64,000 bases of DNA from Mesoaciditoga sp. (lineage in GTDB: Bacteria; Thermotogota; Thermotogae; Mesoaciditogales; Mesoaciditogaceae), in contig WGFY01000071.1 of assembly GCA_015491995.1 (NCBI GenBank), positions 1-64,000 of the forward strand. Reading direction: 5' to 3'. Both the position numbers and the translations under genes were made by a program. Position 1 is the stretch's first letter; every line of letters begins with the position of its first letter. Below are positions 1 to 64,000 of the stretch, piece after piece. The notes under the pieces were generated by a model, which did no database searches, was not told the origin of the DNA, and saw nothing but the letters and a program-made list of their open reading frames with translations.

Positions 1-92
1 CTCTGTATTATAATTCAATTGGACATGATTTTGTTCCTCATCTGTATTTTGTAAACTGTTGTGGTTGAAATAAAATGTTTCAAATTCTTTAA

Positions 93-122
93 TTGACTTG
101 ATAACCTCTCTCGGAGTATACT
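93..122 (+). promoter_or_regulatory. Predicted sigma70-type promoter upstream of ffh
   Basis: TTGACT (93-98), 18 nt spacer, TATACT (117-122), followed by GGAGGTG SD before ATG at 148. Confidence 0.6.
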
Positions 123-147
123 ACTACACGCAGCCGGAGGTGAAAAA

Positions 148-1470
148 ATGTTCGAAAACCTTCAAGAAAAGTTGTCTCAAGCGTTTAAATTGTTGAAAGG
201 CAAAGGCAAAATATCAGAAAGCAATGTTAGAGAAGCGCTGAAACAAGTTAAAATTTCCCTTCTCTCGGCAGATGTCAACTACAAAGTGGTTAAAGAGCTT
301 ATGGAAAGGGTTACATCTAAAGCACTTGGTGAGAAAGTCATCAAGAGCATCACTCCTGATCAGCAGTTCATTAAAATTGTGAACGATGAGCTTGTTGAGC
401 TGTTAGGTGGAAAAGAATCAAATCTCGATCTTAAGTCTCGTCCTTCGGTGATACTGATGGTAGGACTTCAAGGAAGTGGAAAAACCACCACGGCAGCAAA
501 GATAGCCCTTTGGCTGAGAAGAAAAAAAGGAAGAAACACGCTTCTTGTGGCTGATGATGTACACCGACCTGCTGCCATTGAGCAGTTAGAAACGCTTGGA
601 AGAAGCATAGACATTCCTGTTTTTGCTGGTTATAGAAAAGACCCATACAAGATCGCAAAAGAAGGATTGAATTTTGCCATTGCAAAAGGAAATGATACCA
701 TCATCTTGGATACAGCTGGTCGATTGCAAATTGATGAGGATATGATGGAAGAAGTAGAAGAAATTTCTCGAATTACCAAACCAGATGAAGTGCTCATGGT
801 TCTCGACTCGATGGCCGGTCAAGATGTTGTCAACGCTGCAGCCGAATTCGATAGACGCTTGGGTATAACCGGTTTTGTGGTGACGAAACTTGATGGAGAC
901 TCACGAGGTGGAGTTGCACTATCGACCAAGTACGTTACTGGTAAAGCTATAAAATTTGTAGGTACTGGCGAGAAATTAGAACAGATAGATGTGTTCTACC
1001 CTGATCGAATGGCCTCAAGAATACTTGGGATGGGCGATGTCGTGTCTCTTGTAGAACGTGTTCAGGAGAATTTTGATAACGAAAAAATGAAGGAAATGGA
1101 AAAGAGACTCAGAAAAGCACAATTTACGTTCGATGATTTTCGTGAGCAGCTAAGGCAAGTAAAAAAAATGGGGTCTCTCTCTTCGATGCTCGAAATGATG
1201 CCTGGTGCGGCAAAATTGAAAGATGTTAAAGTGGACGAGGATCAGTTAACACATGTTGAAGCGATTATAAATTCTATGACCAAGAAAGAGCGTATGAATT
1301 CTGGGATGATAAATTTTTCCAGGAAGAAGCGAATTGCCGCTGGAAGCGGAAGACCGCTCTCGGAGATAAACAAGTTGATGAAGAGTTACGATGAAATGAA
1401 AAAAATGATGAAAAAGTTTGGAAAATTGGAAAAAAAAGGGAAACTGGGTAAATTTCCATTTCGGTTTTAA
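148..1470 (+). CDS. ffh: Signal recognition particle protein Ffh
   Basis: 440 aa; [16 protein letters not shown]-loop, [19 protein letters not shown], methionine-rich M domain. Confidence 0.97.
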
Positions 1471-1498
1471 ACAATTCATGGAGGTGTTATGGAAGATC

Positions 1499-1777
1499 AT
1501 GGTAAAGATAAGACTTACAAGAATGGGGAAGCGTGGTCAGCCCTTTTATAGGGTTATAGTGGTTGATTCAAGGAAAAACAGAGATGGGGCCTACATCGAG
1601 TCGTTGGGATACTACAACCCGATGAGAAAGCCTTACGAGTTGAATATCAACAACGAAAGAGCGCTTTTTTGGCTTGAAAAAGGAGCTCAGCCAACAGACA
1701 CAGTCAGATCTCTTCTATCGAAGAACGGTGTGATGAAGAAATTACATGAGGAGAAATACGCGAAAACAGGGGAGTGA
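1499..1777 (+). CDS. rpsP: 30S ribosomal protein S16
   Basis: [25 protein letters not shown] motif; start taken at ATG 1499 rather than the longer ORF start. Confidence 0.95.
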
Positions 1778-2016
1778 AAATTTTGGAGCTTATCGATCCT
1801 TTGGAATTTTTGGTTAAATCCGCATGTAAAGAGCCGGATCTGGTAAAGATAAACGAAAAGTTTGAAGGCCAAAAGGTGATCTACGAAATATTTGCCTCAG
1901 ATGACGATATCGGTCAGATCATTGGGAAAACTGGAAGGACTATAAAATCCATAGATCTAATTTTAAGGTCTTTGAAAAAAGGGAACGGTGAATTTGAGTT
2001 GAAGGTGATAAGGTAA
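1774..2016 (+). CDS. khpA: KH-domain RNA-binding protein (KhpA/YlqC type)
   Basis: 80 aa with [18 protein letters not shown] motif; between rpsP and rimM. Confidence 0.9.
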
Positions 2017-2017
2017 G

Positions 2018-2524
2018 ATGAAAAAGAACCTTATCGAGGTTGGGAAGATATTCACCACATTTGGATTGGATGGGGAAGTCAAAGTTTATCCGTACACGGA
2101 TAAAGAAACTTTTGAAGCATTTGAAGGTAGGGACATCTGGATATATGATGAGGAATTTAGTATATCGGCAAAGGTGGAAAGTTTAAAGCGTTCTGGCAAA
2201 AGTTATGTGGTGAAATTGAACGATTTTGACGCACTTAACAAGTCTAAAAGGATCGTTGGCAAGTTTTTGTGTGTTGAAGAAGAAAAACTCCCAACTGTTA
2301 AAGAGAACGAATATTACTTCTATCAAATAATAGGTGTCGAAGTTTATGACGAGAATGATGAATTTCTTGGAAAGATTAGGGATGTCATTCAAACAGGGGC
2401 AAACGATGTTTTTGTAGTTGAAGATGGAGAAAAAGAGATGTTGATTCCTTCGGTGAAAGATCATGTTTTGAGTTTGGATATAGAGAATTCTAAAATGATC
2501 GTGAAAAAAATGGTGTGGTATTAG
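2018..2524 (+). CDS. rimM: Ribosome maturation factor RimM
   Basis: VGKIFTTFGLDGEVKV start and PRC-barrel-like C-terminus (MLIPSVKDHVLSLDIE); synteny. Confidence 0.93.
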   Translation: MKKNLIEVGKIFTTFGLDGEVKVYPYTDKETFEAFEGRDIWIYDEEFSISAKVESLKRSGKSYVVKLNDFDALNKSKRIVGKFLCVEEEKLPTVKENEYYFYQIIGVEVYDENDEFLGKIRDVIQTGANDVFVVEDGEKEMLIPSVKDHVLSLDIENSKMIVKKMVWY

Positions 2525-3265
2525 TTGCGAATTGAAGTTGTCACCACGCTGCCTGAATTTTTTGAGCCTTTTACCAAACTCGGAGTGATTGGAAGAGCAA
2601 TTCAAAGGAATAAGTTGGTTTTCGACATTTTAAATCTCAGAAATTACACACATGATGTTCACAGAACCACCGATGACTACGCGTATGGCACGGGAATTGG
2701 CATGGTGATGAAAGTTGAACCCATCTTTGAAATGTTTGACGATTACCTTTTGAAGCATTCTCGTCCTTGGCTGGTCTATCCATCAGCTGAAGGTGAGCTT
2801 TTTGATCAAAAAAAAGCCTTGGAGTTATCCAAACGTGAAGATGTTATGTTCCTTTGTGGAAGGTACGAAGGTGTAGATGAAAGGGTAATGGCTCTGGTGG
2901 ATGAAGAGCTTTCCGTTGGAGACTTCGTCGTCAGTGGGGCGGAGTTGATCACCATGCTTTTTGTAGATGCGATTGCAAGAATGATTCCAGGTGTTGTTGG
3001 AAAATCGGAATCGGTCATTCAAGATTCATTTTACAGCGATCTTTTAGATTACGCTCACTATACCAGACCAAAACAATACAGAGGTATGTCAGTTCCAGAA
3101 ATTTTGATGAGTGGAAATCACGCCAAGATAGGGAGGTATCTGCTCAAAGATGCTTTGAAACGGACCATGGAAAAAAGACCTGATCTTTTTCTCAAGCACG
3201 AACTCAGTCTGGAAGAAAAAGCGGCGTTGCTTGAGCTGTTCAAGGAGATGCAAAAAATATGCTGA
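2525..3265 (+). CDS. trmD: tRNA (guanine-N1-)-methyltransferase TrmD
   Basis: LCGRYEGVDERV, SVGDFVVSGAE, YTRPKQYRGMSVPEILMSGNHAKI; TTG start. Confidence 0.97.
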   Translation: MRIEVVTTLPEFFEPFTKLGVIGRAIQRNKLVFDILNLRNYTHDVHRTTDDYAYGTGIGMVMKVEPIFEMFDDYLLKHSRPWLVYPSAEGELFDQKKALELSKREDVMFLCGRYEGVDERVMALVDEELSVGDFVVSGAELITMLFVDAIARMIPGVVGKSESVIQDSFYSDLLDYAHYTRPKQYRGMSVPEILMSGNHAKIGRYLLKDALKRTMEKRPDLFLKHELSLEEKAALLELFKEMQKIC

Positions 3266-3840
3266 ACAACGTGTATGTTGCCGTACTGCACTATCCAATG
3301 CTTGGCAAAGATGGAAAAGTGGTTACCACAGCAGTTGCCAACATGGATGTTCATGATATAGCACGTACCTGTAGGACTTACAACGTTAAAAGATATTATA
3401 TCGTCAACAATTTGCCGATGCAAAGGCAGATAGTCTTGCGTGTCCTCAACTATTGGGAAAATGGATTTGGTAGAGAATACAATCCGTCTCGGGCAGAAGC
3501 TCTCAAAACGGTGAAACTTATTTCTTATTACGAAGATCTTACTGAAGAGATAAGGCGAGAAAATGTCGCTTCACCGATAACGATTTTCACATCAGCTAAG
3601 CCGAGGGATGACACCATATCGTATGAAAAAATGAAAGAAATAGTTTTGAACGATGAAAAACCGATCCTCTTTCTTTTTGGCACAGGTCAAGGCATGCCGT
3701 TGGAGATTTCAAAAACATGTGATTTTTCACTTGCTCCAATAAGGGGAAGAGGCGATTTTAACCATTTATCTGTTAGATCGGCAGTTTCTATTACTCTTGA
3801 CAGAATTATAGGAGAAAACGTTTATCAAGGAGGGAAATAA
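3259..3840 (+). CDS. SPOUT-class RNA methyltransferase (Methyltrn_RNA_4-like)
   Basis: 193 aa; PILFLFGTGQGMPLEI and SVRSAVSITLDRII motifs; located between trmD and rplS. Confidence 0.8.
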   Translation: MLNNVYVAVLHYPMLGKDGKVVTTAVANMDVHDIARTCRTYNVKRYYIVNNLPMQRQIVLRVLNYWENGFGREYNPSRAEALKTVKLISYYEDLTEEIRRENVASPITIFTSAKPRDDTISYEKMKEIVLNDEKPILFLFGTGQGMPLEISKTCDFSLAPIRGRGDFNHLSVRSAVSITLDRIIGENVYQGGK

Positions 3841-3841
3841 A

Positions 3842-4198
3842 ATGGATCAACTCATCAGGGCCATTGAAATGCCTTATAAAAAAGAATGGCCCAAATTAGC
3901 CATAGGCGATCATGTTAAAGTCATCACCGCAGTTGTTGAAGGCGGGAAAGAAAGAGAGCAGTTGTTTGAAGGTTGGGTTATCGCCATGTCCGGCTCAGAA
4001 GGTGGTAGGACTTTCACCGTAAGGAAAATTTCTCACAACGCTATCGGAGTTGAAAAAATATTCCCATTCAGTTGTCCTACGGTGAAAAGTATAAAGGTTG
4101 TCGCTCACGGTAAGGTCAGAAAAGCAAAACTCTACTATATCAGGGCTTTAAAAGGTAAGAAAGCCAGGATAAAGGAAAAACGTGAAATCAAAAAATAA
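3842..4198 (+). CDS. rplS: 50S ribosomal protein L19
   Basis: GDHVKVITAVVEGGKEREQLFEGWVIA, VEKIFPFSCPTVKSIKVVAHGKVRKAKLYYIR. Confidence 0.95.
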   Translation: MDQLIRAIEMPYKKEWPKLAIGDHVKVITAVVEGGKEREQLFEGWVIAMSGSEGGRTFTVRKISHNAIGVEKIFPFSCPTVKSIKVVAHGKVRKAKLYYIRALKGKKARIKEKREIKK

Positions 4199-5024
4199 AG
4201 AAGAGAAAGCAATATATCGAAAAGCAAAGCACGAAGCATGGGAATGGGGGAAAGCCTTCGTGGTTGCTTTCATAATCGCCGTGGCGATAAAACTGTTTGT
4301 ATTGGACACGATGGTTGTACCGACCGGTTCCATGCTTCCAACGATTCAAATTAACGATAGACTTTTTGTTGATAAAGTGACGTGGCAATATCAATGGCCT
4401 AAAGTGGGAGAGATCGTGGTTTTCTGGACGCCATTTGTTGATAAATCATCATTGAAGATGTTGGGACCATTTGATAAGTTCATGGATGCGCTCAGCCCTT
4501 CCAAATTTAGCGGACATGTTAAGTACGTAAAGAGACTTGTCGGAATAGGTGGAGATACTTTGAAATTGGTTCCGGCAGCTGGTCATCCGTATCTTTACCA
4601 TTTGGAAGTTAACGGTGAGATACCGTATGCTCTTAAAAATAGATTGTATTCAAAACAGGGGATATTTGCCGATCCTAACTTTTACAAAAAGTTGGCTCAT
4701 CCTGAAAAATATCGCTATGATCCTAATTACAACATGCTCATTTATTTCAATCGAGATACGGATTATACCAATTATTTTGATAAAGCCTCTCCTAAATGGG
4801 GAAAGTACGTGAGCTCTGATGCTTCGGGTAACGTTGTAATTCATGTTCCAAAAGGGTATTTTTTTGTGATGGGTGATAACACTACGGATTCTTTCGATAG
4901 TAGGTATTGGGGTTTTGTAGTTGATGAAAACATGGTTGGTGCACCGTTTTTGAGAATATGGCCTTTAAATCGTTTTGGACCTGTGAAATTGAATTACATT
5001 CAACAGGCTTTGAAATCGAAATAA
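4182..5024 (+). CDS. lepB: Signal peptidase I
   Basis: VPTGSMLPTI, VKRLVGIGGDTL, MGDNTTDSFDSRYWGFV catalytic boxes; N-terminal TM. Confidence 0.95.
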   Translation: MKSKNKEEKAIYRKAKHEAWEWGKAFVVAFIIAVAIKLFVLDTMVVPTGSMLPTIQINDRLFVDKVTWQYQWPKVGEIVVFWTPFVDKSSLKMLGPFDKFMDALSPSKFSGHVKYVKRLVGIGGDTLKLVPAAGHPYLYHLEVNGEIPYALKNRLYSKQGIFADPNFYKKLAHPEKYRYDPNYNMLIYFNRDTDYTNYFDKASPKWGKYVSSDASGNVVIHVPKGYFFVMGDNTTDSFDSRYWGFVVDENMVGAPFLRIWPLNRFGPVKLNYIQQALKSK

Positions 5025-5156
5025 GAAAATGGTATTTAGCGAGAATTGATTGAAAAACAATTGTCAAGATCGCGTTGACATTCATGAAAGTTGAATGAGC
5101 ATTAAGAGCATATACGCTGCAAAAGCGTTGAATTATGCGTTGGGAGAAAATTGATA

Positions 5157-5960
5157 ATGGAAGTTTGGTATCCTTCACACGTCGAAAGAGCAAAAAAGGC
5201 CATAAAGTCTTTAGTCAAAGCCGTTAGTGGTATAGTTGAGGTCGTTGATGCGAGAGCACCGATGGCCACTCGTCCGATGGATATTGAACCGTACTTTAAC
5301 AGAAAAATCAAGGTGCTTTTTTTAAACAAGACTGACTTGGCAGAACCATACGTAACGGATAAGTGGATAGATTTTTTATCAAAAAAAGGAATAATGGTCA
5401 TGACCGGTTCCTTGAAAAAAATGAAAAATGCGAACAAGATATTTGATCCCTTCAAAAAGAGCTCTGGAGAGGTCAACATCGCAATAGTTGGTATGCCAAA
5501 TGTTGGAAAATCCACGTTGGTAAACATGATAAAACATCGCAGATCCACTTCCATAGGTGATAGACCAGGAATTACGCGGGCAGTTCAATGGATAAGAATT
5601 GGTGATCAACTTAAAATGTTGGACACTCCAGGGGTTACTTATCCCAGAGTTTTCAACGATCTTTTGTATGCAAAACTTGGTTTGTGCAACGTTATAGACG
5701 TTGAAAAAGTCGATTTTGAAGCCCTTGTGTATTATGAATTAAATCTTCTTTACAAAATCAACCCTGATTTGGTTGGAAAGGTAGCAGAAGGTTCATCTGT
5801 GATGGAAATGGTTGAGAGTTATGCGAAAAAACGTGGTTTTTTATTAAAAGGTGGCACCCTTGATATGAATCGTGCCCTTTTTACCATTCATAGAGAAATC
5901 ACACATGGGGAGTTTGGTAGAGTTTCTTATGAAGTGCCAAGCGATTACGATCGTATCTGA
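5157..5960 (+). CDS. rbgA: Circularly permuted ribosome-biogenesis GTPase (YlqF/RbgA type)
   Basis: NKTDLA (G4) precedes GMPNVGKSTLVN (G1) and DTPGV (G3). Confidence 0.93.
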   Translation: MEVWYPSHVERAKKAIKSLVKAVSGIVEVVDARAPMATRPMDIEPYFNRKIKVLFLNKTDLAEPYVTDKWIDFLSKKGIMVMTGSLKKMKNANKIFDPFKKSSGEVNIAIVGMPNVGKSTLVNMIKHRRSTSIGDRPGITRAVQWIRIGDQLKMLDTPGVTYPRVFNDLLYAKLGLCNVIDVEKVDFEALVYYELNLLYKINPDLVGKVAEGSSVMEMVESYAKKRGFLLKGGTLDMNRALFTIHREITHGEFGRVSYEVPSDYDRI

Positions 5961-5976
5961 CGAGGAGGCGTAAAAA

Positions 5977-6213
5977 ATGGATGTGTTTGAAAAAGTTAGA
6001 AATATCATAGCTGAGAAATTGGGAGTTGAGTCCACAAAAATTACCGAATCTTCTTCTTTTATAGATGATCTTGGTGCAGATTCTCTTGATGTCGTTGACG
6101 TGGTTATGGCCTTTGAAGATGAATTTGGTGTCAAAGTGGATGACGAGGATCTTGAAAAATTTTCAACGGTTGGGGATGTGGTTAAGTATTTAAACGATAA
6201 GATTCAAAAATGA
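5977..6213 (+). CDS. acpP: Acyl carrier protein
   Basis: 78 aa; [21 protein letters not shown] phosphopantetheine site. Confidence 0.97.
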
Positions 6214-6244
6214 TCGTCATCTTTCAAGATTGAGAGGTGGATAA

Positions 6245-6907
6245 ATGGGCAGTATCGATCTTCGAATGACGAAGAAAGGCGTTGTACTCTTCATTGAAGA
6301 ATACGTGGATTTATCGCAGCTTTTTGCGGACATCACAAACAAATTTTCTCAATTAAACGGTTTTTTCACACCAGGCGATAAGTTATCGATAATGATCAAA
6401 GATCGCGAAAAATACTCCAAAGACATTACAGAGATAGTTTCATTTGTAGAGAAAATGGGATTCAAAGTTGGAGAAATACTCGTTGGTGAAATGAACAAAA
6501 AAACGCCAAACAAGATATCGGTAAAGCAAAAATTAAACGTTGTTGAAAGTGGATCTTCAAAACATTTGAATCCGACAAAGGTTGTAAAGAAAACCATAAG
6601 ATCCGGGCAAGCGATCATACACGATGGTGATGTGGTACTCATTGGAAATTTGAATTCGGGTGGAGAAGTGATCTCAGCGGGAAATGTTTCTGTTTTAGGA
6701 GAAGCACGAGGTGTAATACGTGCCGGAGTCAAAGGTGACGAGGATTCACTCGTCTTTGCAATTTCCATGAATCCAGAACTCGTGCAAATAGCCGGATATG
6801 TGGCCCATGTACCAGAGCAAGTAAAAAACATCATTGCCCACGTTAGAAATGGAAAAATGATCTTTGAAAAATACGATGAAGTGAAATTCAACGTTGGAAG
6901 AGGTTGA
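6245..6907 (+). CDS. minC: Septum site-determining protein MinC
   Basis: RSGQAIIHDGDVVLIGNLNSGGEVISAGNVSVLGEARGVIRAG beta-helix domain. Confidence 0.93.
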   Translation: MGSIDLRMTKKGVVLFIEEYVDLSQLFADITNKFSQLNGFFTPGDKLSIMIKDREKYSKDITEIVSFVEKMGFKVGEILVGEMNKKTPNKISVKQKLNVVESGSSKHLNPTKVVKKTIRSGQAIIHDGDVVLIGNLNSGGEVISAGNVSVLGEARGVIRAGVKGDEDSLVFAISMNPELVQIAGYVAHVPEQVKNIIAHVRNGKMIFEKYDEVKFNVGRG

Positions 6908-7008
6908 ATTGAGATGATGATCGTTTTTTTACGTTGAATTTTTAACTTCTTGCTTGAAATGAAGGATGAAAATGGAAAAGAAAGCCCTGTTAAGGAGGAG
7001 ATTGAATT

Positions 7009-8019
7009 CTGAAAGTTGCTACCTTTTCAACAGAACCTGCTAGATTACAAGCTATGGATGTCCATATTTTAGATGATAAAAAGGAGTTATCATCTCTTAT
7101 CGATTCCAAGTATCCAGGAAGAGATGTTGTTTACATTGTTGATTCAAAGATAAAGCTTTTTCATGCAGATATCGTCGATGCCATGAATTCTTTTCCGATG
7201 TTCGCTGGGGAAAAAGCAAAGTCCATTGTAGGTGTTATGGACATTCAAAATCAATTGATAAATTTGGAAGAAAAAGATCCTGTAATGGTGGTGTTAGGTG
7301 GAGGAACGATTCTTGACACGTGTGGTTTCGCATTCGCAACGTTTGCAAAAAAAATGAAGACGATCTTCGTTCCAACCACGCTGAGTGCTCAACTTGAAGG
7401 TTTTTTTAAGAGTGAGAATTACATCAATTTTGATAGGATCAAAGATGTCATGAGGGTAAGATTTCAGCCAAATGCCCTCGTAAATGTTGAGCAATTTTCT
7501 AAAACGCAGAACTTCGAGGAGAAGAAAGCTTCATTTGTACATTCTTTAATACTTGGTCTTTCTCATTCAGAGAGGTTTTTCAAAACGATAATCAAGATTT
7601 TAGATTCCAATCTGTTTGGGAACGAGGAGATGATGAGATATGTTCTTTTCGAAAGCCTTAGAATGCGCGCAAATGTAAGAGGATTCGTTGGAGAAGGGAG
7701 TGCACGGGCTTTGATGACTGCTTCTAAATTGGAAATACCATATTTGATAGCTTTACAATACGGCGTACTGATAGAATCTTTTATTTCAAACAAATTTGGT
7801 TTCCTTTCAGAAGAATCTTTGATAAAAGTGTACAACTCTGTTAAAATGTGTGGCAACACACATTTTGATCTTTCGAGCGCCGTTGAAGAACTTTCCTACT
7901 CCGATGAGCCGATAATGGCAAAATTACCTGTTAAGATCGGAACGGTGATGGATTATCGAATATTTCCAGGTTTTTTAACTGAGGTGATATATTCAGCACA
8001 TTCAAAAGGTTATATATAA
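7009..8019 (+). CDS. 3-dehydroquinate synthase-like (AroB-fold) protein, active-site motifs degenerate
   Basis: VVLGGGTILDTCGFAFATFAKKMKTIFVPTTL matches the DHQS nucleotide-binding region; start proposed at CTG 7009 behind TAAGGAGG (provided ORF begins at ATG 7054). Confidence 0.7.
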   Translation: MKVATFSTEPARLQAMDVHILDDKKELSSLIDSKYPGRDVVYIVDSKIKLFHADIVDAMNSFPMFAGEKAKSIVGVMDIQNQLINLEEKDPVMVVLGGGTILDTCGFAFATFAKKMKTIFVPTTLSAQLEGFFKSENYINFDRIKDVMRVRFQPNALVNVEQFSKTQNFEEKKASFVHSLILGLSHSERFFKTIIKILDSNLFGNEEMMRYVLFESLRMRANVRGFVGEGSARALMTASKLEIPYLIALQYGVLIESFISNKFGFLSEESLIKVYNSVKMCGNTHFDLSSAVEELSYSDEPIMAKLPVKIGTVMDYRIFPGFLTEVIYSAHSKGYI

Positions 8020-8038
8020 AAGGAGGGAGAGAGTATAA

Positions 8039-8740
8039 ATGGGTGAAAAAACGGACGTTTATTCTAAAATAAGGATGGTGATCCTGTTATCCATCGTGGC
8101 CATTATCATAGCGATAATTGGATGGATGGCAACCTTGAATGGAAGAGTTACAGGCATAAAAGAAAAGATCAATAGTGAGCAAAATTCTGTTTCATCGCTT
8201 CTCACTTCTGTGGCAAGTCTTACGGAAAAAATTGATACCTTGAAGGCTTCAAGGTTGACCAGTAAAGTCAGTGTGAATCTACCTTCTCTCGTTTCTACCT
8301 ACACTTCCATTCAACCTATGAAATATATCACGCTCTTGAGGAATGCACCTTTGACCATTTCATCAAGCGTGGAACTTACCACCATATCTTCCACTGATAT
8401 CACAAGCTTTAAGTCTATACTTGAAAAAACGAAACTTTATGAAATAATGGAAAGCAACGGAATATACAATATCGCTTACCCCGCGTTATTTGGGGAGACT
8501 TATTCCATTCAACTTCTCTCTTCTCCTTATCCGGATAGGGTTATGAATTTGCTGAAAAATCTGAGGGGTGTCAATCAACCAGCGTTTAAAATAGATTATG
8601 CCAATCAATCTGCTTTATTCCTTGGAGTGTTTTCAACATATTCAAAAGCTAAAAAGTACTTGGCATCCATCGACTCCACATCTTTGGCATCCATTGTAGG
8701 AACGAAACCGTCCGGTTGGTTACTAAGAAGAATTCCTTAA
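8039..8740 (+). CDS. Single-TM coiled-coil protein with C-terminal SPOR-like domain
   Basis: N-terminal TM segment; C-terminal YSIQLLSSPYPDRVMNLLKNL...ALFLGVFSTYSKAKKYLASI resembles SPOR. Confidence 0.6.
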   Translation: MGEKTDVYSKIRMVILLSIVAIIIAIIGWMATLNGRVTGIKEKINSEQNSVSSLLTSVASLTEKIDTLKASRLTSKVSVNLPSLVSTYTSIQPMKYITLLRNAPLTISSSVELTTISSTDITSFKSILEKTKLYEIMESNGIYNIAYPALFGETYSIQLLSSPYPDRVMNLLKNLRGVNQPAFKIDYANQSALFLGVFSTYSKAKKYLASIDSTSLASIVGTKPSGWLLRRIP

Positions 8741-8744
8741 AATA

Positions 8745-9305
8745 ATGAGAACAAAAAGTAGAACTATTTTGGGAATCGCCTCTCTGATATTTTTAACAGG
8801 GGCGATTGTTCTTTTCGCGCCTCTTAAAATCGTAGAAAATTCAAGAACTTCCACTGATACTCAAGCCATTCCATCTGTATTCTCTCTTTTAAATGTAAAC
8901 AAAGCATCTGCTAAGGACTTCGAGAAATTACCTGGCTTAGGACCGACAAAAGTCAAGGCCATAATGGAATACAGAAGAAAATACGGTCCTTTCAAAACAC
9001 CAACCGATTTTCTTAAAGTGAAAGGAATAGGAAAAGCAACTCTGAAAAAGCTTTCGAAATTTCTAACAGGTTTTTCAACTTCAGTATCATTGCACAACTC
9101 CTCTAATGGACTTGTTGACATTAACAGTGCCAATGCACAAGAGATCGCATCTCTTCCATTTATAGGACCTGTCAAGGCAAAATCCATAGTTGAGTATCGA
9201 AACTCTCATGGTCCCTTCAGAAGTGTTGAAGATCTTAAAAAGGTAAAAGGTATAGGAACTAAAACATTGGACAAGATCAGAAATTTAATTGCTGTTAAAA
9301 AGTAA
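8745..9305 (+). CDS. ComEA-like helix-hairpin-helix DNA-binding protein with two HhH units
   Basis: N-terminal TM; repeated NVNKASAKDFEKLPGLGPTKVKAIMEYR / DINSANAQEIASLPFIGPVKAKSIVEYR. Confidence 0.88.
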   Translation: MRTKSRTILGIASLIFLTGAIVLFAPLKIVENSRTSTDTQAIPSVFSLLNVNKASAKDFEKLPGLGPTKVKAIMEYRRKYGPFKTPTDFLKVKGIGKATLKKLSKFLTGFSTSVSLHNSSNGLVDINSANAQEIASLPFIGPVKAKSIVEYRNSHGPFRSVEDLKKVKGIGTKTLDKIRNLIAVKK

Positions 9306-9338
9306 AAATGGTATTATTATTTTTCAGGAGGTGATTTT

Positions 9339-9605
9339 TTGACTGATGAAGTTTTCATGGATGTCCTTTCTCAAGGAATATTTGTACTTCTCACAGTCAT
9401 AGCACCTGTTATGTTGCTGAGTCTTTTGATCGGATTGGCCATAAGTATTTTTCAAGCGGTTACGCAGATAAACGAGCAGACGCTTACGTTTGTCCCTAAA
9501 ATATTGGTGGTTTTTTTGACGTTGGCGATAACAGGTGGTTGGATGATGCAGAAGTTGGTGGACTACACTCAAATGCTTTTCACTCAGTACATCGCCATGA
9601 TTTAG
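9339..9605 (+). CDS. fliQ: Flagellar biosynthesis protein FliQ
   Basis: 88 aa, two TMs, IGLAISIFQAVTQINEQTLTFVPKI; AGGAGGTGAT then TTG start. Confidence 0.95.
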   Translation: MTDEVFMDVLSQGIFVLLTVIAPVMLLSLLIGLAISIFQAVTQINEQTLTFVPKILVVFLTLAITGGWMMQKLVDYTQMLFTQYIAMI

Positions 9606-9609
9606 CAGT

Positions 9610-10383
9610 ATGAACGTTCAAAATTTTATTCAGACGAGTTTCTTGGTCTGGGTGATGATCTTGGCGCGTATTACAGGATTGTTTTCGTTTTCTCCTTTTT
9701 TAGGAGCGACTTTTATACCGACAACGATAAGAGTGCTGATAGTCGTGGTTTCGTCTTGGCTACTTATGCCTTATGCAGGGGTTAGCATTTCGCTCTCCAC
9801 GCCAATTGGTATAATCGTATGGATGACATTTTTGAATTTCACAGTTGGCATGGCCATAGGGCTTTTTGCAACGATATTTTTTGAAGCGGTTCAATTTGCT
9901 GGACGAATATATGGTTATCAAATCGGCTTTGCAGTGGCGAATGTTTTAAATCCTCAAACTCAAACCCAAGTCCCCATACTTGGACAGTTAACATACCTTA
10001 TAGCTGCATTTCTATTTGTTTCCATTGACGGTCCGGGTATTCTTATGATCGCCGTGGCGAATTCTTTGGAGAAAATACCTGTTAACACACTTATCATTGG
10101 AACGGGCTTTGTCCCTATTTTTTGGAAAGAAGTTGGAACCATCTTTTCTGTCGGCATTCAAATAGGGTTTCCCATAATAGCTTTCATGCTGACCGTCACC
10201 ATTGTACTTGGAGTTATGGCAAGAATAATGCCACAAATGAACGTTTTCATGGTCGGAATGCCATTAAATGTTTTTGTGGGTTTGATCATGTTTTCGCTTT
10301 TGATACCAATATGGTTTACAATTTTTGGAAATTCGATAAGCTCTCTTTCAAATAAGATAGCGATTTTGATAAGTGGAATGTAG
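9610..10383 (+). CDS. fliR: Flagellar biosynthesis protein FliR
   Basis: Polytopic protein with FliR-type LARITGLFSFSPFLG and GVMARIMPQMNVFMVGMPLNVFVGL. Confidence 0.95.
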   Translation: MNVQNFIQTSFLVWVMILARITGLFSFSPFLGATFIPTTIRVLIVVVSSWLLMPYAGVSISLSTPIGIIVWMTFLNFTVGMAIGLFATIFFEAVQFAGRIYGYQIGFAVANVLNPQTQTQVPILGQLTYLIAAFLFVSIDGPGILMIAVANSLEKIPVNTLIIGTGFVPIFWKEVGTIFSVGIQIGFPIIAFMLTVTIVLGVMARIMPQMNVFMVGMPLNVFVGLIMFSLLIPIWFTIFGNSISSLSNKIAILISGM

Positions 10384-10390
10384 GAGAAAA

Positions 10391-11467
10391 ATGTGGATTG
10401 ATCTTTCGATCTTTGCCGATCCTGAAAAAACAGAAAAAGCCACACCAAAGCGCAGACAAAAAGCCAGAGAAGAGGGAAACGTTTCTCAATCTCCAGATCT
10501 GAATATGGCAGTTTCCCTTCTTGTGGTATCAAGCGTGGTCTATTTCACTTTTGGCTCTTTGTATTCAGGATTTTCGAAGATATTTTTGATCATGTCTTCA
10601 TCATTTTCAGGTGCTGCCTCAATGTCCATCTCTGAAGCCGGATATTATCTTGCATTTGCATTTTCCACAGCTTTGAGTTGGCTGATATTCGTCATGATCG
10701 CCGGTTTGATAGGTGCGATGTTGCCGTCTGTGCTTCAAACAAGATTCGTTTTCTCGATGAAAGCCCTCATTCCAGATTTGAAAAGGATCAATCCAATTGA
10801 GGGCATCAAGAAGATGTTCTCCTTTAGAACCATCTTTGAATTTTTGAAGTCCCTTCTAAAAGTTATCGTCATAGGCTATATTGGATATGTAACGATTGCG
10901 GGGGCATGGAAAAGTTACCTGATGATGTCACAACAATCCTTGGAAAATTCGTCTATTTTTTTGGGGAATTTTATATACCAGCTCCTTATGAAATTGGGAC
11001 TTGCGCTTTTGATCGTTGGAATACTGGATATTTATTACCAAAAATGGGAACATGAGAGATCTTTGAAAATGACCAAAAAAGAGGTAAAAGACGAGATGAA
11101 GGATTACGAAGGTAATCCTCAGATTAAAAACAAGCAGCGTCAAAAGATGATGCTCCTTGCTCGTAGCAGGATGATGCAAAATGTGAAAAATGCCAATGTG
11201 GTTGTCACCAATCCTACTCATTTGGCAGTAGCCATTGAATACGGAGAAAGCATGAATGCTCCCAAAATCGTTGCCAAAGGTGCTGGAGAAGTGGCTGAAA
11301 GAATAAAAAAAATTGCAAGAGAGTACAAGATACCAATCCTTAGAAATCCTCCGCTTGCAAGGGAACTTTTTAAGAACGTTGAAATAGGAGACGAAATTCC
11401 TTCAAGGCTTTACAAAATCATTGCGGAATTGCTTGTTACAGTGTACAAGATGAAAAGTGAAATATGA
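10391..11467 (+). CDS. flhB: Flagellar biosynthesis protein FlhB
   Basis: EKTEKATPKRRQKAREEGNVSQS, autocleavage motif NPTH; start at ATG 10391. Confidence 0.96.
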   Translation: MWIDLSIFADPEKTEKATPKRRQKAREEGNVSQSPDLNMAVSLLVVSSVVYFTFGSLYSGFSKIFLIMSSSFSGAASMSISEAGYYLAFAFSTALSWLIFVMIAGLIGAMLPSVLQTRFVFSMKALIPDLKRINPIEGIKKMFSFRTIFEFLKSLLKVIVIGYIGYVTIAGAWKSYLMMSQQSLENSSIFLGNFIYQLLMKLGLALLIVGILDIYYQKWEHERSLKMTKKEVKDEMKDYEGNPQIKNKQRQKMMLLARSRMMQNVKNANVVVTNPTHLAVAIEYGESMNAPKIVAKGAGEVAERIKKIAREYKIPILRNPPLARELFKNVEIGDEIPSRLYKIIAELLVTVYKMKSEI

Positions 11468-11476
11468 GGTGCGTTG

Positions 11477-13540
11477 ATGTCAAAGTACAACGATATTTTT
11501 GTAGCTGTTGGTGTTCTGTTTATAATTTTGCTTTTGGTTTTACCCATTCCCGGATGGACTCTTGATCTACTTCAAATACTTGATATCACGATATCAATAC
11601 TTGTTTTGTTGACAACCATGTACCTCAAAAAAGCCATAGATATCTCTTCATTTCCAACCATAGTTCTTATATTAACCATATACAGGGTTGCGCTGAATGT
11701 GGCCTCAACGCGCCTTATTCTTTTAGAAGGCAAGAATTTCGATGGTCACGTAATACGCGCATTTGGAAACTTTGTGGTTGGTGGAAACTACGTGGTTGGT
11801 CTTGTCATCTTCTTCATCATAGTTGTCGTACAATTTGTCGTGATCACAAAAGGAGCCGAAAGAATAGCCGAGGTTGCGGCACGTTTCACGTTAGATGCCA
11901 TGCCAGGTAAACAGATGTCCATTGATGCGGATTACAATGCCGGAATAATCACGGAACAGGAAGCACGTTCGAGAAGGGACGAGGTAAGACGCGAAGCTGA
12001 TTTTTACGGTGCTATGGATGGATCTTCAAAATTCGTTAGAGGGGATGCGATATCGGGTATAATAATAGTATTTATAAATATAGTCGGTGGGCTTGTGATA
12101 GGTGTGATCATGCATCATATGAGTATTGGTAGTGCTGCACAGACTTATGTTCTTCTGACGGTAGGTGATGGATTGGTCACTCAAATTCCAGCTTTGCTTA
12201 TGTCCACATCGAGTGGGATAATAGTGTCACGAGCCGCATCTGCGCACTCCCTTGGTCAAGATATAGTTAAAGAGCTTTCCGGAGAACCACGAGCGTTGAC
12301 GATTACAGGAGTGACAATTTTGTTGTTGGGGATTTTCACACCGTTACCAACTTTGTCAATGATATTCATAGGCTTCACAACACTCATATGGGGTTATGTG
12401 GCATCTCGTGTAACATCCAAAGAAAAAACTGCTGGCGAAGCGGTGGCAAGTGGGCGAGACGGGTCTTCACAGATTGCAGGAGCGGCTCCAATGAACACAC
12501 CAGCTGATATGTCTGATATCATATCAACCGATACCGTCGAAGTGGAAATAGGATATGGTTTGATACCACTTGCTGACAAAAGCCAAGGTGGAGATCTTCT
12601 TGATAGAGTAACCATGGTTAGAAAGCAGATTGCATATGAACTTGGTCTTGTGATAAGTCCCATAAGAGTTCGTGACAGCGTGTTGCTGAAGCCAAATGAA
12701 TACATCATAAAGATAGTTGGCTCTGAAGTGGCACGATACGAGATTTTTCCAAATAGACTTCTTGCAATGAATCCTGGTGTAGTAGAAGAAAAGATGGAAG
12801 GAATTCCAACAAAAGAACCTGCATTTGGACTTGAAGCTTTTTGGATCACGGAAGAACAAAGAGAAAAAGCCAGAGGGCTAGGATATACTGTTGTAGATGC
12901 CCCAAGCGTTTTTGCCACGCATTTAACTGAGGTTTTGAGAAATCATTCATCGGAGCTTTTGGGAAGAAGAGAGATGGAGATGTTGATAGATGGGTTAAGG
13001 CAGAAAATTCCTTCCCTCGTTGACGAGTTAATTCCTGGTATAATGAAGGAACATATTGGGCGTAGAGTTTTGCAAAGGCTCTTGGAAGAGAAGATCTCGT
13101 TACGTAACCTTCCACTGATATTCGAATCTCTTATAGAGCATGGCGAAAAAACGTCGAGTATATCTGAACTTGTCAAAGAAGTAAGAATTTCTTTAAAGCG
13201 CCAAATCAGTGAATCCGCGAAATCAGAAGACGGTTACGTTCATGCTGTGGCGCTGTCTCAAAGCTTGGAAGAGAAGTTGAGCGAATCAACGATCGTTTCT
13301 GAGGACAGAAAGATATTCAGCATCAACCCGGATATGATGTCGAAGATCGTGGATTCCATAGCATCGTCGTTGAAGAAGATAATGGAAAAAGGAAATTATC
13401 CTGTGATCATGTGTTCAGCTTCTATAAGAGAGGCGATGGCGAGGTACGTTCTTAAAAATATACCTAAGATACAAGTGGTGGCTTACGAAGAGATGACCGA
13501 TGATGTTAAACTAAAGATAGAAGAAATCGTTAATGTGTAA
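11477..13540 (+). CDS. flhA: Flagellar biosynthesis protein FlhA
   Basis: DAMPGKQMSIDADYNAGIITEQEARSRR, GDAISGIIIVFINIVGG. Confidence 0.97.
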   Translation: MSKYNDIFVAVGVLFIILLLVLPIPGWTLDLLQILDITISILVLLTTMYLKKAIDISSFPTIVLILTIYRVALNVASTRLILLEGKNFDGHVIRAFGNFVVGGNYVVGLVIFFIIVVVQFVVITKGAERIAEVAARFTLDAMPGKQMSIDADYNAGIITEQEARSRRDEVRREADFYGAMDGSSKFVRGDAISGIIIVFINIVGGLVIGVIMHHMSIGSAAQTYVLLTVGDGLVTQIPALLMSTSSGIIVSRAASAHSLGQDIVKELSGEPRALTITGVTILLLGIFTPLPTLSMIFIGFTTLIWGYVASRVTSKEKTAGEAVASGRDGSSQIAGAAPMNTPADMSDIISTDTVEVEIGYGLIPLADKSQGGDLLDRVTMVRKQIAYELGLVISPIRVRDSVLLKPNEYIIKIVGSEVARYEIFPNRLLAMNPGVVEEKMEGIPTKEPAFGLEAFWITEEQREKARGLGYTVVDAPSVFATHLTEVLRNHSSELLGRREMEMLIDGLRQKIPSLVDELIPGIMKEHIGRRVLQRLLEEKISLRNLPLIFESLIEHGEKTSSISELVKEVRISLKRQISESAKSEDGYVHAVALSQSLEEKLSESTIVSEDRKIFSINPDMMSKIVDSIASSLKKIMEKGNYPVIMCSASIREAMARYVLKNIPKIQVVAYEEMTDDVKLKIEEIVNV

Positions 13541-13551
13541 AGGTGGAGCAC

Positions 13552-14646
13552 ATGAAATTAGAAAAGATTCTTGCCGCTAATATGGCAGAAGCGATGATAA
13601 AAGTGAAAAACGAGCTTGGAAGTGATGCTATAATTCTACAAACTCGACGCGTAAAACGAGGGGGGTTCCTTGGCATAGGAGCTAAGATATATGTTGAAGT
13701 TACTGCCATGCAAGAAGATGTTAAGAAGCCGTCCGTATCTTTGCAAAGAGAACAGCCTATAGGACAAGAATCCACTTCACAATTGAAAATGGAATTGGAA
13801 GATATAAAACACACGTTAAAATCGGTCAATGACAAACTCTTATCCGTTCACACGAGTGGAAGATTTCCAGAACCATTTGAAGGCATTCATTCCAAGCTTA
13901 TAAATTCTGGGCTCTACCAATCTGAAGCTGCTTCAATTGTAGAAGGGGTGGCACAGAACATGACACCAATTGAAGCAAGAGACAAGACAAGACTTTCTAA
14001 AGCTCTAAAGGTGCGTTTTGACGATATGGTTAAAACCGAAAGGGTGATATTCAGCGCTTCGCAGAAGGCGATTGTTGTTGGACCAACAGGTGTTGGAAAA
14101 ACGACAACTCTTGCCAAAATAGCCGCCATGATGAAGATGAAAGAGAAGATCCCGTTGACAATTGTAACTTTAGATACTTACAGAATAGCCGCGGCCCAGC
14201 AACTTAAAACTTACGCCGATATCATGCATATACCCTTTAAAGTCGTTTACACCCCACAAGAAGCCGAAGAGATTTCTTCCAGCGTGAAGGACAATTTGAT
14301 CATAGTCGATACGGCTGGAAGAAGCCAAAAGAACGAATTGAAGATCACGGAGACTTTTTCGTACGTTCGTAGCATAAAACCGAATTTGATTTTTTTGGTG
14401 ATCGATGCAACGAAAAAAAGATCGGATGTCGAAGATGTAATAGAACATTTTTCTCTGATGAGTCCAACGCACGTGATACTAACAAAGTTAGATGAAACCT
14501 CTTCTTTAGTTGGGATCTTAGAAGCTTTGAAAAATTCGGGCTTGCCTTTAAGCTTTGTGACAAACGGTCAAAATGTGCCAGAAGACATAATGTACGCTGA
14601 TGAAGTGAACATACCTTCTCTACTCGTTCAGGAGGTACTTAAATGA
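13552..14646 (+). CDS. flhF: SRP-family GTPase FlhF
   Basis: VVGPTGVGKTTTLAKIAA, TLDTYRIAAAQQLKTYADI, VDTAGRSQKN; N-terminal FlhF-type basic region. Confidence 0.95.
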   Translation: MKLEKILAANMAEAMIKVKNELGSDAIILQTRRVKRGGFLGIGAKIYVEVTAMQEDVKKPSVSLQREQPIGQESTSQLKMELEDIKHTLKSVNDKLLSVHTSGRFPEPFEGIHSKLINSGLYQSEAASIVEGVAQNMTPIEARDKTRLSKALKVRFDDMVKTERVIFSASQKAIVVGPTGVGKTTTLAKIAAMMKMKEKIPLTIVTLDTYRIAAAQQLKTYADIMHIPFKVVYTPQEAEEISSSVKDNLIIVDTAGRSQKNELKITETFSYVRSIKPNLIFLVIDATKKRSDVEDVIEHFSLMSPTHVILTKLDETSSLVGILEALKNSGLPLSFVTNGQNVPEDIMYADEVNIPSLLVQEVLK

Positions 14647-15491
14647 TTCGTGATCAGGCCACGACGCTGAGAAACGAATTGGGAACAGCCCGCTTTGTCG
14701 TTATCGCGTCCGGCAAAGGCGGCGTGGGAAAATCCATTGTAACTTTAAACACGGCCGTTTCACTTGTAAACAGCGGAAAGAAAGTGCTGGTAATAGACAT
14801 GGACGTGGGCTTTGCAAATTTGGACGTGTTGGCTGGGATAAACGTTAAACATAGCCTCAAAGATTTTTTCAACGGCTTTGCACTTGAGGACGTGTTAGAA
14901 AGGACCAAGTACGGCTTTTGGCTTTTAAGCGGCGGAAACGATGCAAACGATATATACGCTTTTCAAATGGGGGAAAAGGAGAGATTTTTTTCTGAATTTC
15001 AAATTCTTGGAAGCGAGATGGACTACATACTGATAGATATGGGAGCAGGGTATTCAAAAGAAATGGATAGCGCTTACACCATTGCGGATGATTTCGTGTT
15101 GGTTTTAACGCCAGAGCCAACGGCAATTATGGACGGTTACACCTTTTTGAAGATCTTGTCCATAAAAGGGCTTGAAAGTAGGCTGTTTTTGATGGTTAAC
15201 ATGGCTAACGATCTATCAGAGGGGCGCTTGCTTGGAAAAAGGTTTCAAGAAATAACGTCAAAATTCACATCACTCCAATTCGAGAAATCGTATTCAATGC
15301 TCATCGATCCAAGGGTAAAACGTTCTGTTAGAGAGCAAAAGCCATTTGTGCTGTCTTACAAGCATATACAGCCAACTTTTGGGATCATGGGGATAACATC
15401 TGCCATCATGGGCGAAGACGTGGAAGTTGAAAACTCTCGGAAATCTGCGTTCACAGATAAGATAAAAAAATTTTTCAAATGGGGGAGATAA
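14643..15491 (+). CDS. flhG: Flagellar MinD-like ATPase FlhG/FleN
   Basis: SGKGGVGKSIVTLN deviant Walker A, MDVGFANLDVLAG; adjacent to flhF. Confidence 0.93.
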   Translation: MIRDQATTLRNELGTARFVVIASGKGGVGKSIVTLNTAVSLVNSGKKVLVIDMDVGFANLDVLAGINVKHSLKDFFNGFALEDVLERTKYGFWLLSGGNDANDIYAFQMGEKERFFSEFQILGSEMDYILIDMGAGYSKEMDSAYTIADDFVLVLTPEPTAIMDGYTFLKILSIKGLESRLFLMVNMANDLSEGRLLGKRFQEITSKFTSLQFEKSYSMLIDPRVKRSVREQKPFVLSYKHIQPTFGIMGITSAIMGEDVEVENSRKSAFTDKIKKFFKWGR

Positions 15492-15494
15492 GAG

Positions 15495-16169
15495 TTGGCT
15501 TACTTCCTCGAAGAAGTAGATATTAGTCGAATAAAGCCTGGTTTGCCTTTAAGAATAGAGGTCAGTTCAACGATAGGATTCAGCGGTGGAATTTTCAAAT
15601 CAAATGTGGAGGACGTCAAGAATGGAATCGTAGAGGCGTCTATGCCTTCTCTAAGTGGAAGGCTTGTACCCTTTCCAGCCGGAATGATCGTGAGACTTTC
15701 AGCTGTGGATAAGATGTCCTTGTACGTTTTTTATGGAGTTGTCATTGAAAACGAAGAAGAAGATGGTATCCCAGTAACGTTCTTTAAGATTAGAGGAAAG
15801 ATCAGAAGGGTACAAAGAAGGCGTTTCCTCCGTATAAAATTCGTTTCTAATGGAATGCTAGAAATGTCAGAAACGGGTGAAAAAAGCCCTTTTACGAGTT
15901 TGGATATCAGTGCAGGTGGGATGAAAATAGTTACCGAAGCTCGCTTGAATTCTGACATGATCGTTCGCATCAATTTTGAATTTGAAGAGGGGCTTGAGTT
16001 TAAAAATCAAGAAGCCAAAGTTGTGAGGGAGATCAAAGAAATTGAAAATGAGAAAGATCTCTTATCCTACGGACTTTCATTTTTTGGCGTGCCCCTGTCC
16101 ATGCAAGATAAGATAATGAGATTCATTTTTAAATTGGAGTTGAAGTCGAGAGGAGGAAATAGAGATTGA
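15495..16169 (+). CDS. YcgR-like PilZ-domain protein
   Basis: RRVQRRRFLRIKF and SLDISAGGMKIVTE PilZ c-di-GMP-binding motifs. Confidence 0.9.
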   Translation: MAYFLEEVDISRIKPGLPLRIEVSSTIGFSGGIFKSNVEDVKNGIVEASMPSLSGRLVPFPAGMIVRLSAVDKMSLYVFYGVVIENEEEDGIPVTFFKIRGKIRRVQRRRFLRIKFVSNGMLEMSETGEKSPFTSLDISAGGMKIVTEARLNSDMIVRINFEFEEGLEFKNQEAKVVREIKEIENEKDLLSYGLSFFGVPLSMQDKIMRFIFKLELKSRGGNRD

Positions 16170-16783
16170 AATGGAAAGACCGGTTAAACGATATGCAGCT
16201 TGATGTTCTAAAAGAAATGGGGAATATAGGAGCTGGAAATGCCGCGACGGCTCTCTCGAACATGATAGAAAAGAATGTGGATATAGAAGTTCCCAAAGTC
16301 AGGATTGTCGATCTTTCAGAACTTTACAAAGTTCTCAAATCTCCTGAAGAGATAACTGCCGCAACGGTGGTTGCGGTAAAGGGTGAAGCCCCAGGAAAGA
16401 TGCTGATGCTTTTTGAATCCAAATCGGCAAAAAAGTTAATTTCATTTTTGATAGGTCAAGAGCCAGAAGATCTAACGAAATTGGACGAGATGCAATCATC
16501 TGTTCTCATGGAAATTGGAAACATCATGTGTTCATCTTACATAATAGCCCTTTCGAACCTTACGTCTCTTTTTTTGGAGAGCGGTGTTCCAACGTTGGCT
16601 GTCGATATGATAGGTGCTATTATATCCGAAACTTCGATCTTGGCTGCTGAGGATTACGATGACGTGATAATGGTAGAAAATCTTTTAAAGATTCGCGATG
16701 GGGGAAACGTAAATGGGTTTATGATGATGTTTCCAGAATCTCAAAGCCTTGGAAAGATGTTCTCAAAATTTGGAATTCAATGA
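16166..16783 (+). CDS. cheC: Chemotaxis protein CheC
   Basis: DVLKEMGNIGAGNAATALSNMI and second phosphatase-like motif SSVLMEIGNIMCSSYIIALSNLT. Confidence 0.93.
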   Translation: MKWKDRLNDMQLDVLKEMGNIGAGNAATALSNMIEKNVDIEVPKVRIVDLSELYKVLKSPEEITAATVVAVKGEAPGKMLMLFESKSAKKLISFLIGQEPEDLTKLDEMQSSVLMEIGNIMCSSYIIALSNLTSLFLESGVPTLAVDMIGAIISETSILAAEDYDDVIMVENLLKIRDGGNVNGFMMMFPESQSLGKMFSKFGIQ

Positions 16784-16793
16784 GGCCACCGTA

Positions 16794-17273
16794 ATGGGAA
16801 CTAAGATCATAATAGGCATAGGAGAGTATGCGGTTGTTTCCAATCCAACTGTTTTGGTTACTTTAGGATTGGGATCTTGCGTAGGTGTTTGCCTTAGAGA
16901 CAAACGCACTAAAATTGGTGGAATGATCCATGTGATGCTGCCAGAAGCGAAAAATAATTCAGGAAAATTAAGTAAGTACGCGATCCCAGGTGTGAAGATC
17001 ATGGTGGATGAGATCGTAAAAAAAGGTGGAAATTTACGTGATTTGGAGGCAAAAATTGCGGGCGGAGCTTCGATGTTTCAAACGAAGGGATTCAATATAG
17101 GAAAAAGAAATGTCGAGAAGATAAAAGAGATCCTTGTATCCCTTAGAATACCGCTGCTTGCTGAAGATACTGGGAAAAATCGTGCGAGAAGCATAGAATT
17201 CCACCTAGAAACAGGTGAACTCTTCATTAAAAAGGTTGGTGGGAAAGAAAAGATTGAGCTTTCCAAAATATAA
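16794..17273 (+). CDS. cheD: Chemoreceptor glutamine deamidase CheD
   Basis: LGLGSCVGVCLRDKRTKIGGMIHVMLPEA, KIAGGASMF; start at ATG 16794. Confidence 0.95.
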   Translation: MGTKIIIGIGEYAVVSNPTVLVTLGLGSCVGVCLRDKRTKIGGMIHVMLPEAKNNSGKLSKYAIPGVKIMVDEIVKKGGNLRDLEAKIAGGASMFQTKGFNIGKRNVEKIKEILVSLRIPLLAEDTGKNRARSIEFHLETGELFIKKVGGKEKIELSKI

Positions 17274-17484
17274 ATTGTGGTTTTATGTTTTTTTAACATT
17301 TGCCATTTTCTTTTTACTTCTTAATCTTGCTGGTGGAAGAACTTTCGTGGAAGCTGTTGTAAGATCGATGATATCATCTGTTGTAGTTGAAGTGTTGGTT
17401 TATTTGGTGTACGCTGTTATTTTCAAAGAAAAAAATGGGAAACTTAAAGGAAGTTTTTTTGATAAAAAGGATTCAGACAAATGA
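17254..17484 (+). CDS. Small two-TM hypothetical protein
   Basis: ORF between cheD and fliA with hydrophobic segments; probable TTG start at 17254. Confidence 0.55.
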   Translation: MSFPKYKLWFYVFLTFAIFFLLLNLAGGRTFVEAVVRSMISSVVVEVLVYLVYAVIFKEKNGKLKGSFFDKKDSDK

Positions 17485-17500
17485 AGTGGGGTGATGATTT

Positions 17501-18199
17501 CTGCTAAGAGGATATGTGGACAAAGAATGGGCGGTAAAGGAGTTCACCCCGTTAATTCGAAAATTTGCATATGATCTCGCAAAATCTCTTCCTCCTTCCG
17601 TTGAAGTGGATGACCTTGTCCAAGAAGGTGTGGTTGGACTGCTGGGGGCAATAGAGCGTTTCGATCCTTCAAGACATGTGAAACTTTCCACTTATGTTGT
17701 GACGCGAATAAAGGGAGCCATGTTGGATTACTTAAGAAGCATAGATTGGGTGCCAAGAACTTTAAGAAAAAAATTAAAGGCGATCGAGCGTGCCAGAATG
17801 AAATTCATAAGAGAAGATCCAAACGTAGTCACGGTCAAAATCGCTGAAGAATTAGGTATAAATGTAAAAGAAGTTGAAATAGTAGAGCGTGAGATACTTC
17901 GAAATCAGATACTCTCTTTGGATAAATACCTTCTTTCTAATGAAGAAATAGGGGACTTAATCCCTTCTAAAGATCGTACTCCAGAGGAATTATACGAAGA
18001 TGAAGAGATGATTTTAAAACTTAAAGAGGCAATCGACAGTCTAACGAATAGAGAAAGGTTGTTGCTATCGTTGTATTATGATGAGGATCTAACTTTTAAG
18101 GAGATAGCTCAAGTTTTGGGTATAAGTGAATCTAGAGTTTGCCAGATTCATTCGGTTGCGCTTTCAAAAATAAGGGGTGAGTTGAAAGGGATGAATTGA
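17501..18199 (+). CDS. fliA: Flagellar sigma factor (FliA/WhiG family)
   Basis: VDDLVQEGVVGLLGAIERFDPSR, DYLRSIDWVPRTLRKK, SLYYDEDLTFKEIAQVLGISESRVCQIHS; start proposed at CTG 17501 (provided ORF starts at GTG 17516). Confidence 0.92.
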   Translation: MLRGYVDKEWAVKEFTPLIRKFAYDLAKSLPPSVEVDDLVQEGVVGLLGAIERFDPSRHVKLSTYVVTRIKGAMLDYLRSIDWVPRTLRKKLKAIERARMKFIREDPNVVTVKIAEELGINVKEVEIVEREILRNQILSLDKYLLSNEEIGDLIPSKDRTPEELYEDEEMILKLKEAIDSLTNRERLLLSLYYDEDLTFKEIAQVLGISESRVCQIHSVALSKIRGELKGMN

Positions 18200-18200
18200 T

Positions 18201-18494
18201 TTGTTAAGACCCGTTGATCTACAGGTTGTGATCGTTAAGGGAATTGACAACGCTCAGAATATCAGCTATTCTCAGCAGATGATGAGCTCAGCTCAACAAA
18301 CGACAAGCCTTGAAGAGCAAAAGAAAGCTACGCTCAATCAAAACAGAGTACTTTCAAGAAATGAGACTAAAAATCTCAACTTTTACAACTCAACGGAAGA
18401 GGAAAATGGGGCATCTTACCAGTACAAAAAACGAGAAAAAAACAAAAAAAATTCTGATCCGTATCGAGGAAAGGTGATCGACGTACGATTGTGA
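18201..18494 (+). CDS. Small hydrophilic flagellar-locus protein of unknown function
   Basis: 97 aa; N-term LLRPVDLQ, Q-rich middle, C-term DPYRGKVIDVRL; lies between fliA and mfd. Confidence 0.7.
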   Translation: MLRPVDLQVVIVKGIDNAQNISYSQQMMSSAQQTTSLEEQKKATLNQNRVLSRNETKNLNFYNSTEEENGASYQYKKREKNKKNSDPYRGKVIDVRL

Positions 18495-21400
18495 GTTGGG
18501 AACAAAACGTAAAAAACGTGGCTCAAAGCTTGAACGTAAAATTGTCGAAAGTCAACCTTTATTCGGCTGGTAGAGAAGAACTGATCGTATGTATTTCTTC
18601 ATTGGTTGACAAAGGCCGAAAGCCCATTGTCATTCTTTTTGATGCAAAACAATCTCGAGAGATATCGAAGATTTTGAATAAATTGAATATCTCCCACGTT
18701 GTTTTGAATGATTTGGATGTTCTTCCCTTTGAAACCTTGGAACCATCAAGAGAAAGTATTTCATCAAGAACGGAAGCCTTAAACGATCTTCTATCAAAGG
18801 AAAAGGTTGTGGTTGCGGATGTGATGTCTATTTTGAAGCGAACCGCACCTCCTTCATCGATGATGGAGAGCCGTATCTTTTCCGTCGGGGGAAAGATCCC
18901 TGAAGGATTTGCCGAATGGTTGGTGAAAAGGGGATACACACGCGTTATGACCGTAAGGAGTGTTGGTGAATTCTCCGTAAGAGGTAATATCATCGACATT
19001 TTTTCTCCCAAATTTGGGGCTGTGAGAGTTGAAACTTTCGACCGAGATATCGAATCGATACGTATTTTCGATCCTGAGACTCAATTAAGTACAACTCAGT
19101 TGAGAGAAGTGAGAATATTACCGTTTTTTGAGTTGCTACGAGAAAAAAAATCAATTGAAATGGCGAAAGAAAGATTGTTGAATTCCGATCATCCTGAGCT
19201 TCTTTCTGAGCCTGCAGAAAGACTGCAAGGAATGGCGGGATTGTTTTGGAAAGATCCTCATTGTGGAATTGATTACGTCGATGAAGACGATTACATGGTG
19301 ATCTACGAAACCGAGAAATGTAAAGAAAAATATGAAGAATATGAACGTGAAATATTTGAACTGTATGACAACTCCTTTCGGCCTTTGTACAAAAAATTTT
19401 CATATGCGCCCTTTGAAAGGTTAAGACATGCCAAAGAGATACACGTTTCGAAAGTGCCTCTTGGTATGCCATTTGATGATTCTTACTCTTTTTCAACGAA
19501 TGTATCCATTCCATCTGTAAGTGAGGGACACACCCCCAACCCTTTTTCTTTCATAAGTAACGAATTTTCAGAAATAAAAATTGGAGATCTCGTCGTCCAT
19601 TCGGATCATGGAATAGGTATATATGAAGGGACACAGATAATAAAGGATTTGGACGGTGAACACGAATATTTAAGAGTACGTTACAGGCATGGAGCGTTGC
19701 TCTACGTTCCCGTAGAAAAATTTGTAAAAATCAACAAATACGTAGGTTCGGCAGAAAGAACCATCTTGTCGGATATAAATGGAAAAGAATGGAGGAAAAC
19801 TAAAGAACGGGTAAAAACTGACATCGAATCAGAAATCAACTCCATGTTAGATCTTTATGCCCGTCGGGAAGAATCACGAGGCTTTTCTTTTTCCCCAAAC
19901 ACCGAACTTGAGGGAATTTTTGCCAAAAGTTTTGAGTATATGGAAACCGTGGATCAATCGAGGGCTCTGGAGGATGTTTTCAACGATATGATCTCGGAAA
20001 AACCAATGGACAGGCTTATATGTGGTGACACTGGTTTTGGGAAAACGGAAGTGGCTTTAAGGGCGGCATTTCGCGCCGTGGTTAACGGAAAACAGGTTGT
20101 CCTTCTTGCACCGACTACCGTTCTTGCCAGACAGCACTACTTGCTTTTTCACTCAAGAATGGATCCTTTTGGAATAAAAGTGATGTTGTTGTCTTCACAA
20201 AGTAACGCATCGGAGAAAAGAAAAGTCCTTGAAGAGATGTCAGATGGTAAAGCTGATGTGATCATTGGAACTCACGCTTTGTTAACTCCTAAACTATCAT
20301 TCAAAGATCTTGGTCTCATAATTGTAGATGAAGAGCAAAGGTTCGGTACTAAACAAAAGGAATTTTTAAAAAAGATGCGCCTTAATGTTGACATATTGAC
20401 ACTTGCTGCAACTCCTATTCCAAGGACGCTTCATATGGCTCTTTCTGGAATAAGAACGATGTCGGTAATACAAACACCTCCAATTGGAAGAACGACACCT
20501 AAAATATACGTCGCAAAGTGGAATGAGAAGATAATTCAAAGTGCTATTCTTAGAGAAATTAGTAGGGGCGGTCAAATTTTCTACGTACACAACAGAGTTG
20601 TGGATCTCAAAAGAATATCCGAAAAGCTTATGGATTTGTTGCCATCCACAAAAATTGCGTACATTCATGGAAGAATGCCAAAAAAATCTTTTATGAAAAC
20701 CATTGACGATTTTTATCAATCTAAAATAGACGTTTTAATTGCGACAAGCGTGGTAGAAAATGGAGTGGATGTTCCAAATGCCAACACCCTGATCATCGAT
20801 GATGTGGAAAGGTATGGCTTAGGTCAACTCTACCAGCTCAAAGGCCGGGTTGGAAGATCTAACAAGAGGGCTTTTGTTTACCTTATGTATTTTAAAGAAC
20901 CTTCACATGATGTTTCTGAAAGACTGAAAGCTCTGACAAAATTTTCAAACCCTGGCAGCGCTATGGAACTCGCACTCAAGGATATGGAAATCAGGGGAGT
21001 TGGTGAAGTGATTGGGCTTCGTCAACATGGTCATATAGATTCTGTTGGACTTTATATGTATCGTGAGATGTTGAAACAAACCATCACAAAACTTAGGAAC
21101 GGAAAAGAGGCTGAAGGTGAGCAAGAAGTTGACATCGAACTCCCTTCTTCAGTTTTGGCTTCCGAGTACGTACCAGATCCGCTGGAAAGGATGAAACTTT
21201 ATCGCCGTTTGGCCAGCTCAAAAAACATAGAAGAGATCAGACACGTGATCGAAGAGATGTTAGATAGATTTGGGCCAATCCCCAATTCTGCAAAGAAACT
21301 TTTAGATCATTCCAAAATCAGAGCATTGGCTTTGAATTTGAATGTTGAAAGCCTCAAAAAACATGGTGAAAATGTGGAGATGATTTTTAGAAGTAGAAAA

Positions 21401-21565
21401 GCTTTGTCGAATTTCACAAGATTTTACAAAGAAGGCTTAACAAATCCCTCTAAAAATGTTATGATCTTGCGCGATGTGATCGTTGAAAACGATCTCGAAA
21501 AATTGTTGAGAATACTGCTGGATTATAAAAACAGCATAGCACCTACAAAGGAAGGAGTGTCTTAA
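18491..21565 (+). CDS. mfd: Transcription-repair coupling factor Mfd
   Basis: 1024 aa; LVVHSDHGIGIYEGTQ RID, GDTGFGKTEVALRAAF, VDEEQRFGTKQKE, TRG domain; GTG start. Confidence 0.97.
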   Translation: MSWEQNVKNVAQSLNVKLSKVNLYSAGREELIVCISSLVDKGRKPIVILFDAKQSREISKILNKLNISHVVLNDLDVLPFETLEPSRESISSRTEALNDLLSKEKVVVADVMSILKRTAPPSSMMESRIFSVGGKIPEGFAEWLVKRGYTRVMTVRSVGEFSVRGNIIDIFSPKFGAVRVETFDRDIESIRIFDPETQLSTTQLREVRILPFFELLREKKSIEMAKERLLNSDHPELLSEPAERLQGMAGLFWKDPHCGIDYVDEDDYMVIYETEKCKEKYEEYEREIFELYDNSFRPLYKKFSYAPFERLRHAKEIHVSKVPLGMPFDDSYSFSTNVSIPSVSEGHTPNPFSFISNEFSEIKIGDLVVHSDHGIGIYEGTQIIKDLDGEHEYLRVRYRHGALLYVPVEKFVKINKYVGSAERTILSDINGKEWRKTKERVKTDIESEINSMLDLYARREESRGFSFSPNTELEGIFAKSFEYMETVDQSRALEDVFNDMISEKPMDRLICGDTGFGKTEVALRAAFRAVVNGKQVVLLAPTTVLARQHYLLFHSRMDPFGIKVMLLSSQSNASEKRKVLEEMSDGKADVIIGTHALLTPKLSFKDLGLIIVDEEQRFGTKQKEFLKKMRLNVDILTLAATPIPRTLHMALSGIRTMSVIQTPPIGRTTPKIYVAKWNEKIIQSAILREISRGGQIFYVHNRVVDLKRISEKLMDLLPSTKIAYIHGRMPKKSFMKTIDDFYQSKIDVLIATSVVENGVDVPNANTLIIDDVERYGLGQLYQLKGRVGRSNKRAFVYLMYFKEPSHDVSERLKALTKFSNPGSAMELALKDMEIRGVGEVIGLRQHGHIDSVGLYMYREMLKQTITKLRNGKEAEGEQEVDIELPSSVLASEYVPDPLERMKLYRRLASSKNIEEIRHVIEEMLDRFGPIPNSAKKLLDHSKIRALALNLNVESLKKHGENVEMIFRSRKALSNFTRFYKEGLTNPSKNVMILRDVIVENDLEKLLRILLDYKNSIAPTKEGVS

Positions 21566-21569
21566 AAGT

Positions 21570-23573
21570 ATGAATTGGATGCAAAAGATGAGAAAACACG
21601 CTCTTCTTGTCGTCTGGATAATCGTTATCACATTTGTGGTGGGAATCGCAGGGTGGTCAGTTGCCGCGTATATGGGAGGTTCTCGTCCTCAAAGCGCCGA
21701 ATACAAACCTTCCCCAAGTCAGGCTATTGCCTTAGTCACGAAAGATGGTACCCCACTTTCTTACAAGTACTGGGTAATGCCAAATGAGCTTCAAAATTAC
21801 ATGCAAAATATCATTTCCAATTACAAGAATTATTACGGGAAAACGCCTGATTCCTTGTTTGAAGAACCTAAAATGCAGGTGGATGCGATCAAACAGTTGG
21901 TCGATCAAAAAGTCGTGAATTACTTTGCCAATACAAGTAATATAAGCGTTGAGAATAGCGAAGTGGATTCACAGTTAAAATCGATCGTTGCTAAATACAC
22001 GTCGAACCCTCAAACTAAAAAATACATAATTAAACAATACGGCTCCATAAAGAATTTTGAAAACAAAATCAGGCCTAACGTAAAGCAAAATCTTGTAACC
22101 CAAAAAGTCATGCCGTTGGTGGCGAATGTAACTGCAAATGATGTGAAATCTTATTATGAATCCCATAAAAGTGGTATTGAAGACAAATACGATGAAGTCA
22201 AAGCATCACACATTCTGGTTTCAAGTCGGGCTACGGCTGATAAAGTTTTAAAGCTTATCAAGTTGAAGAAGATCACTTTTTCTGAGGGGGCAAAGGAATA
22301 CTCGAAAGATACCGGGAGTGCTGCAAAGGGTGGAGAGCTTGGATGGTTCACAAAAACTCAAATGGTTCCACAGTTTAGCAGCGCGGCTTTTAACGCTACG
22401 CCAGGGGAAATCGTTGGACCAATCCAAACACAATACGGTTGGCATCTAATAAAAGTTGAAGGTAAAAAGATGTTTGATAATTTCAACGCTGTAAAGTCTT
22501 CGACAACCGTTTACAACGATTTATCCAACCAAGTTAAAAATGAGAAATTTTTCAATTGGCTCAAGAAATACAAAAAAGAAGAAAAGATCTCTTACCGAAT
22601 TCAAGGTCAAGTGTTGCCGTATGTTAGAGAGTTTTATTCTATACCGGCAACGAACATGGCAAAGATAAAAGAATTCATAAGCGATCTCGGTTCATATGTT
22701 TACCCAACAAAAGGCGCGACGGTGAACATATCGATAGACCCAAGACTGCTTGCACTGTATGAAACCGCACTGGAGTCGTATCAGAAAGACTTACAATCTC
22801 AAGGCTCAGCACTCGAAAGCTACCATTACAGTGTTGGAACGCTTTCTGCCACTTACTTGGAGATTCCCGCAACGGTTTTGCAAAAGAAATTGGAAAATGT
22901 AAGCAAAGAAATGAATAAAGCCACTGGTACATCTTTCTCCAAATTGTTTAACGAAAAGTTGGACATTCAAAAAGTGCTAAATTACGATAAATCAAAAGAA
23001 GAGTTAAAAAAACAAGGGTACAAAAATAATGAGGAAATTAAAAAAGCATACAAAGATTATCAAAAGAAAATGGATGATTTGTCTATAAAAACAAAAGAAG
23101 TTCTCGAAGCACTTTACAAAGTTGCCCCATACTCATCCGAGCTTGTAACCAAACTTTACAGGTTAGATCCAGGCAACAAAAAGGTTGCGCTTCAGTATTT
23201 CCAAAATGAGTACAAGCTCATAGAACCTATAATCTCTAACAAACAGACGCTTCAGACGTACTCATCTAAGATAACGCCTTACCTCGGATATATAAAGAGT
23301 GGTTTGGAAAGCTTAGCCTATTTGGGGAATGCCACAAATATAAAAGTTGGGGCGTTGGTCACACTGATCAGTATGAACGAAAAGATGAAGAATTTTAAAG
23401 AAGAACTGGGATATTTGGAACAGTTGAAAAAAATAAATCCAAAGTATCCTGGAGTGGATCAGACGATAAAACAGATCAAAGACGCACTTTCCGCAAGCTC
23501 GACTCAGACAGTCAAAGCCACACAGTCCCAAGCTACGCCGGTGTTGAAAATTCCAACTTCATCTGGCAAATGA
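21570..23573 (+). CDS. SurA/PpiC-type peptidyl-prolyl isomerase, membrane-anchored
   Basis: N-terminal TM; parvulin segment VKASHILVSSRATADKV...GGELGWFTKTQMVPQFSSAAF...QTQYGWHLIKVEG. Confidence 0.9.
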   Translation: MNWMQKMRKHALLVVWIIVITFVVGIAGWSVAAYMGGSRPQSAEYKPSPSQAIALVTKDGTPLSYKYWVMPNELQNYMQNIISNYKNYYGKTPDSLFEEPKMQVDAIKQLVDQKVVNYFANTSNISVENSEVDSQLKSIVAKYTSNPQTKKYIIKQYGSIKNFENKIRPNVKQNLVTQKVMPLVANVTANDVKSYYESHKSGIEDKYDEVKASHILVSSRATADKVLKLIKLKKITFSEGAKEYSKDTGSAAKGGELGWFTKTQMVPQFSSAAFNATPGEIVGPIQTQYGWHLIKVEGKKMFDNFNAVKSSTTVYNDLSNQVKNEKFFNWLKKYKKEEKISYRIQGQVLPYVREFYSIPATNMAKIKEFISDLGSYVYPTKGATVNISIDPRLLALYETALESYQKDLQSQGSALESYHYSVGTLSATYLEIPATVLQKKLENVSKEMNKATGTSFSKLFNEKLDIQKVLNYDKSKEELKKQGYKNNEEIKKAYKDYQKKMDDLSIKTKEVLEALYKVAPYSSELVTKLYRLDPGNKKVALQYFQNEYKLIEPIISNKQTLQTYSSKITPYLGYIKSGLESLAYLGNATNIKVGALVTLISMNEKMKNFKEELGYLEQLKKINPKYPGVDQTIKQIKDALSASSTQTVKATQSQATPVLKIPTSSGK

Positions 23574-23596
23574 CGACAAAAACAGAAAAGATTTTC

Positions 23597-23627
23597 AAAG
23601 GCTCCCTTAAGGGAGCCTTTGATTTTG
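23597..23627 (+). terminator. Rho-independent-like terminator after the PpiC gene
   Basis: AAAGGCTCCC-TTAA-GGGAGCCTTT perfect stem followed by GATTTTG. Confidence 0.8.
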
Positions 23628-23665
23628 GGAAGTTCGTGACGAAAAAACTACAGATCTGGGTAGTT

Positions 23666-24778
23666 TTAATTTTTCAAAGGTTTTTCAGTGATCCAGTAAA
23701 CGATGGATGCTGATAGCGCTAAAACTCCGAAAAACAGATAGGCGTTGCCAACTCCAAAAGTGTTTGACAGCCATCCACCGAATATAGATCCGAATATCAC
23801 CGAAAATCCGCTGGTGGTCATCCAAAAAATCGCGTGAGCATCAGATCTTCGAGAAGGGGCTATTGTGAAATTCACATAATGTAAGATAACGTAATAAATG
23901 GTGATCCAATTGAAGAATTCCAAAGTTTGAACGACTATTACGATGAATGGATTCGTGAATGCCCAGGTTAAAATCCATCGGATTCCAAACAGGAATGAAG
24001 CTGCTACAAGCACGTGTTTGATCCCTAAAAATTTCAAAATTCGATCGGCGAAAAAGAGAAATGGTATTTCAACAAGCGCTTGGATGGCTATGGCAACACC
24101 GGCAAATGATACAGGGTATCCTCTGGATTTCATCAGAATTGGTAAAAAATAGAGCCCAAACATATTCGAAGAAAGTACCAAAATATCCAAAACGAGCATT
24201 CTATAGAAGGCACTCGGAAATCCCTTAAAAGAGAAACGAAGTTTTTTTCCGATGTTGTATCCTTTTGTCGCTGGTACAAAAAGTGAAGATATTCCTATGA
24301 ATGCGAATGAAAGTGAACCAATTGCAAAAAAGTAAAGATCGTTTTTCACATATCCGATTATCATCATCACAATCGAAAATCCTATCGAGCCCATCATTCG
24401 GGCCCTTCCAAAGGAAAAATTGAACTCCTTTGAATATTTGAACGAAATCGATTCCGCCACTGGAACTATTGAAGTCCATAAAAAGCCAACAGTGAAGCTC
24501 ATCAAGAGAAGTAACCAGAATGTTTTGAATACAAAAATTTCCCAAATCAAAATGGCACTTATGAATGAGAGAAAGGTAAGAACCCTGTTTTTGATTTTTT
24601 TGTCTGCAACGTTCATCCAAAATGGATTCGACAAGAGTAAGATGATCGCTGAACTGCTGCCAAGAAGGCCGTTTTGAAAGTCAGAAAAATGAAGTTGATG
24701 AAAATAGCTTCCGATAAATGTGAAGAACGCCATAGGTATGTAAATGGAAAATTCTAAAAGATAAAATCTCCAACGCAT
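23666..24778 (-). CDS. MFS transporter (MFS_1-like sugar/nucleoside type)
   Basis: about 370 aa polytopic; start at ATG 24778 (MRWRFYLLEFSIYIPMAFFTFIGSYFHQ) behind GAGGTAAC SD. Confidence 0.8.
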   Translation of the reverse strand: MRWRFYLLEFSIYIPMAFFTFIGSYFHQLHFSDFQNGLLGSSSAIILLLSNPFWMNVADKKIKNRVLTFLSFISAILIWEIFVFKTFWLLLLMSFTVGFLWTSIVPVAESISFKYSKEFNFSFGRARMMGSIGFSIVMMIIGYVKNDLYFFAIGSLSFAFIGISSLFVPATKGYNIGKKLRFSFKGFPSAFYRMLVLDILVLSSNMFGLYFLPILMKSRGYPVSFAGVAIAIQALVEIPFLFFADRILKFLGIKHVLVAASFLFGIRWILTWAFTNPFIVIVVQTLEFFNWITIYYVILHYVNFTIAPSRRSDAHAIFWMTTSGFSVIFGSIFGGWLSNTFGVGNAYLFFGVLALSASIVYWITEKPLKN

Positions 24779-24799
24779 GTTACCTCCTCTTTGTTGAAA

Positions 24800-25133
24800 A
24801 AGGAATGGAGCTGTAAGCCGGATTCTGTCTTGAATGGTCATCTATCTAGAAAATGCGTTTCCGCATTTCTCAAGCGACCTACCAGAGGGATTGGCGGGCC
24901 ACCTAATATCCCCTCGATTTGGTCTTGCTTCAAGTGGGGGTTGCCAGACCAAATGATCTCTCATTCGTCGGTGAGCTCTTACCTCGCCTTTCCATCCTTG
25001 CCCCTAAGGGCGGTTTTCGTTTCTATGACCCTTCCCAAGGATCGCTCCTTCCGGGTGTTACCCGGCACCCTGCCCTGTGAAGTCCGGACTTTCCTCGGTT
25101 TCATCAACCGCGACCATCCGCCCCATTCCCTTG
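24800..25133 (-). ncRNA. rnpB: RNase P RNA (bacterial class A)
   Basis: Minus strand: 5' GGGAATGGGG...GAGGAAAGTCCGGACTTC and 3' ACAGAATCCGGCTTACAGCTCCATTCC; ends pair as P1 (GGAATGG/CCATTCC). Confidence 0.95.
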
Positions 25134-25140
25134 ACAAAGT

Positions 25141-25911
25141 TCAATTTTCGGAGTTAAAAAACGGATGATCCTTAAGAGTTTTCATGAATTTTGAATCGGT
25201 GTAAAAAATCGTTATAGGTGTAACTGAAACATATCCATTTTCTACAGCATAATAATCGGCATCTTCCCCTGGATCGTCTTCTATTATTTCCCCTAACATC
25301 CAGTAATAGGTATTTCCAAATGGATCTTTGCGCGCCTCAAAAAAATCTTGAAATCTTCTTTTGGATTGACGCGTCAACTTATATCCTTTTATCTCGTCAT
25401 AAGAAGTGGGTGGAACGTTCACATTTAAAGCCGAGAATTTAGGAAAATTTTCTAAATCCATTTTTTTTACAAGCTCAAGGGTTATCTTGGCAGCAGATGA
25501 AAAATTTGGCTGTGAATTGGAACAACTCGATATCGCTATAGAGGGTATTTCTAACATGGCCCCTTCCAAGGCTCCGGATACCGTTCCGGAATACATCACA
25601 TCTGTACCAAGATTTGCACCTTTGTTTATTCCACTGAGTACAAGATCCACCTTTTTGTTTTTCAAAATAGCTTGCACTCCCAGTTTAACACAATCTGCTG
25701 GTGTTCCATTAACCGCGTATCCAAAAAATTCGTCTCCAAATTTAACATCTTTAGCCCAAAGTGGGTTTCTGATCGTTATGGCATGACCGGTTGCGCTTCT
25801 TTCAACATCTGGCGCCACGACATGAACTTCGGCTATCTTCGACATCTCCCTCGCCAAGATCGCTATGCCTTCGGCCATTATGCCATCATCGTTCGTTATG
25901 AGCACTCTCAT
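25141..25911 (-). CDS. surE: 5'/3'-nucleotidase SurE
   Basis: MRVLITNDDGIMAEGIAILA, VVAPDVERSATGHAIT, LVLSGINKGANLGTDVMYSGTVSGALEGA; start corrected to ATG 25911. Confidence 0.96.
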   Translation of the reverse strand: MRVLITNDDGIMAEGIAILAREMSKIAEVHVVAPDVERSATGHAITIRNPLWAKDVKFGDEFFGYAVNGTPADCVKLGVQAILKNKKVDLVLSGINKGANLGTDVMYSGTVSGALEGAMLEIPSIAISSCSNSQPNFSSAAKITLELVKKMDLENFPKFSALNVNVPPTSYDEIKGYKLTRQSKRRFQDFFEARKDPFGNTYYWMLGEIIEDDPGEDADYYAVENGYVSVTPITIFYTDSKFMKTLKDHPFFNSEN

Positions 25912-25956
25912 ATTTTCATCCCCAATCATCTTACAAGTCCACCATTTTACAACAAT

Positions 25957-25982
25957 CCCCTGCTCTTTGTAAAGAGCAGGGG
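25957..25982 (-). terminator. Strong stem-loop between tRNA-Arg and surE (attenuator/terminator-like)
   Basis: CCCCTGCTCTTT-GT-AAAGAGCAGGGG perfect inverted repeat; only a weak T-rich tract (ATTGTTGT) follows on the minus strand. Confidence 0.6.
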
Positions 25983-25994
25983 ATAAACCCGCTA

Positions 25995-26071
25995 TGGCGC
26001 GCCTGGCAGGATTCGAACCCGCAACCCTCGGATCCGAAGTCCGATGCTCTATCCAGTTGAGCCACAGGCGC
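25995..26071 (-). tRNA. tRNA-Arg(TCG)
   Basis: Minus-strand cloverleaf GCGCCTG...TCGGA CTTCGGA TCCGA...TTCGAAT...CAGGCGC GCCA (CCA encoded). Confidence 0.95.
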
Positions 26072-26074
26072 ATC

Positions 26075-26150
26075 TGGGGTGGCTGGCGGGGCTTGAACCC
26101 GCGACATTCGGATCCACAGTCCGACGCTCTACCAGTTGAGCTACAGCCAC
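26075..26150 (-). tRNA. tRNA-His(GTG)
   Basis: Minus-strand GTGGCTG...TCGGA CTGTGGA TCCGA...TTCAAGC...CAGCCACCCCA; upstream base at 26151 supplies G-1. Confidence 0.95.
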
Positions 26151-26161
26151 CACGCTGATGC

Positions 26162-26238
<77 letters not shown>

Positions 26239-26253
26239 CCTTCAACATGTTGA

Positions 26254-26282
26254 ATTATATCAACAAAGTCAGGTGTTGTCAA
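26254..26282 (-). promoter_or_regulatory. Near-perfect sigma70-type promoter for the tRNA/surE/rnpB array
   Basis: Minus strand TTGACA (26282-26277), exactly 17 nt spacer, TATAAT (26259-26254). Confidence 0.85.
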
Positions 26283-26373
26283 CTGTGATACATGCAAATT
26301 GCATTGCAAAATCCAAATCGCTTCGGTAAAGAATACCAAAATTATGTTATCATTACCAAGAGGGAAGTGAAAA

Positions 26374-27531
26374 ATGATATCGAAAAATTTAAAACTGTAC
26401 TCTTACACCGCATTTTTTTCGTTTGGATTTTTCGTAATGATCCTTCCAAGTGCCTTTCCAAGAGTGCTTTCGGATTTTTCTCTAAACTATTTGCATGGAG
26501 GCTATCTTTTGTCTCTTGGTACTTTAGGCTACATTGCAGGATCTCTTGCATGCGCGCTATTTGCTCACAAAGTGGGCCTCAGGTTCATCGCGATTTTGGG
26601 ACCTTTTTTTCTGATCGTCGGATCTCTTGGGTATGCGTTTAGCAAAGGGTTTTTAGAAGTTGTAGTGGCAGCTTTTACGACTAACATCGGAGCCGGTATG
26701 ATAGAAGTTGGAGTAGGATCCTTGATTGGGGATATGGCTAAAGAAAAAGCTTCGAGTTCGCTCAACCTTGTCAACTCGCTTTTTGCATTGGGAGCACTTT
26801 CAAGCCCCTTTGTCGTCTCGCTTTTTATGAGAGAAAATTTTGGATGGCGCGGAGTCTTTTTTGTAGAAGCTTTAATAGTGGTGTTTGCTCTTGTTTTCGC
26901 TTTTCGCATTGAGGTGCCGGATTTTGTTCCAAAAAAGGAATCACATTTCAAATTGTTCTTCAAACCTTCAATCATGTTGATAGATATCCTTATAATGGTG
27001 TACGTTGGATATGAAGTTGGCTATTCCGCCTGGATCAGCACGTTTTTGGTTCATGTTCACGGTATGAGCGTGGCGTTGGCAGCCGCAAGTTCATCAGTTT
27101 TTTGGATTGGAATGTTTTTCGGAAGGTATATGGCAAGTTTTGTAAGGATCGAAGATGAAAAATGGATTTTCATGATATCCATGTCTTCTCTCATATCCGT
27201 CTTGGCCTTTATGTTTTCGACCAATTTATACCTTACCGTGATTTTCATCTTTTTGAGCGGATTGTCTTTTGCAAGTACATATCCAACCATTCAGGCTATG
27301 TTGACCAAGCGTGTAAAAGGAAAGATTGGGAATCTTATGGGTGTGTTTGTGTTTTTCGTTGGAATAGGCGCGGTCATTTCCCAATGGTTGATTGGAAAGG
27401 TGGCAAATTCATCTGGTGTTTTCATCGGATTTGCCGTTGTGCCAACGCTCATCGTCTTAGAAATACTGTTATCACTTATCTTTTACAAAACCAACTTTCG
27501 AACGATAGATGTGAAGCAAGAACACTTCTGA
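26374..27531 (+). CDS. MFS transporter
   Basis: 385 aa, about 12 hydrophobic segments, MFS-type repeats (GYIAGSLACALFAHKVGLR; FFGRYMASF). Confidence 0.85.
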   Translation: MISKNLKLYSYTAFFSFGFFVMILPSAFPRVLSDFSLNYLHGGYLLSLGTLGYIAGSLACALFAHKVGLRFIAILGPFFLIVGSLGYAFSKGFLEVVVAAFTTNIGAGMIEVGVGSLIGDMAKEKASSSLNLVNSLFALGALSSPFVVSLFMRENFGWRGVFFVEALIVVFALVFAFRIEVPDFVPKKESHFKLFFKPSIMLIDILIMVYVGYEVGYSAWISTFLVHVHGMSVALAAASSSVFWIGMFFGRYMASFVRIEDEKWIFMISMSSLISVLAFMFSTNLYLTVIFIFLSGLSFASTYPTIQAMLTKRVKGKIGNLMGVFVFFVGIGAVISQWLIGKVANSSGVFIGFAVVPTLIVLEILLSLIFYKTNFRTIDVKQEHF

Positions 27532-27547
27532 GTGGGGAGGATTTAAA

Positions 27548-28342
27548 ATGCGCAAAAAAGATGTTGAGAATTTCAAAAAAGAGCGTGATTATTTGAACGA
27601 CATGGTGATGAAATATGCAAAAACGAACATCAAGAGATTTTACAATCTTGATTCGAGCGTTTACAAGGGCGGTACCCTTTCAAAAAAAACAAAAGAACTG
27701 TTAGGGCTGGTATCCTCACTTGTCTTAAGGTGTGACGATTGCGTGGAATATCACCTGATCACTTCTCATGAAGAGAACGCCAGCGATAGCGAAATAGAAG
27801 AAGCACTTTCCATAGGGCTTGTGGTTGGAGGTTCTATCGTGATCCCTCACCTAAGAAGAGCCTTTGAAATATGGGACGAATTGAGGTGTAAAGATTTCGA
27901 TTCACTTTTAAAGAAGATAGAAGCTGTGGTAAAAAAACCATCTAAAAGAGACGAAAAATTGCAATTCATATGCGGACTTTTGAGTGGAAAAATTGAACAT
28001 TACGATTGGGTCGGATTCTACATCTCAAACAATTCTAAAAGAGAACTCGTTTTGGGCCCGTTCGTCGGAGAAAAAACCGAACATGTAAAGATAAAATTCG
28101 GTGAAGGTATATGTGGACAAGCCGCAGAAAGACAAAAACTTTTTATCGTTCAAGATGTTTCCGAAGAAAAGAATTACCTTTCTTGCAGTCCTAAAGTAAG
28201 ATCGGAGATTGTGATGCCGATATTAAAGAATGATAAGATCGTTGGAGAGCTGGATATAGATTCTCACGAAATGAATACTTTTACAAGCAAAGATAAGGAT
28301 TTTCTTGAAAGAATTTGTAAAATGGTGGTTAAGATTTTTTAA
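27548..28342 (+). CDS. AhpD/carboxymuconolactone-decarboxylase-like domain fused to fRMsr-type GAF domain
   Basis: N-terminal LRCDDCVEYHLITSH (CxxCxxxH); C-terminal DWVGFYI..LVLGPFVG..GEGICGQAAE..YLSCSPKVRSEIVMPILKNDKIVGELDIDS. Confidence 0.85.
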   Translation: MRKKDVENFKKERDYLNDMVMKYAKTNIKRFYNLDSSVYKGGTLSKKTKELLGLVSSLVLRCDDCVEYHLITSHEENASDSEIEEALSIGLVVGGSIVIPHLRRAFEIWDELRCKDFDSLLKKIEAVVKKPSKRDEKLQFICGLLSGKIEHYDWVGFYISNNSKRELVLGPFVGEKTEHVKIKFGEGICGQAAERQKLFIVQDVSEEKNYLSCSPKVRSEIVMPILKNDKIVGELDIDSHEMNTFTSKDKDFLERICKMVVKIF

Positions 28343-28353
28343 GGGAGTTGAAC

Positions 28354-29793
28354 ATGTTGAGAAAAATTTTGATGTTGATTTCTTTGATTATTGTGGCTCT
28401 AACGCTGAGTGGATGCTTCTTTCCAATTTCTTCATTTCACACACTTTCCGGTTATGTGAGAGACTCTTTTGGGAATGGCGTTGAAGGTGTCAACATCTTG
28501 CTTTCGTATCCAAATGGGTATTGGAAGCTAAAGACGGATTCAAATGGTTACTGGTCAAAAAATGGATTAGCAGGAAATGTCACGATAACACCAACGGCTA
28601 GTGGATGGACCTTCAATCCAACAAGCACGACTGTTGTTGTAAATAAGAAAGTAGGAATTGATTTTTTGGGAAAACCGGCAACTTACACGATCTCTGGGTA
28701 TGTCAAAGACACTTTCGGAAAAAGTATTTCTGGCGTGACCATTCTGTTTGGGAAAAGCGTTTCTTGCGTCAAAACAAATGCTGAAGGCTTTTGGACAAAA
28801 GGGGGATTGAGTGGAGAAATAAATGTAAAACCCCAGAAGAGCGGCTGGCTCTTTACCCCATCAAATGAAATGGTAAACGGCATGAAAGATGATGTGAATT
28901 TCACTGGAACATTGGGAATTGGCGAGAAAACAATCATACCGTTGGGCAACACTCCCTCCGGAATAGCGATAAATGAAAAGGATGGAAGAATGTATATTTC
29001 CAATTCTTCCACCAATTTGATAAGTGTGTACAACGTGTATGGATATACTAAAATAAATGATATGGTGGTGGGAAATGGACCAGAAGGTATTTGCTATGAT
29101 CCAAACCACAAAAGGCTCTTTGTTGCCAATTCTGCCACCGATACGATAACCGTTTTAGACGCTTCAGACGATAAGACTCTTCAAACCGTTTTCATAGGTG
29201 GGCAACCACAGGGTATGGCCTTCAACATGAAAACTAACAAACTTTACGTGACGAATTCGTTCTACAACGCCGTTTGTATTTTAAGTGCATCTCCAACAAA
29301 CGTGATAGGCATAGTTCGAGTTGACAAAGGCCCAAAATCGGTGGCGGTTAATTCCGTCACAAATATGGTATACGTGACGAACCAATTGGGTGGAACTCTA
29401 AGTATCATAGATGGGGAGACAGGCGATGTTGTGGATGATATAAAAATTGGTGGGAAACCTTTAGGAGTTGGAGTCAACGATGAGACCAACATGGTGTACG
29501 TCGCGAACAACTCCGATAACACGGTAAGTGTGTTAAATGGTGGTACGGATAGCGTTGCCACGACGATAGAAGTCGGAAAAAACCCAAGCTATGTCTATGT
29601 AGATCCAACGAAAAACAGGATATACGTGACCAATTCCGGAGATGATACCGTGAGTGTTATAGATGGGTTAACAGACAAGGTGATCCAAAATATAAAAGTT
29701 GGAGCTGGGCCGACATGGATAACTGGAGATTCTAAAATGGGAACTGTTTACGTGTCTAACAGCACTGAAAAAACTGTAAGTGTCATTTACTGA
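28354..29793 (+). CDS. Lipoprotein with two carboxypeptidase-regulatory-like repeats and a YVTN beta-propeller
   Basis: Lipobox LTLSGC; tandem SGYVRDSFGNGVEGV / SGYVKDTFGKSISGV; repeated MVYVTNQLGGTLSIIDG-type units. Confidence 0.88.
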   Translation: MLRKILMLISLIIVALTLSGCFFPISSFHTLSGYVRDSFGNGVEGVNILLSYPNGYWKLKTDSNGYWSKNGLAGNVTITPTASGWTFNPTSTTVVVNKKVGIDFLGKPATYTISGYVKDTFGKSISGVTILFGKSVSCVKTNAEGFWTKGGLSGEINVKPQKSGWLFTPSNEMVNGMKDDVNFTGTLGIGEKTIIPLGNTPSGIAINEKDGRMYISNSSTNLISVYNVYGYTKINDMVVGNGPEGICYDPNHKRLFVANSATDTITVLDASDDKTLQTVFIGGQPQGMAFNMKTNKLYVTNSFYNAVCILSASPTNVIGIVRVDKGPKSVAVNSVTNMVYVTNQLGGTLSIIDGETGDVVDDIKIGGKPLGVGVNDETNMVYVANNSDNTVSVLNGGTDSVATTIEVGKNPSYVYVDPTKNRIYVTNSGDDTVSVIDGLTDKVIQNIKVGAGPTWITGDSKMGTVYVSNSTEKTVSVIY

Positions 29794-29797
29794 AAGG

Positions 29798-30703
29798 ATG
29801 AAGAGATTGAAAGTAGCCGTTGTTGATGCCGGAAGTAATTCATTCTTACTCCTGATAGCCGAAGAAAAAAAAGGACATATAGAATACCTTCTTGACGTCT
29901 CAAAAGTGGTTGGGCTTGGACATTTCAAAAACGGAATGGTCGATAAAGGCATTTTTGAACGTGCAAAAGAAACTGTTTTAGAATATCACGCTCTATGTGA
30001 TGAGTACGATGTTGAAAAACGCGTGATCGTTGGGACTGAAATTTTCAGAAAATTGAAACCGCTTTATTTTGAAGAACTTTCAAAGGGATTTGATGAATCA
30101 AGCATACTTTCAGGTAAACAAGAAGCGAGGTTGTCGTATTTATCTGTGATAGAAGATGAGAATTTCCTTTTTGCCTCCAATCCTGTTGTCGAAGATATAG
30201 GAGGAGGAAGCGTTGAGATAGCTTACCTTCGAGAAGATAAGTTCTTTGCCAAGAGTTTTCCCATTGGTGCCAACGTTCTTAGTGATGAATTTATAAAGAA
30301 ATACCCGCCGGATTCACAACTGTGTGGCGCAGCCAATTTGATACGCGAAGATTTGAAATCTCTTCCTCAAGGGGAAATGGTTTCAATTGGAGGTACGGGA
30401 ACGACGATATCAAGCATTTTGAGGGAAAGCGCTTTCAATCCAAAGCAAATTCATGGCAAGTACATAGAAATGTCTAAAATCGAAGAACTGTATGAGAAGT
30501 TGTTATCGATGGATCTTGATTCGATCTCAAGGTTGAACGGCATGGAAAGAGGCCGGGAAAGGATAATAACAGCTGGAACTTTAATACTCCTTGAAAGTGT
30601 AAAAAAAATTAACGGAAAAGGTTGTTATATCTCTGTTAGAGGACATCGTTACACTGTGGCAAAGGATATTTTGGAGCGTGGTCATGATAGTAGTTCATCT
30701 TAA
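29798..30703 (+). CDS. Ppx/GppA family phosphatase
   Basis: VAVVDAGSNSFLLLIAE, VVEDIGGGSVEIAY, SIGGTGTTISSIL. Confidence 0.9.
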   Translation: MKRLKVAVVDAGSNSFLLLIAEEKKGHIEYLLDVSKVVGLGHFKNGMVDKGIFERAKETVLEYHALCDEYDVEKRVIVGTEIFRKLKPLYFEELSKGFDESSILSGKQEARLSYLSVIEDENFLFASNPVVEDIGGGSVEIAYLREDKFFAKSFPIGANVLSDEFIKKYPPDSQLCGAANLIREDLKSLPQGEMVSIGGTGTTISSILRESAFNPKQIHGKYIEMSKIEELYEKLLSMDLDSISRLNGMERGRERIITAGTLILLESVKKINGKGCYISVRGHRYTVAKDILERGHDSSSS

Positions 30704-31844
30704 AAAAAGAGGGAAAGAGAAGATCGAACGAGGTCATTTATGGATATACGCAGATGAGCTAAAGGATGTCAACGCTGATGAGGATGTTGGAGTTGCAAAT
30801 GTTTTTTTCGACGATGAATTCTTAGGACGGGGTTTTTACAACGGTAAGGCCAACAATTCTTTGAAGATCTTCACAAGAAGGTATGAAGAGATAAATGAGA
30901 AGTTTTTTGTTAAACGTTTTGAATTTGCCTTGAATCGTCGCCAAAATCTTCCACTCTTTAGAAGGGAGTTCAATGCCGAAGGTGATTTCCTCCCTGGATT
31001 GATAGTTGATAGATTTTCGGATGCCCTTGTGGTTCAAATACGCGCTCTTTCTCTTGAAAGCCTGAAAGATAAAATTGTGAAGGCACTTGTGAAAGTCTAC
31101 AATCCCAAGAGCATTTACGAAAGAAGCGATTTCGAATCACTTCCTGAAGAAGGGCTCTTAAGAGAAAAAGGATTGCTGTACGGTTCAATGCCAAGTGAAA
31201 AAACATTGGAAGAAAACGGTTTGAAGTTCAAGGTGAATATGGTAAAAGGACAGAAAACTGGCTTTTTCTACGATCAGCGTGATTCAAGAAAGTTTGTAAA
31301 GAAGATCGCATCAAGGGGAAAAGGGCTCGATCTTTTCACCTACACCGGAGGCTTTGCAATTTCTATGGCTGTTAGTGGAATGCTTGTCGACGCAGTTGAT
31401 ATCTCAGAAGAAGATCTTGAAATTGCCGGTGAGAATGCCAAACTTAACGGTGTAAATGTGAATTTCATGAAAAGAGATGCTTTCGATCTAAAAGGGCTTG
31501 GAATGTACGATTTGATAGTAGCCGATCCACCTTCACTTGTAAAAAAAAGCTCTCAAAGGTCAAAAGCTCGCGATTTGCTTTTGAAATTGATGGATCAGAT
31601 ATTCGATCATCTAAAAGAAAATGGAATCGTTGGTATTTGTTCTTGTGCTTACAATATAGACAGAGATATGCTGACTAAAGTTGTGGTGAAAAGTGCGACG
31701 AATAAAAAGAGGATGATCAGGGCAGTTGGATGGACTGAATTGCCGATAGATCACCCACATCTTTTGTCCATGCCTGAAACAAATTACTTGAAATGTTTGT
31801 GGATAGAAGCTTTGAGTAGCATGATATACTTTAGTATGGGGTGA
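30684..31844 (+). CDS. 23S rRNA (cytosine-C5) methyltransferase, RlmI family (PUA domain plus MTase)
   Basis: RGHLWIYADEL PUA start; GQKTGFFYDQRDSRKFV, GLDLFTYTGGFAI, VADPPSLVKK. Confidence 0.9.
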   Translation: MIVVHLKKRGKEKIERGHLWIYADELKDVNADEDVGVANVFFDDEFLGRGFYNGKANNSLKIFTRRYEEINEKFFVKRFEFALNRRQNLPLFRREFNAEGDFLPGLIVDRFSDALVVQIRALSLESLKDKIVKALVKVYNPKSIYERSDFESLPEEGLLREKGLLYGSMPSEKTLEENGLKFKVNMVKGQKTGFFYDQRDSRKFVKKIASRGKGLDLFTYTGGFAISMAVSGMLVDAVDISEEDLEIAGENAKLNGVNVNFMKRDAFDLKGLGMYDLIVADPPSLVKKSSQRSKARDLLLKLMDQIFDHLKENGIVGICSCAYNIDRDMLTKVVVKSATNKKRMIRAVGWTELPIDHPHLLSMPETNYLKCLWIEALSSMIYFSMG

Positions 31845-31848
31845 TTTT

Positions 31849-32379
31849 ATGTTCAAAGTTAGACTTTATGGAGATCCTGTTTTAAGGGTAATTGCGAAGG
31901 AAATAGATCCCGAATCTTTAACAGATGAATTTATAAAAAAAATGAGTGAAACCATGTACATGGATGATGGAGTTGGATTGGCTGCGGCGCAGATAGGTAT
32001 ATCGGAAAGATTCTTTATGTACGATGCCGGTGAAAAGCTGAATGTTGTGATAAATCCAGAAATTTTAGAACGTTCATCTGAAGTAGAACTGGGCGAGGAA
32101 GGATGTCTAAGCATTCCGGACATTTTTGAAAAAATTTCAAGATCTTTGAAGATAAAGGCCAAGTATTTTAACAGGCAAGGGCATGAAGAGATTCGTGTTC
32201 TTGAAGGGTATGAAGCACGTGTTTTCCAACATGAATTCGATCATCTTAACGGGAAACTCTTCATAGACTATCTTAGCACCGTCAAAAGAAGGCTGTTGAA
32301 ACCCAAATTGGATGAGATAAAACGTCGAAGTGCCGAGATTCTAAAAGAGATGAGAAATCTTTCTCATAAGCGAAATTAA
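31849..32379 (+). CDS. def: Peptide deformylase
   Basis: DDGVGLAAAQIG, EEGCLSIPDI, VFQHEFDHLNGKLFIDYL. Confidence 0.97.
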   Translation: MFKVRLYGDPVLRVIAKEIDPESLTDEFIKKMSETMYMDDGVGLAAAQIGISERFFMYDAGEKLNVVINPEILERSSEVELGEEGCLSIPDIFEKISRSLKIKAKYFNRQGHEEIRVLEGYEARVFQHEFDHLNGKLFIDYLSTVKRRLLKPKLDEIKRRSAEILKEMRNLSHKRN

Positions 32380-32497
32380 AAAGATCGTATCTTCAGCATC
32401 TCTCTGTTGAAAAGGGAAAGTTGGAGACATGCTTGAACTACAATTCATCTTTTGTAATTTGCACCGTTTGATATGTGTACTTGATGAGTGATAAGTG

Positions 32498-32526
32498 AAG
32501 CCCGACAAAAGCCGGGCTTTTATTTC
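32498..32526 (+). terminator. Terminator-like stem-loop downstream of def
   Basis: AAGCCCG-acaaaagc-CGGGCTT then TTATTTC. Confidence 0.7.
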
Positions 32527-32540
32527 AACACTAAAATTCA

Positions 32541-32746
32541 TCAATCGAATTCTTCCATCATTAAAGTGGCAGGATGTTTTTTCGTCATCCATTTTGCATG
32601 AACATCTTTTAAACACTTGATCCAAGAAGATAAGTGAGCATGTTTTTAGAGCCACCGATAAATGCTCCTATTCTTGCACCAAGTCCTGAAGCGGCAACCC
32701 AACTTGAATTTGGAAATGTATTGTGAAATAACCATTCAGTGTTATA
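32541..32746 (-). pseudogene. Possible frameshifted gene remnant
   Basis: Minus strand reads YNTEWLFHNTFPNSSWVAASGLGARIGAFIGGSKNMLTYLLGSSV* and, after a frame change, IKCLKDVHAKWMTKKHPATLMMEEFD*; no good start. Confidence 0.35.
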
Positions 32747-32940
32747 TTATACATGCGTGAATTCAAGTACATGGAAAGTCAGGAAAAGCATACTAAAAGC
32801 CTATAAATTTTGTATATACCCGACAAAAGAAAAAGCAGTCGATGATGATGATGTTGTTTCATCGCTGATTGGCGTGAACACTGGAAGAAGATGTCAAGAA
32901 TTTTGGCAAATTTCTAAAAGCAAAATAATCCTGAAGGGGG

Positions 32941-34671
32941 ATGACGAAAATTAAAAGAGAAGAGATAATAAGTGAATTTTCATCATCAAATGCCTTGGAA
33001 ATCGAATGGGGACTGTCAAAATATCACAGGGCAAAGGGTGGAGAGGAATATTCAAAGGCTATAAAAGAGATTCAAGAGATCATAGGAGATTCCAAAGTGC
33101 TAAGGTATCCTGCTGCCAAAATTTACAACAGCTGGCGAACACCTGTTGGATGGAATCTCAAAGGTGGATTTTTAAAAGTTGTCAATCCATCAAAGAAATA
33201 CTTGGTTGCAGATCTATCGCTTTTACCCATAGCTGCCATTTTCATGTCAGGTCCTTCTGAGGGTGTTGAAAATTTAAGGGTAATTGATGTTGGGAAAGGT
33301 GAAAGAGTTGAAGATTACACAGAAGATGTGCGAGGTTCGGCCATTTTGGCGAACGGTGACATATCGAGAGTTTACGATATAGCCGTCGAGAAATTCGGAG
33401 CAAAGTGCGTTCTTTCCTGCTTCATGAGGGCTCAAGTGAAAGAAATAGGTAGAGTGCCTGAACTCCTTCCTCAAGCCATCAATTACACTTCCTTTCCGGC
33501 ATACGCCGATGGAAAAGCGTTTGGATTTGCGCTTAGTTACGATCAGTACAGGTGGATGAAATCACTTCTTCGAAAAAGGCAAGTTGAGATCAAAACCCAA
33601 ATGAACGTCGATCGGGGAAGCGATGAACTTGAAGTGCTTGAAACCCATGTGGGAGAAAAAACGAATACAAAACCGATAGTCATGATGGCACATCTTTGCC
33701 ATCCCAGACCCGGTGCAAATGACAATGCCAGCGGCTCGGCGCTTTTGGTCGAAATTGTGAGAACTTTGAAAAAAATAAATTTAAACCGTGAAGTTGTGGC
33801 ACTCTGGGTTCCTGAAATGTACGGTACAGCAGCTTATTTGACAGATCACAAAGCCGATTTTGAACTCGGGATAAATTTGGATATGGTTGGGGAAGATCAA
33901 AATAAAACTGGCTCAACATTGCAAGTTTCATCCACGGGTTGGTCCTTGCCGTCTTTTGTGAACGACATCGTTTACGCCAATCTTGAAACGAATAAGTTCA
34001 AATTGACCACCGGTAAATACTCAGATGGATCAGATCACTTCATATTTTCCGATGTATCGGTTGGTGTACCGACAACATCTCTTACCCAATGGCCGGACAG
34101 ATTTTACCATTCCAGTGAAGATACGCCGGACAAATCTTCTGTCGAGTCTTTTGAATGGATAGGTAAAGGAGTCATAAATACCATTTTGGACATCACCTAT
34201 GAAATGCCGCGAGAAACGGCAGCAAAAATTCAGGCAAACATACTGAAAGAGTTCGTGATGGGTTATAATATGTTCGAAGATCCATTGGTATCTAGTTGGA
34301 TCACGACGATCGCCATGAAAAAACTTGACGATCTTTCTAAATATGCGAACTCTGAAATGTCAAAAAGAATGGTGAAAGCTCATTTTAAACCCTTTGAATT
34401 GCCAATTAAGTCCAGAAAATTACGATCCATAAGAGGACCTGTAGCCGATTCTTGGATGAGTGAAAAGGATAGAGAATGGTTTTTCAGCATCAAGAACCTC
34501 ACTAGTTTCTGGGATTTTAGATATGAATTTTTGAATTTCATGGAATTGGGCTTCTCAAAGCAAGATGCTGTCAAACTTGCAAAAAGTGAATTTGGAATAA
34601 AAGAAGATCTGAGTGATCATTTAGAGTACTATCTTGAAAGACTCTTGAAGGAAAAAATCATCGAGCTTTGA
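32941..34671 (+). CDS. M28-like / DUF4910-type aminopeptidase-like protein
   Basis: 576 aa; HLCHPRPGANDNASGSALLVEIVRTL, INLDMVGED, SDGSDHFIFSD. Confidence 0.8.
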   Translation: MTKIKREEIISEFSSSNALEIEWGLSKYHRAKGGEEYSKAIKEIQEIIGDSKVLRYPAAKIYNSWRTPVGWNLKGGFLKVVNPSKKYLVADLSLLPIAAIFMSGPSEGVENLRVIDVGKGERVEDYTEDVRGSAILANGDISRVYDIAVEKFGAKCVLSCFMRAQVKEIGRVPELLPQAINYTSFPAYADGKAFGFALSYDQYRWMKSLLRKRQVEIKTQMNVDRGSDELEVLETHVGEKTNTKPIVMMAHLCHPRPGANDNASGSALLVEIVRTLKKINLNREVVALWVPEMYGTAAYLTDHKADFELGINLDMVGEDQNKTGSTLQVSSTGWSLPSFVNDIVYANLETNKFKLTTGKYSDGSDHFIFSDVSVGVPTTSLTQWPDRFYHSSEDTPDKSSVESFEWIGKGVINTILDITYEMPRETAAKIQANILKEFVMGYNMFEDPLVSSWITTIAMKKLDDLSKYANSEMSKRMVKAHFKPFELPIKSRKLRSIRGPVADSWMSEKDREWFFSIKNLTSFWDFRYEFLNFMELGFSKQDAVKLAKSEFGIKEDLSDHLEYYLERLLKEKIIEL

Positions 34672-34700
34672 TTCAACTCGGTTAAAAAGGTGGCGATTTG

Positions 34701-35540
34701 GTGAAAGCTGAGTTTGAGAAATTATCTGAGATATCGTTGAGTGAAATAGTTGATTTGGTGAACGACGTCTTTTTGGATTACGTCATCCCCATAAAATGGG
34801 ATATGTTCTCTTTTGAATTAGATGTGAAGGAAAACTCCATTTCTTTGGAAGACTCCTATGTCATGAAAGTAGACGGTGAGAAGGTGGGATTTTGCATAAA
34901 TGCGATCAGGCCTAACCGAGCGAGAATCGATGCTTTCGGAATCAAGCGAAATTACAGACGCAGAGGATTCGGCAGTGCTTTGCTTGATTATTGTATAGAT
35001 TCCTTGAAATGGAAAGAGGCAAAAGAGATTTCTTTGGAGGTGGCAGAAAAAGATATGGTCGCATCTTTTTACGAAAAGCATGGGTTCAGAGTTCAAAGGA
35101 CTTTGCTTTCCTACTACGTGGATAAAAAAGTAGAAGCAAAGCCTTATGATTTTGAAAATGCTGTTATGGATGAAATATACAACATATCCGTTTTCAACAT
35201 GAAAGAAAAACTGCGTTTCCTGAATTGGCAACGTGAACCGATAACATTGAAATTATCAGACGATAGATACGATCATAGCTTTCTAAAGGATAGAAACAAA
35301 AATGTCGGTTATGTCGTTTGGGGAACGAGTGAAGATGGCGCGTATGTGATAGATGCAGCGCCAAAAGAGTTTGAGGAATACGATGAATTTTTCAAAAGAA
35401 CTCTGTTTTCTATTCAAAATCTTTTGTCACTTGAAAAAGTGATAATCATGAATGTTCCAGAAAATGATCCTTTGAACAAAGCCGCACTTTCGGCAGGAAT
35501 GAAACCTTTTTTCAGACAATGGGAAATGATAAGGTTTTGA
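34701..35540 (+). CDS. GNAT-family acetyltransferase
   Basis: IDAFGIKRNYRRRGFGSALLDYCIDSLK acetyl-CoA-binding motif; second degenerate half. Confidence 0.85.
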   Translation: MKAEFEKLSEISLSEIVDLVNDVFLDYVIPIKWDMFSFELDVKENSISLEDSYVMKVDGEKVGFCINAIRPNRARIDAFGIKRNYRRRGFGSALLDYCIDSLKWKEAKEISLEVAEKDMVASFYEKHGFRVQRTLLSYYVDKKVEAKPYDFENAVMDEIYNISVFNMKEKLRFLNWQREPITLKLSDDRYDHSFLKDRNKNVGYVVWGTSEDGAYVIDAAPKEFEEYDEFFKRTLFSIQNLLSLEKVIIMNVPENDPLNKAALSAGMKPFFRQWEMIRF

Positions 35541-36184
35541 GAATGCCTGAATTTCGGGCACCAGAAAAATTTGGAATCAAGCATACACATGCTTCCGTTA
35601 TCTTAGGAAGCTACGATTTGCCTGTAAAGGCTCAGAACGTGGTTGAGCTTGGATGTGGCAATGGAGTAGCACTTATATCATTGGCGCTTTTGAATCCGTT
35701 TGTAGAGAAGTTGATCGGCGTGGATATCGATCCAAAAGCATGCGAGATTGCCGAAGAATTTGTTAAACTGAATGATTTGGAAGATAAGGTGAAAATTTTA
35801 AATATCGATATGTTGAATTTGCCCCAAGAGATTGGCTATGAGGTCGCTGATCTCGTCTTCTTCAATCCCCCTTTCCATCTTTTTGGAAGGATAAGTAGCG
35901 ACAAAAGAAGATTTTTGGAAAGGAACAAAAACGTTTTCAAGGATTTTGTTGAGACAACTGCGAAGATTTTAAAAAATCGAAAGTACTTCAGATTCATCAC
36001 CTCTCCACCTAATTTGGTCGTAAACATTTCCGACCTCCTGAACTTCCGTCTAATTCCAAAGGCTTTCGTTCCAATTTATGGAAAAAGGGGTACAAATTCA
36101 AAGTTGGTGTTGATCGAAGGTGTAAAGAATGGAAATCATGTTGGTCTCAAAGTAAAAGAGCCGATATTTCTCGATTCGGTTTAA
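35519..36184 (+). CDS. SAM-dependent methyltransferase (TrmN6/YfiC-like)
   Basis: VVELGCGNGVALISLAL and VFFNPPFH motifs. Confidence 0.82.
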   Translation: MGNDKVLRMPEFRAPEKFGIKHTHASVILGSYDLPVKAQNVVELGCGNGVALISLALLNPFVEKLIGVDIDPKACEIAEEFVKLNDLEDKVKILNIDMLNLPQEIGYEVADLVFFNPPFHLFGRISSDKRRFLERNKNVFKDFVETTAKILKNRKYFRFITSPPNLVVNISDLLNFRLIPKAFVPIYGKRGTNSKLVLIEGVKNGNHVGLKVKEPIFLDSV

Positions 36185-36228
36185 ACAAAATTTCGTGAAA
36201 TATCATTCACCAGTCTTAGCAATTGGAG

Positions 36229-36237
36229 TGTTATAAT
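36229..36237 (+). promoter_or_regulatory. Extended -10 promoter element upstream of tsaB
   Basis: TGTTATAAT, 30 nt before TTG 36267; no clear -35. Confidence 0.4.
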
Positions 36238-36266
36238 TGCATAAGATTTATGAAAGGATGATGTAG

Positions 36267-36899
36267 TTGAATTTGCTGGCAATTGATACATCCTCTGACT
36301 GGCTGAAGATAGCCTTGAAAGCGGATGGCGAAATCAGAATAACCACCTTGAAATCTCAAAATAGACATTCAGATTTTTTAATGAATGAGATAGATCATGT
36401 GATGAAATCTGCGAATTTTGATATTGGGAAACTTGATGTGATAGGATGCATAACAGGTCCAGGACATTTCACCGGAATAAGAAGTGGTATGGCTTCCATA
36501 AAAGCCATGGCTTTCGCGTATTCGCTAAAAGTGATGGGACTGACTTACCCAGAATGTTTTCGAACTGAAGAACCGATTGTCCTTTTAAGAAAAGCTAGGA
36601 AGGGATGGTGGTATTTTTCCGAATTCAACGGAAAATCGTGGGATTACTCGTTGGAACCTTCGAATTCTCTTTCGAAACTTTTGAAAGAGAAAAAAGCGAT
36701 TTCAGAAGAAAAGATAGATAATTTGAACGTAAAAGCCATCACCAGACCCATATTCACGGGTTTTGACATGATCGAAGTTATGGAAAAGTTTTTCAAAGAA
36801 GGTAAAAACATTCACGATCATATAAGCATAAAGCCTTTTTACGTTCAAAAACCAGTGGCGGAAGAAAGGCTAAGCGAGAGGAAACGGGGTATGCGATGA
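36267..36899 (+). CDS. tsaB: tRNA t6A biosynthesis protein TsaB
   Basis: LLAIDTSSDWLKIAL, GCITGPGHFTGIRSGMASIKAMAF; TTG start. Confidence 0.9.
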   Translation: MNLLAIDTSSDWLKIALKADGEIRITTLKSQNRHSDFLMNEIDHVMKSANFDIGKLDVIGCITGPGHFTGIRSGMASIKAMAFAYSLKVMGLTYPECFRTEEPIVLLRKARKGWWYFSEFNGKSWDYSLEPSNSLSKLLKEKKAISEEKIDNLNVKAITRPIFTGFDMIEVMEKFFKEGKNIHDHISIKPFYVQKPVAEERLSERKRGMR

Positions 36900-38191
36900 A
36901 AGAAAGCCCACGTAAAACGCTGAACAGGCTAAAAAGAAATATCATCGAACTTGAAGCGCAGAAAATTTCAGAAGGCCTTGAATCTTCAAATGATGTCATC
37001 GTTGTGGCCACTCTGAACGAATTGAAGAGATTGAAAGACCCATTTCACATGCACAAAGGAATGGTTTTTCTCTCGAGCAGTTCAGATGATGTGATCATCG
37101 CGGCACTCAAATATTTGAATGCCGTGGAACATCCACTCTCACTTGAAGAGATTACACCTCTTTTAAAAAGGGGTATGAAAATTCGAAGAGAAGTCGCAAA
37201 AATAGCAAGACTTATGGAATACAGCCAAGCTTGTGAAATTCTCAAGAAACTCATCAAAGATCATTTAGCAGAAGTTAAAATTGCAGCGATGCGCACCATC
37301 TCCGAAATTGGATGCGAAAAGCTTTTGAAAGATGTTGAAGAAGTCGCAAATGATGTAAATCCAAAAGTTTCCGTGGTTGCAATTGGGACACTTGCAGAGC
37401 TTGGTGGAGATGTCGAAGGCAAGCTTTTAACGGAGATCGTATCGAATGCATCTCTGCCAGATAAAATCAGAATTGAAGCTTTGAAAGTGTACGTAAAAAA
37501 TTCGATTGGACCGTTAAAATTTCTCAAGGAGATTGCGACCTCTTCCCATCCCGCTTTATCATCTAAGGCACTTGAACTCATGGGAGAGATGAAATGTGAT
37601 GAGGTTTGGGATACGCTTGAAAATGTTCTGTCGGATTCCAAAAACATTCCGTTACGTATTTGCGCTGCGCTTAGCGCTTTAAAAAGTTGTAAAGATAAAA
37701 CTGAAGTTGAAGATGTTGCCATTGGCTACCTCACTCATCCATCGTTAAAGGTTAAGATATCGGCATTCAAAATTGTTATGAAGACGGAAAACATACGCGC
37801 CGTTGAATTTGTAAATGACTTTTTGAAATCTGAGAATTCAGAGTTGATAAAGGTTGCGGTACCATTTGTTTACAAATATCCAGATGAAGATAACGTTCAA
37901 ATGCTGAAAAAAATGGTTGAAGAAGGCAATGAAAAAGCTATAATATCAGCTTTGAAGGTCTTAAAAAAATTGAAATTGAGAAACGAATCCGCGTCGAAAT
38001 ACCTTGATAGAAATTATCCAATTAACGTGAGAACTCAAGCTTTAAGAACTCTTGCAGCTGTAAATGATATCTTCGATGAAGATCTGAAGGGAATTGTGAC
38101 GTCAAGCGAACCTTTGGAATTCAGGATCGCGGCACTCGATGGATTGGCTACAATTGCCCCAGAAAAATTGTTGGAATTGGAGGAAAGCTGA
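36896..38191 (+). CDS. HEAT-repeat protein
   Basis: Repeated helical VKIAAMRTISEIGCEKLL / VSVVAIGTLAELGG-type units. Confidence 0.8.
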   Translation: MKESPRKTLNRLKRNIIELEAQKISEGLESSNDVIVVATLNELKRLKDPFHMHKGMVFLSSSSDDVIIAALKYLNAVEHPLSLEEITPLLKRGMKIRREVAKIARLMEYSQACEILKKLIKDHLAEVKIAAMRTISEIGCEKLLKDVEEVANDVNPKVSVVAIGTLAELGGDVEGKLLTEIVSNASLPDKIRIEALKVYVKNSIGPLKFLKEIATSSHPALSSKALELMGEMKCDEVWDTLENVLSDSKNIPLRICAALSALKSCKDKTEVEDVAIGYLTHPSLKVKISAFKIVMKTENIRAVEFVNDFLKSENSELIKVAVPFVYKYPDEDNVQMLKKMVEEGNEKAIISALKVLKKLKLRNESASKYLDRNYPINVRTQALRTLAAVNDIFDEDLKGIVTSSEPLEFRIAALDGLATIAPEKLLELEES

Positions 38192-38935
38192 ATGAAAACT
38201 TTAATGGTCACAAGTGGCAAAGGCGGAGTGGGAAAATCCACGGTTGCCGTTAATCTCGCGATGGAGCTTTCTTTAAGTGGTTACAACGTTGGGCTTATGG
38301 ATGTCGATATCCATGGTCCAAATGATCACATAATGCTTGGGATAGACAAACCTAAGATAATGACTGATGGTAAGCGTTTTACGCCTATCGAAGTTGGAAG
38401 CTTGAAATTCATGACAATTGCATCTGCAATAGAAAACGATACTCCGATAATATGGAGAGGTCCGTTGAAGGCAAAACTCATAGATCAATTCATCCAAGAT
38501 ACGGCATGGGGTGAGTTGGACTACATGATACTTGACTTTCCACCCGGAAGTGGAGATGAACCTCTTGAGGTCCTGAAAGTGTATGACAACAAAATGGATG
38601 GCGCTGTAATTGTTACCACGCCTCAGAAGGTTGCGCTTGGAGATGTTGAAAAGATCATGAATTTTTTGAAAAAAATGAAAGTTCCGATAATAGGGATTTG
38701 GGAGAATATGTCTTACTACACATGTCCCCATTGTGGGAAACGGCATTATCTTTTTGGGAAGCACACTGATGAATTGGCAGAGAAGATGGATGTCGATGTG
38801 ATCGCGAGAATACCGCTTATTCCGGAAATAGGAGAAAGATTTGGAGCGGTCAATCTCTTCCTTACGCGAAGTGAGGGTGAGGTAAGAGAAAAATTCGAGA
38901 AGGCCGTCAAAGAAATAGTTGAGGAATTAGGCTGA
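38192..38935 (+). CDS. Mrp/NBP35-family Fe-S carrier ATPase
   Basis: TSGKGGVGKSTVAVNLA, DVDIHGPN, NMSYYTCPHCGKRHYLFG with CPHC. Confidence 0.93.
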   Translation: MKTLMVTSGKGGVGKSTVAVNLAMELSLSGYNVGLMDVDIHGPNDHIMLGIDKPKIMTDGKRFTPIEVGSLKFMTIASAIENDTPIIWRGPLKAKLIDQFIQDTAWGELDYMILDFPPGSGDEPLEVLKVYDNKMDGAVIVTTPQKVALGDVEKIMNFLKKMKVPIIGIWENMSYYTCPHCGKRHYLFGKHTDELAEKMDVDVIARIPLIPEIGERFGAVNLFLTRSEGEVREKFEKAVKEIVEELG

Positions 38936-38954
38936 GACCTTTTAAAAGGGGGGT

Positions 38955-39974
38955 ATGATGAGAAAACAACGTATTAGATTAGGAGTGATTGGAGCTGGCA
39001 TAGCGGCGAAAAAACTACATCTTCCAGCTCTTAGAAAACTTTCCGATTTTTACGAGATCACGGCCGTTACAAGTGGGCACATAGAAGGTGCTGAAGAATT
39101 TTCTCAAATGCTCGACAACAAGGCGCAAGTTTTCAACAATTACCATCACCTCATAGTTTCTGGCATGATAGATGCAGTTGATGTGGCAGTTCCACCACAA
39201 TTCAACTTCGATATAGTGCAAGATGCACTTAGGAACGGGATCCATGTGATATGTGAAAAGCCAATTGCCGAAAATACGATGTCAGCCAAAAAAATTTTGA
39301 AATTGGCAAGGGCATATGATAAAGTTTTTGTTCTCGCGGAAAGTCAACGCTACGATCCGGAGCTAAAACATATTTCAGAGCTGATTCGAATAGGAAAAAT
39401 TGGAAAGCCATCTTTGTTTGACTGGAATGTCATCGTTAACTTTAGGGAAAGCAACGAATATGTCAAAACTTCGTGGAGGAAAGCCCCAAAACATATCGGT
39501 GGTTTTCTTTCAGATGGAGGAGTTCACCATATGGCGGTATTGCGCGAGATATTTGGAGAAGTGGAAGAAGTTTCGGCAATGGTAACCAAGGTGAACGGTC
39601 AAATTGGCGGAGAAGATACGATGACGTTGAGTATGCAATTTAAAAGTGGGATGATCGGGAATTATTCTGTGAGTTACGGTCTTCGAGCGCCTGCACACAA
39701 GAGTTTAAAAATATACGGGACTTCCGGTAAGATGCGGGTTACTCCACGAGAAATAGAAGTGATCAAAGAAAATGAGGAAATAGAGAAATATCCAGCACAG
39801 ATAGTGAATCTCTTTGAAGAAGAGTTCAAGGAGTTCTATCGTGCCGTTGCCGAGAACGCATCTGTTAAAACGGGCACTCCAGAATCAGCTTTGATTGATT
39901 TAGCCATTATAGAGGCAGGCGTAAGATCTTCAAAATTAGGCTGTGTGGTTAAAATTGACGAATTACTTGAATAA
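38955..39974 (+). CDS. Gfo/Idh/MocA-family oxidoreductase
   Basis: RLGVIGAGIAAKKLHLPAL, VICEKPIAENT, GGVHHMAVLREIFGE. Confidence 0.9.
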   Translation: MMRKQRIRLGVIGAGIAAKKLHLPALRKLSDFYEITAVTSGHIEGAEEFSQMLDNKAQVFNNYHHLIVSGMIDAVDVAVPPQFNFDIVQDALRNGIHVICEKPIAENTMSAKKILKLARAYDKVFVLAESQRYDPELKHISELIRIGKIGKPSLFDWNVIVNFRESNEYVKTSWRKAPKHIGGFLSDGGVHHMAVLREIFGEVEEVSAMVTKVNGQIGGEDTMTLSMQFKSGMIGNYSVSYGLRAPAHKSLKIYGTSGKMRVTPREIEVIKENEEIEKYPAQIVNLFEEEFKEFYRAVAENASVKTGTPESALIDLAIIEAGVRSSKLGCVVKIDELLE

Positions 39975-40455
39975 AATAGTTTTAGAGACGCCCATCGGTA
40001 ACCTTTACGTCTTGGGGAAAAATGAGAAAATAGTGCGCATAAGTTTTACCGACAAACCATTCTCCGATTCTAAAACCGTTAAAAAATTGTCAGGAATGAT
40101 GAGAAAAGCTGTTGAAGAGATGGAAGAATATTTCGGCGGGGAAAGAAAAAAGTTTGACTTTGACTTCACCTTTTTGAATGGGACGAATTTTCAAATATCC
40201 GTGTGGAAAGCAACTGAAAGAATTCAATATGGCAAGGTGAAATCCTATTCTGATATCGCACGTGAGATAGGAAGACCTAAGGCTTACAGAGCTGTGGCAA
40301 ATGCGTTGGGAGCCAATCCACTGGTCATCGTGGTGCCTTGCCATAGGATTATTTCCCAAAGTGGTATAGGCGGTTTCACTTCTGGAGTATGGAGAAAAAA
40401 ATGGCTCTTGGGCCATGAAAAAAACACGCACGAATTAGAGGAGGATATGTTATGA
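39943..40455 (+). CDS. ogt: Methylated-DNA-[protein]-cysteine S-methyltransferase
   Basis: PLVIVVPCHRIISQSGIGGFTSGVWRKKWLL; exact start uncertain. Confidence 0.93.
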   Translation: MWLKLTNYLNKIVLETPIGNLYVLGKNEKIVRISFTDKPFSDSKTVKKLSGMMRKAVEEMEEYFGGERKKFDFDFTFLNGTNFQISVWKATERIQYGKVKSYSDIAREIGRPKAYRAVANALGANPLVIVVPCHRIISQSGIGGFTSGVWRKKWLLGHEKNTHELEEDML

Positions 40456-41642
40456 TCGTTAAACCTTTTAAAGCGCTTAGGCCTGTAAAAGAATATGCCG
40501 AAAGGGTCCAATGCCCACCTTACGATGTTGTAAGCCTGAATGAGGCGAAAAAGGCGGTGAAAGATCCGTATTCTTTTATGAGTGTGATCAGGCCAGATGC
40601 CGTTGCAAAAGAAGGCGAGAGCATATATGAAGTGGCAAGCATGGAACTTAAAAGGCTTGTTGAAAAGAAGGTGTTAACACGCCATGAAAAGCCTGCTTTT
40701 TACATGTATTCTCAAATGATGAACGATCATTCACAAACTGGTTTGGTTGCGTGTGTTGATACCAGTGAATATCCAGAACGTATAAAACGTCATGAACTTA
40801 CAAGAGCTGACAAGGAAGAAGAAAGAACCAAACACATGCTCAGCACGCGTGCAAATACAGGGCAGGTGTTTCTCACGTATAAAAGCGTTGATGGAATAAA
40901 AAAACTCCTTGATCCTACAAAAGCAAATCTACTTTATGAGGTGAAAAGCGAAAACCCGGAAGTAATCCATCGTGTTTACTCAGTTGACGATCCCATGCTG
41001 ATAGATGAGATTACAAAAGCTTTTAGTGCGATACCTGCCTTTTACATAGCTGACGGACACCACAGGGCGTCCGCCTCCGCGCGCGTGTCCAAAGAAATTG
41101 GTGGGAACGGAGAATGGAATTATTTTATGGCCACTATTTTTCCACATGATGAACTCGACTTAATGGGCTACCATAGGATCGTAAAAGATTTGAACGGCAT
41201 GAGTGCTCAAGACTTTTTGGCCCGTGTTAAAATCGCCGGTTTTGATGTCTCTGCAGTTTCTAATGTGGTGGAACCAGCTGCAACTCACCATTTTGGAATG
41301 TATCTGAATGGGCGATGGTATGAACTTAGAGCACTTGACGTGGAAGAATCGGATCCGATAAAACGTTTAGATGTTTCCATATTGCAAGAAAGAATTTTAA
41401 GTGCGATATTTGCCATAACAGATCCAAGGACGGATCCAAAAATAGGTTTTGTAGGTGGAATTCATGGAGTAAATTCCTTGCAGAGCTTCGTCAACAGTGG
41501 AAAATACGCAGTTGCATTTGCACTTTATCCAACTCAAATAGAAGATGTCATGAATGTTGCCGACGCGAACTTGTTCATGCCGCCAAAATCAACTTGGTTT
41601 GAACCCAAATTACGTAGCGGTCTACTTGTACACACTTTTTGA
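40452..41642 (+). CDS. DUF1015-family protein
   Basis: VQCPPYDVVSLNEAK, FYIADGHHRASASARV. Confidence 0.88.
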   Translation: MIVKPFKALRPVKEYAERVQCPPYDVVSLNEAKKAVKDPYSFMSVIRPDAVAKEGESIYEVASMELKRLVEKKVLTRHEKPAFYMYSQMMNDHSQTGLVACVDTSEYPERIKRHELTRADKEEERTKHMLSTRANTGQVFLTYKSVDGIKKLLDPTKANLLYEVKSENPEVIHRVYSVDDPMLIDEITKAFSAIPAFYIADGHHRASASARVSKEIGGNGEWNYFMATIFPHDELDLMGYHRIVKDLNGMSAQDFLARVKIAGFDVSAVSNVVEPAATHHFGMYLNGRWYELRALDVEESDPIKRLDVSILQERILSAIFAITDPRTDPKIGFVGGIHGVNSLQSFVNSGKYAVAFALYPTQIEDVMNVADANLFMPPKSTWFEPKLRSGLLVHTF

Positions 41643-41693
41643 AAAGCTTAAAATTCACTGAGTTTTACGAATTTTGAAAGGAGAGGAGTCAAA

Positions 41694-42176
41694 ATGAGCG
41701 AATTCAAAGTGGTGAGTTTTATAATTGGAGATGAAGAGTACGCGTTGGATATAATGAAAATAGACAGTATCATAGAGATAAAAAAGATATTAAGCATACC
41801 ACAATCTCCGCCTTTTGTTGAGGGAGTTATAAACTTTCGCGGAACCGTTGTCCCGGTGATAAACGGAAGAAAGAAATTTCTTATCAAATCGTTGAAAAAT
41901 GGGGATAAACGAAGTGAAAGGGCAATAGTCGTGAATTTTGAAAATAAGAAAGTTGCCATACTCGTTGATGAGGTTAAAGAAGTTCTTACACTTTCTCAGA
42001 ACACCCTGGAAGAACCTCCATCAGAGATTTCTGATGTTTCTAACGAATACATAAGTGCGATTGCCAACATAGATGGGCGCATGATAATCATCCTTGATGC
42101 CGGTAAAATCTTGAACAGGAAAGAAAGTTCAGAGATATCCAATATGGTAAAAAAAGAAAGTGTTGAGGGGAGGTAG
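41694..42176 (+). CDS. cheW: Chemotaxis coupling protein CheW
   Basis: VSFIIGDEEYALDIMKIDSIIEI, FVEGVINFRGTVVPVINGRKKF. Confidence 0.93.
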   Translation: MSEFKVVSFIIGDEEYALDIMKIDSIIEIKKILSIPQSPPFVEGVINFRGTVVPVINGRKKFLIKSLKNGDKRSERAIVVNFENKKVAILVDEVKEVLTLSQNTLEEPPSEISDVSNEYISAIANIDGRMIIILDAGKILNRKESSEISNMVKKESVEGR

Positions 42177-42210
42177 TGTGATGCTTTCATCAAGTATCAC
42201 ATGACGTTCT

Positions 42211-43524
42211 TTGAATGTGAACAGAGCTTTTATAGAGCATGAAACGGGTCATTTCGGATGGCTTAAGGAAAAAATGAATGAATTTGGCGTTGAAGTGTTA
42301 ACAAAAAATGACTTTAACGATCTTTTCAATCTTAATTCTGAAATTTCGAAAACTGCTGAAAACAACGTTGAAGGTATAGATCTAATGGCGATAGATCTTG
42401 AAGAAAAGCCAACCAAGCTGGATGAGAATTCAATATTGAACGGTATCGAGCCTTGGAAATATTCCGTGATTTACTCATGCATGAAAAATTACAGGAATTC
42501 CATTATTCTGGTTGATCCAGATGATTTTGAATTGGTTATAGAATCTCTGAACGAATGTGGTGACATAACTCTGCAAGACAGAAGACTTTTATCGCTTAAA
42601 GCCTTGTACAGGCTGTTGAGAATAGGATCGTTAACTCACAAAGAGTTGAGTGAGCTTTTCGCGACAGAAAAGTTTGAAACTTTGATATTGGAAGAGATCG
42701 TACCATTACGTTATGGAGAGAATCCCCATCAATTTGCACACATATCAAAAGTGGCAAAAGAAAATGCTTTTTTTGATTTTGTGGACGAAGATACGCTGTT
42801 CGGTATGAGCTACAACAACCTCATAGATCTTCATCTTGCGATGGTAACTCTTAAAAATCTTGGTGGTAGATTCGCCATTAGAGTTCATCATGGAAGTATA
42901 GTAGAGGTCAAGAGACAAAACCTTGATTTCAAAGAGGCACGAGGAGTGCTTGTGGCCAACTTCATAAACGATGATTTGACAAAAGCACTTAAAGAAAATG
43001 AATTGGACGTGGTGGCACTTCCGAACACTTCAAAGATAAAAGCAAGGAAAATTTTGGATTTTGATGAAGATAAAATTGTTTTGAGCGATAGAACATACAG
43101 ATATCTTGATAAGAACTTCATCATTCAAACTTCTGATCCATTGAATGAGATGCGTTTCATCTCTGAAGAAAACGATGAGCAATACAAATGGGCGAATGTG
43201 ATCGCCGCACTTTCAAATTCCATGGCCTGTTGTATATTTAAAGGTGGTGAAATGTTGGCGCTTGGAAGTGGTCAACCAGATCAGATTGATGCATTGGAGA
43301 TAGCTCTGATACGTGCCAAAAGAGAATCTAAAGATGTCACTGGCGCCATATTCGCGTTTGATGGCCCTATAAAAGATATGAGAGTGGTTGATGCTTTGAT
43401 CATGATCGGATCCGGAACGATCATCGAACCTGGTGGATCCAAAAAAGACAAAAAGGTCAAAGAAAGAATAGAAACCGCTGGCATGAAAATCGTTTTTTCA
43501 GGAAAAAGGCGGTACAAACATTGA
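42211..43524 (+). CDS. PurH (AICAR transformylase/IMP cyclohydrolase)-like protein with degenerate catalytic motifs
   Basis: LRYGENPHQFA, FGMSYNNLIDLHLA, ALGSGQPDQIDALEIAL, PGGSKKDKKVKERIETAGMKIVFSGKRRYKH; TTG (or GTG 42217) start. Confidence 0.75.
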   Translation: MNVNRAFIEHETGHFGWLKEKMNEFGVEVLTKNDFNDLFNLNSEISKTAENNVEGIDLMAIDLEEKPTKLDENSILNGIEPWKYSVIYSCMKNYRNSIILVDPDDFELVIESLNECGDITLQDRRLLSLKALYRLLRIGSLTHKELSELFATEKFETLILEEIVPLRYGENPHQFAHISKVAKENAFFDFVDEDTLFGMSYNNLIDLHLAMVTLKNLGGRFAIRVHHGSIVEVKRQNLDFKEARGVLVANFINDDLTKALKENELDVVALPNTSKIKARKILDFDEDKIVLSDRTYRYLDKNFIIQTSDPLNEMRFISEENDEQYKWANVIAALSNSMACCIFKGGEMLALGSGQPDQIDALEIALIRAKRESKDVTGAIFAFDGPIKDMRVVDALIMIGSGTIIEPGGSKKDKKVKERIETAGMKIVFSGKRRYKH

Positions 43525-44531
43525 AAATGGTAAAAGTTGGTCTTGTTGGCCTTGGAACTGTTGGTGGCGGTTTTTACGATATATCAAAAAAGAGGAAGGA
43601 ATTTCAGATCACTAAAATATTGAACAGATCTGAAAGAAAATACGTTACTCACTATGTTCCTGACGAGATGATAGCAAGCGATCTGCATGATCTGATTGAA
43701 AGAGTTGACATCGTTGTGGAAGCGGTGGGAGGGATTGATTTTCCCAACAAGGTGATATCTCAAGCGCTTATCAGTGGAAAAGATGTCGTGACGGCTAACA
43801 AAGCGTTGATCGCCGATAAAGGAGATGAACTTCTCAAACTTTCCGAGAAAATGGGAAGGAAATTGCTTTTCGGTGCAAGTGTGGGAGGAGGAATGCCTGC
43901 TCTTCTTAACCTTCAATACCATTCTTTAGGAAAGGTAACACGTGTTTATGGAATTCTCAACGCAACTTCAAATTTCGTGCTTTCAAAAATGTCTCAAGGA
44001 ATGGACATGTCAAGAGCTGTCAAAATAGCCCAAGAAGAAGGATATGCCGAGCAAGATCCAAGCGACGATATTTCCGGAATGGATGCCACACGCAAACTTG
44101 CGATAATATGTGCATACATCACAGGAAAACTTCCGAACTTGAAAGGTATCTTTGTAAACCAGCTCCAAATTAACCAAGAACAAATATCGTACGTTGAAAG
44201 CATGGAAATGGTTGTGAAACCGATAGCCTACATGAAGATCAAAAGCAATGGAATTGAATTATGGGTTGGACCAGCAGCACTTTCTAAAAATTCTAAGATG
44301 GCCAAAACAAACGGAACTGAAAATTGTTTGATCATCGAAGGCGAAAGCGGGATCAATTCTTTAACAGGTGTAGGCGCTGGTCGAAATCCAACGGCATTTT
44401 CCGTGATGGCAGACGTCATATCAATTGCAAAAGGCAATGCTACACTTCCTTATTTTAAAAAAGATGAAACCCTTAACATTTTAGAACCGGCCTTCAAAGA
44501 GATAAAAGGTGTAAAAATAATCGACACTTAA
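43521..44531 (+). CDS. hom: Homoserine dehydrogenase
   Basis: VGLVGLGTVGGGFYD, DVVTANKALIA, GASVGGGMPAL, GILNATSNFVLSKM, EEGYAEQDPSDDISGMDATRKLAI; no ACT domain. Confidence 0.92.
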   Translation: MKMVKVGLVGLGTVGGGFYDISKKRKEFQITKILNRSERKYVTHYVPDEMIASDLHDLIERVDIVVEAVGGIDFPNKVISQALISGKDVVTANKALIADKGDELLKLSEKMGRKLLFGASVGGGMPALLNLQYHSLGKVTRVYGILNATSNFVLSKMSQGMDMSRAVKIAQEEGYAEQDPSDDISGMDATRKLAIICAYITGKLPNLKGIFVNQLQINQEQISYVESMEMVVKPIAYMKIKSNGIELWVGPAALSKNSKMAKTNGTENCLIIEGESGINSLTGVGAGRNPTAFSVMADVISIAKGNATLPYFKKDETLNILEPAFKEIKGVKIIDT

Positions 44532-45343
44532 GCCCTTTCAACGATCCAATCGACTATCGTTTTCCTGAATTCATGAGAAAGTTTTGGATCACAAAAGATC
44601 TCATGATAGGCTCCTTTGAAGATCTTCATCTTTTTGTCCTGTGATGATATCTTTGAAAAGAGTCTTTTCGTTCCTTTATTTGGAACTACCTTGTCTTGTT
44701 CTCCTGCAAGCAGTAGTACCGGCAGCGTGAATTCGTTCGCTTTTTCAAAGAGGATGTCTATGTTCTTGAACATCTCTGCTGCCAATCTCGCACTGATTTT
44801 GCTATGAACAAGTGGATCGCTTGTGTACTCCTTAACTACGTCGTCGTTTCTCGACAAATCTTTTGGATCTATATCATTGTTAAAGGTTAGAGTTGGCAAA
44901 ATGGAAGAAAATAGCTTTACCAAGAGTTTCAAAACACCTGAAACGTTTTCGAATGTAAAAGCGCCACTTGAAAGGATAACCCCTTTAGCAGCACTGTTGG
45001 GGTATTCTTCAACGAATCTGGCGGTTATGAGTCCTCCAAGGCTATGACCTAAGATGAAGAGAGGAACATCACACTTTTCACCTTCAACGAAGAAGTTCAG
45101 ATCATCCAAAAAATTTTTGAAGGATCTAACATGTCCTTTTTTTCCAGGATTTTCACCATGTCCCCTTTGATCAAAACCAACCATTTCAACATTTGCTTCG
45201 CTGAACTCATCGAAGATCACATCATAACGTCCCACATGTTCACCCAATCCATGGACTACAACGAGCTTTGCCTTGCGATCTTTGACAGTCCATCTTTTAA
45301 CGGTCGTTTCTCTACCGTTTATGTCAATTTTTTCTGTTTTCAC
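44528..45343 (-). CDS. Alpha/beta hydrolase, lysophospholipase/monoacylglycerol-lipase-like
   Basis: VVHGLGEHVGRYD, GFDQRGHGENPGKKGHV, ILGHSLGGLITARF. Confidence 0.9.
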   Translation of the reverse strand: MKTEKIDINGRETTVKRWTVKDRKAKLVVVHGLGEHVGRYDVIFDEFSEANVEMVGFDQRGHGENPGKKGHVRSFKNFLDDLNFFVEGEKCDVPLFILGHSLGGLITARFVEEYPNSAAKGVILSSGAFTFENVSGVLKLLVKLFSSILPTLTFNNDIDPKDLSRNDDVVKEYTSDPLVHSKISARLAAEMFKNIDILFEKANEFTLPVLLLAGEQDKVVPNKGTKRLFSKISSQDKKMKIFKGAYHEIFCDPKLSHEFRKTIVDWIVERA

Positions 45344-45552
45344 AACAAATTCCCCCTTTAAGTCGAAATACCATCGAAGATATTTTAACAGAAAATCAAG
45401 TGATCTGTTAAAATTCTCTTATACCCAATACGTTTTAGATTTGCGACTTTCCATGCTTTAAGCGAGTAGAGCCGATGCGTCCTGTTGTGTCTATCAATTT
45501 GGTTTGGCGTGTGGATTTGGATTGAAGTGAGTGAACAGGAGGAGGATACAAT

Positions 45553-46275
45553 TTGAAAAAAATGGATGAGTCAAAAGTTGAGAAAGTCCTCGGAGTTTTA
45601 GGCGGAATGGGTCCAGCAGCGTCAGCCAGATTTTTGGAACTGATGGCTGAAAAAGTTCCGGTTAAACGTGATCAAGAACACCCTAAGATCATCATGCTCT
45701 CAGATCCACAAATTCCGGACAGAGGGGAAGCCATTCTAAAAAACGGCAAGGATCCGAGCGAAGTTATAAAGAGGGACCTTTTAAAAATCGTGGAATGGGG
45801 CGCGGATTTGTTGGCCGTTCCGTGTAACACGGCACATATCTTTATAGAAAAATTCCTTGACCAACTGCCAGTTCCACTGATAAGCATAGTGAAGTCAACC
45901 GTTAAGATGGCATCGATTAGAAGTGTGAATGGAGTTTGGTTTCTCTCCACAAAAGCGACAAAGAAAAGTGGTATTTACGAAAAACACGCTCAAAAATACA
46001 ATCTCCCGCTTTATCGTGTTAGCGAGGAAATAAGCGGTAAAGCTCAGCGTGTTATAAAAATCGTTAAAGCAAACGATAAAGAAAAAGCCGCGTTTTTTAT
46101 GAAAGAGATCGTCACAGAATTATGGCACGAAAAAGATCTTCCAATTCTTGCCGCTTGCACCGAATTGCCACTTGCATATGAAGCAAGTGGGCTTCCAATG
46201 GAAAAAATGGTGTCAAGCCTTGATGCTCTCGCCAGTGCTTGTATTGAAGAGTTATATGGCGAAAAGCAGGGATGA
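45553..46275 (+). CDS. Aspartate/glutamate racemase family protein
   Basis: GVLGGMGPAASARFLELM, AVPCNTAHIF, ILAACTELPLAYE; TTG start. Confidence 0.9.
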   Translation: MKKMDESKVEKVLGVLGGMGPAASARFLELMAEKVPVKRDQEHPKIIMLSDPQIPDRGEAILKNGKDPSEVIKRDLLKIVEWGADLLAVPCNTAHIFIEKFLDQLPVPLISIVKSTVKMASIRSVNGVWFLSTKATKKSGIYEKHAQKYNLPLYRVSEEISGKAQRVIKIVKANDKEKAAFFMKEIVTELWHEKDLPILAACTELPLAYEASGLPMEKMVSSLDALASACIEELYGEKQG

Positions 46276-46311
46276 CTCACGAGCCATCCCGATGCTTAAG
46301 CTGACAACATG

Positions 46312-47232
46312 TCATCTCATATTTGATTCTATTTCTGCCATCCCTTCTTTGAAGTAAGCGTAAGGCATATCTGGGGTGTTGTGGGCAAATCCAATTTCAC
46401 CGTGCCGATCAACCATGATTATCCCAGCTTCCGTCCCAACCGTGTTGTCAAGATAGTTCATCACGGCTTCAGCAGCATGCGGGGCATCCAAGCCCATTCT
46501 TAAAAAATCCGCAGCTACCTTGGTTATCAACACTCTCATCATTCCTTCACCTAATCCGGTTGACGAAGCGGCACCATTTGGTGTCGCATAGGTTCCAGCT
46601 CCTGGGATAGGTGTATCTCCAACTCTCCCGAGAAATTTCAAGAAAACCCCTCCGGTAGATGTTGCAGCAGCAGTTTCGCCGTGTGAATCAACGGCCACAG
46701 CTCCAACTGTTCCGTGGAGAAATTCAGGATGTTCCTGAAAGAGTTTTCTGAGCTTTGGCCAATCTTTGTAATCACCGTTTATGAATTGCTTTCGATATTT
46801 TTCCCACTGTTTTTTTCTCTCTTGAGTGGTTGGATCGTGAGGTTCAGAACCCATGAGTTTGGCGAAGTCATTGGCACCATTTCCTGCCAACAGCACATGA
46901 TCCGTTTTTTCCATAACTTTTTTTGCAAGGCTTATCGGGTGCCGAATGTTTTTAACCCCTGCAACGGCTCCAAAATCGAGATTAGGACCGTAGGCGATTG
47001 CAGCGTCCATCTCCACTTCTCCGTCAAAGGTTAAGACCGCCCCTGTTCCCGCATTGAAAGTGGGATCATCTTCTAAAACCTTTACAGCTGCTTCAACGGC
47101 GTCAATGGATCTTCCATCCTTTTTCAAAACGTCAAGACCGGCTTCCACCGCTTTTTTGATCCCAATTTCGATCCTTTCAGGATCTTTTGAACGAATGTTC
47201 CCAGCTCCACCATGAACTATTATGGCGTACAA
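46312..47232 (-). CDS. Isoaspartyl peptidase / L-asparaginase (Ntn hydrolase)
   Basis: YAIIVHGGAGNI, HGTVGAVAVDSHGETAAATSTGG (Thr nucleophile); TTG start at 47232. Confidence 0.92.
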   Translation of the reverse strand: MYAIIVHGGAGNIRSKDPERIEIGIKKAVEAGLDVLKKDGRSIDAVEAAVKVLEDDPTFNAGTGAVLTFDGEVEMDAAIAYGPNLDFGAVAGVKNIRHPISLAKKVMEKTDHVLLAGNGANDFAKLMGSEPHDPTTQERKKQWEKYRKQFINGDYKDWPKLRKLFQEHPEFLHGTVGAVAVDSHGETAAATSTGGVFLKFLGRVGDTPIPGAGTYATPNGAASSTGLGEGMMRVLITKVAADFLRMGLDAPHAAEAVMNYLDNTVGTEAGIIMVDRHGEIGFAHNTPDMPYAYFKEGMAEIESNMR

Positions 47233-47260
47233 AGCACTCCCTCCTTCTGTACCAAAAGTA

Positions 47261-47698
47261 TCATTTTTGTTTTCTAACGCTTCTCTCCAATGCAAGATCA
47301 TCCATAATCTTCTGCTCCTCTCTGATCATAGCCAGATCGTACGCATCTTTTTGAAGCTGTTTAAGATTTTGCAACGCTTTATGTTCTCTATAAAGCTTAG
47401 CGTACTTTTCCCTGAGATCGTCAAGATGCTTTTCCATTGAAGAGAGTTTTGAAACCAACATCTTACGGTTGGTGTATAAAGACTGTATGTAATTCATCCA
47501 TTCTAAGATCACATGAACGCCTTTGGTTTCATCATCCATTTTCTTTTGAGATTTTGATATTTCTTCGGTCATTTCTTCCACATCTGTCCTCAATTTCTCA
47601 ATTTCTTTGTTCACTTTTGATATTTCAATTTTGAGTAACTCCACAGATGAACTTTTGACATCGAGTAATTTTTGAAGGCTGAATTTGAATTTTCTCAC
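47261..47698 (-). CDS. fliJ: FliJ-like flagellar coiled-coil protein
   Basis: MRKFKFSLQKLLDVKSSSVELLKIEISKVNKEIEKL; coiled coil; C-term EEQKIMDDLALERSVRK. Confidence 0.7.
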   Translation of the reverse strand: MRKFKFSLQKLLDVKSSSVELLKIEISKVNKEIEKLRTDVEEMTEEISKSQKKMDDETKGVHVILEWMNYIQSLYTNRKMLVSKLSSMEKHLDDLREKYAKLYREHKALQNLKQLQKDAYDLAMIREEQKIMDDLALERSVRKQK

Positions 47699-47712
47699 GT
47701 TTTTCTCCTAAC

Positions 47713-48510
47713 TCAAGCTTTCAAAACTTTCATCATCTCTGGAAGTAACGTAGAAGAAGTTGCAAGAATACTTTTAGAATAAATTGAAAATTCTTCCGAA
47801 AGAAGATCTACGATAACTCCTCCAGCCTCCTTTACCAGCAGCGAGCCAGCCGCCATATCCCATGGCTTCAATTCGTACTCCCAAAATCCATCTATTCGCC
47901 CGCACGCAACGTAACAGAGATCTAAAACGGCACTTCCAAATATTCTAAGAGCTCTGATTTTCCCGAAAAATGCTTCGTAGTCACTTAAAACTTTTTTTCT
48001 CATATTCACCGCGCTGTATTGATATCCCGTGTTTAAAACCGATTTTTCGAGTTCCGACATTTCGCTAACGTGCATTTCTTTACCATTTAAAAGAGCGCCA
48101 TTGCCTTTGATCGCTTCAAACATCTCGTCCATGAACGGATCGTAAACCACACCAACTTTAGGTTCACCATTTTCGACGATCGCGATTGAAACACATGAGT
48201 GTGGCACACCTTTTGAAAAATTCGTCGTTCCGTCGATTGGATCCACGATCCACAGCAAATTATCAGGATTTGCGGCCTCACTCTCACTAGTTCCAGTTTC
48301 TTCACCAAGAATAGAATCTTGTGGAAAAGCTTTTAAAACCGCCTCTTTCACCCTATTCTCAACTTCCACATCGATGTTGGTTACAACATCGTAAAATCCA
48401 CTCTTTGTTTTTGTCCAACTCAAAGAGTTGATCTTTGACTTTGCAAATCTTCCAAGATCTTTGGCAAGGCCCTTGGCGAATTCAAGCCTTAAAAATTCCT
48501 CTTTACTCAT
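47713..48510 (-). CDS. Inositol monophosphatase family protein
   Basis: SILGEETG, WIVDPIDGTTNFSKGVPHSCVSIA, WDMAAGSLLVKEAGG. Confidence 0.93.
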   Translation of the reverse strand: MSKEEFLRLEFAKGLAKDLGRFAKSKINSLSWTKTKSGFYDVVTNIDVEVENRVKEAVLKAFPQDSILGEETGTSESEAANPDNLLWIVDPIDGTTNFSKGVPHSCVSIAIVENGEPKVGVVYDPFMDEMFEAIKGNGALLNGKEMHVSEMSELEKSVLNTGYQYSAVNMRKKVLSDYEAFFGKIRALRIFGSAVLDLCYVACGRIDGFWEYELKPWDMAAGSLLVKEAGGVIVDLLSEEFSIYSKSILATSSTLLPEMMKVLKA

Positions 48511-48516
48511 AAAAAC

Positions 48517-50880
48517 TCACACCTTTCTAACCGTTATGCCCTCTTTTGAATCAAGCATATTGACAAGATACATGAACGCTTCGTTTATCTCATTATCCGA
48601 AAGCGTTTTCTCCATAGAACCGTAAGATATGGTGATCGTGAGGCTGTAAACGGTCTTTGGAATGCTCTTTCCCGTATAAAGATCGGAAACTCCAACACTC
48701 ATAACGTATTGAGAAGACTCTTTTGCCGCCTTTACGATCTCCTCTGCTTTGACCTTGCCTTTTTCTATGAACATGGATATGTCTTTGAATGAAAGAGGAT
48801 ATTGAGAATACGCACGATATTTTGCTTTTTTCTCATTTTTGAACGCCGCATTCATGTTCACTTCCGTGAAATAAACAGGTAGTTTTACATCAAGAAACTT
48901 TAAAATATCTTTTGATATCTCTCCAATTTTTCCGATAGTTTCTCCATCTAAGATGATTTCTCCACTTCTGCCTTCTTCGAATCCACTTAAACTTTTTTGA
49001 GAGAACCCGACATCAACATGCATGGAATCAAAAACATTTTCCAAATCCCCTTTGATGTTAAGCAAAGCCACATTCCTTTTGTCAGTATAATCTTCAGGGT
49101 TCATTCTACCTGTTGATATCATTGCCATCATCTCTCTTTCGCCACTCTTGCTGAATATCCTACCTATTTCGAACAGTCTTACCGATGATCGTTGATGCTT
49201 AACGTTGTAGGCCAAAATGTTTAAAAGCCCAAATACAAGATCCGGCCTCATCATGGACATTTCCGGTGAAAGCGCGTTTATTATCTTCGGTATTCCATCT
49301 GGCTTTTTTGAACCAGAATAAAAGATGTCGACGATTTTAGGATCTACGAATGGATATGTTAACACTTCGTAATAGCCTAATCCCATCACCATTTTCTTTA
49401 CTTTGGATTTGAATTCCCACCACGCGTTCTTTTGGGTAAAAATAAACGGTAACGAGTGTGTTTTTGGAAGATTATCCAAGCCGTAAATTCTTGCAAATTC
49501 TTCTATGAGGTCAACGTCTTCCAATATATCCCTTCGGAAAGTTGGCACCGTGACAAGCCAGCCATCATCTTTTTCGATCACGTCCATTCCAAGCCTTTCA
49601 AATGAATCCACAACTTTTTTCGAATTCGAAGAGTGAGCCGTATAAGAGCTTATCTTCTCTCTTGAAAGAAAAACTTTTTCTTTTTCAACGCGATTAGGGT
49701 AGATATCTGTCGCCCCAATCACATCACCTCCACCAAGTTCTATTATCATTTCAGCAAGCCTACCGGCGACGATCTCCGTATCATTTGGATCCACACCCCG
49801 TTCAAACCTGAAAGACGCATCTGTTGAAATGTTGAGGCTTTTAGAGGCCTTTCTCACCTGTACCGGATCGAAAGTGGCTATTTCGAGAAGGACCCTTTTT
49901 GTCGAATTTGTAACACCACTTTCTTTTCCACCTATAACACCGGCTATGGCAAGTGGGATTTCTCCATCGGTTATGAGAAGCTCTCCACCACTGAATTCGT
50001 ATTCCTTGGAGTTCAAGGCAAGCAGTTTCTCCCCTTTTTGTGCGTTTCGTACGATCAATTTCGAAGATGGGATCTTGTCGTAGTCAAAGGCGTGAATGGG
50101 ATGACCAAGCTCCATCATCATGTAATTGGTTGCATCTGCGATGTTGTTTATTGATCGAAGGCCAACCGATGCGAGTCTACGTTTTAACCAAAGTGGAGAA
50201 TTTTTGACTTTAACGTTGTCCACTCTTACCACCATGTACCTCCAGCACCCATTCGATTCCACGCTCACCTTGAGATCAGCGTTTGGTAATTTTATCGAAG
50301 GCTGTGGGACTCTGTAATCCTTTCCCTCAACTGCTGCGACCTCTCTGGCCAACCCAACATGAGAAAGGCAATCCGGTCTGTTTGGTGTTATTTCGAGTTC
50401 AAAGGTGATAAGGTCAAGATCCAAGATCTCTTTGATATCTCTGCCAATTTTCACCCTTTCACCGAATTTGAAAACATGATCAGAATGTGATTCTAATCCT
50501 ATCTCTTCAAGAGAAAGCATCATGCCTTCGGTTTCTATACCACGAATCACGGATGGCTTCACTTCCGTTCCATCGACTGTTGATGCCTTCAAAGCAGACG
50601 CAAATGCCACAAGATCACCAACTTCAATTGACAAGTCGGAAGTAATCGTGATGTACTCTTTTTCCCCCGTGTTAACCTTGCATACGTTGAGTTTGTCGGC
50701 ATTTGAATGTGGCTTCACTTCCACAACCTTTGCCGAAACAACTCCGTAAATTTTCTCAAAAGGTCTTTCTATCTCTTCAACCTCGCTGCCAGACATCGTC
50801 AGCTCATTTGAAAGCTCTTCTATATCATTCGTGGAATCCACGTATTCTCTAAGCCACTGAACATTCAATTTCAAATTCAA
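48517..50880 (-). CDS. pheT: Phenylalanyl-tRNA synthetase beta subunit
   Basis: 787 aa; GSEVEEIERPFEKIYGVVSAKV, ANDIT-like INNIADATNYMMMELGHPIHAFDYDKI, DASFRFERGVDP. Confidence 0.97.
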   Translation of the reverse strand: MNLKLNVQWLREYVDSTNDIEELSNELTMSGSEVEEIERPFEKIYGVVSAKVVEVKPHSNADKLNVCKVNTGEKEYITITSDLSIEVGDLVAFASALKASTVDGTEVKPSVIRGIETEGMMLSLEEIGLESHSDHVFKFGERVKIGRDIKEILDLDLITFELEITPNRPDCLSHVGLAREVAAVEGKDYRVPQPSIKLPNADLKVSVESNGCWRYMVVRVDNVKVKNSPLWLKRRLASVGLRSINNIADATNYMMMELGHPIHAFDYDKIPSSKLIVRNAQKGEKLLALNSKEYEFSGGELLITDGEIPLAIAGVIGGKESGVTNSTKRVLLEIATFDPVQVRKASKSLNISTDASFRFERGVDPNDTEIVAGRLAEMIIELGGGDVIGATDIYPNRVEKEKVFLSREKISSYTAHSSNSKKVVDSFERLGMDVIEKDDGWLVTVPTFRRDILEDVDLIEEFARIYGLDNLPKTHSLPFIFTQKNAWWEFKSKVKKMVMGLGYYEVLTYPFVDPKIVDIFYSGSKKPDGIPKIINALSPEMSMMRPDLVFGLLNILAYNVKHQRSSVRLFEIGRIFSKSGEREMMAMISTGRMNPEDYTDKRNVALLNIKGDLENVFDSMHVDVGFSQKSLSGFEEGRSGEIILDGETIGKIGEISKDILKFLDVKLPVYFTEVNMNAAFKNEKKAKYRAYSQYPLSFKDISMFIEKGKVKAEEIVKAAKESSQYVMSVGVSDLYTGKSIPKTVYSLTITISYGSMEKTLSDNEINEAFMYLVNMLDSKEGITVRKV

Positions 50881-50887
50881 TCACTCC

Positions 50888-51880
50888 TTAGAAAAGTTTC
50901 AAGAAATTGAGAGAATTTCTCGGAAATTCACGTATGTCACCCACGTTGTATTTCAACATTGCAAGTCTTTCTATACCCATTCCAAATGCAAAGCCCTGCC
51001 ATTTGTTAGGATCGAGTCCAACGTTTCTCAAAACCTGTGGGTGCACCATTCCCGAGCCAAGAATTTCAAGCCAGCCACTTTTTCCTTGCGGAAATGATAT
51101 GTCAACTTCAACACTTGGCTCTGTGAACGGGAAATAGTGAGGGCGAAATCTAACCTGCTTATCTTTGCCAAGAAGGGTTTTTATGACCTTTTCCAGCGTG
51201 CCCTTGAGATCCGCAATTGATATGTCCTTGTCTATTGCCAGTCCTTCTATCTGAAAAAAAGCAGGAAGGTGAGAAGCATCGTAATCTTTTCTGTAAACCC
51301 TTCCTGGAGATATGATCCTCAATGGGGGTTTGCGTGCTTCCATCATTCGAATTTGCACGGGTGAAGTATGTGTTCTCAGCAAACGGTTTTCATCTATGTA
51401 AAAAGTGTCATGAAGATCTCTGGCAGGATGCCATTCAGGCGTGTTAAGTGCCTCAAAATTGTAATAAGTATTTTCGATCTCTGGGCCTTCTACCACTTCA
51501 AAGCCCATGCTGTTAAATATGTTGACACACTCTTCCATAACACGTGTGATCAGGTGAAGCCGACCGAATGATCGCTTTGCACCAGGAATGCTAAGATCAA
51601 CCGATTTTTCAAGTGCTTTGTGCTGAGTTTCTTTTTCTCTCAAATCCTTTATCTTCTCAGTTAAAATGGATTCGATCTCGTGTTTGACGTTGTTCAAGGC
51701 TTCGCCAAATTCCGCACGTTCTTCCTTTGGAAGTTCTCTCATTCTTTTGAATTGTTCTTTGATGAATCCTTTTTTACCGAGAATGCTGATTTTCGTGTTA
51801 TTGAGCTCTTCAAAATTTTTAATGTTTTCCAATTTATCTCTTATGGAATTCATGAGTATATCTCTTATATTTTTCTCCAT
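50888..51880 (-). CDS. pheS: Phenylalanyl-tRNA synthetase alpha subunit
   Basis: EGPEIENTYYNFEALNTPEWHPARDLHDTFYI, RTHTSPVQIR, GFAFGMGIERLAMLKY; start at ATG 51880. Confidence 0.97.
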   Translation of the reverse strand: MEKNIRDILMNSIRDKLENIKNFEELNNTKISILGKKGFIKEQFKRMRELPKEERAEFGEALNNVKHEIESILTEKIKDLREKETQHKALEKSVDLSIPGAKRSFGRLHLITRVMEECVNIFNSMGFEVVEGPEIENTYYNFEALNTPEWHPARDLHDTFYIDENRLLRTHTSPVQIRMMEARKPPLRIISPGRVYRKDYDASHLPAFFQIEGLAIDKDISIADLKGTLEKVIKTLLGKDKQVRFRPHYFPFTEPSVEVDISFPQGKSGWLEILGSGMVHPQVLRNVGLDPNKWQGFAFGMGIERLAMLKYNVGDIREFPRNSLNFLKLF

Positions 51881-51916
51881 CAGAAAAACCCCTTCATTTT
51901 TATGGATTTGTTGAAA

Positions 51917-51922
51917 ATTATA
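51917..51922 (-). promoter_or_regulatory. Extended -10 (TGcTATAAT) upstream of pheS
   Basis: Minus-strand GTGCTATAAT about 37 nt before pheS start; weak -35. Confidence 0.45.
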
Positions 51923-52167
51923 GCACTCTATCATGAAAAACTCCACATGTTTTTATAAGGGAAGGCATTTCATCAAAGGACATTCAACATCATCGAATGT
52001 ATCTTATCATGATCAATCGTCACTTTTCAAAAAGTTTTCAATCGTTTGTATCTTTTTGATGTACGATGTTCGTTTTCAAATTGAGTAAGTGTTAAAATAG
52101 GGAATGTAAAGCGCTTTTTATTCCGAAATTCGGGAAATATACCGCGTGTTTTATGGGAGATGCTGAA

Positions 52168-55100
52168 ATGGATTTTGTCCATCTTCATTTGCACACAGAG
52201 TACAGTTTAACGGATTCCGTTTTGAGAATAGATCCTTTGATGGACGCCGTTAAAAAAATGAATATGAGTGCTGTGGCCATCACAGATCATGGTACTCTTG
52301 GTGGTGTTGAAAAGTTCCACTCTGCAGCTTTAAAGAGGGGAATAAAGCCTGTTGTTGGTTGTGAAGTCTACATGGTTGGAAATGGGAGAAAACGCCATCA
52401 TCTCACTGTAATCGCAAAGAGCAAAAAAGGATATTTCTCACTCGTTAAGGCCATGAATTCCCTTTCAAAAGAAGGGAAAAGGGGTTTTGATGATGAAGAT
52501 ATCTTTTCTCTTGAAGATGTTATCGTTTTATCAGGGTGCATAGGTGGAAAGATCCCTTCGGCGATCTTGAACGATGATTTCAAAAAAGCAAAATCCCTCA
52601 TAGAATCTTATCAATCCCGCTTTAAGGACGATTTTTATTTAGAACTTATGAACACGGCTCTCCCTCAGCAAAAACGCTTAAATGGTGTTCTCCTTGAAAT
52701 GGCAGAAGAATATGGAGTAAAGGTCGTTGCGACAAACGATGTGCATTTTTTGAAACGTGAGGATGCCAAAGCACACAGTTTGTTTGTATCCATTGGGCGT
52801 AACATGCATTGGAACGGAGATTTTCTTTATGGAAGCGATGAGTATTATCTCAAATCTGCACAGGAAATGGGCAAGCTCTTTGGAGATGTTAAAGGTGCTT
52901 TGGAAAACACGACTGAAATTGCTCGGAAATGTGAAGAGTACGATCTAAGCCCAAATTTTGAATTGCCAATTTTATCTGAGAATGGCGATTGCAAGAGTTT
53001 GAAAAAAGAGATCGGTTTTGGCACCTTAAAGGATCTAAGACTTAAAAGGGCGGAAGATGAGCTGAAAGTTATAGAATCTCAAAAATTTTGCAGGTATTTC
53101 CTGATCGTTTCCAACATCGTGAAAACGGCAGAAAAATTGAACGTCTTAGTTGGTCCTGGAAGAGGCTCGGCAGTTTCGTCACTAATTGCATATTTACTTG
53201 ACATTACAACTGTGGATCCTTTGAAATACGATCTTCTTTTTGAAAGATTCCTGAACAAATCGAGAAAAGGTGATCCAGACATAGATTTAGACGTAGAAGA
53301 CGCTAAAAGGGGAGAACTTATATCTGAAATTGTGAAAAAATATGGAGAGGATGAAGTGGTTCAGGTTGGAGCTTATGGTACTCTTGGTACCAGGGCCGTG
53401 ATTCGAGCCGTTGGAAAGGCCTTGGAACTTGGTGATCGAATAATTAACGATTTGGTTTGGAGAGTCTCTGGATATTCATCTATAAAAGAGGCTTTGAAAA
53501 AAAACCCATCTCTTGTCAAAGTCGCAAAAGATCCATCCATTGGAGAAGTTTTAGGTTACTCTGAATTTTTGGAAGGTTTGGCACATCACAAAACGATACA
53601 CGCCGCAGGCATTATATTATCTGAGACACCGATAAGAGACAGGCTCCCTTTGATTTTAAACGATGGGACGTGGGTAACGGAATTTGATATGAACTCTCTC
53701 GCACGTTTGGGAGTTGTAAAAATAGATATTTTGGGCTTGAAAACGTTGACAAACATAAAAGATACCTTTGGTAAAGGCGCAGACAGAAAAAAAATAAGTT
53801 CCTTATCGATCGAAGATCCGAGAATTTATGAACTTCTAAAATACGGGAATACACTTGGTGTTTTTCAATTGGAAAGCCCTTCAGCCACATCTTTGACAAA
53901 AAAAATGGCTCCAGAGCGTTTCGAGGATTTGATCGCTTTACTGAGTTTGAACAGACCAGGACCCATGTATTCTGGAATGGCTGATGAGTATATAAAAAGG
54001 AGACATGGACTTTCATCGGGCAAGGACGAGCTTGGACTTGATGAACTTCTTAAAGATACCTATGGAATGATAGTTTATCAAGAACAAATTATGAAGATAG
54101 CGAGTGAAGTAGCTCAATTCACACCTTCGAAAGCCGATATGTTTAGAAAAGCGGTATCTAAAAAGAAAACGGACATAATGGATGAACTTAAAGACGAATT
54201 CATAGAAGGGTGCGTTGATCATGGATATGGGCGTTCAAAAGCCAAGAAGCTTTTCGATCTTATAAACTCATTTGCGTCTTACGGATTTAACAAATCTCAT
54301 AGCGTTGCTTATGCACACATAAGCGCATGGACGGCTTATCTAAAAGCGGTCAAGCCGGCTCAATATCTCGCGTCTTTAATGAATTCGCACATTTCCAATA
54401 TGGCAAAACTTTCTATTTACGCGGGTGAAGCTAAAAGACTTGGCGTTGAGATTTTACCTCCAGATGTTAATGAATCCAGTGCACTGTTCAAAGCCGATTT
54501 AAGAACGATACGAACCGGGTTGGTAGCGATTAAGAATGTGGGTATTAATTTTGGAGAAAGTGTTGAGAAAGATAGGAAAAAAGGCAAATACGAAAGCGTT
54601 CAAGATTTTCTTGTCCGTTTGAAAAACACGCGTCCAAGTAAAAGGAGCATGGAAGCTCTGATACTCAGTGGCGCTTTTGATTCCATATGTTCAAACAGGA
54701 GATACATGATAGAAAATCTCGATCTTATATGGGATATGGCAGAGGGTGGTTTAAAGGCTCTTCAACAGCAACTTTTTGGTGGGACAAAGAAGTCAACTCT
54801 TCCATCGGTAGAAGGGTATCCGGATTATGAAATGACTGAAAAGATTCGACTTCAAAGGCAATATTTTAACCTTGTCACTTTAGAATTGGGTGATAAAGGG
54901 TTCTCCATAGTCATGAGAAACGGGAAGGGAAAAGTGGTGTTTTACATCTTCGAAAACGGAAAAAACATCATGGCAACCGATGGAGAAATCGAAATGGAGA
55001 TATCACTTCCATTTCCCTTGGCAGAAAGTGGACCATTTGAAGGAGAATTTACTTACAAAGATGGTAAGATCACCCTTGACAAATTGCTGAAAACACCGGA

Positions 55101-55248
55101 TTCTACTTTCGTGTATGTGGAAAATTCTGACGCTATAGAAAAGATCATGTCAGATTTGATTGATGCCAAAGGCGAGAAAGTAATTCTAAAGCTAAAAGGG
55201 ATCTCTATGATAATAGAAGATAAGACATTAAAAGAGGAGGCGCGCTAA
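52168..55248 (+). CDS. dnaE: DNA polymerase III alpha subunit DnaE
   Basis: [22 protein letters not shown] start, [45 protein letters not shown]; start chosen at ATG 52168 behind GGGAG. Confidence 0.96.
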
Positions 55249-55250
55249 CT

Positions 55251-56903
55251 GTGAGCGATGAAGAGTTAAGAAAAAAGTACGATGTCTGGGATGAAAAAAC
55301 AAATGAGATGTTGAAGAAATTTCCAGAACGTGGGAATTTTAGAACGACGTGGGAGGAAGATATAAAAAGGCTTTACACTCCACTTGAATTGGGAGATTAT
55401 TTTGAGATAGGTTTTCCTGGGAAATATCCTTACACGCGTGGCGTTCAAAATACCATGTACAGGGGGAAATTATGGACCATGCGGCAGTATGCTGGTTTTG
55501 GCACTGCCGAAGAATCCAACAAAAGGTATAAATATCTTCTTGAGCAAGGGCAAAGTGGCCTTTCGGTGGCTTTTGATCTTCCAACTCAGATAGGATACGA
55601 CTCGGACGATGCGCATTCACTTGGTGAAGTCGGAAAAGTCGGTGTCGCCATAGATTCGTTGGCAGATATGGAAACCCTTTTTGAAGGTATCCCGCTTGGG
55701 AAAGTTAGCACATCCATGACCATAAACTCAACAGCTGCGATACTTTTAGCCATGTATTTGAACGTTGGCGAGAAACAAGGGGCAAATAGAGACAAACTGC
55801 GTGGGACGATTCAAAACGATGTGTTGAAGGAATACATAGCACGCGGGACATACATTTTTCCACCTCAGCCCTCTATGAGGGTGATAACCAACATATTTGA
55901 ATTTTGCTCTAAAGAAATGCCGCTTTGGAATACGATAAGCATAAGTGGTTATCATATAAGGGAAGCTGGCGCGGATGCTGTCCAAGAAGTGGCGTTCACA
56001 CTTGCGGATGGGATAGAATACGTCAGAGCAGCTGTAAAAGCTGGACTTGATCCGAATGTCTTTGGAAAAAGATTATCCTTTTTCTTTGCAGCGCATAACG
56101 ATTTCCTTGAGGAAATAGCCAAGTTCCGTGCCGCTCGGAGAATGTGGGCGAAGTTAATGAAAGAGAAGTTCAACGTTACAAATCCATCCGCCATGAAACT
56201 TAAATTTCACACTCAAACATCCGGTTCAACTTTAACAGCGCAGCAACCTGAAAACAACATAGTACGTGTTACGCTTCAAGCGTTAGCGGCAGTTTTAGGC
56301 GGTACACAATCACTTCATACGAATTCGAGAGATGAAGCACTTGCCCTTCCCACAGAAGAATCCGTCAAGATAGCGTTGAAAACACAGCAGATAATAGCGT
56401 ATGAATCCGGCGTGGCAAAAACAGTTGACCCGTTGGCAGGTTCCTACTACATAGAGAGCCTTACAGATTCGATAGAAAAACACGCATTTGAGTACATAGA
56501 CAAGATAGAAGAATTAGGTGGAATGGTAAATGCAATAGAATCAGGATACGTTCAGCAGGAGATCAGCAATAGATCTTACGAATATCAGAAAAAAATCGAA
56601 TCTGGCGAACAAATTGTCGTGGGAGTTAACAAATTTACGGTTGAAGAAACATCCTCAAAACGTTTGCTTAAGGTTAATGATGAAATTGAAAAAGGACAAA
56701 TAGGCAGATTACGTGCTTTGAAGAGGGAACGCGATAACAAAAAGGTTGCAAAGAGTTTAAGCGTTCTCGAAAATGTGGCGAGAACGGATGACAACCTCAT
56801 GCATCCAATAATAGATGCTGTAAGAGTTTACGCAACTGTTGGCGAAATTTCCAACGTTTTGAGAAAAGTTTTTGGTGAATACAAGGAATCAATTACGATA
56901 TGA
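55251..56903 (+). CDS. Methylmalonyl-CoA mutase, large (catalytic) subunit
   Basis: [90 protein letters not shown] start. Confidence 0.97.
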
Positions 56904-56925
56904 AAGGTATGTGGAGGCGAAAATC

Positions 56926-57318
56926 ATGATAAAAGTTATGATAGCAAAACCTGGTCTTGATGGACATGATAGAGGCGCCAAAGTTGTGGCCAGAACGTTA
57001 AGAGATGCTGGAATGGAAGTCATATACACTGGTATAAGGCAAACGCCCGAACAAATCGTTCAATCTGCCATAGATGAAGATGTGGACATCTTGGGCATAT
57101 CCATACTTTCTGGTGCTCACATGAAATTGGTTCCCAAAATACTCGAACTTTTAAGAGAAAAAAAGGCGAGTGTACCAGTCTTCGTGGGTGGTATAATTCC
57201 TGATGAAGATGTGGATAAATTGAAAGAAATGGGTGTGATTGAAGTCTATGGCCCAGGAACTTCAACATCTGAAATTTCTGAGCAGGTGAAGAGCTTTGTC
57301 GAACATTCAGACACATGA
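56926..57318 (+). CDS. Methylmalonyl-CoA mutase, B12-binding subunit
   Basis: [37 protein letters not shown] with DxHxxG-type cobalamin motif. Confidence 0.97.
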
Positions 57319-58219
57319 ATATGAATTGTTGAAAGGAATGGAAAAGCGCGAGAGGCGCATTCTGGCCAAAGTTTTATCCTTGTGTGAAAGCGATCCGGGC
57401 AAAGCCAACATTCTACTTGGAAAGCTTCCGAAATCAACGGCTCACATAGTTGGAATGACCGGAAGCCCTGGCATAGGAAAATCCACCCTCGTGAATGCCA
57501 TTCTTAACGAGATGCCGGAAAGAAGAGTTGCAGCAATAGCGGTGGATCCGTCAAGCCCTTTTACAGGTGGAGCTCTGCTGGGAGATCGTGTTAGAATGCA
57601 ATCACATGCCACATCCGAAAATATTTTTATAAGGAGCTTTGCCAGTAGAGGATCACTTGGCGGACTTTCACCATCGATCTATGAAGCTTGCAACGCTTTT
57701 GAGTCCTTTGGAATGAACTACGTGATCGTTGAAACGGTTGGCGTTGGGCAATCAGAAGTCGATATAGTCAATGTGGCAGATACCGTTGTCGTAGCTCTGT
57801 CTCCAGACAACGGTGACGAAATTCAAATGATGAAAGCTGGTTTGATGGAAATCGCAGACATGTTCGTGATAAACAAATTCGACAATCCAAAGTCACAGAT
57901 ATTACTTTCAAGACTTCGCGCCGCTATGGCAATGGGAAGAAAGGAAATTCCCATTTATCTTACTAACGCTTTAACGGGTGAAGGGGTAAGTGATTTGGTG
58001 AAGGCGTTAAACGAAAGATTTCTCACCATATCTTCAAATGGTGTTTTGAAAAAAAGAAGAAAAAATAGATTGATTCATCACGCTCAATCCACGTTGAAAA
58101 GGGAATTGGATTTTTTGATCGAAAAAATAGATTTAGAAGAAGAAGGAATCGATCTTGATGGATTGAGGAGAAAACTCATTCACGCTTTATGCTGGAATCA
58201 TTCTGAAAGTCGAAAATAA
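57296..58219 (+). CDS. meaB: Methylmalonyl-CoA mutase-associated GTPase MeaB
   Basis: [50 protein letters not shown]. Confidence 0.96.
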
Positions 58220-58260
58220 AAAGTTGAAAGGATGGTGAATTCACCTTTTGGTGATTGATT

Positions 58261-58662
58261 GTGAAAACTCTGAAAATAGACCATATCGGTGTTGCTGTGA
58301 AGTCCGCCGAGGAGGCTTCTAAAATGTTTTCAACCGTTTTAAAGCTTGAAACGGAAGAAGAACTTTTAGAAGATCGAAAGTTAAAAATTGTGATGGTGAA
58401 GATCGGTGAATCACGTGTAGAACTCGTAGAAGATCTCAATCCAGACGGTACCGTTTCCAAATTCATCGAAAAACGTGGGGAAGGCCTTCATCATATGGCA
58501 TTTGAAGTTGATGATGTGAACAAAGCGGTTGAAGAGATGAAGAAAAACGGTTACAGGGTGCTTTCTGAACCAAAACTTGGAGCAGGTGGCATGCTCGTGG
58601 CATTCGTTCATCCAAAGGACACTCACGGCATTTTGTTAGAACTCGTTGAAAGGAGGAAGTGA
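58261..58662 (+). CDS. mce: Methylmalonyl-CoA epimerase
   Basis: KIDHIGVAVKSAEEASKMF, ESRVELVEDLNPDGTVSKFIEKRGEGLHHMAFEVDD. Confidence 0.95.
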   Translation: MKTLKIDHIGVAVKSAEEASKMFSTVLKLETEEELLEDRKLKIVMVKIGESRVELVEDLNPDGTVSKFIEKRGEGLHHMAFEVDDVNKAVEEMKKNGYRVLSEPKLGAGGMLVAFVHPKDTHGILLELVERRK

Positions 58663-58663
58663 A

Positions 58664-60199
58664 ATGGACAAAAACGAAGAACTCTTGAAACGTAGAAAAA
58701 TTATACAAGTTGGTGGTGGAAAAGAGAGGATTGAAAAGCAGCATACGGCTGGAAAACTCACGGCGAGAGAACGTGTTAATCTTCTCCTTGATGAAGGAAG
58801 TTTTATCGAAATAGACGATCATGTAAAACATAGATGTACTTATTTTGGACTGGATAAGAAAACATTTCCTGCCGATGGAGTTGTAACTGGACTGGGCAAG
58901 ATCGGCGGTAGGAATGTGGCCATCTTTTCGCAAGATTTCACAGTTCAGGGAGGTTCCCTCGGAGAAATGCATGCCAAAAAGATCGCTAAAATACAAGACA
59001 TGGCCATGAAGCTTGGCATACCCATGATATCCATAAACGATTCCGGTGGTGCACGCATTCAAGAAGGAGTCGATTCTCTTTACGGTTATGGGGAAATTTT
59101 TTACAGGAACACACTTGCTTCTGGGGTGATCCCACAGATTACCGTTATAGCCGGTCCCTGTGCGGGTGGTGCGGTGTACTCTCCAGCGATCACGGATTTT
59201 GTTTTGATGGTTGACAAAACTTCCAAGATGTTCATAACAGGTCCCGAGGTTATAAAGGCGGTAACCGGAGAGAACGTTACACAAGAATTGCTCGGGGGAG
59301 CAATGGTGCACAATTCAAAAAGTGGCGTGGCTCATTTTATCGCAAAAAACGATGAAGAAGTTGCTTCAATGGTTAAAAAACTCTTATCCTACATTCCTTC
59401 CAACAACATGGAAGAGCCTCCCTTTTCTGAGCCGGTGGAGGTTCCTTTGGACGAATCTTTAAACACGATAATTCCTGAAGATCCTCATAAGCCTTACGAT
59501 ATGATGGAAGTGATCAATCGTGTAATCGATCCAGGAACGTTCTTTGAAGTTCATTCCAAATTCGCGCGTTCCATGGTAACAGGTTTTGCGAAAATCAACG
59601 GACACTCAGTTGGGATCGTTGCAAATCAACCCAGAGTTTTAGCTGGAGTTTTGGATATAGATTCATCTGATAAAGCGGCACGGTTCATCAGATTTTTAGA
59701 TGCTTTCAACATGCCGATCATCACTTTTGTCGACACCCCTGGGTTCTTGCCTGGAACAACTCAAGAATATGGCGGAATAATTCGCCATGGAGCGAAGTTG
59801 CTTTATGCATACAGCGAAGCATCCGTTCCAAAGATAACGATAATAACTCACAAAGCTTACGGCGGAGCGTACATCGCCATGGGTAGCAAACACTTAGGTG
59901 CTGATCTGGTTCTCGCATGGCCAAGTGCAGAAATAGCGGTTATGGGTCCAGAAGGTGCCGCAAACATAGTTTTTAGAAAAGAAATAAAAGCTTCCTCCGA
60001 GCCGGAAAAGACACGTCAAGAAAAGATAAAAGAGTATGCTGACATGTTTTCAAATCCTTACGTAGCGGCATCACGTGGTTATGTTGATAGCGTTGTGTTT
60101 CCTTCTGAAACTCGCTATTACCTTGTGCGCGCTTTGGAAACTTTTTCCTCAAAAGCCGAAGGGAAACCCTCCAAAAAGCACGGCAACATTCCATTGTGA
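58664..60199 (+). CDS. mmdA: Methylmalonyl-CoA decarboxylase alpha / propionyl-CoA carboxylase carboxyltransferase subunit
   Basis: KLTARERVNLLLDEGSF, INDSGGARIQEGV, FVDTPGFLPGTTQEYGGIIRHGAKLLYAYSEA. Confidence 0.95.
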   Translation: MDKNEELLKRRKIIQVGGGKERIEKQHTAGKLTARERVNLLLDEGSFIEIDDHVKHRCTYFGLDKKTFPADGVVTGLGKIGGRNVAIFSQDFTVQGGSLGEMHAKKIAKIQDMAMKLGIPMISINDSGGARIQEGVDSLYGYGEIFYRNTLASGVIPQITVIAGPCAGGAVYSPAITDFVLMVDKTSKMFITGPEVIKAVTGENVTQELLGGAMVHNSKSGVAHFIAKNDEEVASMVKKLLSYIPSNNMEEPPFSEPVEVPLDESLNTIIPEDPHKPYDMMEVINRVIDPGTFFEVHSKFARSMVTGFAKINGHSVGIVANQPRVLAGVLDIDSSDKAARFIRFLDAFNMPIITFVDTPGFLPGTTQEYGGIIRHGAKLLYAYSEASVPKITIITHKAYGGAYIAMGSKHLGADLVLAWPSAEIAVMGPEGAANIVFRKEIKASSEPEKTRQEKIKEYADMFSNPYVAASRGYVDSVVFPSETRYYLVRALETFSSKAEGKPSKKHGNIPL

Positions 60200-60210
60200 G
60201 GTGTGATTGA

Positions 60211-60588
60211 ATGGAAAGTACATGGACCATTTCAACAGTTGGGATCATCATGGCTTTGGGAGGACTGGGCTTCATAGCGATATTCTTTGCCTTAATTGGT
60301 GGTTTTTTCAAAAGAAGTGCTCAAAGAAAACAAAAAAAGGAAGCACTTGAAGTTGGTCCATTCAAGTCAAACAGAGTGGTGAAAGAGAGTGAAGAGAAAG
60401 AAAATGCTAATTCTGTAAAAATATCCACTCTTGATGATGAAGAAATTGTTGCCGTGATAGGCGCAGCTCTTGCAGCGTACATGCCAACGAATGGACATAT
60501 CGTTTCTGTCAAACGCTTAGGTAGAAAGTCCAACAATCTTTGGCGCCTGCATAACGCTCAAAATGTATGGAGAATTAAGAGAAAATAA
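60211..60588 (+). CDS. OadG/MmdD-like small membrane subunit of a biotin-dependent decarboxylase
   Basis: Single N-terminal TM, charged linker, DDEEIVAVIGAALAAYM motif. Confidence 0.8.
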   Translation: MESTWTISTVGIIMALGGLGFIAIFFALIGGFFKRSAQRKQKKEALEVGPFKSNRVVKESEEKENANSVKISTLDDEEIVAVIGAALAAYMPTNGHIVSVKRLGRKSNNLWRLHNAQNVWRIKRK

Positions 60589-60603
60589 GAAAGGGGTAAT
60601 AAA

Positions 60604-61062
60604 ATGGGCAGAAAATATGTGGTTAAAGTCAACGGAAAGATGTACGAAGTGGAAGTTGAAGAGGTTGGGATGGCCCAAACTGCGCAGCCAATCCAAGGAA
60701 CTCGGTCAACTCAACCAATTCAAGCATCCCAAGCATCTCAGCCTCAAACACCGCCTTCACAAAACACTCTTGCAGCCTCAGCACCTACGATCACTGAAGC
60801 CAAACCGATTGAACAGCCTACATCATCACCAACAGCGGTGACAGGGAATGAGGAAAAAGTTACCGCTCCAATGTCGGGAGTGGTGCTAAAAGTGAACGCA
60901 AAGCCCGGAGATTCGGTTAAGGACGCTCAATCTTTGATCGTGATAGAAGCGATGAAAATGGAGAACGAAATATTGGCCCCAAGAGATTGTAATGTAAAAG
61001 AAATATTTGTGAAAGAAGGGCAACAGGTGGAAATGGATCAACTACTTTTAACAGTTGAATGA
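60604..61062 (+). CDS. Biotin carboxyl carrier protein (MmdC-like)
   Basis: Q/P/T/S-rich linker then VTAPMSGVVLKVNAKPGDSVKDAQSLIVIEAMKMENEI biotinyl domain. Confidence 0.93.
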   Translation: MGRKYVVKVNGKMYEVEVEEVGMAQTAQPIQGTRSTQPIQASQASQPQTPPSQNTLAASAPTITEAKPIEQPTSSPTAVTGNEEKVTAPMSGVVLKVNAKPGDSVKDAQSLIVIEAMKMENEILAPRDCNVKEIFVKEGQQVEMDQLLLTVE

Positions 61063-61089
61063 GACATTTGCCCTTTGAGGAGGAAAAAG

Positions 61090-61983
61090 ATGAAAACTTT
61101 TTCAGATGTGTTTGATAAGATAAGAGAAAACAAAAGAAAAATAGTTTTGGTCGGTGCTGAAGACTTAGAGGGTATCAAAGCAATTAATGATGCTGCAGAG
61201 GCTGGAATAGTCGATGCCATTTTAGTTGGCGATGAGAAGAAAGTATCTCAAAACCTTGATTCGTTGAGAATAAAAGGAAAATTCGAAATAATTCACGCAG
61301 AAGATGCACACGAAGCATCTAAAATAGGAGTTAGCCTTGTTTCAAGTGGAAAAGCTGGCATTCTCATGAAAGGACTCATCAAAACCAGTATACTACTTAA
61401 AGCGGTTTTGAATCCTGGATGGGGACTGAGAAGCGGGAAACTGTTAAGCCATTTGGTTGTGGTGGAAGCCAAGGATTACGATCGCTTTATAGGAATTACC
61501 GATGGTGGGATGATCATAAGACCAACACTTGATCAAAAAATTGAGATAATAAAAAATGCAGTTGGCTTTTTTCACATGATGGGAAATGATAATCCCAAAG
61601 TAGCGTGTATTACCGCTGTTGAAGTCGTTAACTCAAACATGCCAGAAACTGTTGAAGCAGCCCAATTGGCCGTCATGTGGAAACGAAAGCAAATAACAGG
61701 ATGTGTTGTAGATGGCCCGTTAGGCTTTGACAACGCAATAGATCCTAGGGCGGCAAAGGTGAAAAACATAACCGGTGATGTGGCGGGGAATGCCGATATA
61801 CTGTTAGTTCCGGATATACATTCCGGGAATTTTTTGGGAAAATCTTTTGACTACTGTGCACATTACACCATAGGTGGCGTTGTGCTCGGAGCAAAAGCAC
61901 CTATAGTGATAGTTTCAAGAGCGGACGAGGCAAAGGCAAAGCTTGCCTCCATAGCACTTGGGGCACTTTCAGTTGAAAAATAG
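61090..61983 (+). CDS. Phosphate acetyl/butyryltransferase family protein
   Basis: ILMKGLIKTSILLKAVLNPGWGLRSGKLLSHLVVVE, ITDGGMIIRPTLDQKIEIIKNAV, VDGPLGFDNAI. Confidence 0.92.
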   Translation: MKTFSDVFDKIRENKRKIVLVGAEDLEGIKAINDAAEAGIVDAILVGDEKKVSQNLDSLRIKGKFEIIHAEDAHEASKIGVSLVSSGKAGILMKGLIKTSILLKAVLNPGWGLRSGKLLSHLVVVEAKDYDRFIGITDGGMIIRPTLDQKIEIIKNAVGFFHMMGNDNPKVACITAVEVVNSNMPETVEAAQLAVMWKRKQITGCVVDGPLGFDNAIDPRAAKVKNITGDVAGNADILLVPDIHSGNFLGKSFDYCAHYTIGGVVLGAKAPIVIVSRADEAKAKLASIALGALSVEK

Positions 61984-61993
61984 GGAGGGAAAA

Positions 61994-62935
61994 ATGAAAA
62001 AAAATGCGGTTATAGCAATAGGAGGAAATGCAATTCAGGGTCCAAAAGAATTGCCAACAGCGGAAGTGATGAGAAAAAACCTCTGGACGACATCTTCTTA
62101 TTTGAGCGACGCTTTGGACGATTTGAACGTCGTCATCACACACGGGAATGGTCCACAAGTTGGAAACCTTTTAGTTCAGCAAGATCATGCAAAGGAAGTC
62201 ATACCACCCCTTCCGTTAGATATAAATGACGCATACACTCAAGGTATGCTGGGATATCTTATCGTTCAATCGTTTGAGAATCAATTTATAAAGAGAGGAT
62301 TGCCACGAAAATGTTCGGCAATTGTCACTCAAGTCGTTGTGGATCCAAACGATCGAGCCTTTAAAAACCCAACAAAACCGGTTGGACCTTTTTATTCAAA
62401 AGAAGGAGCAGAAAAACTTGCAAGAAAAAAAGGTTGGAATATGAAAGAAGATTCTGGAAGGGGATACAGAAGAGTCGTACCTTCTCCGCAACCCTTAGAT
62501 GTGATTGAAAAAGAACTGGTCAAGAAACTCATGGAAGATGGTGTCATAACGGTGACAGTTGGTGGTGGTGGAATACCGGTGATGCGAATGAAAGATGGTA
62601 CCATTGAAGGTGTGGAGGCTGTCATAGATAAAGATAGGGCGTCCTCCCTTTTGGCACGCATACTTGATGTGGATATTTTCGTAATACTCACAGGCGTTGA
62701 GAAAGTTTATCTTGATTTTGGAAAGCCAACCCAACAAGCCATAGATAAGATGACCGTTTCTGAAGCAAACTCTTTTATGAATGAAGGTCATTTTCCCGTT
62801 GGATCAATGGGGCCCAAAATAGAGTCTGCCATTTCATTCGTCAAAGCCACTAACAGACGATGCATCATAACTTCACTCGAAAAAGTTGCAGAGGCTCTGG
62901 AGGGAAAGAGTGGGACATTCGTAGTACCTGACTGA
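61994..62935 (+). CDS. arcC: Carbamate kinase
   Basis: AVIAIGGNAIQGP, ITHGNGPQVGNLLVQQD, FYSKEGAEKLARKKGWNMKEDSGRGYRRVVPSPQP. Confidence 0.95.
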   Translation: MKKNAVIAIGGNAIQGPKELPTAEVMRKNLWTTSSYLSDALDDLNVVITHGNGPQVGNLLVQQDHAKEVIPPLPLDINDAYTQGMLGYLIVQSFENQFIKRGLPRKCSAIVTQVVVDPNDRAFKNPTKPVGPFYSKEGAEKLARKKGWNMKEDSGRGYRRVVPSPQPLDVIEKELVKKLMEDGVITVTVGGGGIPVMRMKDGTIEGVEAVIDKDRASSLLARILDVDIFVILTGVEKVYLDFGKPTQQAIDKMTVSEANSFMNEGHFPVGSMGPKIESAISFVKATNRRCIITSLEKVAEALEGKSGTFVVPD

Positions 62936-62947
62936 AGAGGTAGGCAT

Positions 62948-64000
62948 ATGCTTGAACTTTTAGCTCCACGTGATTTTAAGAAAAAGTTAGAAAAATTCGC
63001 GCCGGTTTTTTACAAGAAAATCGAAGAAGAGATATATTTGCGTTTTTGGGATGTCATCGTGATCAAAGACCCCCAAAGTGCTTATTTGGCCGCGAAATTC
63101 TCCAAATTCGGCACTCTCACCGTGAATGTCGGTGAACAGCGTTTGAAGGAAGTTCTCAACCTTCATGTGGATGATTTGATTTTGACACTTGATCTCATGA
63201 ATAAGATCGTTCAGGAACGTAAAAAAAGAAATGTTGTGGGAAAAGTTGAAAAGCTCTTGATGGAACCGATCATGTTGAACACAAAGATGGAAAGAGCTTA
63301 CAAAATTCTTTCTCAAAACTCACTTTCAAGAACTTCAGTGGTAATTGCCGAAGATGGACTTTTGGAAGATTGGATCTTATGCCCTCTTATTGAAAACCAC
63401 GAAGTGATGGATTTTGGAATTCTTTCTGAAGAAGAAGGTTTGTTGAGGATGTTTGGCACGAAAAATCACCTGCCACTTCTATCTAACAAAAGAGTTTTGG
63501 TTCTCATGAATTGTGATAATTGCTCAGAGCATACCATTTCTAAAATTGCACGTTCATCTTCCCAAGGACAGTTCTCTCCGTATTTTAGCGAAAAAACAGA
63601 GCAATGTGTGGCAAGAACGATGTTTCATTTTGAAAACGAAAAAAACATCCCAGAGCTTTTGAAACAATTTGCCGGAACAAGTCAAGTAAGAATACCGCCC
63701 ATCAGAGAAGTGCACGAATCTTTGCCGAAGATCTTCAGGTTTTTCCTATCAATTATGGGTCAAAATATGTCGATGGTCAACATGAAAATTTCTCAGGATG
63801 TGATAAACAGAATAAGAAGGTCCAAATGGAATGAGAATTGGAGAGAGTTCATGAGCTTTTGTAAGTCATTTGCCTCCGGAGAAGACAAAATGGAGCACCG
63901 CTTGAGTAATGTGAAAAACATGCCTAACTTAAAAGAATACACGAAAATGGTCTTAGCTGAAGCCGAACGCGATCTGATAAAGCAAGCCATACATATATAC
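62948..64000 (+). CDS. Degenerate NtrC-like (sigma54-activator AAA+-related) regulator, truncated by window end
   Basis: Open frame from ATG 62948 to the edge with no stop; C-term IPPIREVHESLPKIFRFFL...ISQDVINRIRRSKWNENWREFMSFCK...EAERDLIKQAI follows the NtrC IPPLRER/WPGNVREL/ERE.I..AL spacing. Confidence 0.6.
   Translation, partial: MLELLAPRDFKKKLEKFAPVFYKKIEEEIYLRFWDVIVIKDPQSAYLAAKFSKFGTLTVNVGEQRLKEVLNLHVDDLILTLDLMNKIVQERKKRNVVGKVEKLLMEPIMLNTKMERAYKILSQNSLSRTSVVIAEDGLLEDWILCPLIENHEVMDFGILSEEEGLLRMFGTKNHLPLLSNKRVLVLMNCDNCSEHTISKIARSSSQGQFSPYFSEKTEQCVARTMFHFENEKNIPELLKQFAGTSQVRIPPIREVHESLPKIFRFFLSIMGQNMSMVNMKISQDVINRIRRSKWNENWREFMSFCKSFASGEDKMEHRLSNVKNMPNLKEYTKMVLAEAERDLIKQAIHIY

Follow-up and report, generated by a model that had tools for sequence, protein, structure and literature searches.

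A CMD/AhpD-like dithiol domain fused to a type II free methionine-R-sulfoxide reductase: a candidate built-in reductant in Thermotogota and the Caldisericia phylum

Ta0848 of Thermoplasma acidophilum (PDB 4mmn/4mn7) is a 149-aa, stand-alone free methionine-R-sulfoxide reductase (fRMsr) with a GAF fold and no resolving Cys. Two of its Cys are essential, Cys60 and Cys84, the latter being the nucleophile; no Cys60–Cys84 disulfide forms, a separate thiol has been proposed as the resolver, and the enzyme is active in vitro with thioredoxin (PMC6211008). In PilB of Neisseria (Trx-like domain–MsrA–MsrB), a thiol-disulfide domain lies N-terminal to the methionine sulfoxide reductase (Msr) domains and reduces the protein's own MsrB domain, providing intramolecular recycling of at least MsrB (PMC6210582). 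AhpD of Mycobacterium tuberculosis (partner of AhpC) and the AhpD-like CgAhp of Corynebacterium are electron donors to peroxidases: an AhpD-type CxxC relays electrons from Lpd or a lipoyl protein to a Cys-based antioxidant enzyme. We know of no case in which a member of the CMD/AhpD family serves a methionine sulfoxide reductase, and no CMD–fRMsr or AhpD–Msr fusion was found in the literature searched.

The protein described here joins these two families in one chain. It is encoded in a 64,000-nt stretch of DNA (the window) whose genome belongs to the family of the thermophilic, acidophilic Athalassotoga. Both of its domains are known; their combination is a new form of thiol-domain–Msr fusion. 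The features of the locus, all on the + strand, are as follows.

26374..27531, +: MFS transporter gene, ending 16 nt before the fusion gene
27534..27540, +: Shine-Dalgarno-like GGGGAGG, 7 nt 5' of the ATG (read directly)
27548..28342, +: CMD(AhpD-like)–fRMsr fusion gene, 264 aa, ATG start
27566..27889, +: CMD/AhpD-like domain, residues 7–114 (profile, phmmer and fold search)
27731..27754, +: redox motif C62-DD-C65-VEY-H69 (CDDCVEYH, residues 62–69), with E50 upstream
27785..27934, +: continuous predicted helix bridging both domains, residues 80–129 (AlphaFold2)
27929..28333, +: type II fRMsr-family GAF domain, residues 128–262
28082..28084, +: His179, where type I fRMsrs have the resolving Cys (invariant in 45 aligned rows)
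28112..28114, +: Cys189, equivalent to Ta0848 Cys60 (alignment)
28184..28186, +: Cys213, equivalent to the catalytic Cys84 of Ta0848 (alignment)
28354..29793, +: putative lipoprotein gene (YncE-like beta-propeller), starting 11 nt past the fusion stop

The N-terminal half scores above the curated profile cut-offs for the CMD/AhpD superfamily—Pfam CMD (PF02627; E 2e-11, 44.1 bits, cut-off 23) and NCBIfam TIGR00778 (28.6 bits, cut-off 27.8)—which bears out the AhpD-like domain that the earlier note had recognized from the CDDCVEYH motif. Its phmmer match is TM1620 of Thermotoga maritima (1vke, 1p8c; E 5e-35 to 6e-35), which shares the CMD domain and its CxxCxxxH site and is ~57–60% identical over the aligned part; unlike the CMD half of the fusion, TM1620 is a stand-alone chain. 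A literature search on the name TM1620 returned unrelated or passing mentions only. The complete E...CxxCxxxH redox site is present, with the Glu 12 residues ahead of the first Cys, and E50, C62, C65 and H69 are invariant in 52/52 aligned CMD rows. No peroxiredoxin is named among the immediate neighbours in the window or related loci, so an adjacent AhpC partner gene, the mark of AhpD proper, is absent there. TM1620-like CMDs also occur in Chloroflexi and others whose genomes gave no fRMsr match, and so the CMD must have other jobs as well.

The C-terminal half is covered by Pfam GAF/GAF_2, and carries every fRMsr motif that the earlier note listed (WVGFY, LVLGPF, GICG, YLSC...SEIVMP and LDIDS). 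By sequence, its strong PDB matches are all fRMsr-type chains, with sensor and PtsP GAFs many orders of magnitude weaker. By structure, Foldseek ranks 1–18 are likewise all fRMsr-type chains (4mmn, Ta0848: rmsd 0.9 A over 130 columns). Aligned with phmmer, Cys15, Cys60 and Cys84 of Ta0848 fall on C142, C189 and C213, and the GEKTxHV stretch is shared; two of the fRMsr Cys are therefore retained, as first proposed. The fusion differs from Ta0848 in carrying a CMD domain. H179, C189, C213, E220, D236 and D238 are invariant in 45/45 aligned type II rows; E220, D236 and D238 we take, from the Neisseria enzyme, to be the substrate-binding acids.

GAF domains are often sensors, and instead of being a reductase this one could in principle sense a ligand, such as Met-R-O or some other small molecule, and so regulate the CMD redox enzyme. 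One Thermotogota lineage (f10 g15), in which an fRMsr domain sits inside a longer GAF/GGDEF-like protein, speaks for such a role. We nevertheless regard it as improbable: all catalytic residues are kept and invariant, the nearest solved relatives are enzymes, and the CMD is not recognized as an output domain. A sensor-GAF assignment is also disfavoured by the rankings themselves, where every known fRMsr structure stands ahead of every sensor GAF.

The GAF domain is of type II: C189 and C213 are kept, and the resolving Cys is replaced by H179. The third Cys of type I enzymes (E. coli MsrC/YebR class), found in an xACxxI motif, is absent, with TEHVKI in its place; the seven type I control sequences read have Cys at the H179 position. 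The replacement of the upstream Cys was thus correctly noted before. The accompanying idea—that the fusion makes good a "lost" Cys—does not hold. Virtually every fRMsr read from Thermotogota and Thermoplasmatota has the type II pattern, and most of these have no CMD domain; on this sequence evidence the absent resolving Cys is a feature of the type II class, not a peculiarity of the fusion. Compensation for a recently lost Cys is accordingly rejected as the origin of the fusion.

An AlphaFold2 model (input: 88 window and locus sequences) has a mean pLDDT of 96.4 and a pTM of 0.85, and places one unbroken helix across the domain boundary. In the fold search against TM1620 the rmsd is 6–8 A, and the packing of the domains is therefore uncertain.

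The fusion was found in 11 genomes. Six are Thermotogota (G000, G002 and G005 from the window's family; G011, G017 and G023 from family f3), and five belong to the Caldisericia phylum (5/54 genomes of the phylum of L032). In these divergent lineages the CMD is always N-terminal. A frameshift, an assembly chimera or a chance artefact is ruled out by the recurrence of the in-frame fusion in all 11 genomes at 50–100% identity. An Acidobacteria contig (L041) ends within a likely fusion or pair. Elsewhere the two genes are unfused, same-strand neighbours: in G003 and G008, sister genomes of the window (~50 nt between domain ends), in the Thermoplasmatota G105, G107 and G131, and in a Zixibacteria locus (L039). 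Looser pairs occur in G195 and G215. In G106 and G140 the genes lying between CMD and fRMsr encode an 8-oxoguanine glycosylase and an LMW-phosphatase/ArsC-like protein, which rules out an intervening flavoprotein donor. Among sampled Thermoplasmatota with both genes, CMD and fRMsr lie within ~1.3 kb on the same strand in ~8/21, where ~0.016 would be expected by chance (a by-eye tally of the match table; the expectation ignores kinship). CMD linkage was seen in 0/7 type I fRMsrs. Separately, in most genomes of Thermotogota family f2 (L176, L177; G081, G031), an fRMsr and a TM1620-like CMD stand at a conserved spacing of 5–6 kb, in a region where a PLP-type decarboxylase and DNA polymerase I were read by eye.

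In the window, the fusion ORF follows a strong Shine-Dalgarno sequence. Given the short gaps to the genes on either side, the fusion gene is probably part of a short operon, and it likely shares a transcript with the MFS transporter. The MFS-then-fusion order is kept in related genomes, and the fusion-then-lipoprotein order in G002. A search for plasmid carriage found no covering match. In G011 (L180), the preceding gene is a MATE-like transporter (family read by eye) that overlaps the fusion gene start by 4 nt, in the position held by the MFS gene in the window. Transporter genes directly upstream, MFS in the window's family and MATE-like in L180, would fit a different substrate: another small sulfoxide, perhaps handled together with a co-transcribed MFS exporter. 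This seems highly improbable, since the fRMsr substrate-site pattern is kept, and since the transporter is missing from Caldisericia and most Thermoplasmatota contexts.

Elsewhere the setting is one of oxidative stress. In the Caldisericia group the gene order is Fur-Rbr-desulfoferrodoxin-ferritin-[fusion]-FprA-flavin reductase/rubredoxin, with desulfoferrodoxin and ferritin alongside rubrerythrin in L183. In Thermoplasmatota, an 8-oxoguanine glycosylase gene lies beside or between the CMD and fRMsr genes. These partners are oxidative-damage genes of anaerobes, whose antioxidant operons gain a further member in the fusion. The oxidative-stress role suggested earlier thus gains a concrete context (Fur, rubrerythrin, superoxide reductase, ferritin, flavodiiron and rubredoxin genes around the Caldisericia fusion); this context and the fRMsr family identity are well supported.

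Because they recur as a fusion or as adjacent genes in several unrelated microbes, CMD and fRMsr probably work together. We propose that the CMD CxxC is the built-in (or partner-chain) reductant of the fRMsr site, in a stress enzyme that reduces free Met-R-O, and give this a probability of roughly 0.55; electron transfer from one domain to the other has, in our estimate, about even odds or better. The fusion product would be a two-domain cytoplasmic antioxidant enzyme, working as follows: (i) the C-terminal type II fRMsr domain would reduce free L-methionine-R-sulfoxide; (ii) by homology with Ta0848, Cys213 would attack the sulfoxide and become a sulfenic acid; (iii) type II enzymes having no resolving Cys, an outside thiol would be needed to close the cycle; (iv) the C62/C65 dithiol of the AhpD-like domain, either of its own chain or of an adjacent one within an oligomer, would most likely reduce the oxidized Cys213; and (v) the CxxC would be re-reduced by cellular dithiols, for example lipoyl proteins/Lpd or thioredoxin/thioredoxin reductase.

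The proposal rests on four points: the recurrent fusion or adjacency, the need of type II enzymes for an outside thiol, AhpD chemistry, and the precedent of PilB. A separate thiol had been proposed as the physiological reductant of type II fRMsrs, and fusion and adjacency in several phyla name a candidate. The layout resembles that of PilB, but neither half is related to its counterpart in fold (Trx fold plus MsrA/B there, CMD plus GAF-type fRMsr here); PilB is also periplasmic and acts on proteins, unlike the fusion. AhpD–AhpC and CgAhp share the proposed relay, but they serve a peroxidase instead of an Msr, and their chains are separate. Several observations count against the CMD as reductant: the majority of type II fRMsrs read lack a nearby CMD partner, many Thermotogota with an fRMsr have no TM1620-like CMD whatever, the sister genome G006 keeps MFS–fRMsr and lacks the CMD gene, Ta0848 works with thioredoxin in vitro, and TM1620-like CMDs occur without fRMsr. 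More tentatively, the fusion may be a self-recycling free-Met-R-O reductase in which a dithiol of AhpD fold stands in for the resolving Cys as well as for thioredoxin: a dedicated AhpD-type reductant for type II fRMsrs, fused or encoded next door, and linked to NADH via lipoyl proteins and Lpd.

Alternatively, two independent antioxidants may have been joined for co-expression, with the CMD acting as a peroxidase or disulfide reductase with a partner of its own, the fRMsr recycled by thioredoxin, and shared regulation as the only link. As the main rival, this account is possible but less likely. It fits the adjacent genes in stress operons, which stand beside other, unrelated antioxidant proteins; TM1620-like CMDs and fRMsrs are each found alone; and Ta0848 accepts thioredoxin, while the window's genome encodes thioredoxin reductase. 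Fusions in divergent lineages, an N-terminal CMD in every one of them and the continuous predicted interdomain helix suggest more than co-expression, and the CMD is the only fused member among the operon genes seen. With Lpd (dihydrolipoamide dehydrogenase) also encoded in the genome, external reducing routes exist. MsrA and MsrB were not found in this genome (87.8% complete), so that at this completeness the fusion protein is its sole recognized thiol Msr.

Trees of the CMD and GAF halves are poorly resolved and differ from each other, and an AU test of all fused GAF halves as one clade gave p 0.09; these results are compatible with one origin of the fusion as well as with several. Most Thermotogota and Bacteroidota CMDs sit in a clade to which the linked CMDs do not belong; this suggests that a separate CMD lineage travels with fRMsr. 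For the window's family, the closest unfused relatives in the trees are an adjacent pair, as would be expected whether neighbouring genes fused or a fused gene split.

Other fRMsr architectures were also seen. In one MAG (L011/L184, G019:C15), a Cys-rich DUF1667 domain (PF07892, E 2e-30) is in frame with a type II fRMsr, possibly as a chimera. In most Thermotogota families, the type II fRMsr is fused to an unannotated N-terminal domain of ~165 aa (L012, L015, L021, L022 and others; alignment A3). This domain has no Pfam match above cut-off; its confidently predicted structure (pLDDT 91) has GAF-type chains as its best 50 PDB fold matches, which leaves it unnamed. In G022 (L224, 2303–4501) and other f10 g15/g36 genomes, the ~165-aa domain–fRMsr runs on into an apparent GAF–GGDEF in a frame of ~780 aa (the GGDEF part of the L224 protein named by eye, without a profile), hinting at a Met-O-linked diguanylate cyclase.
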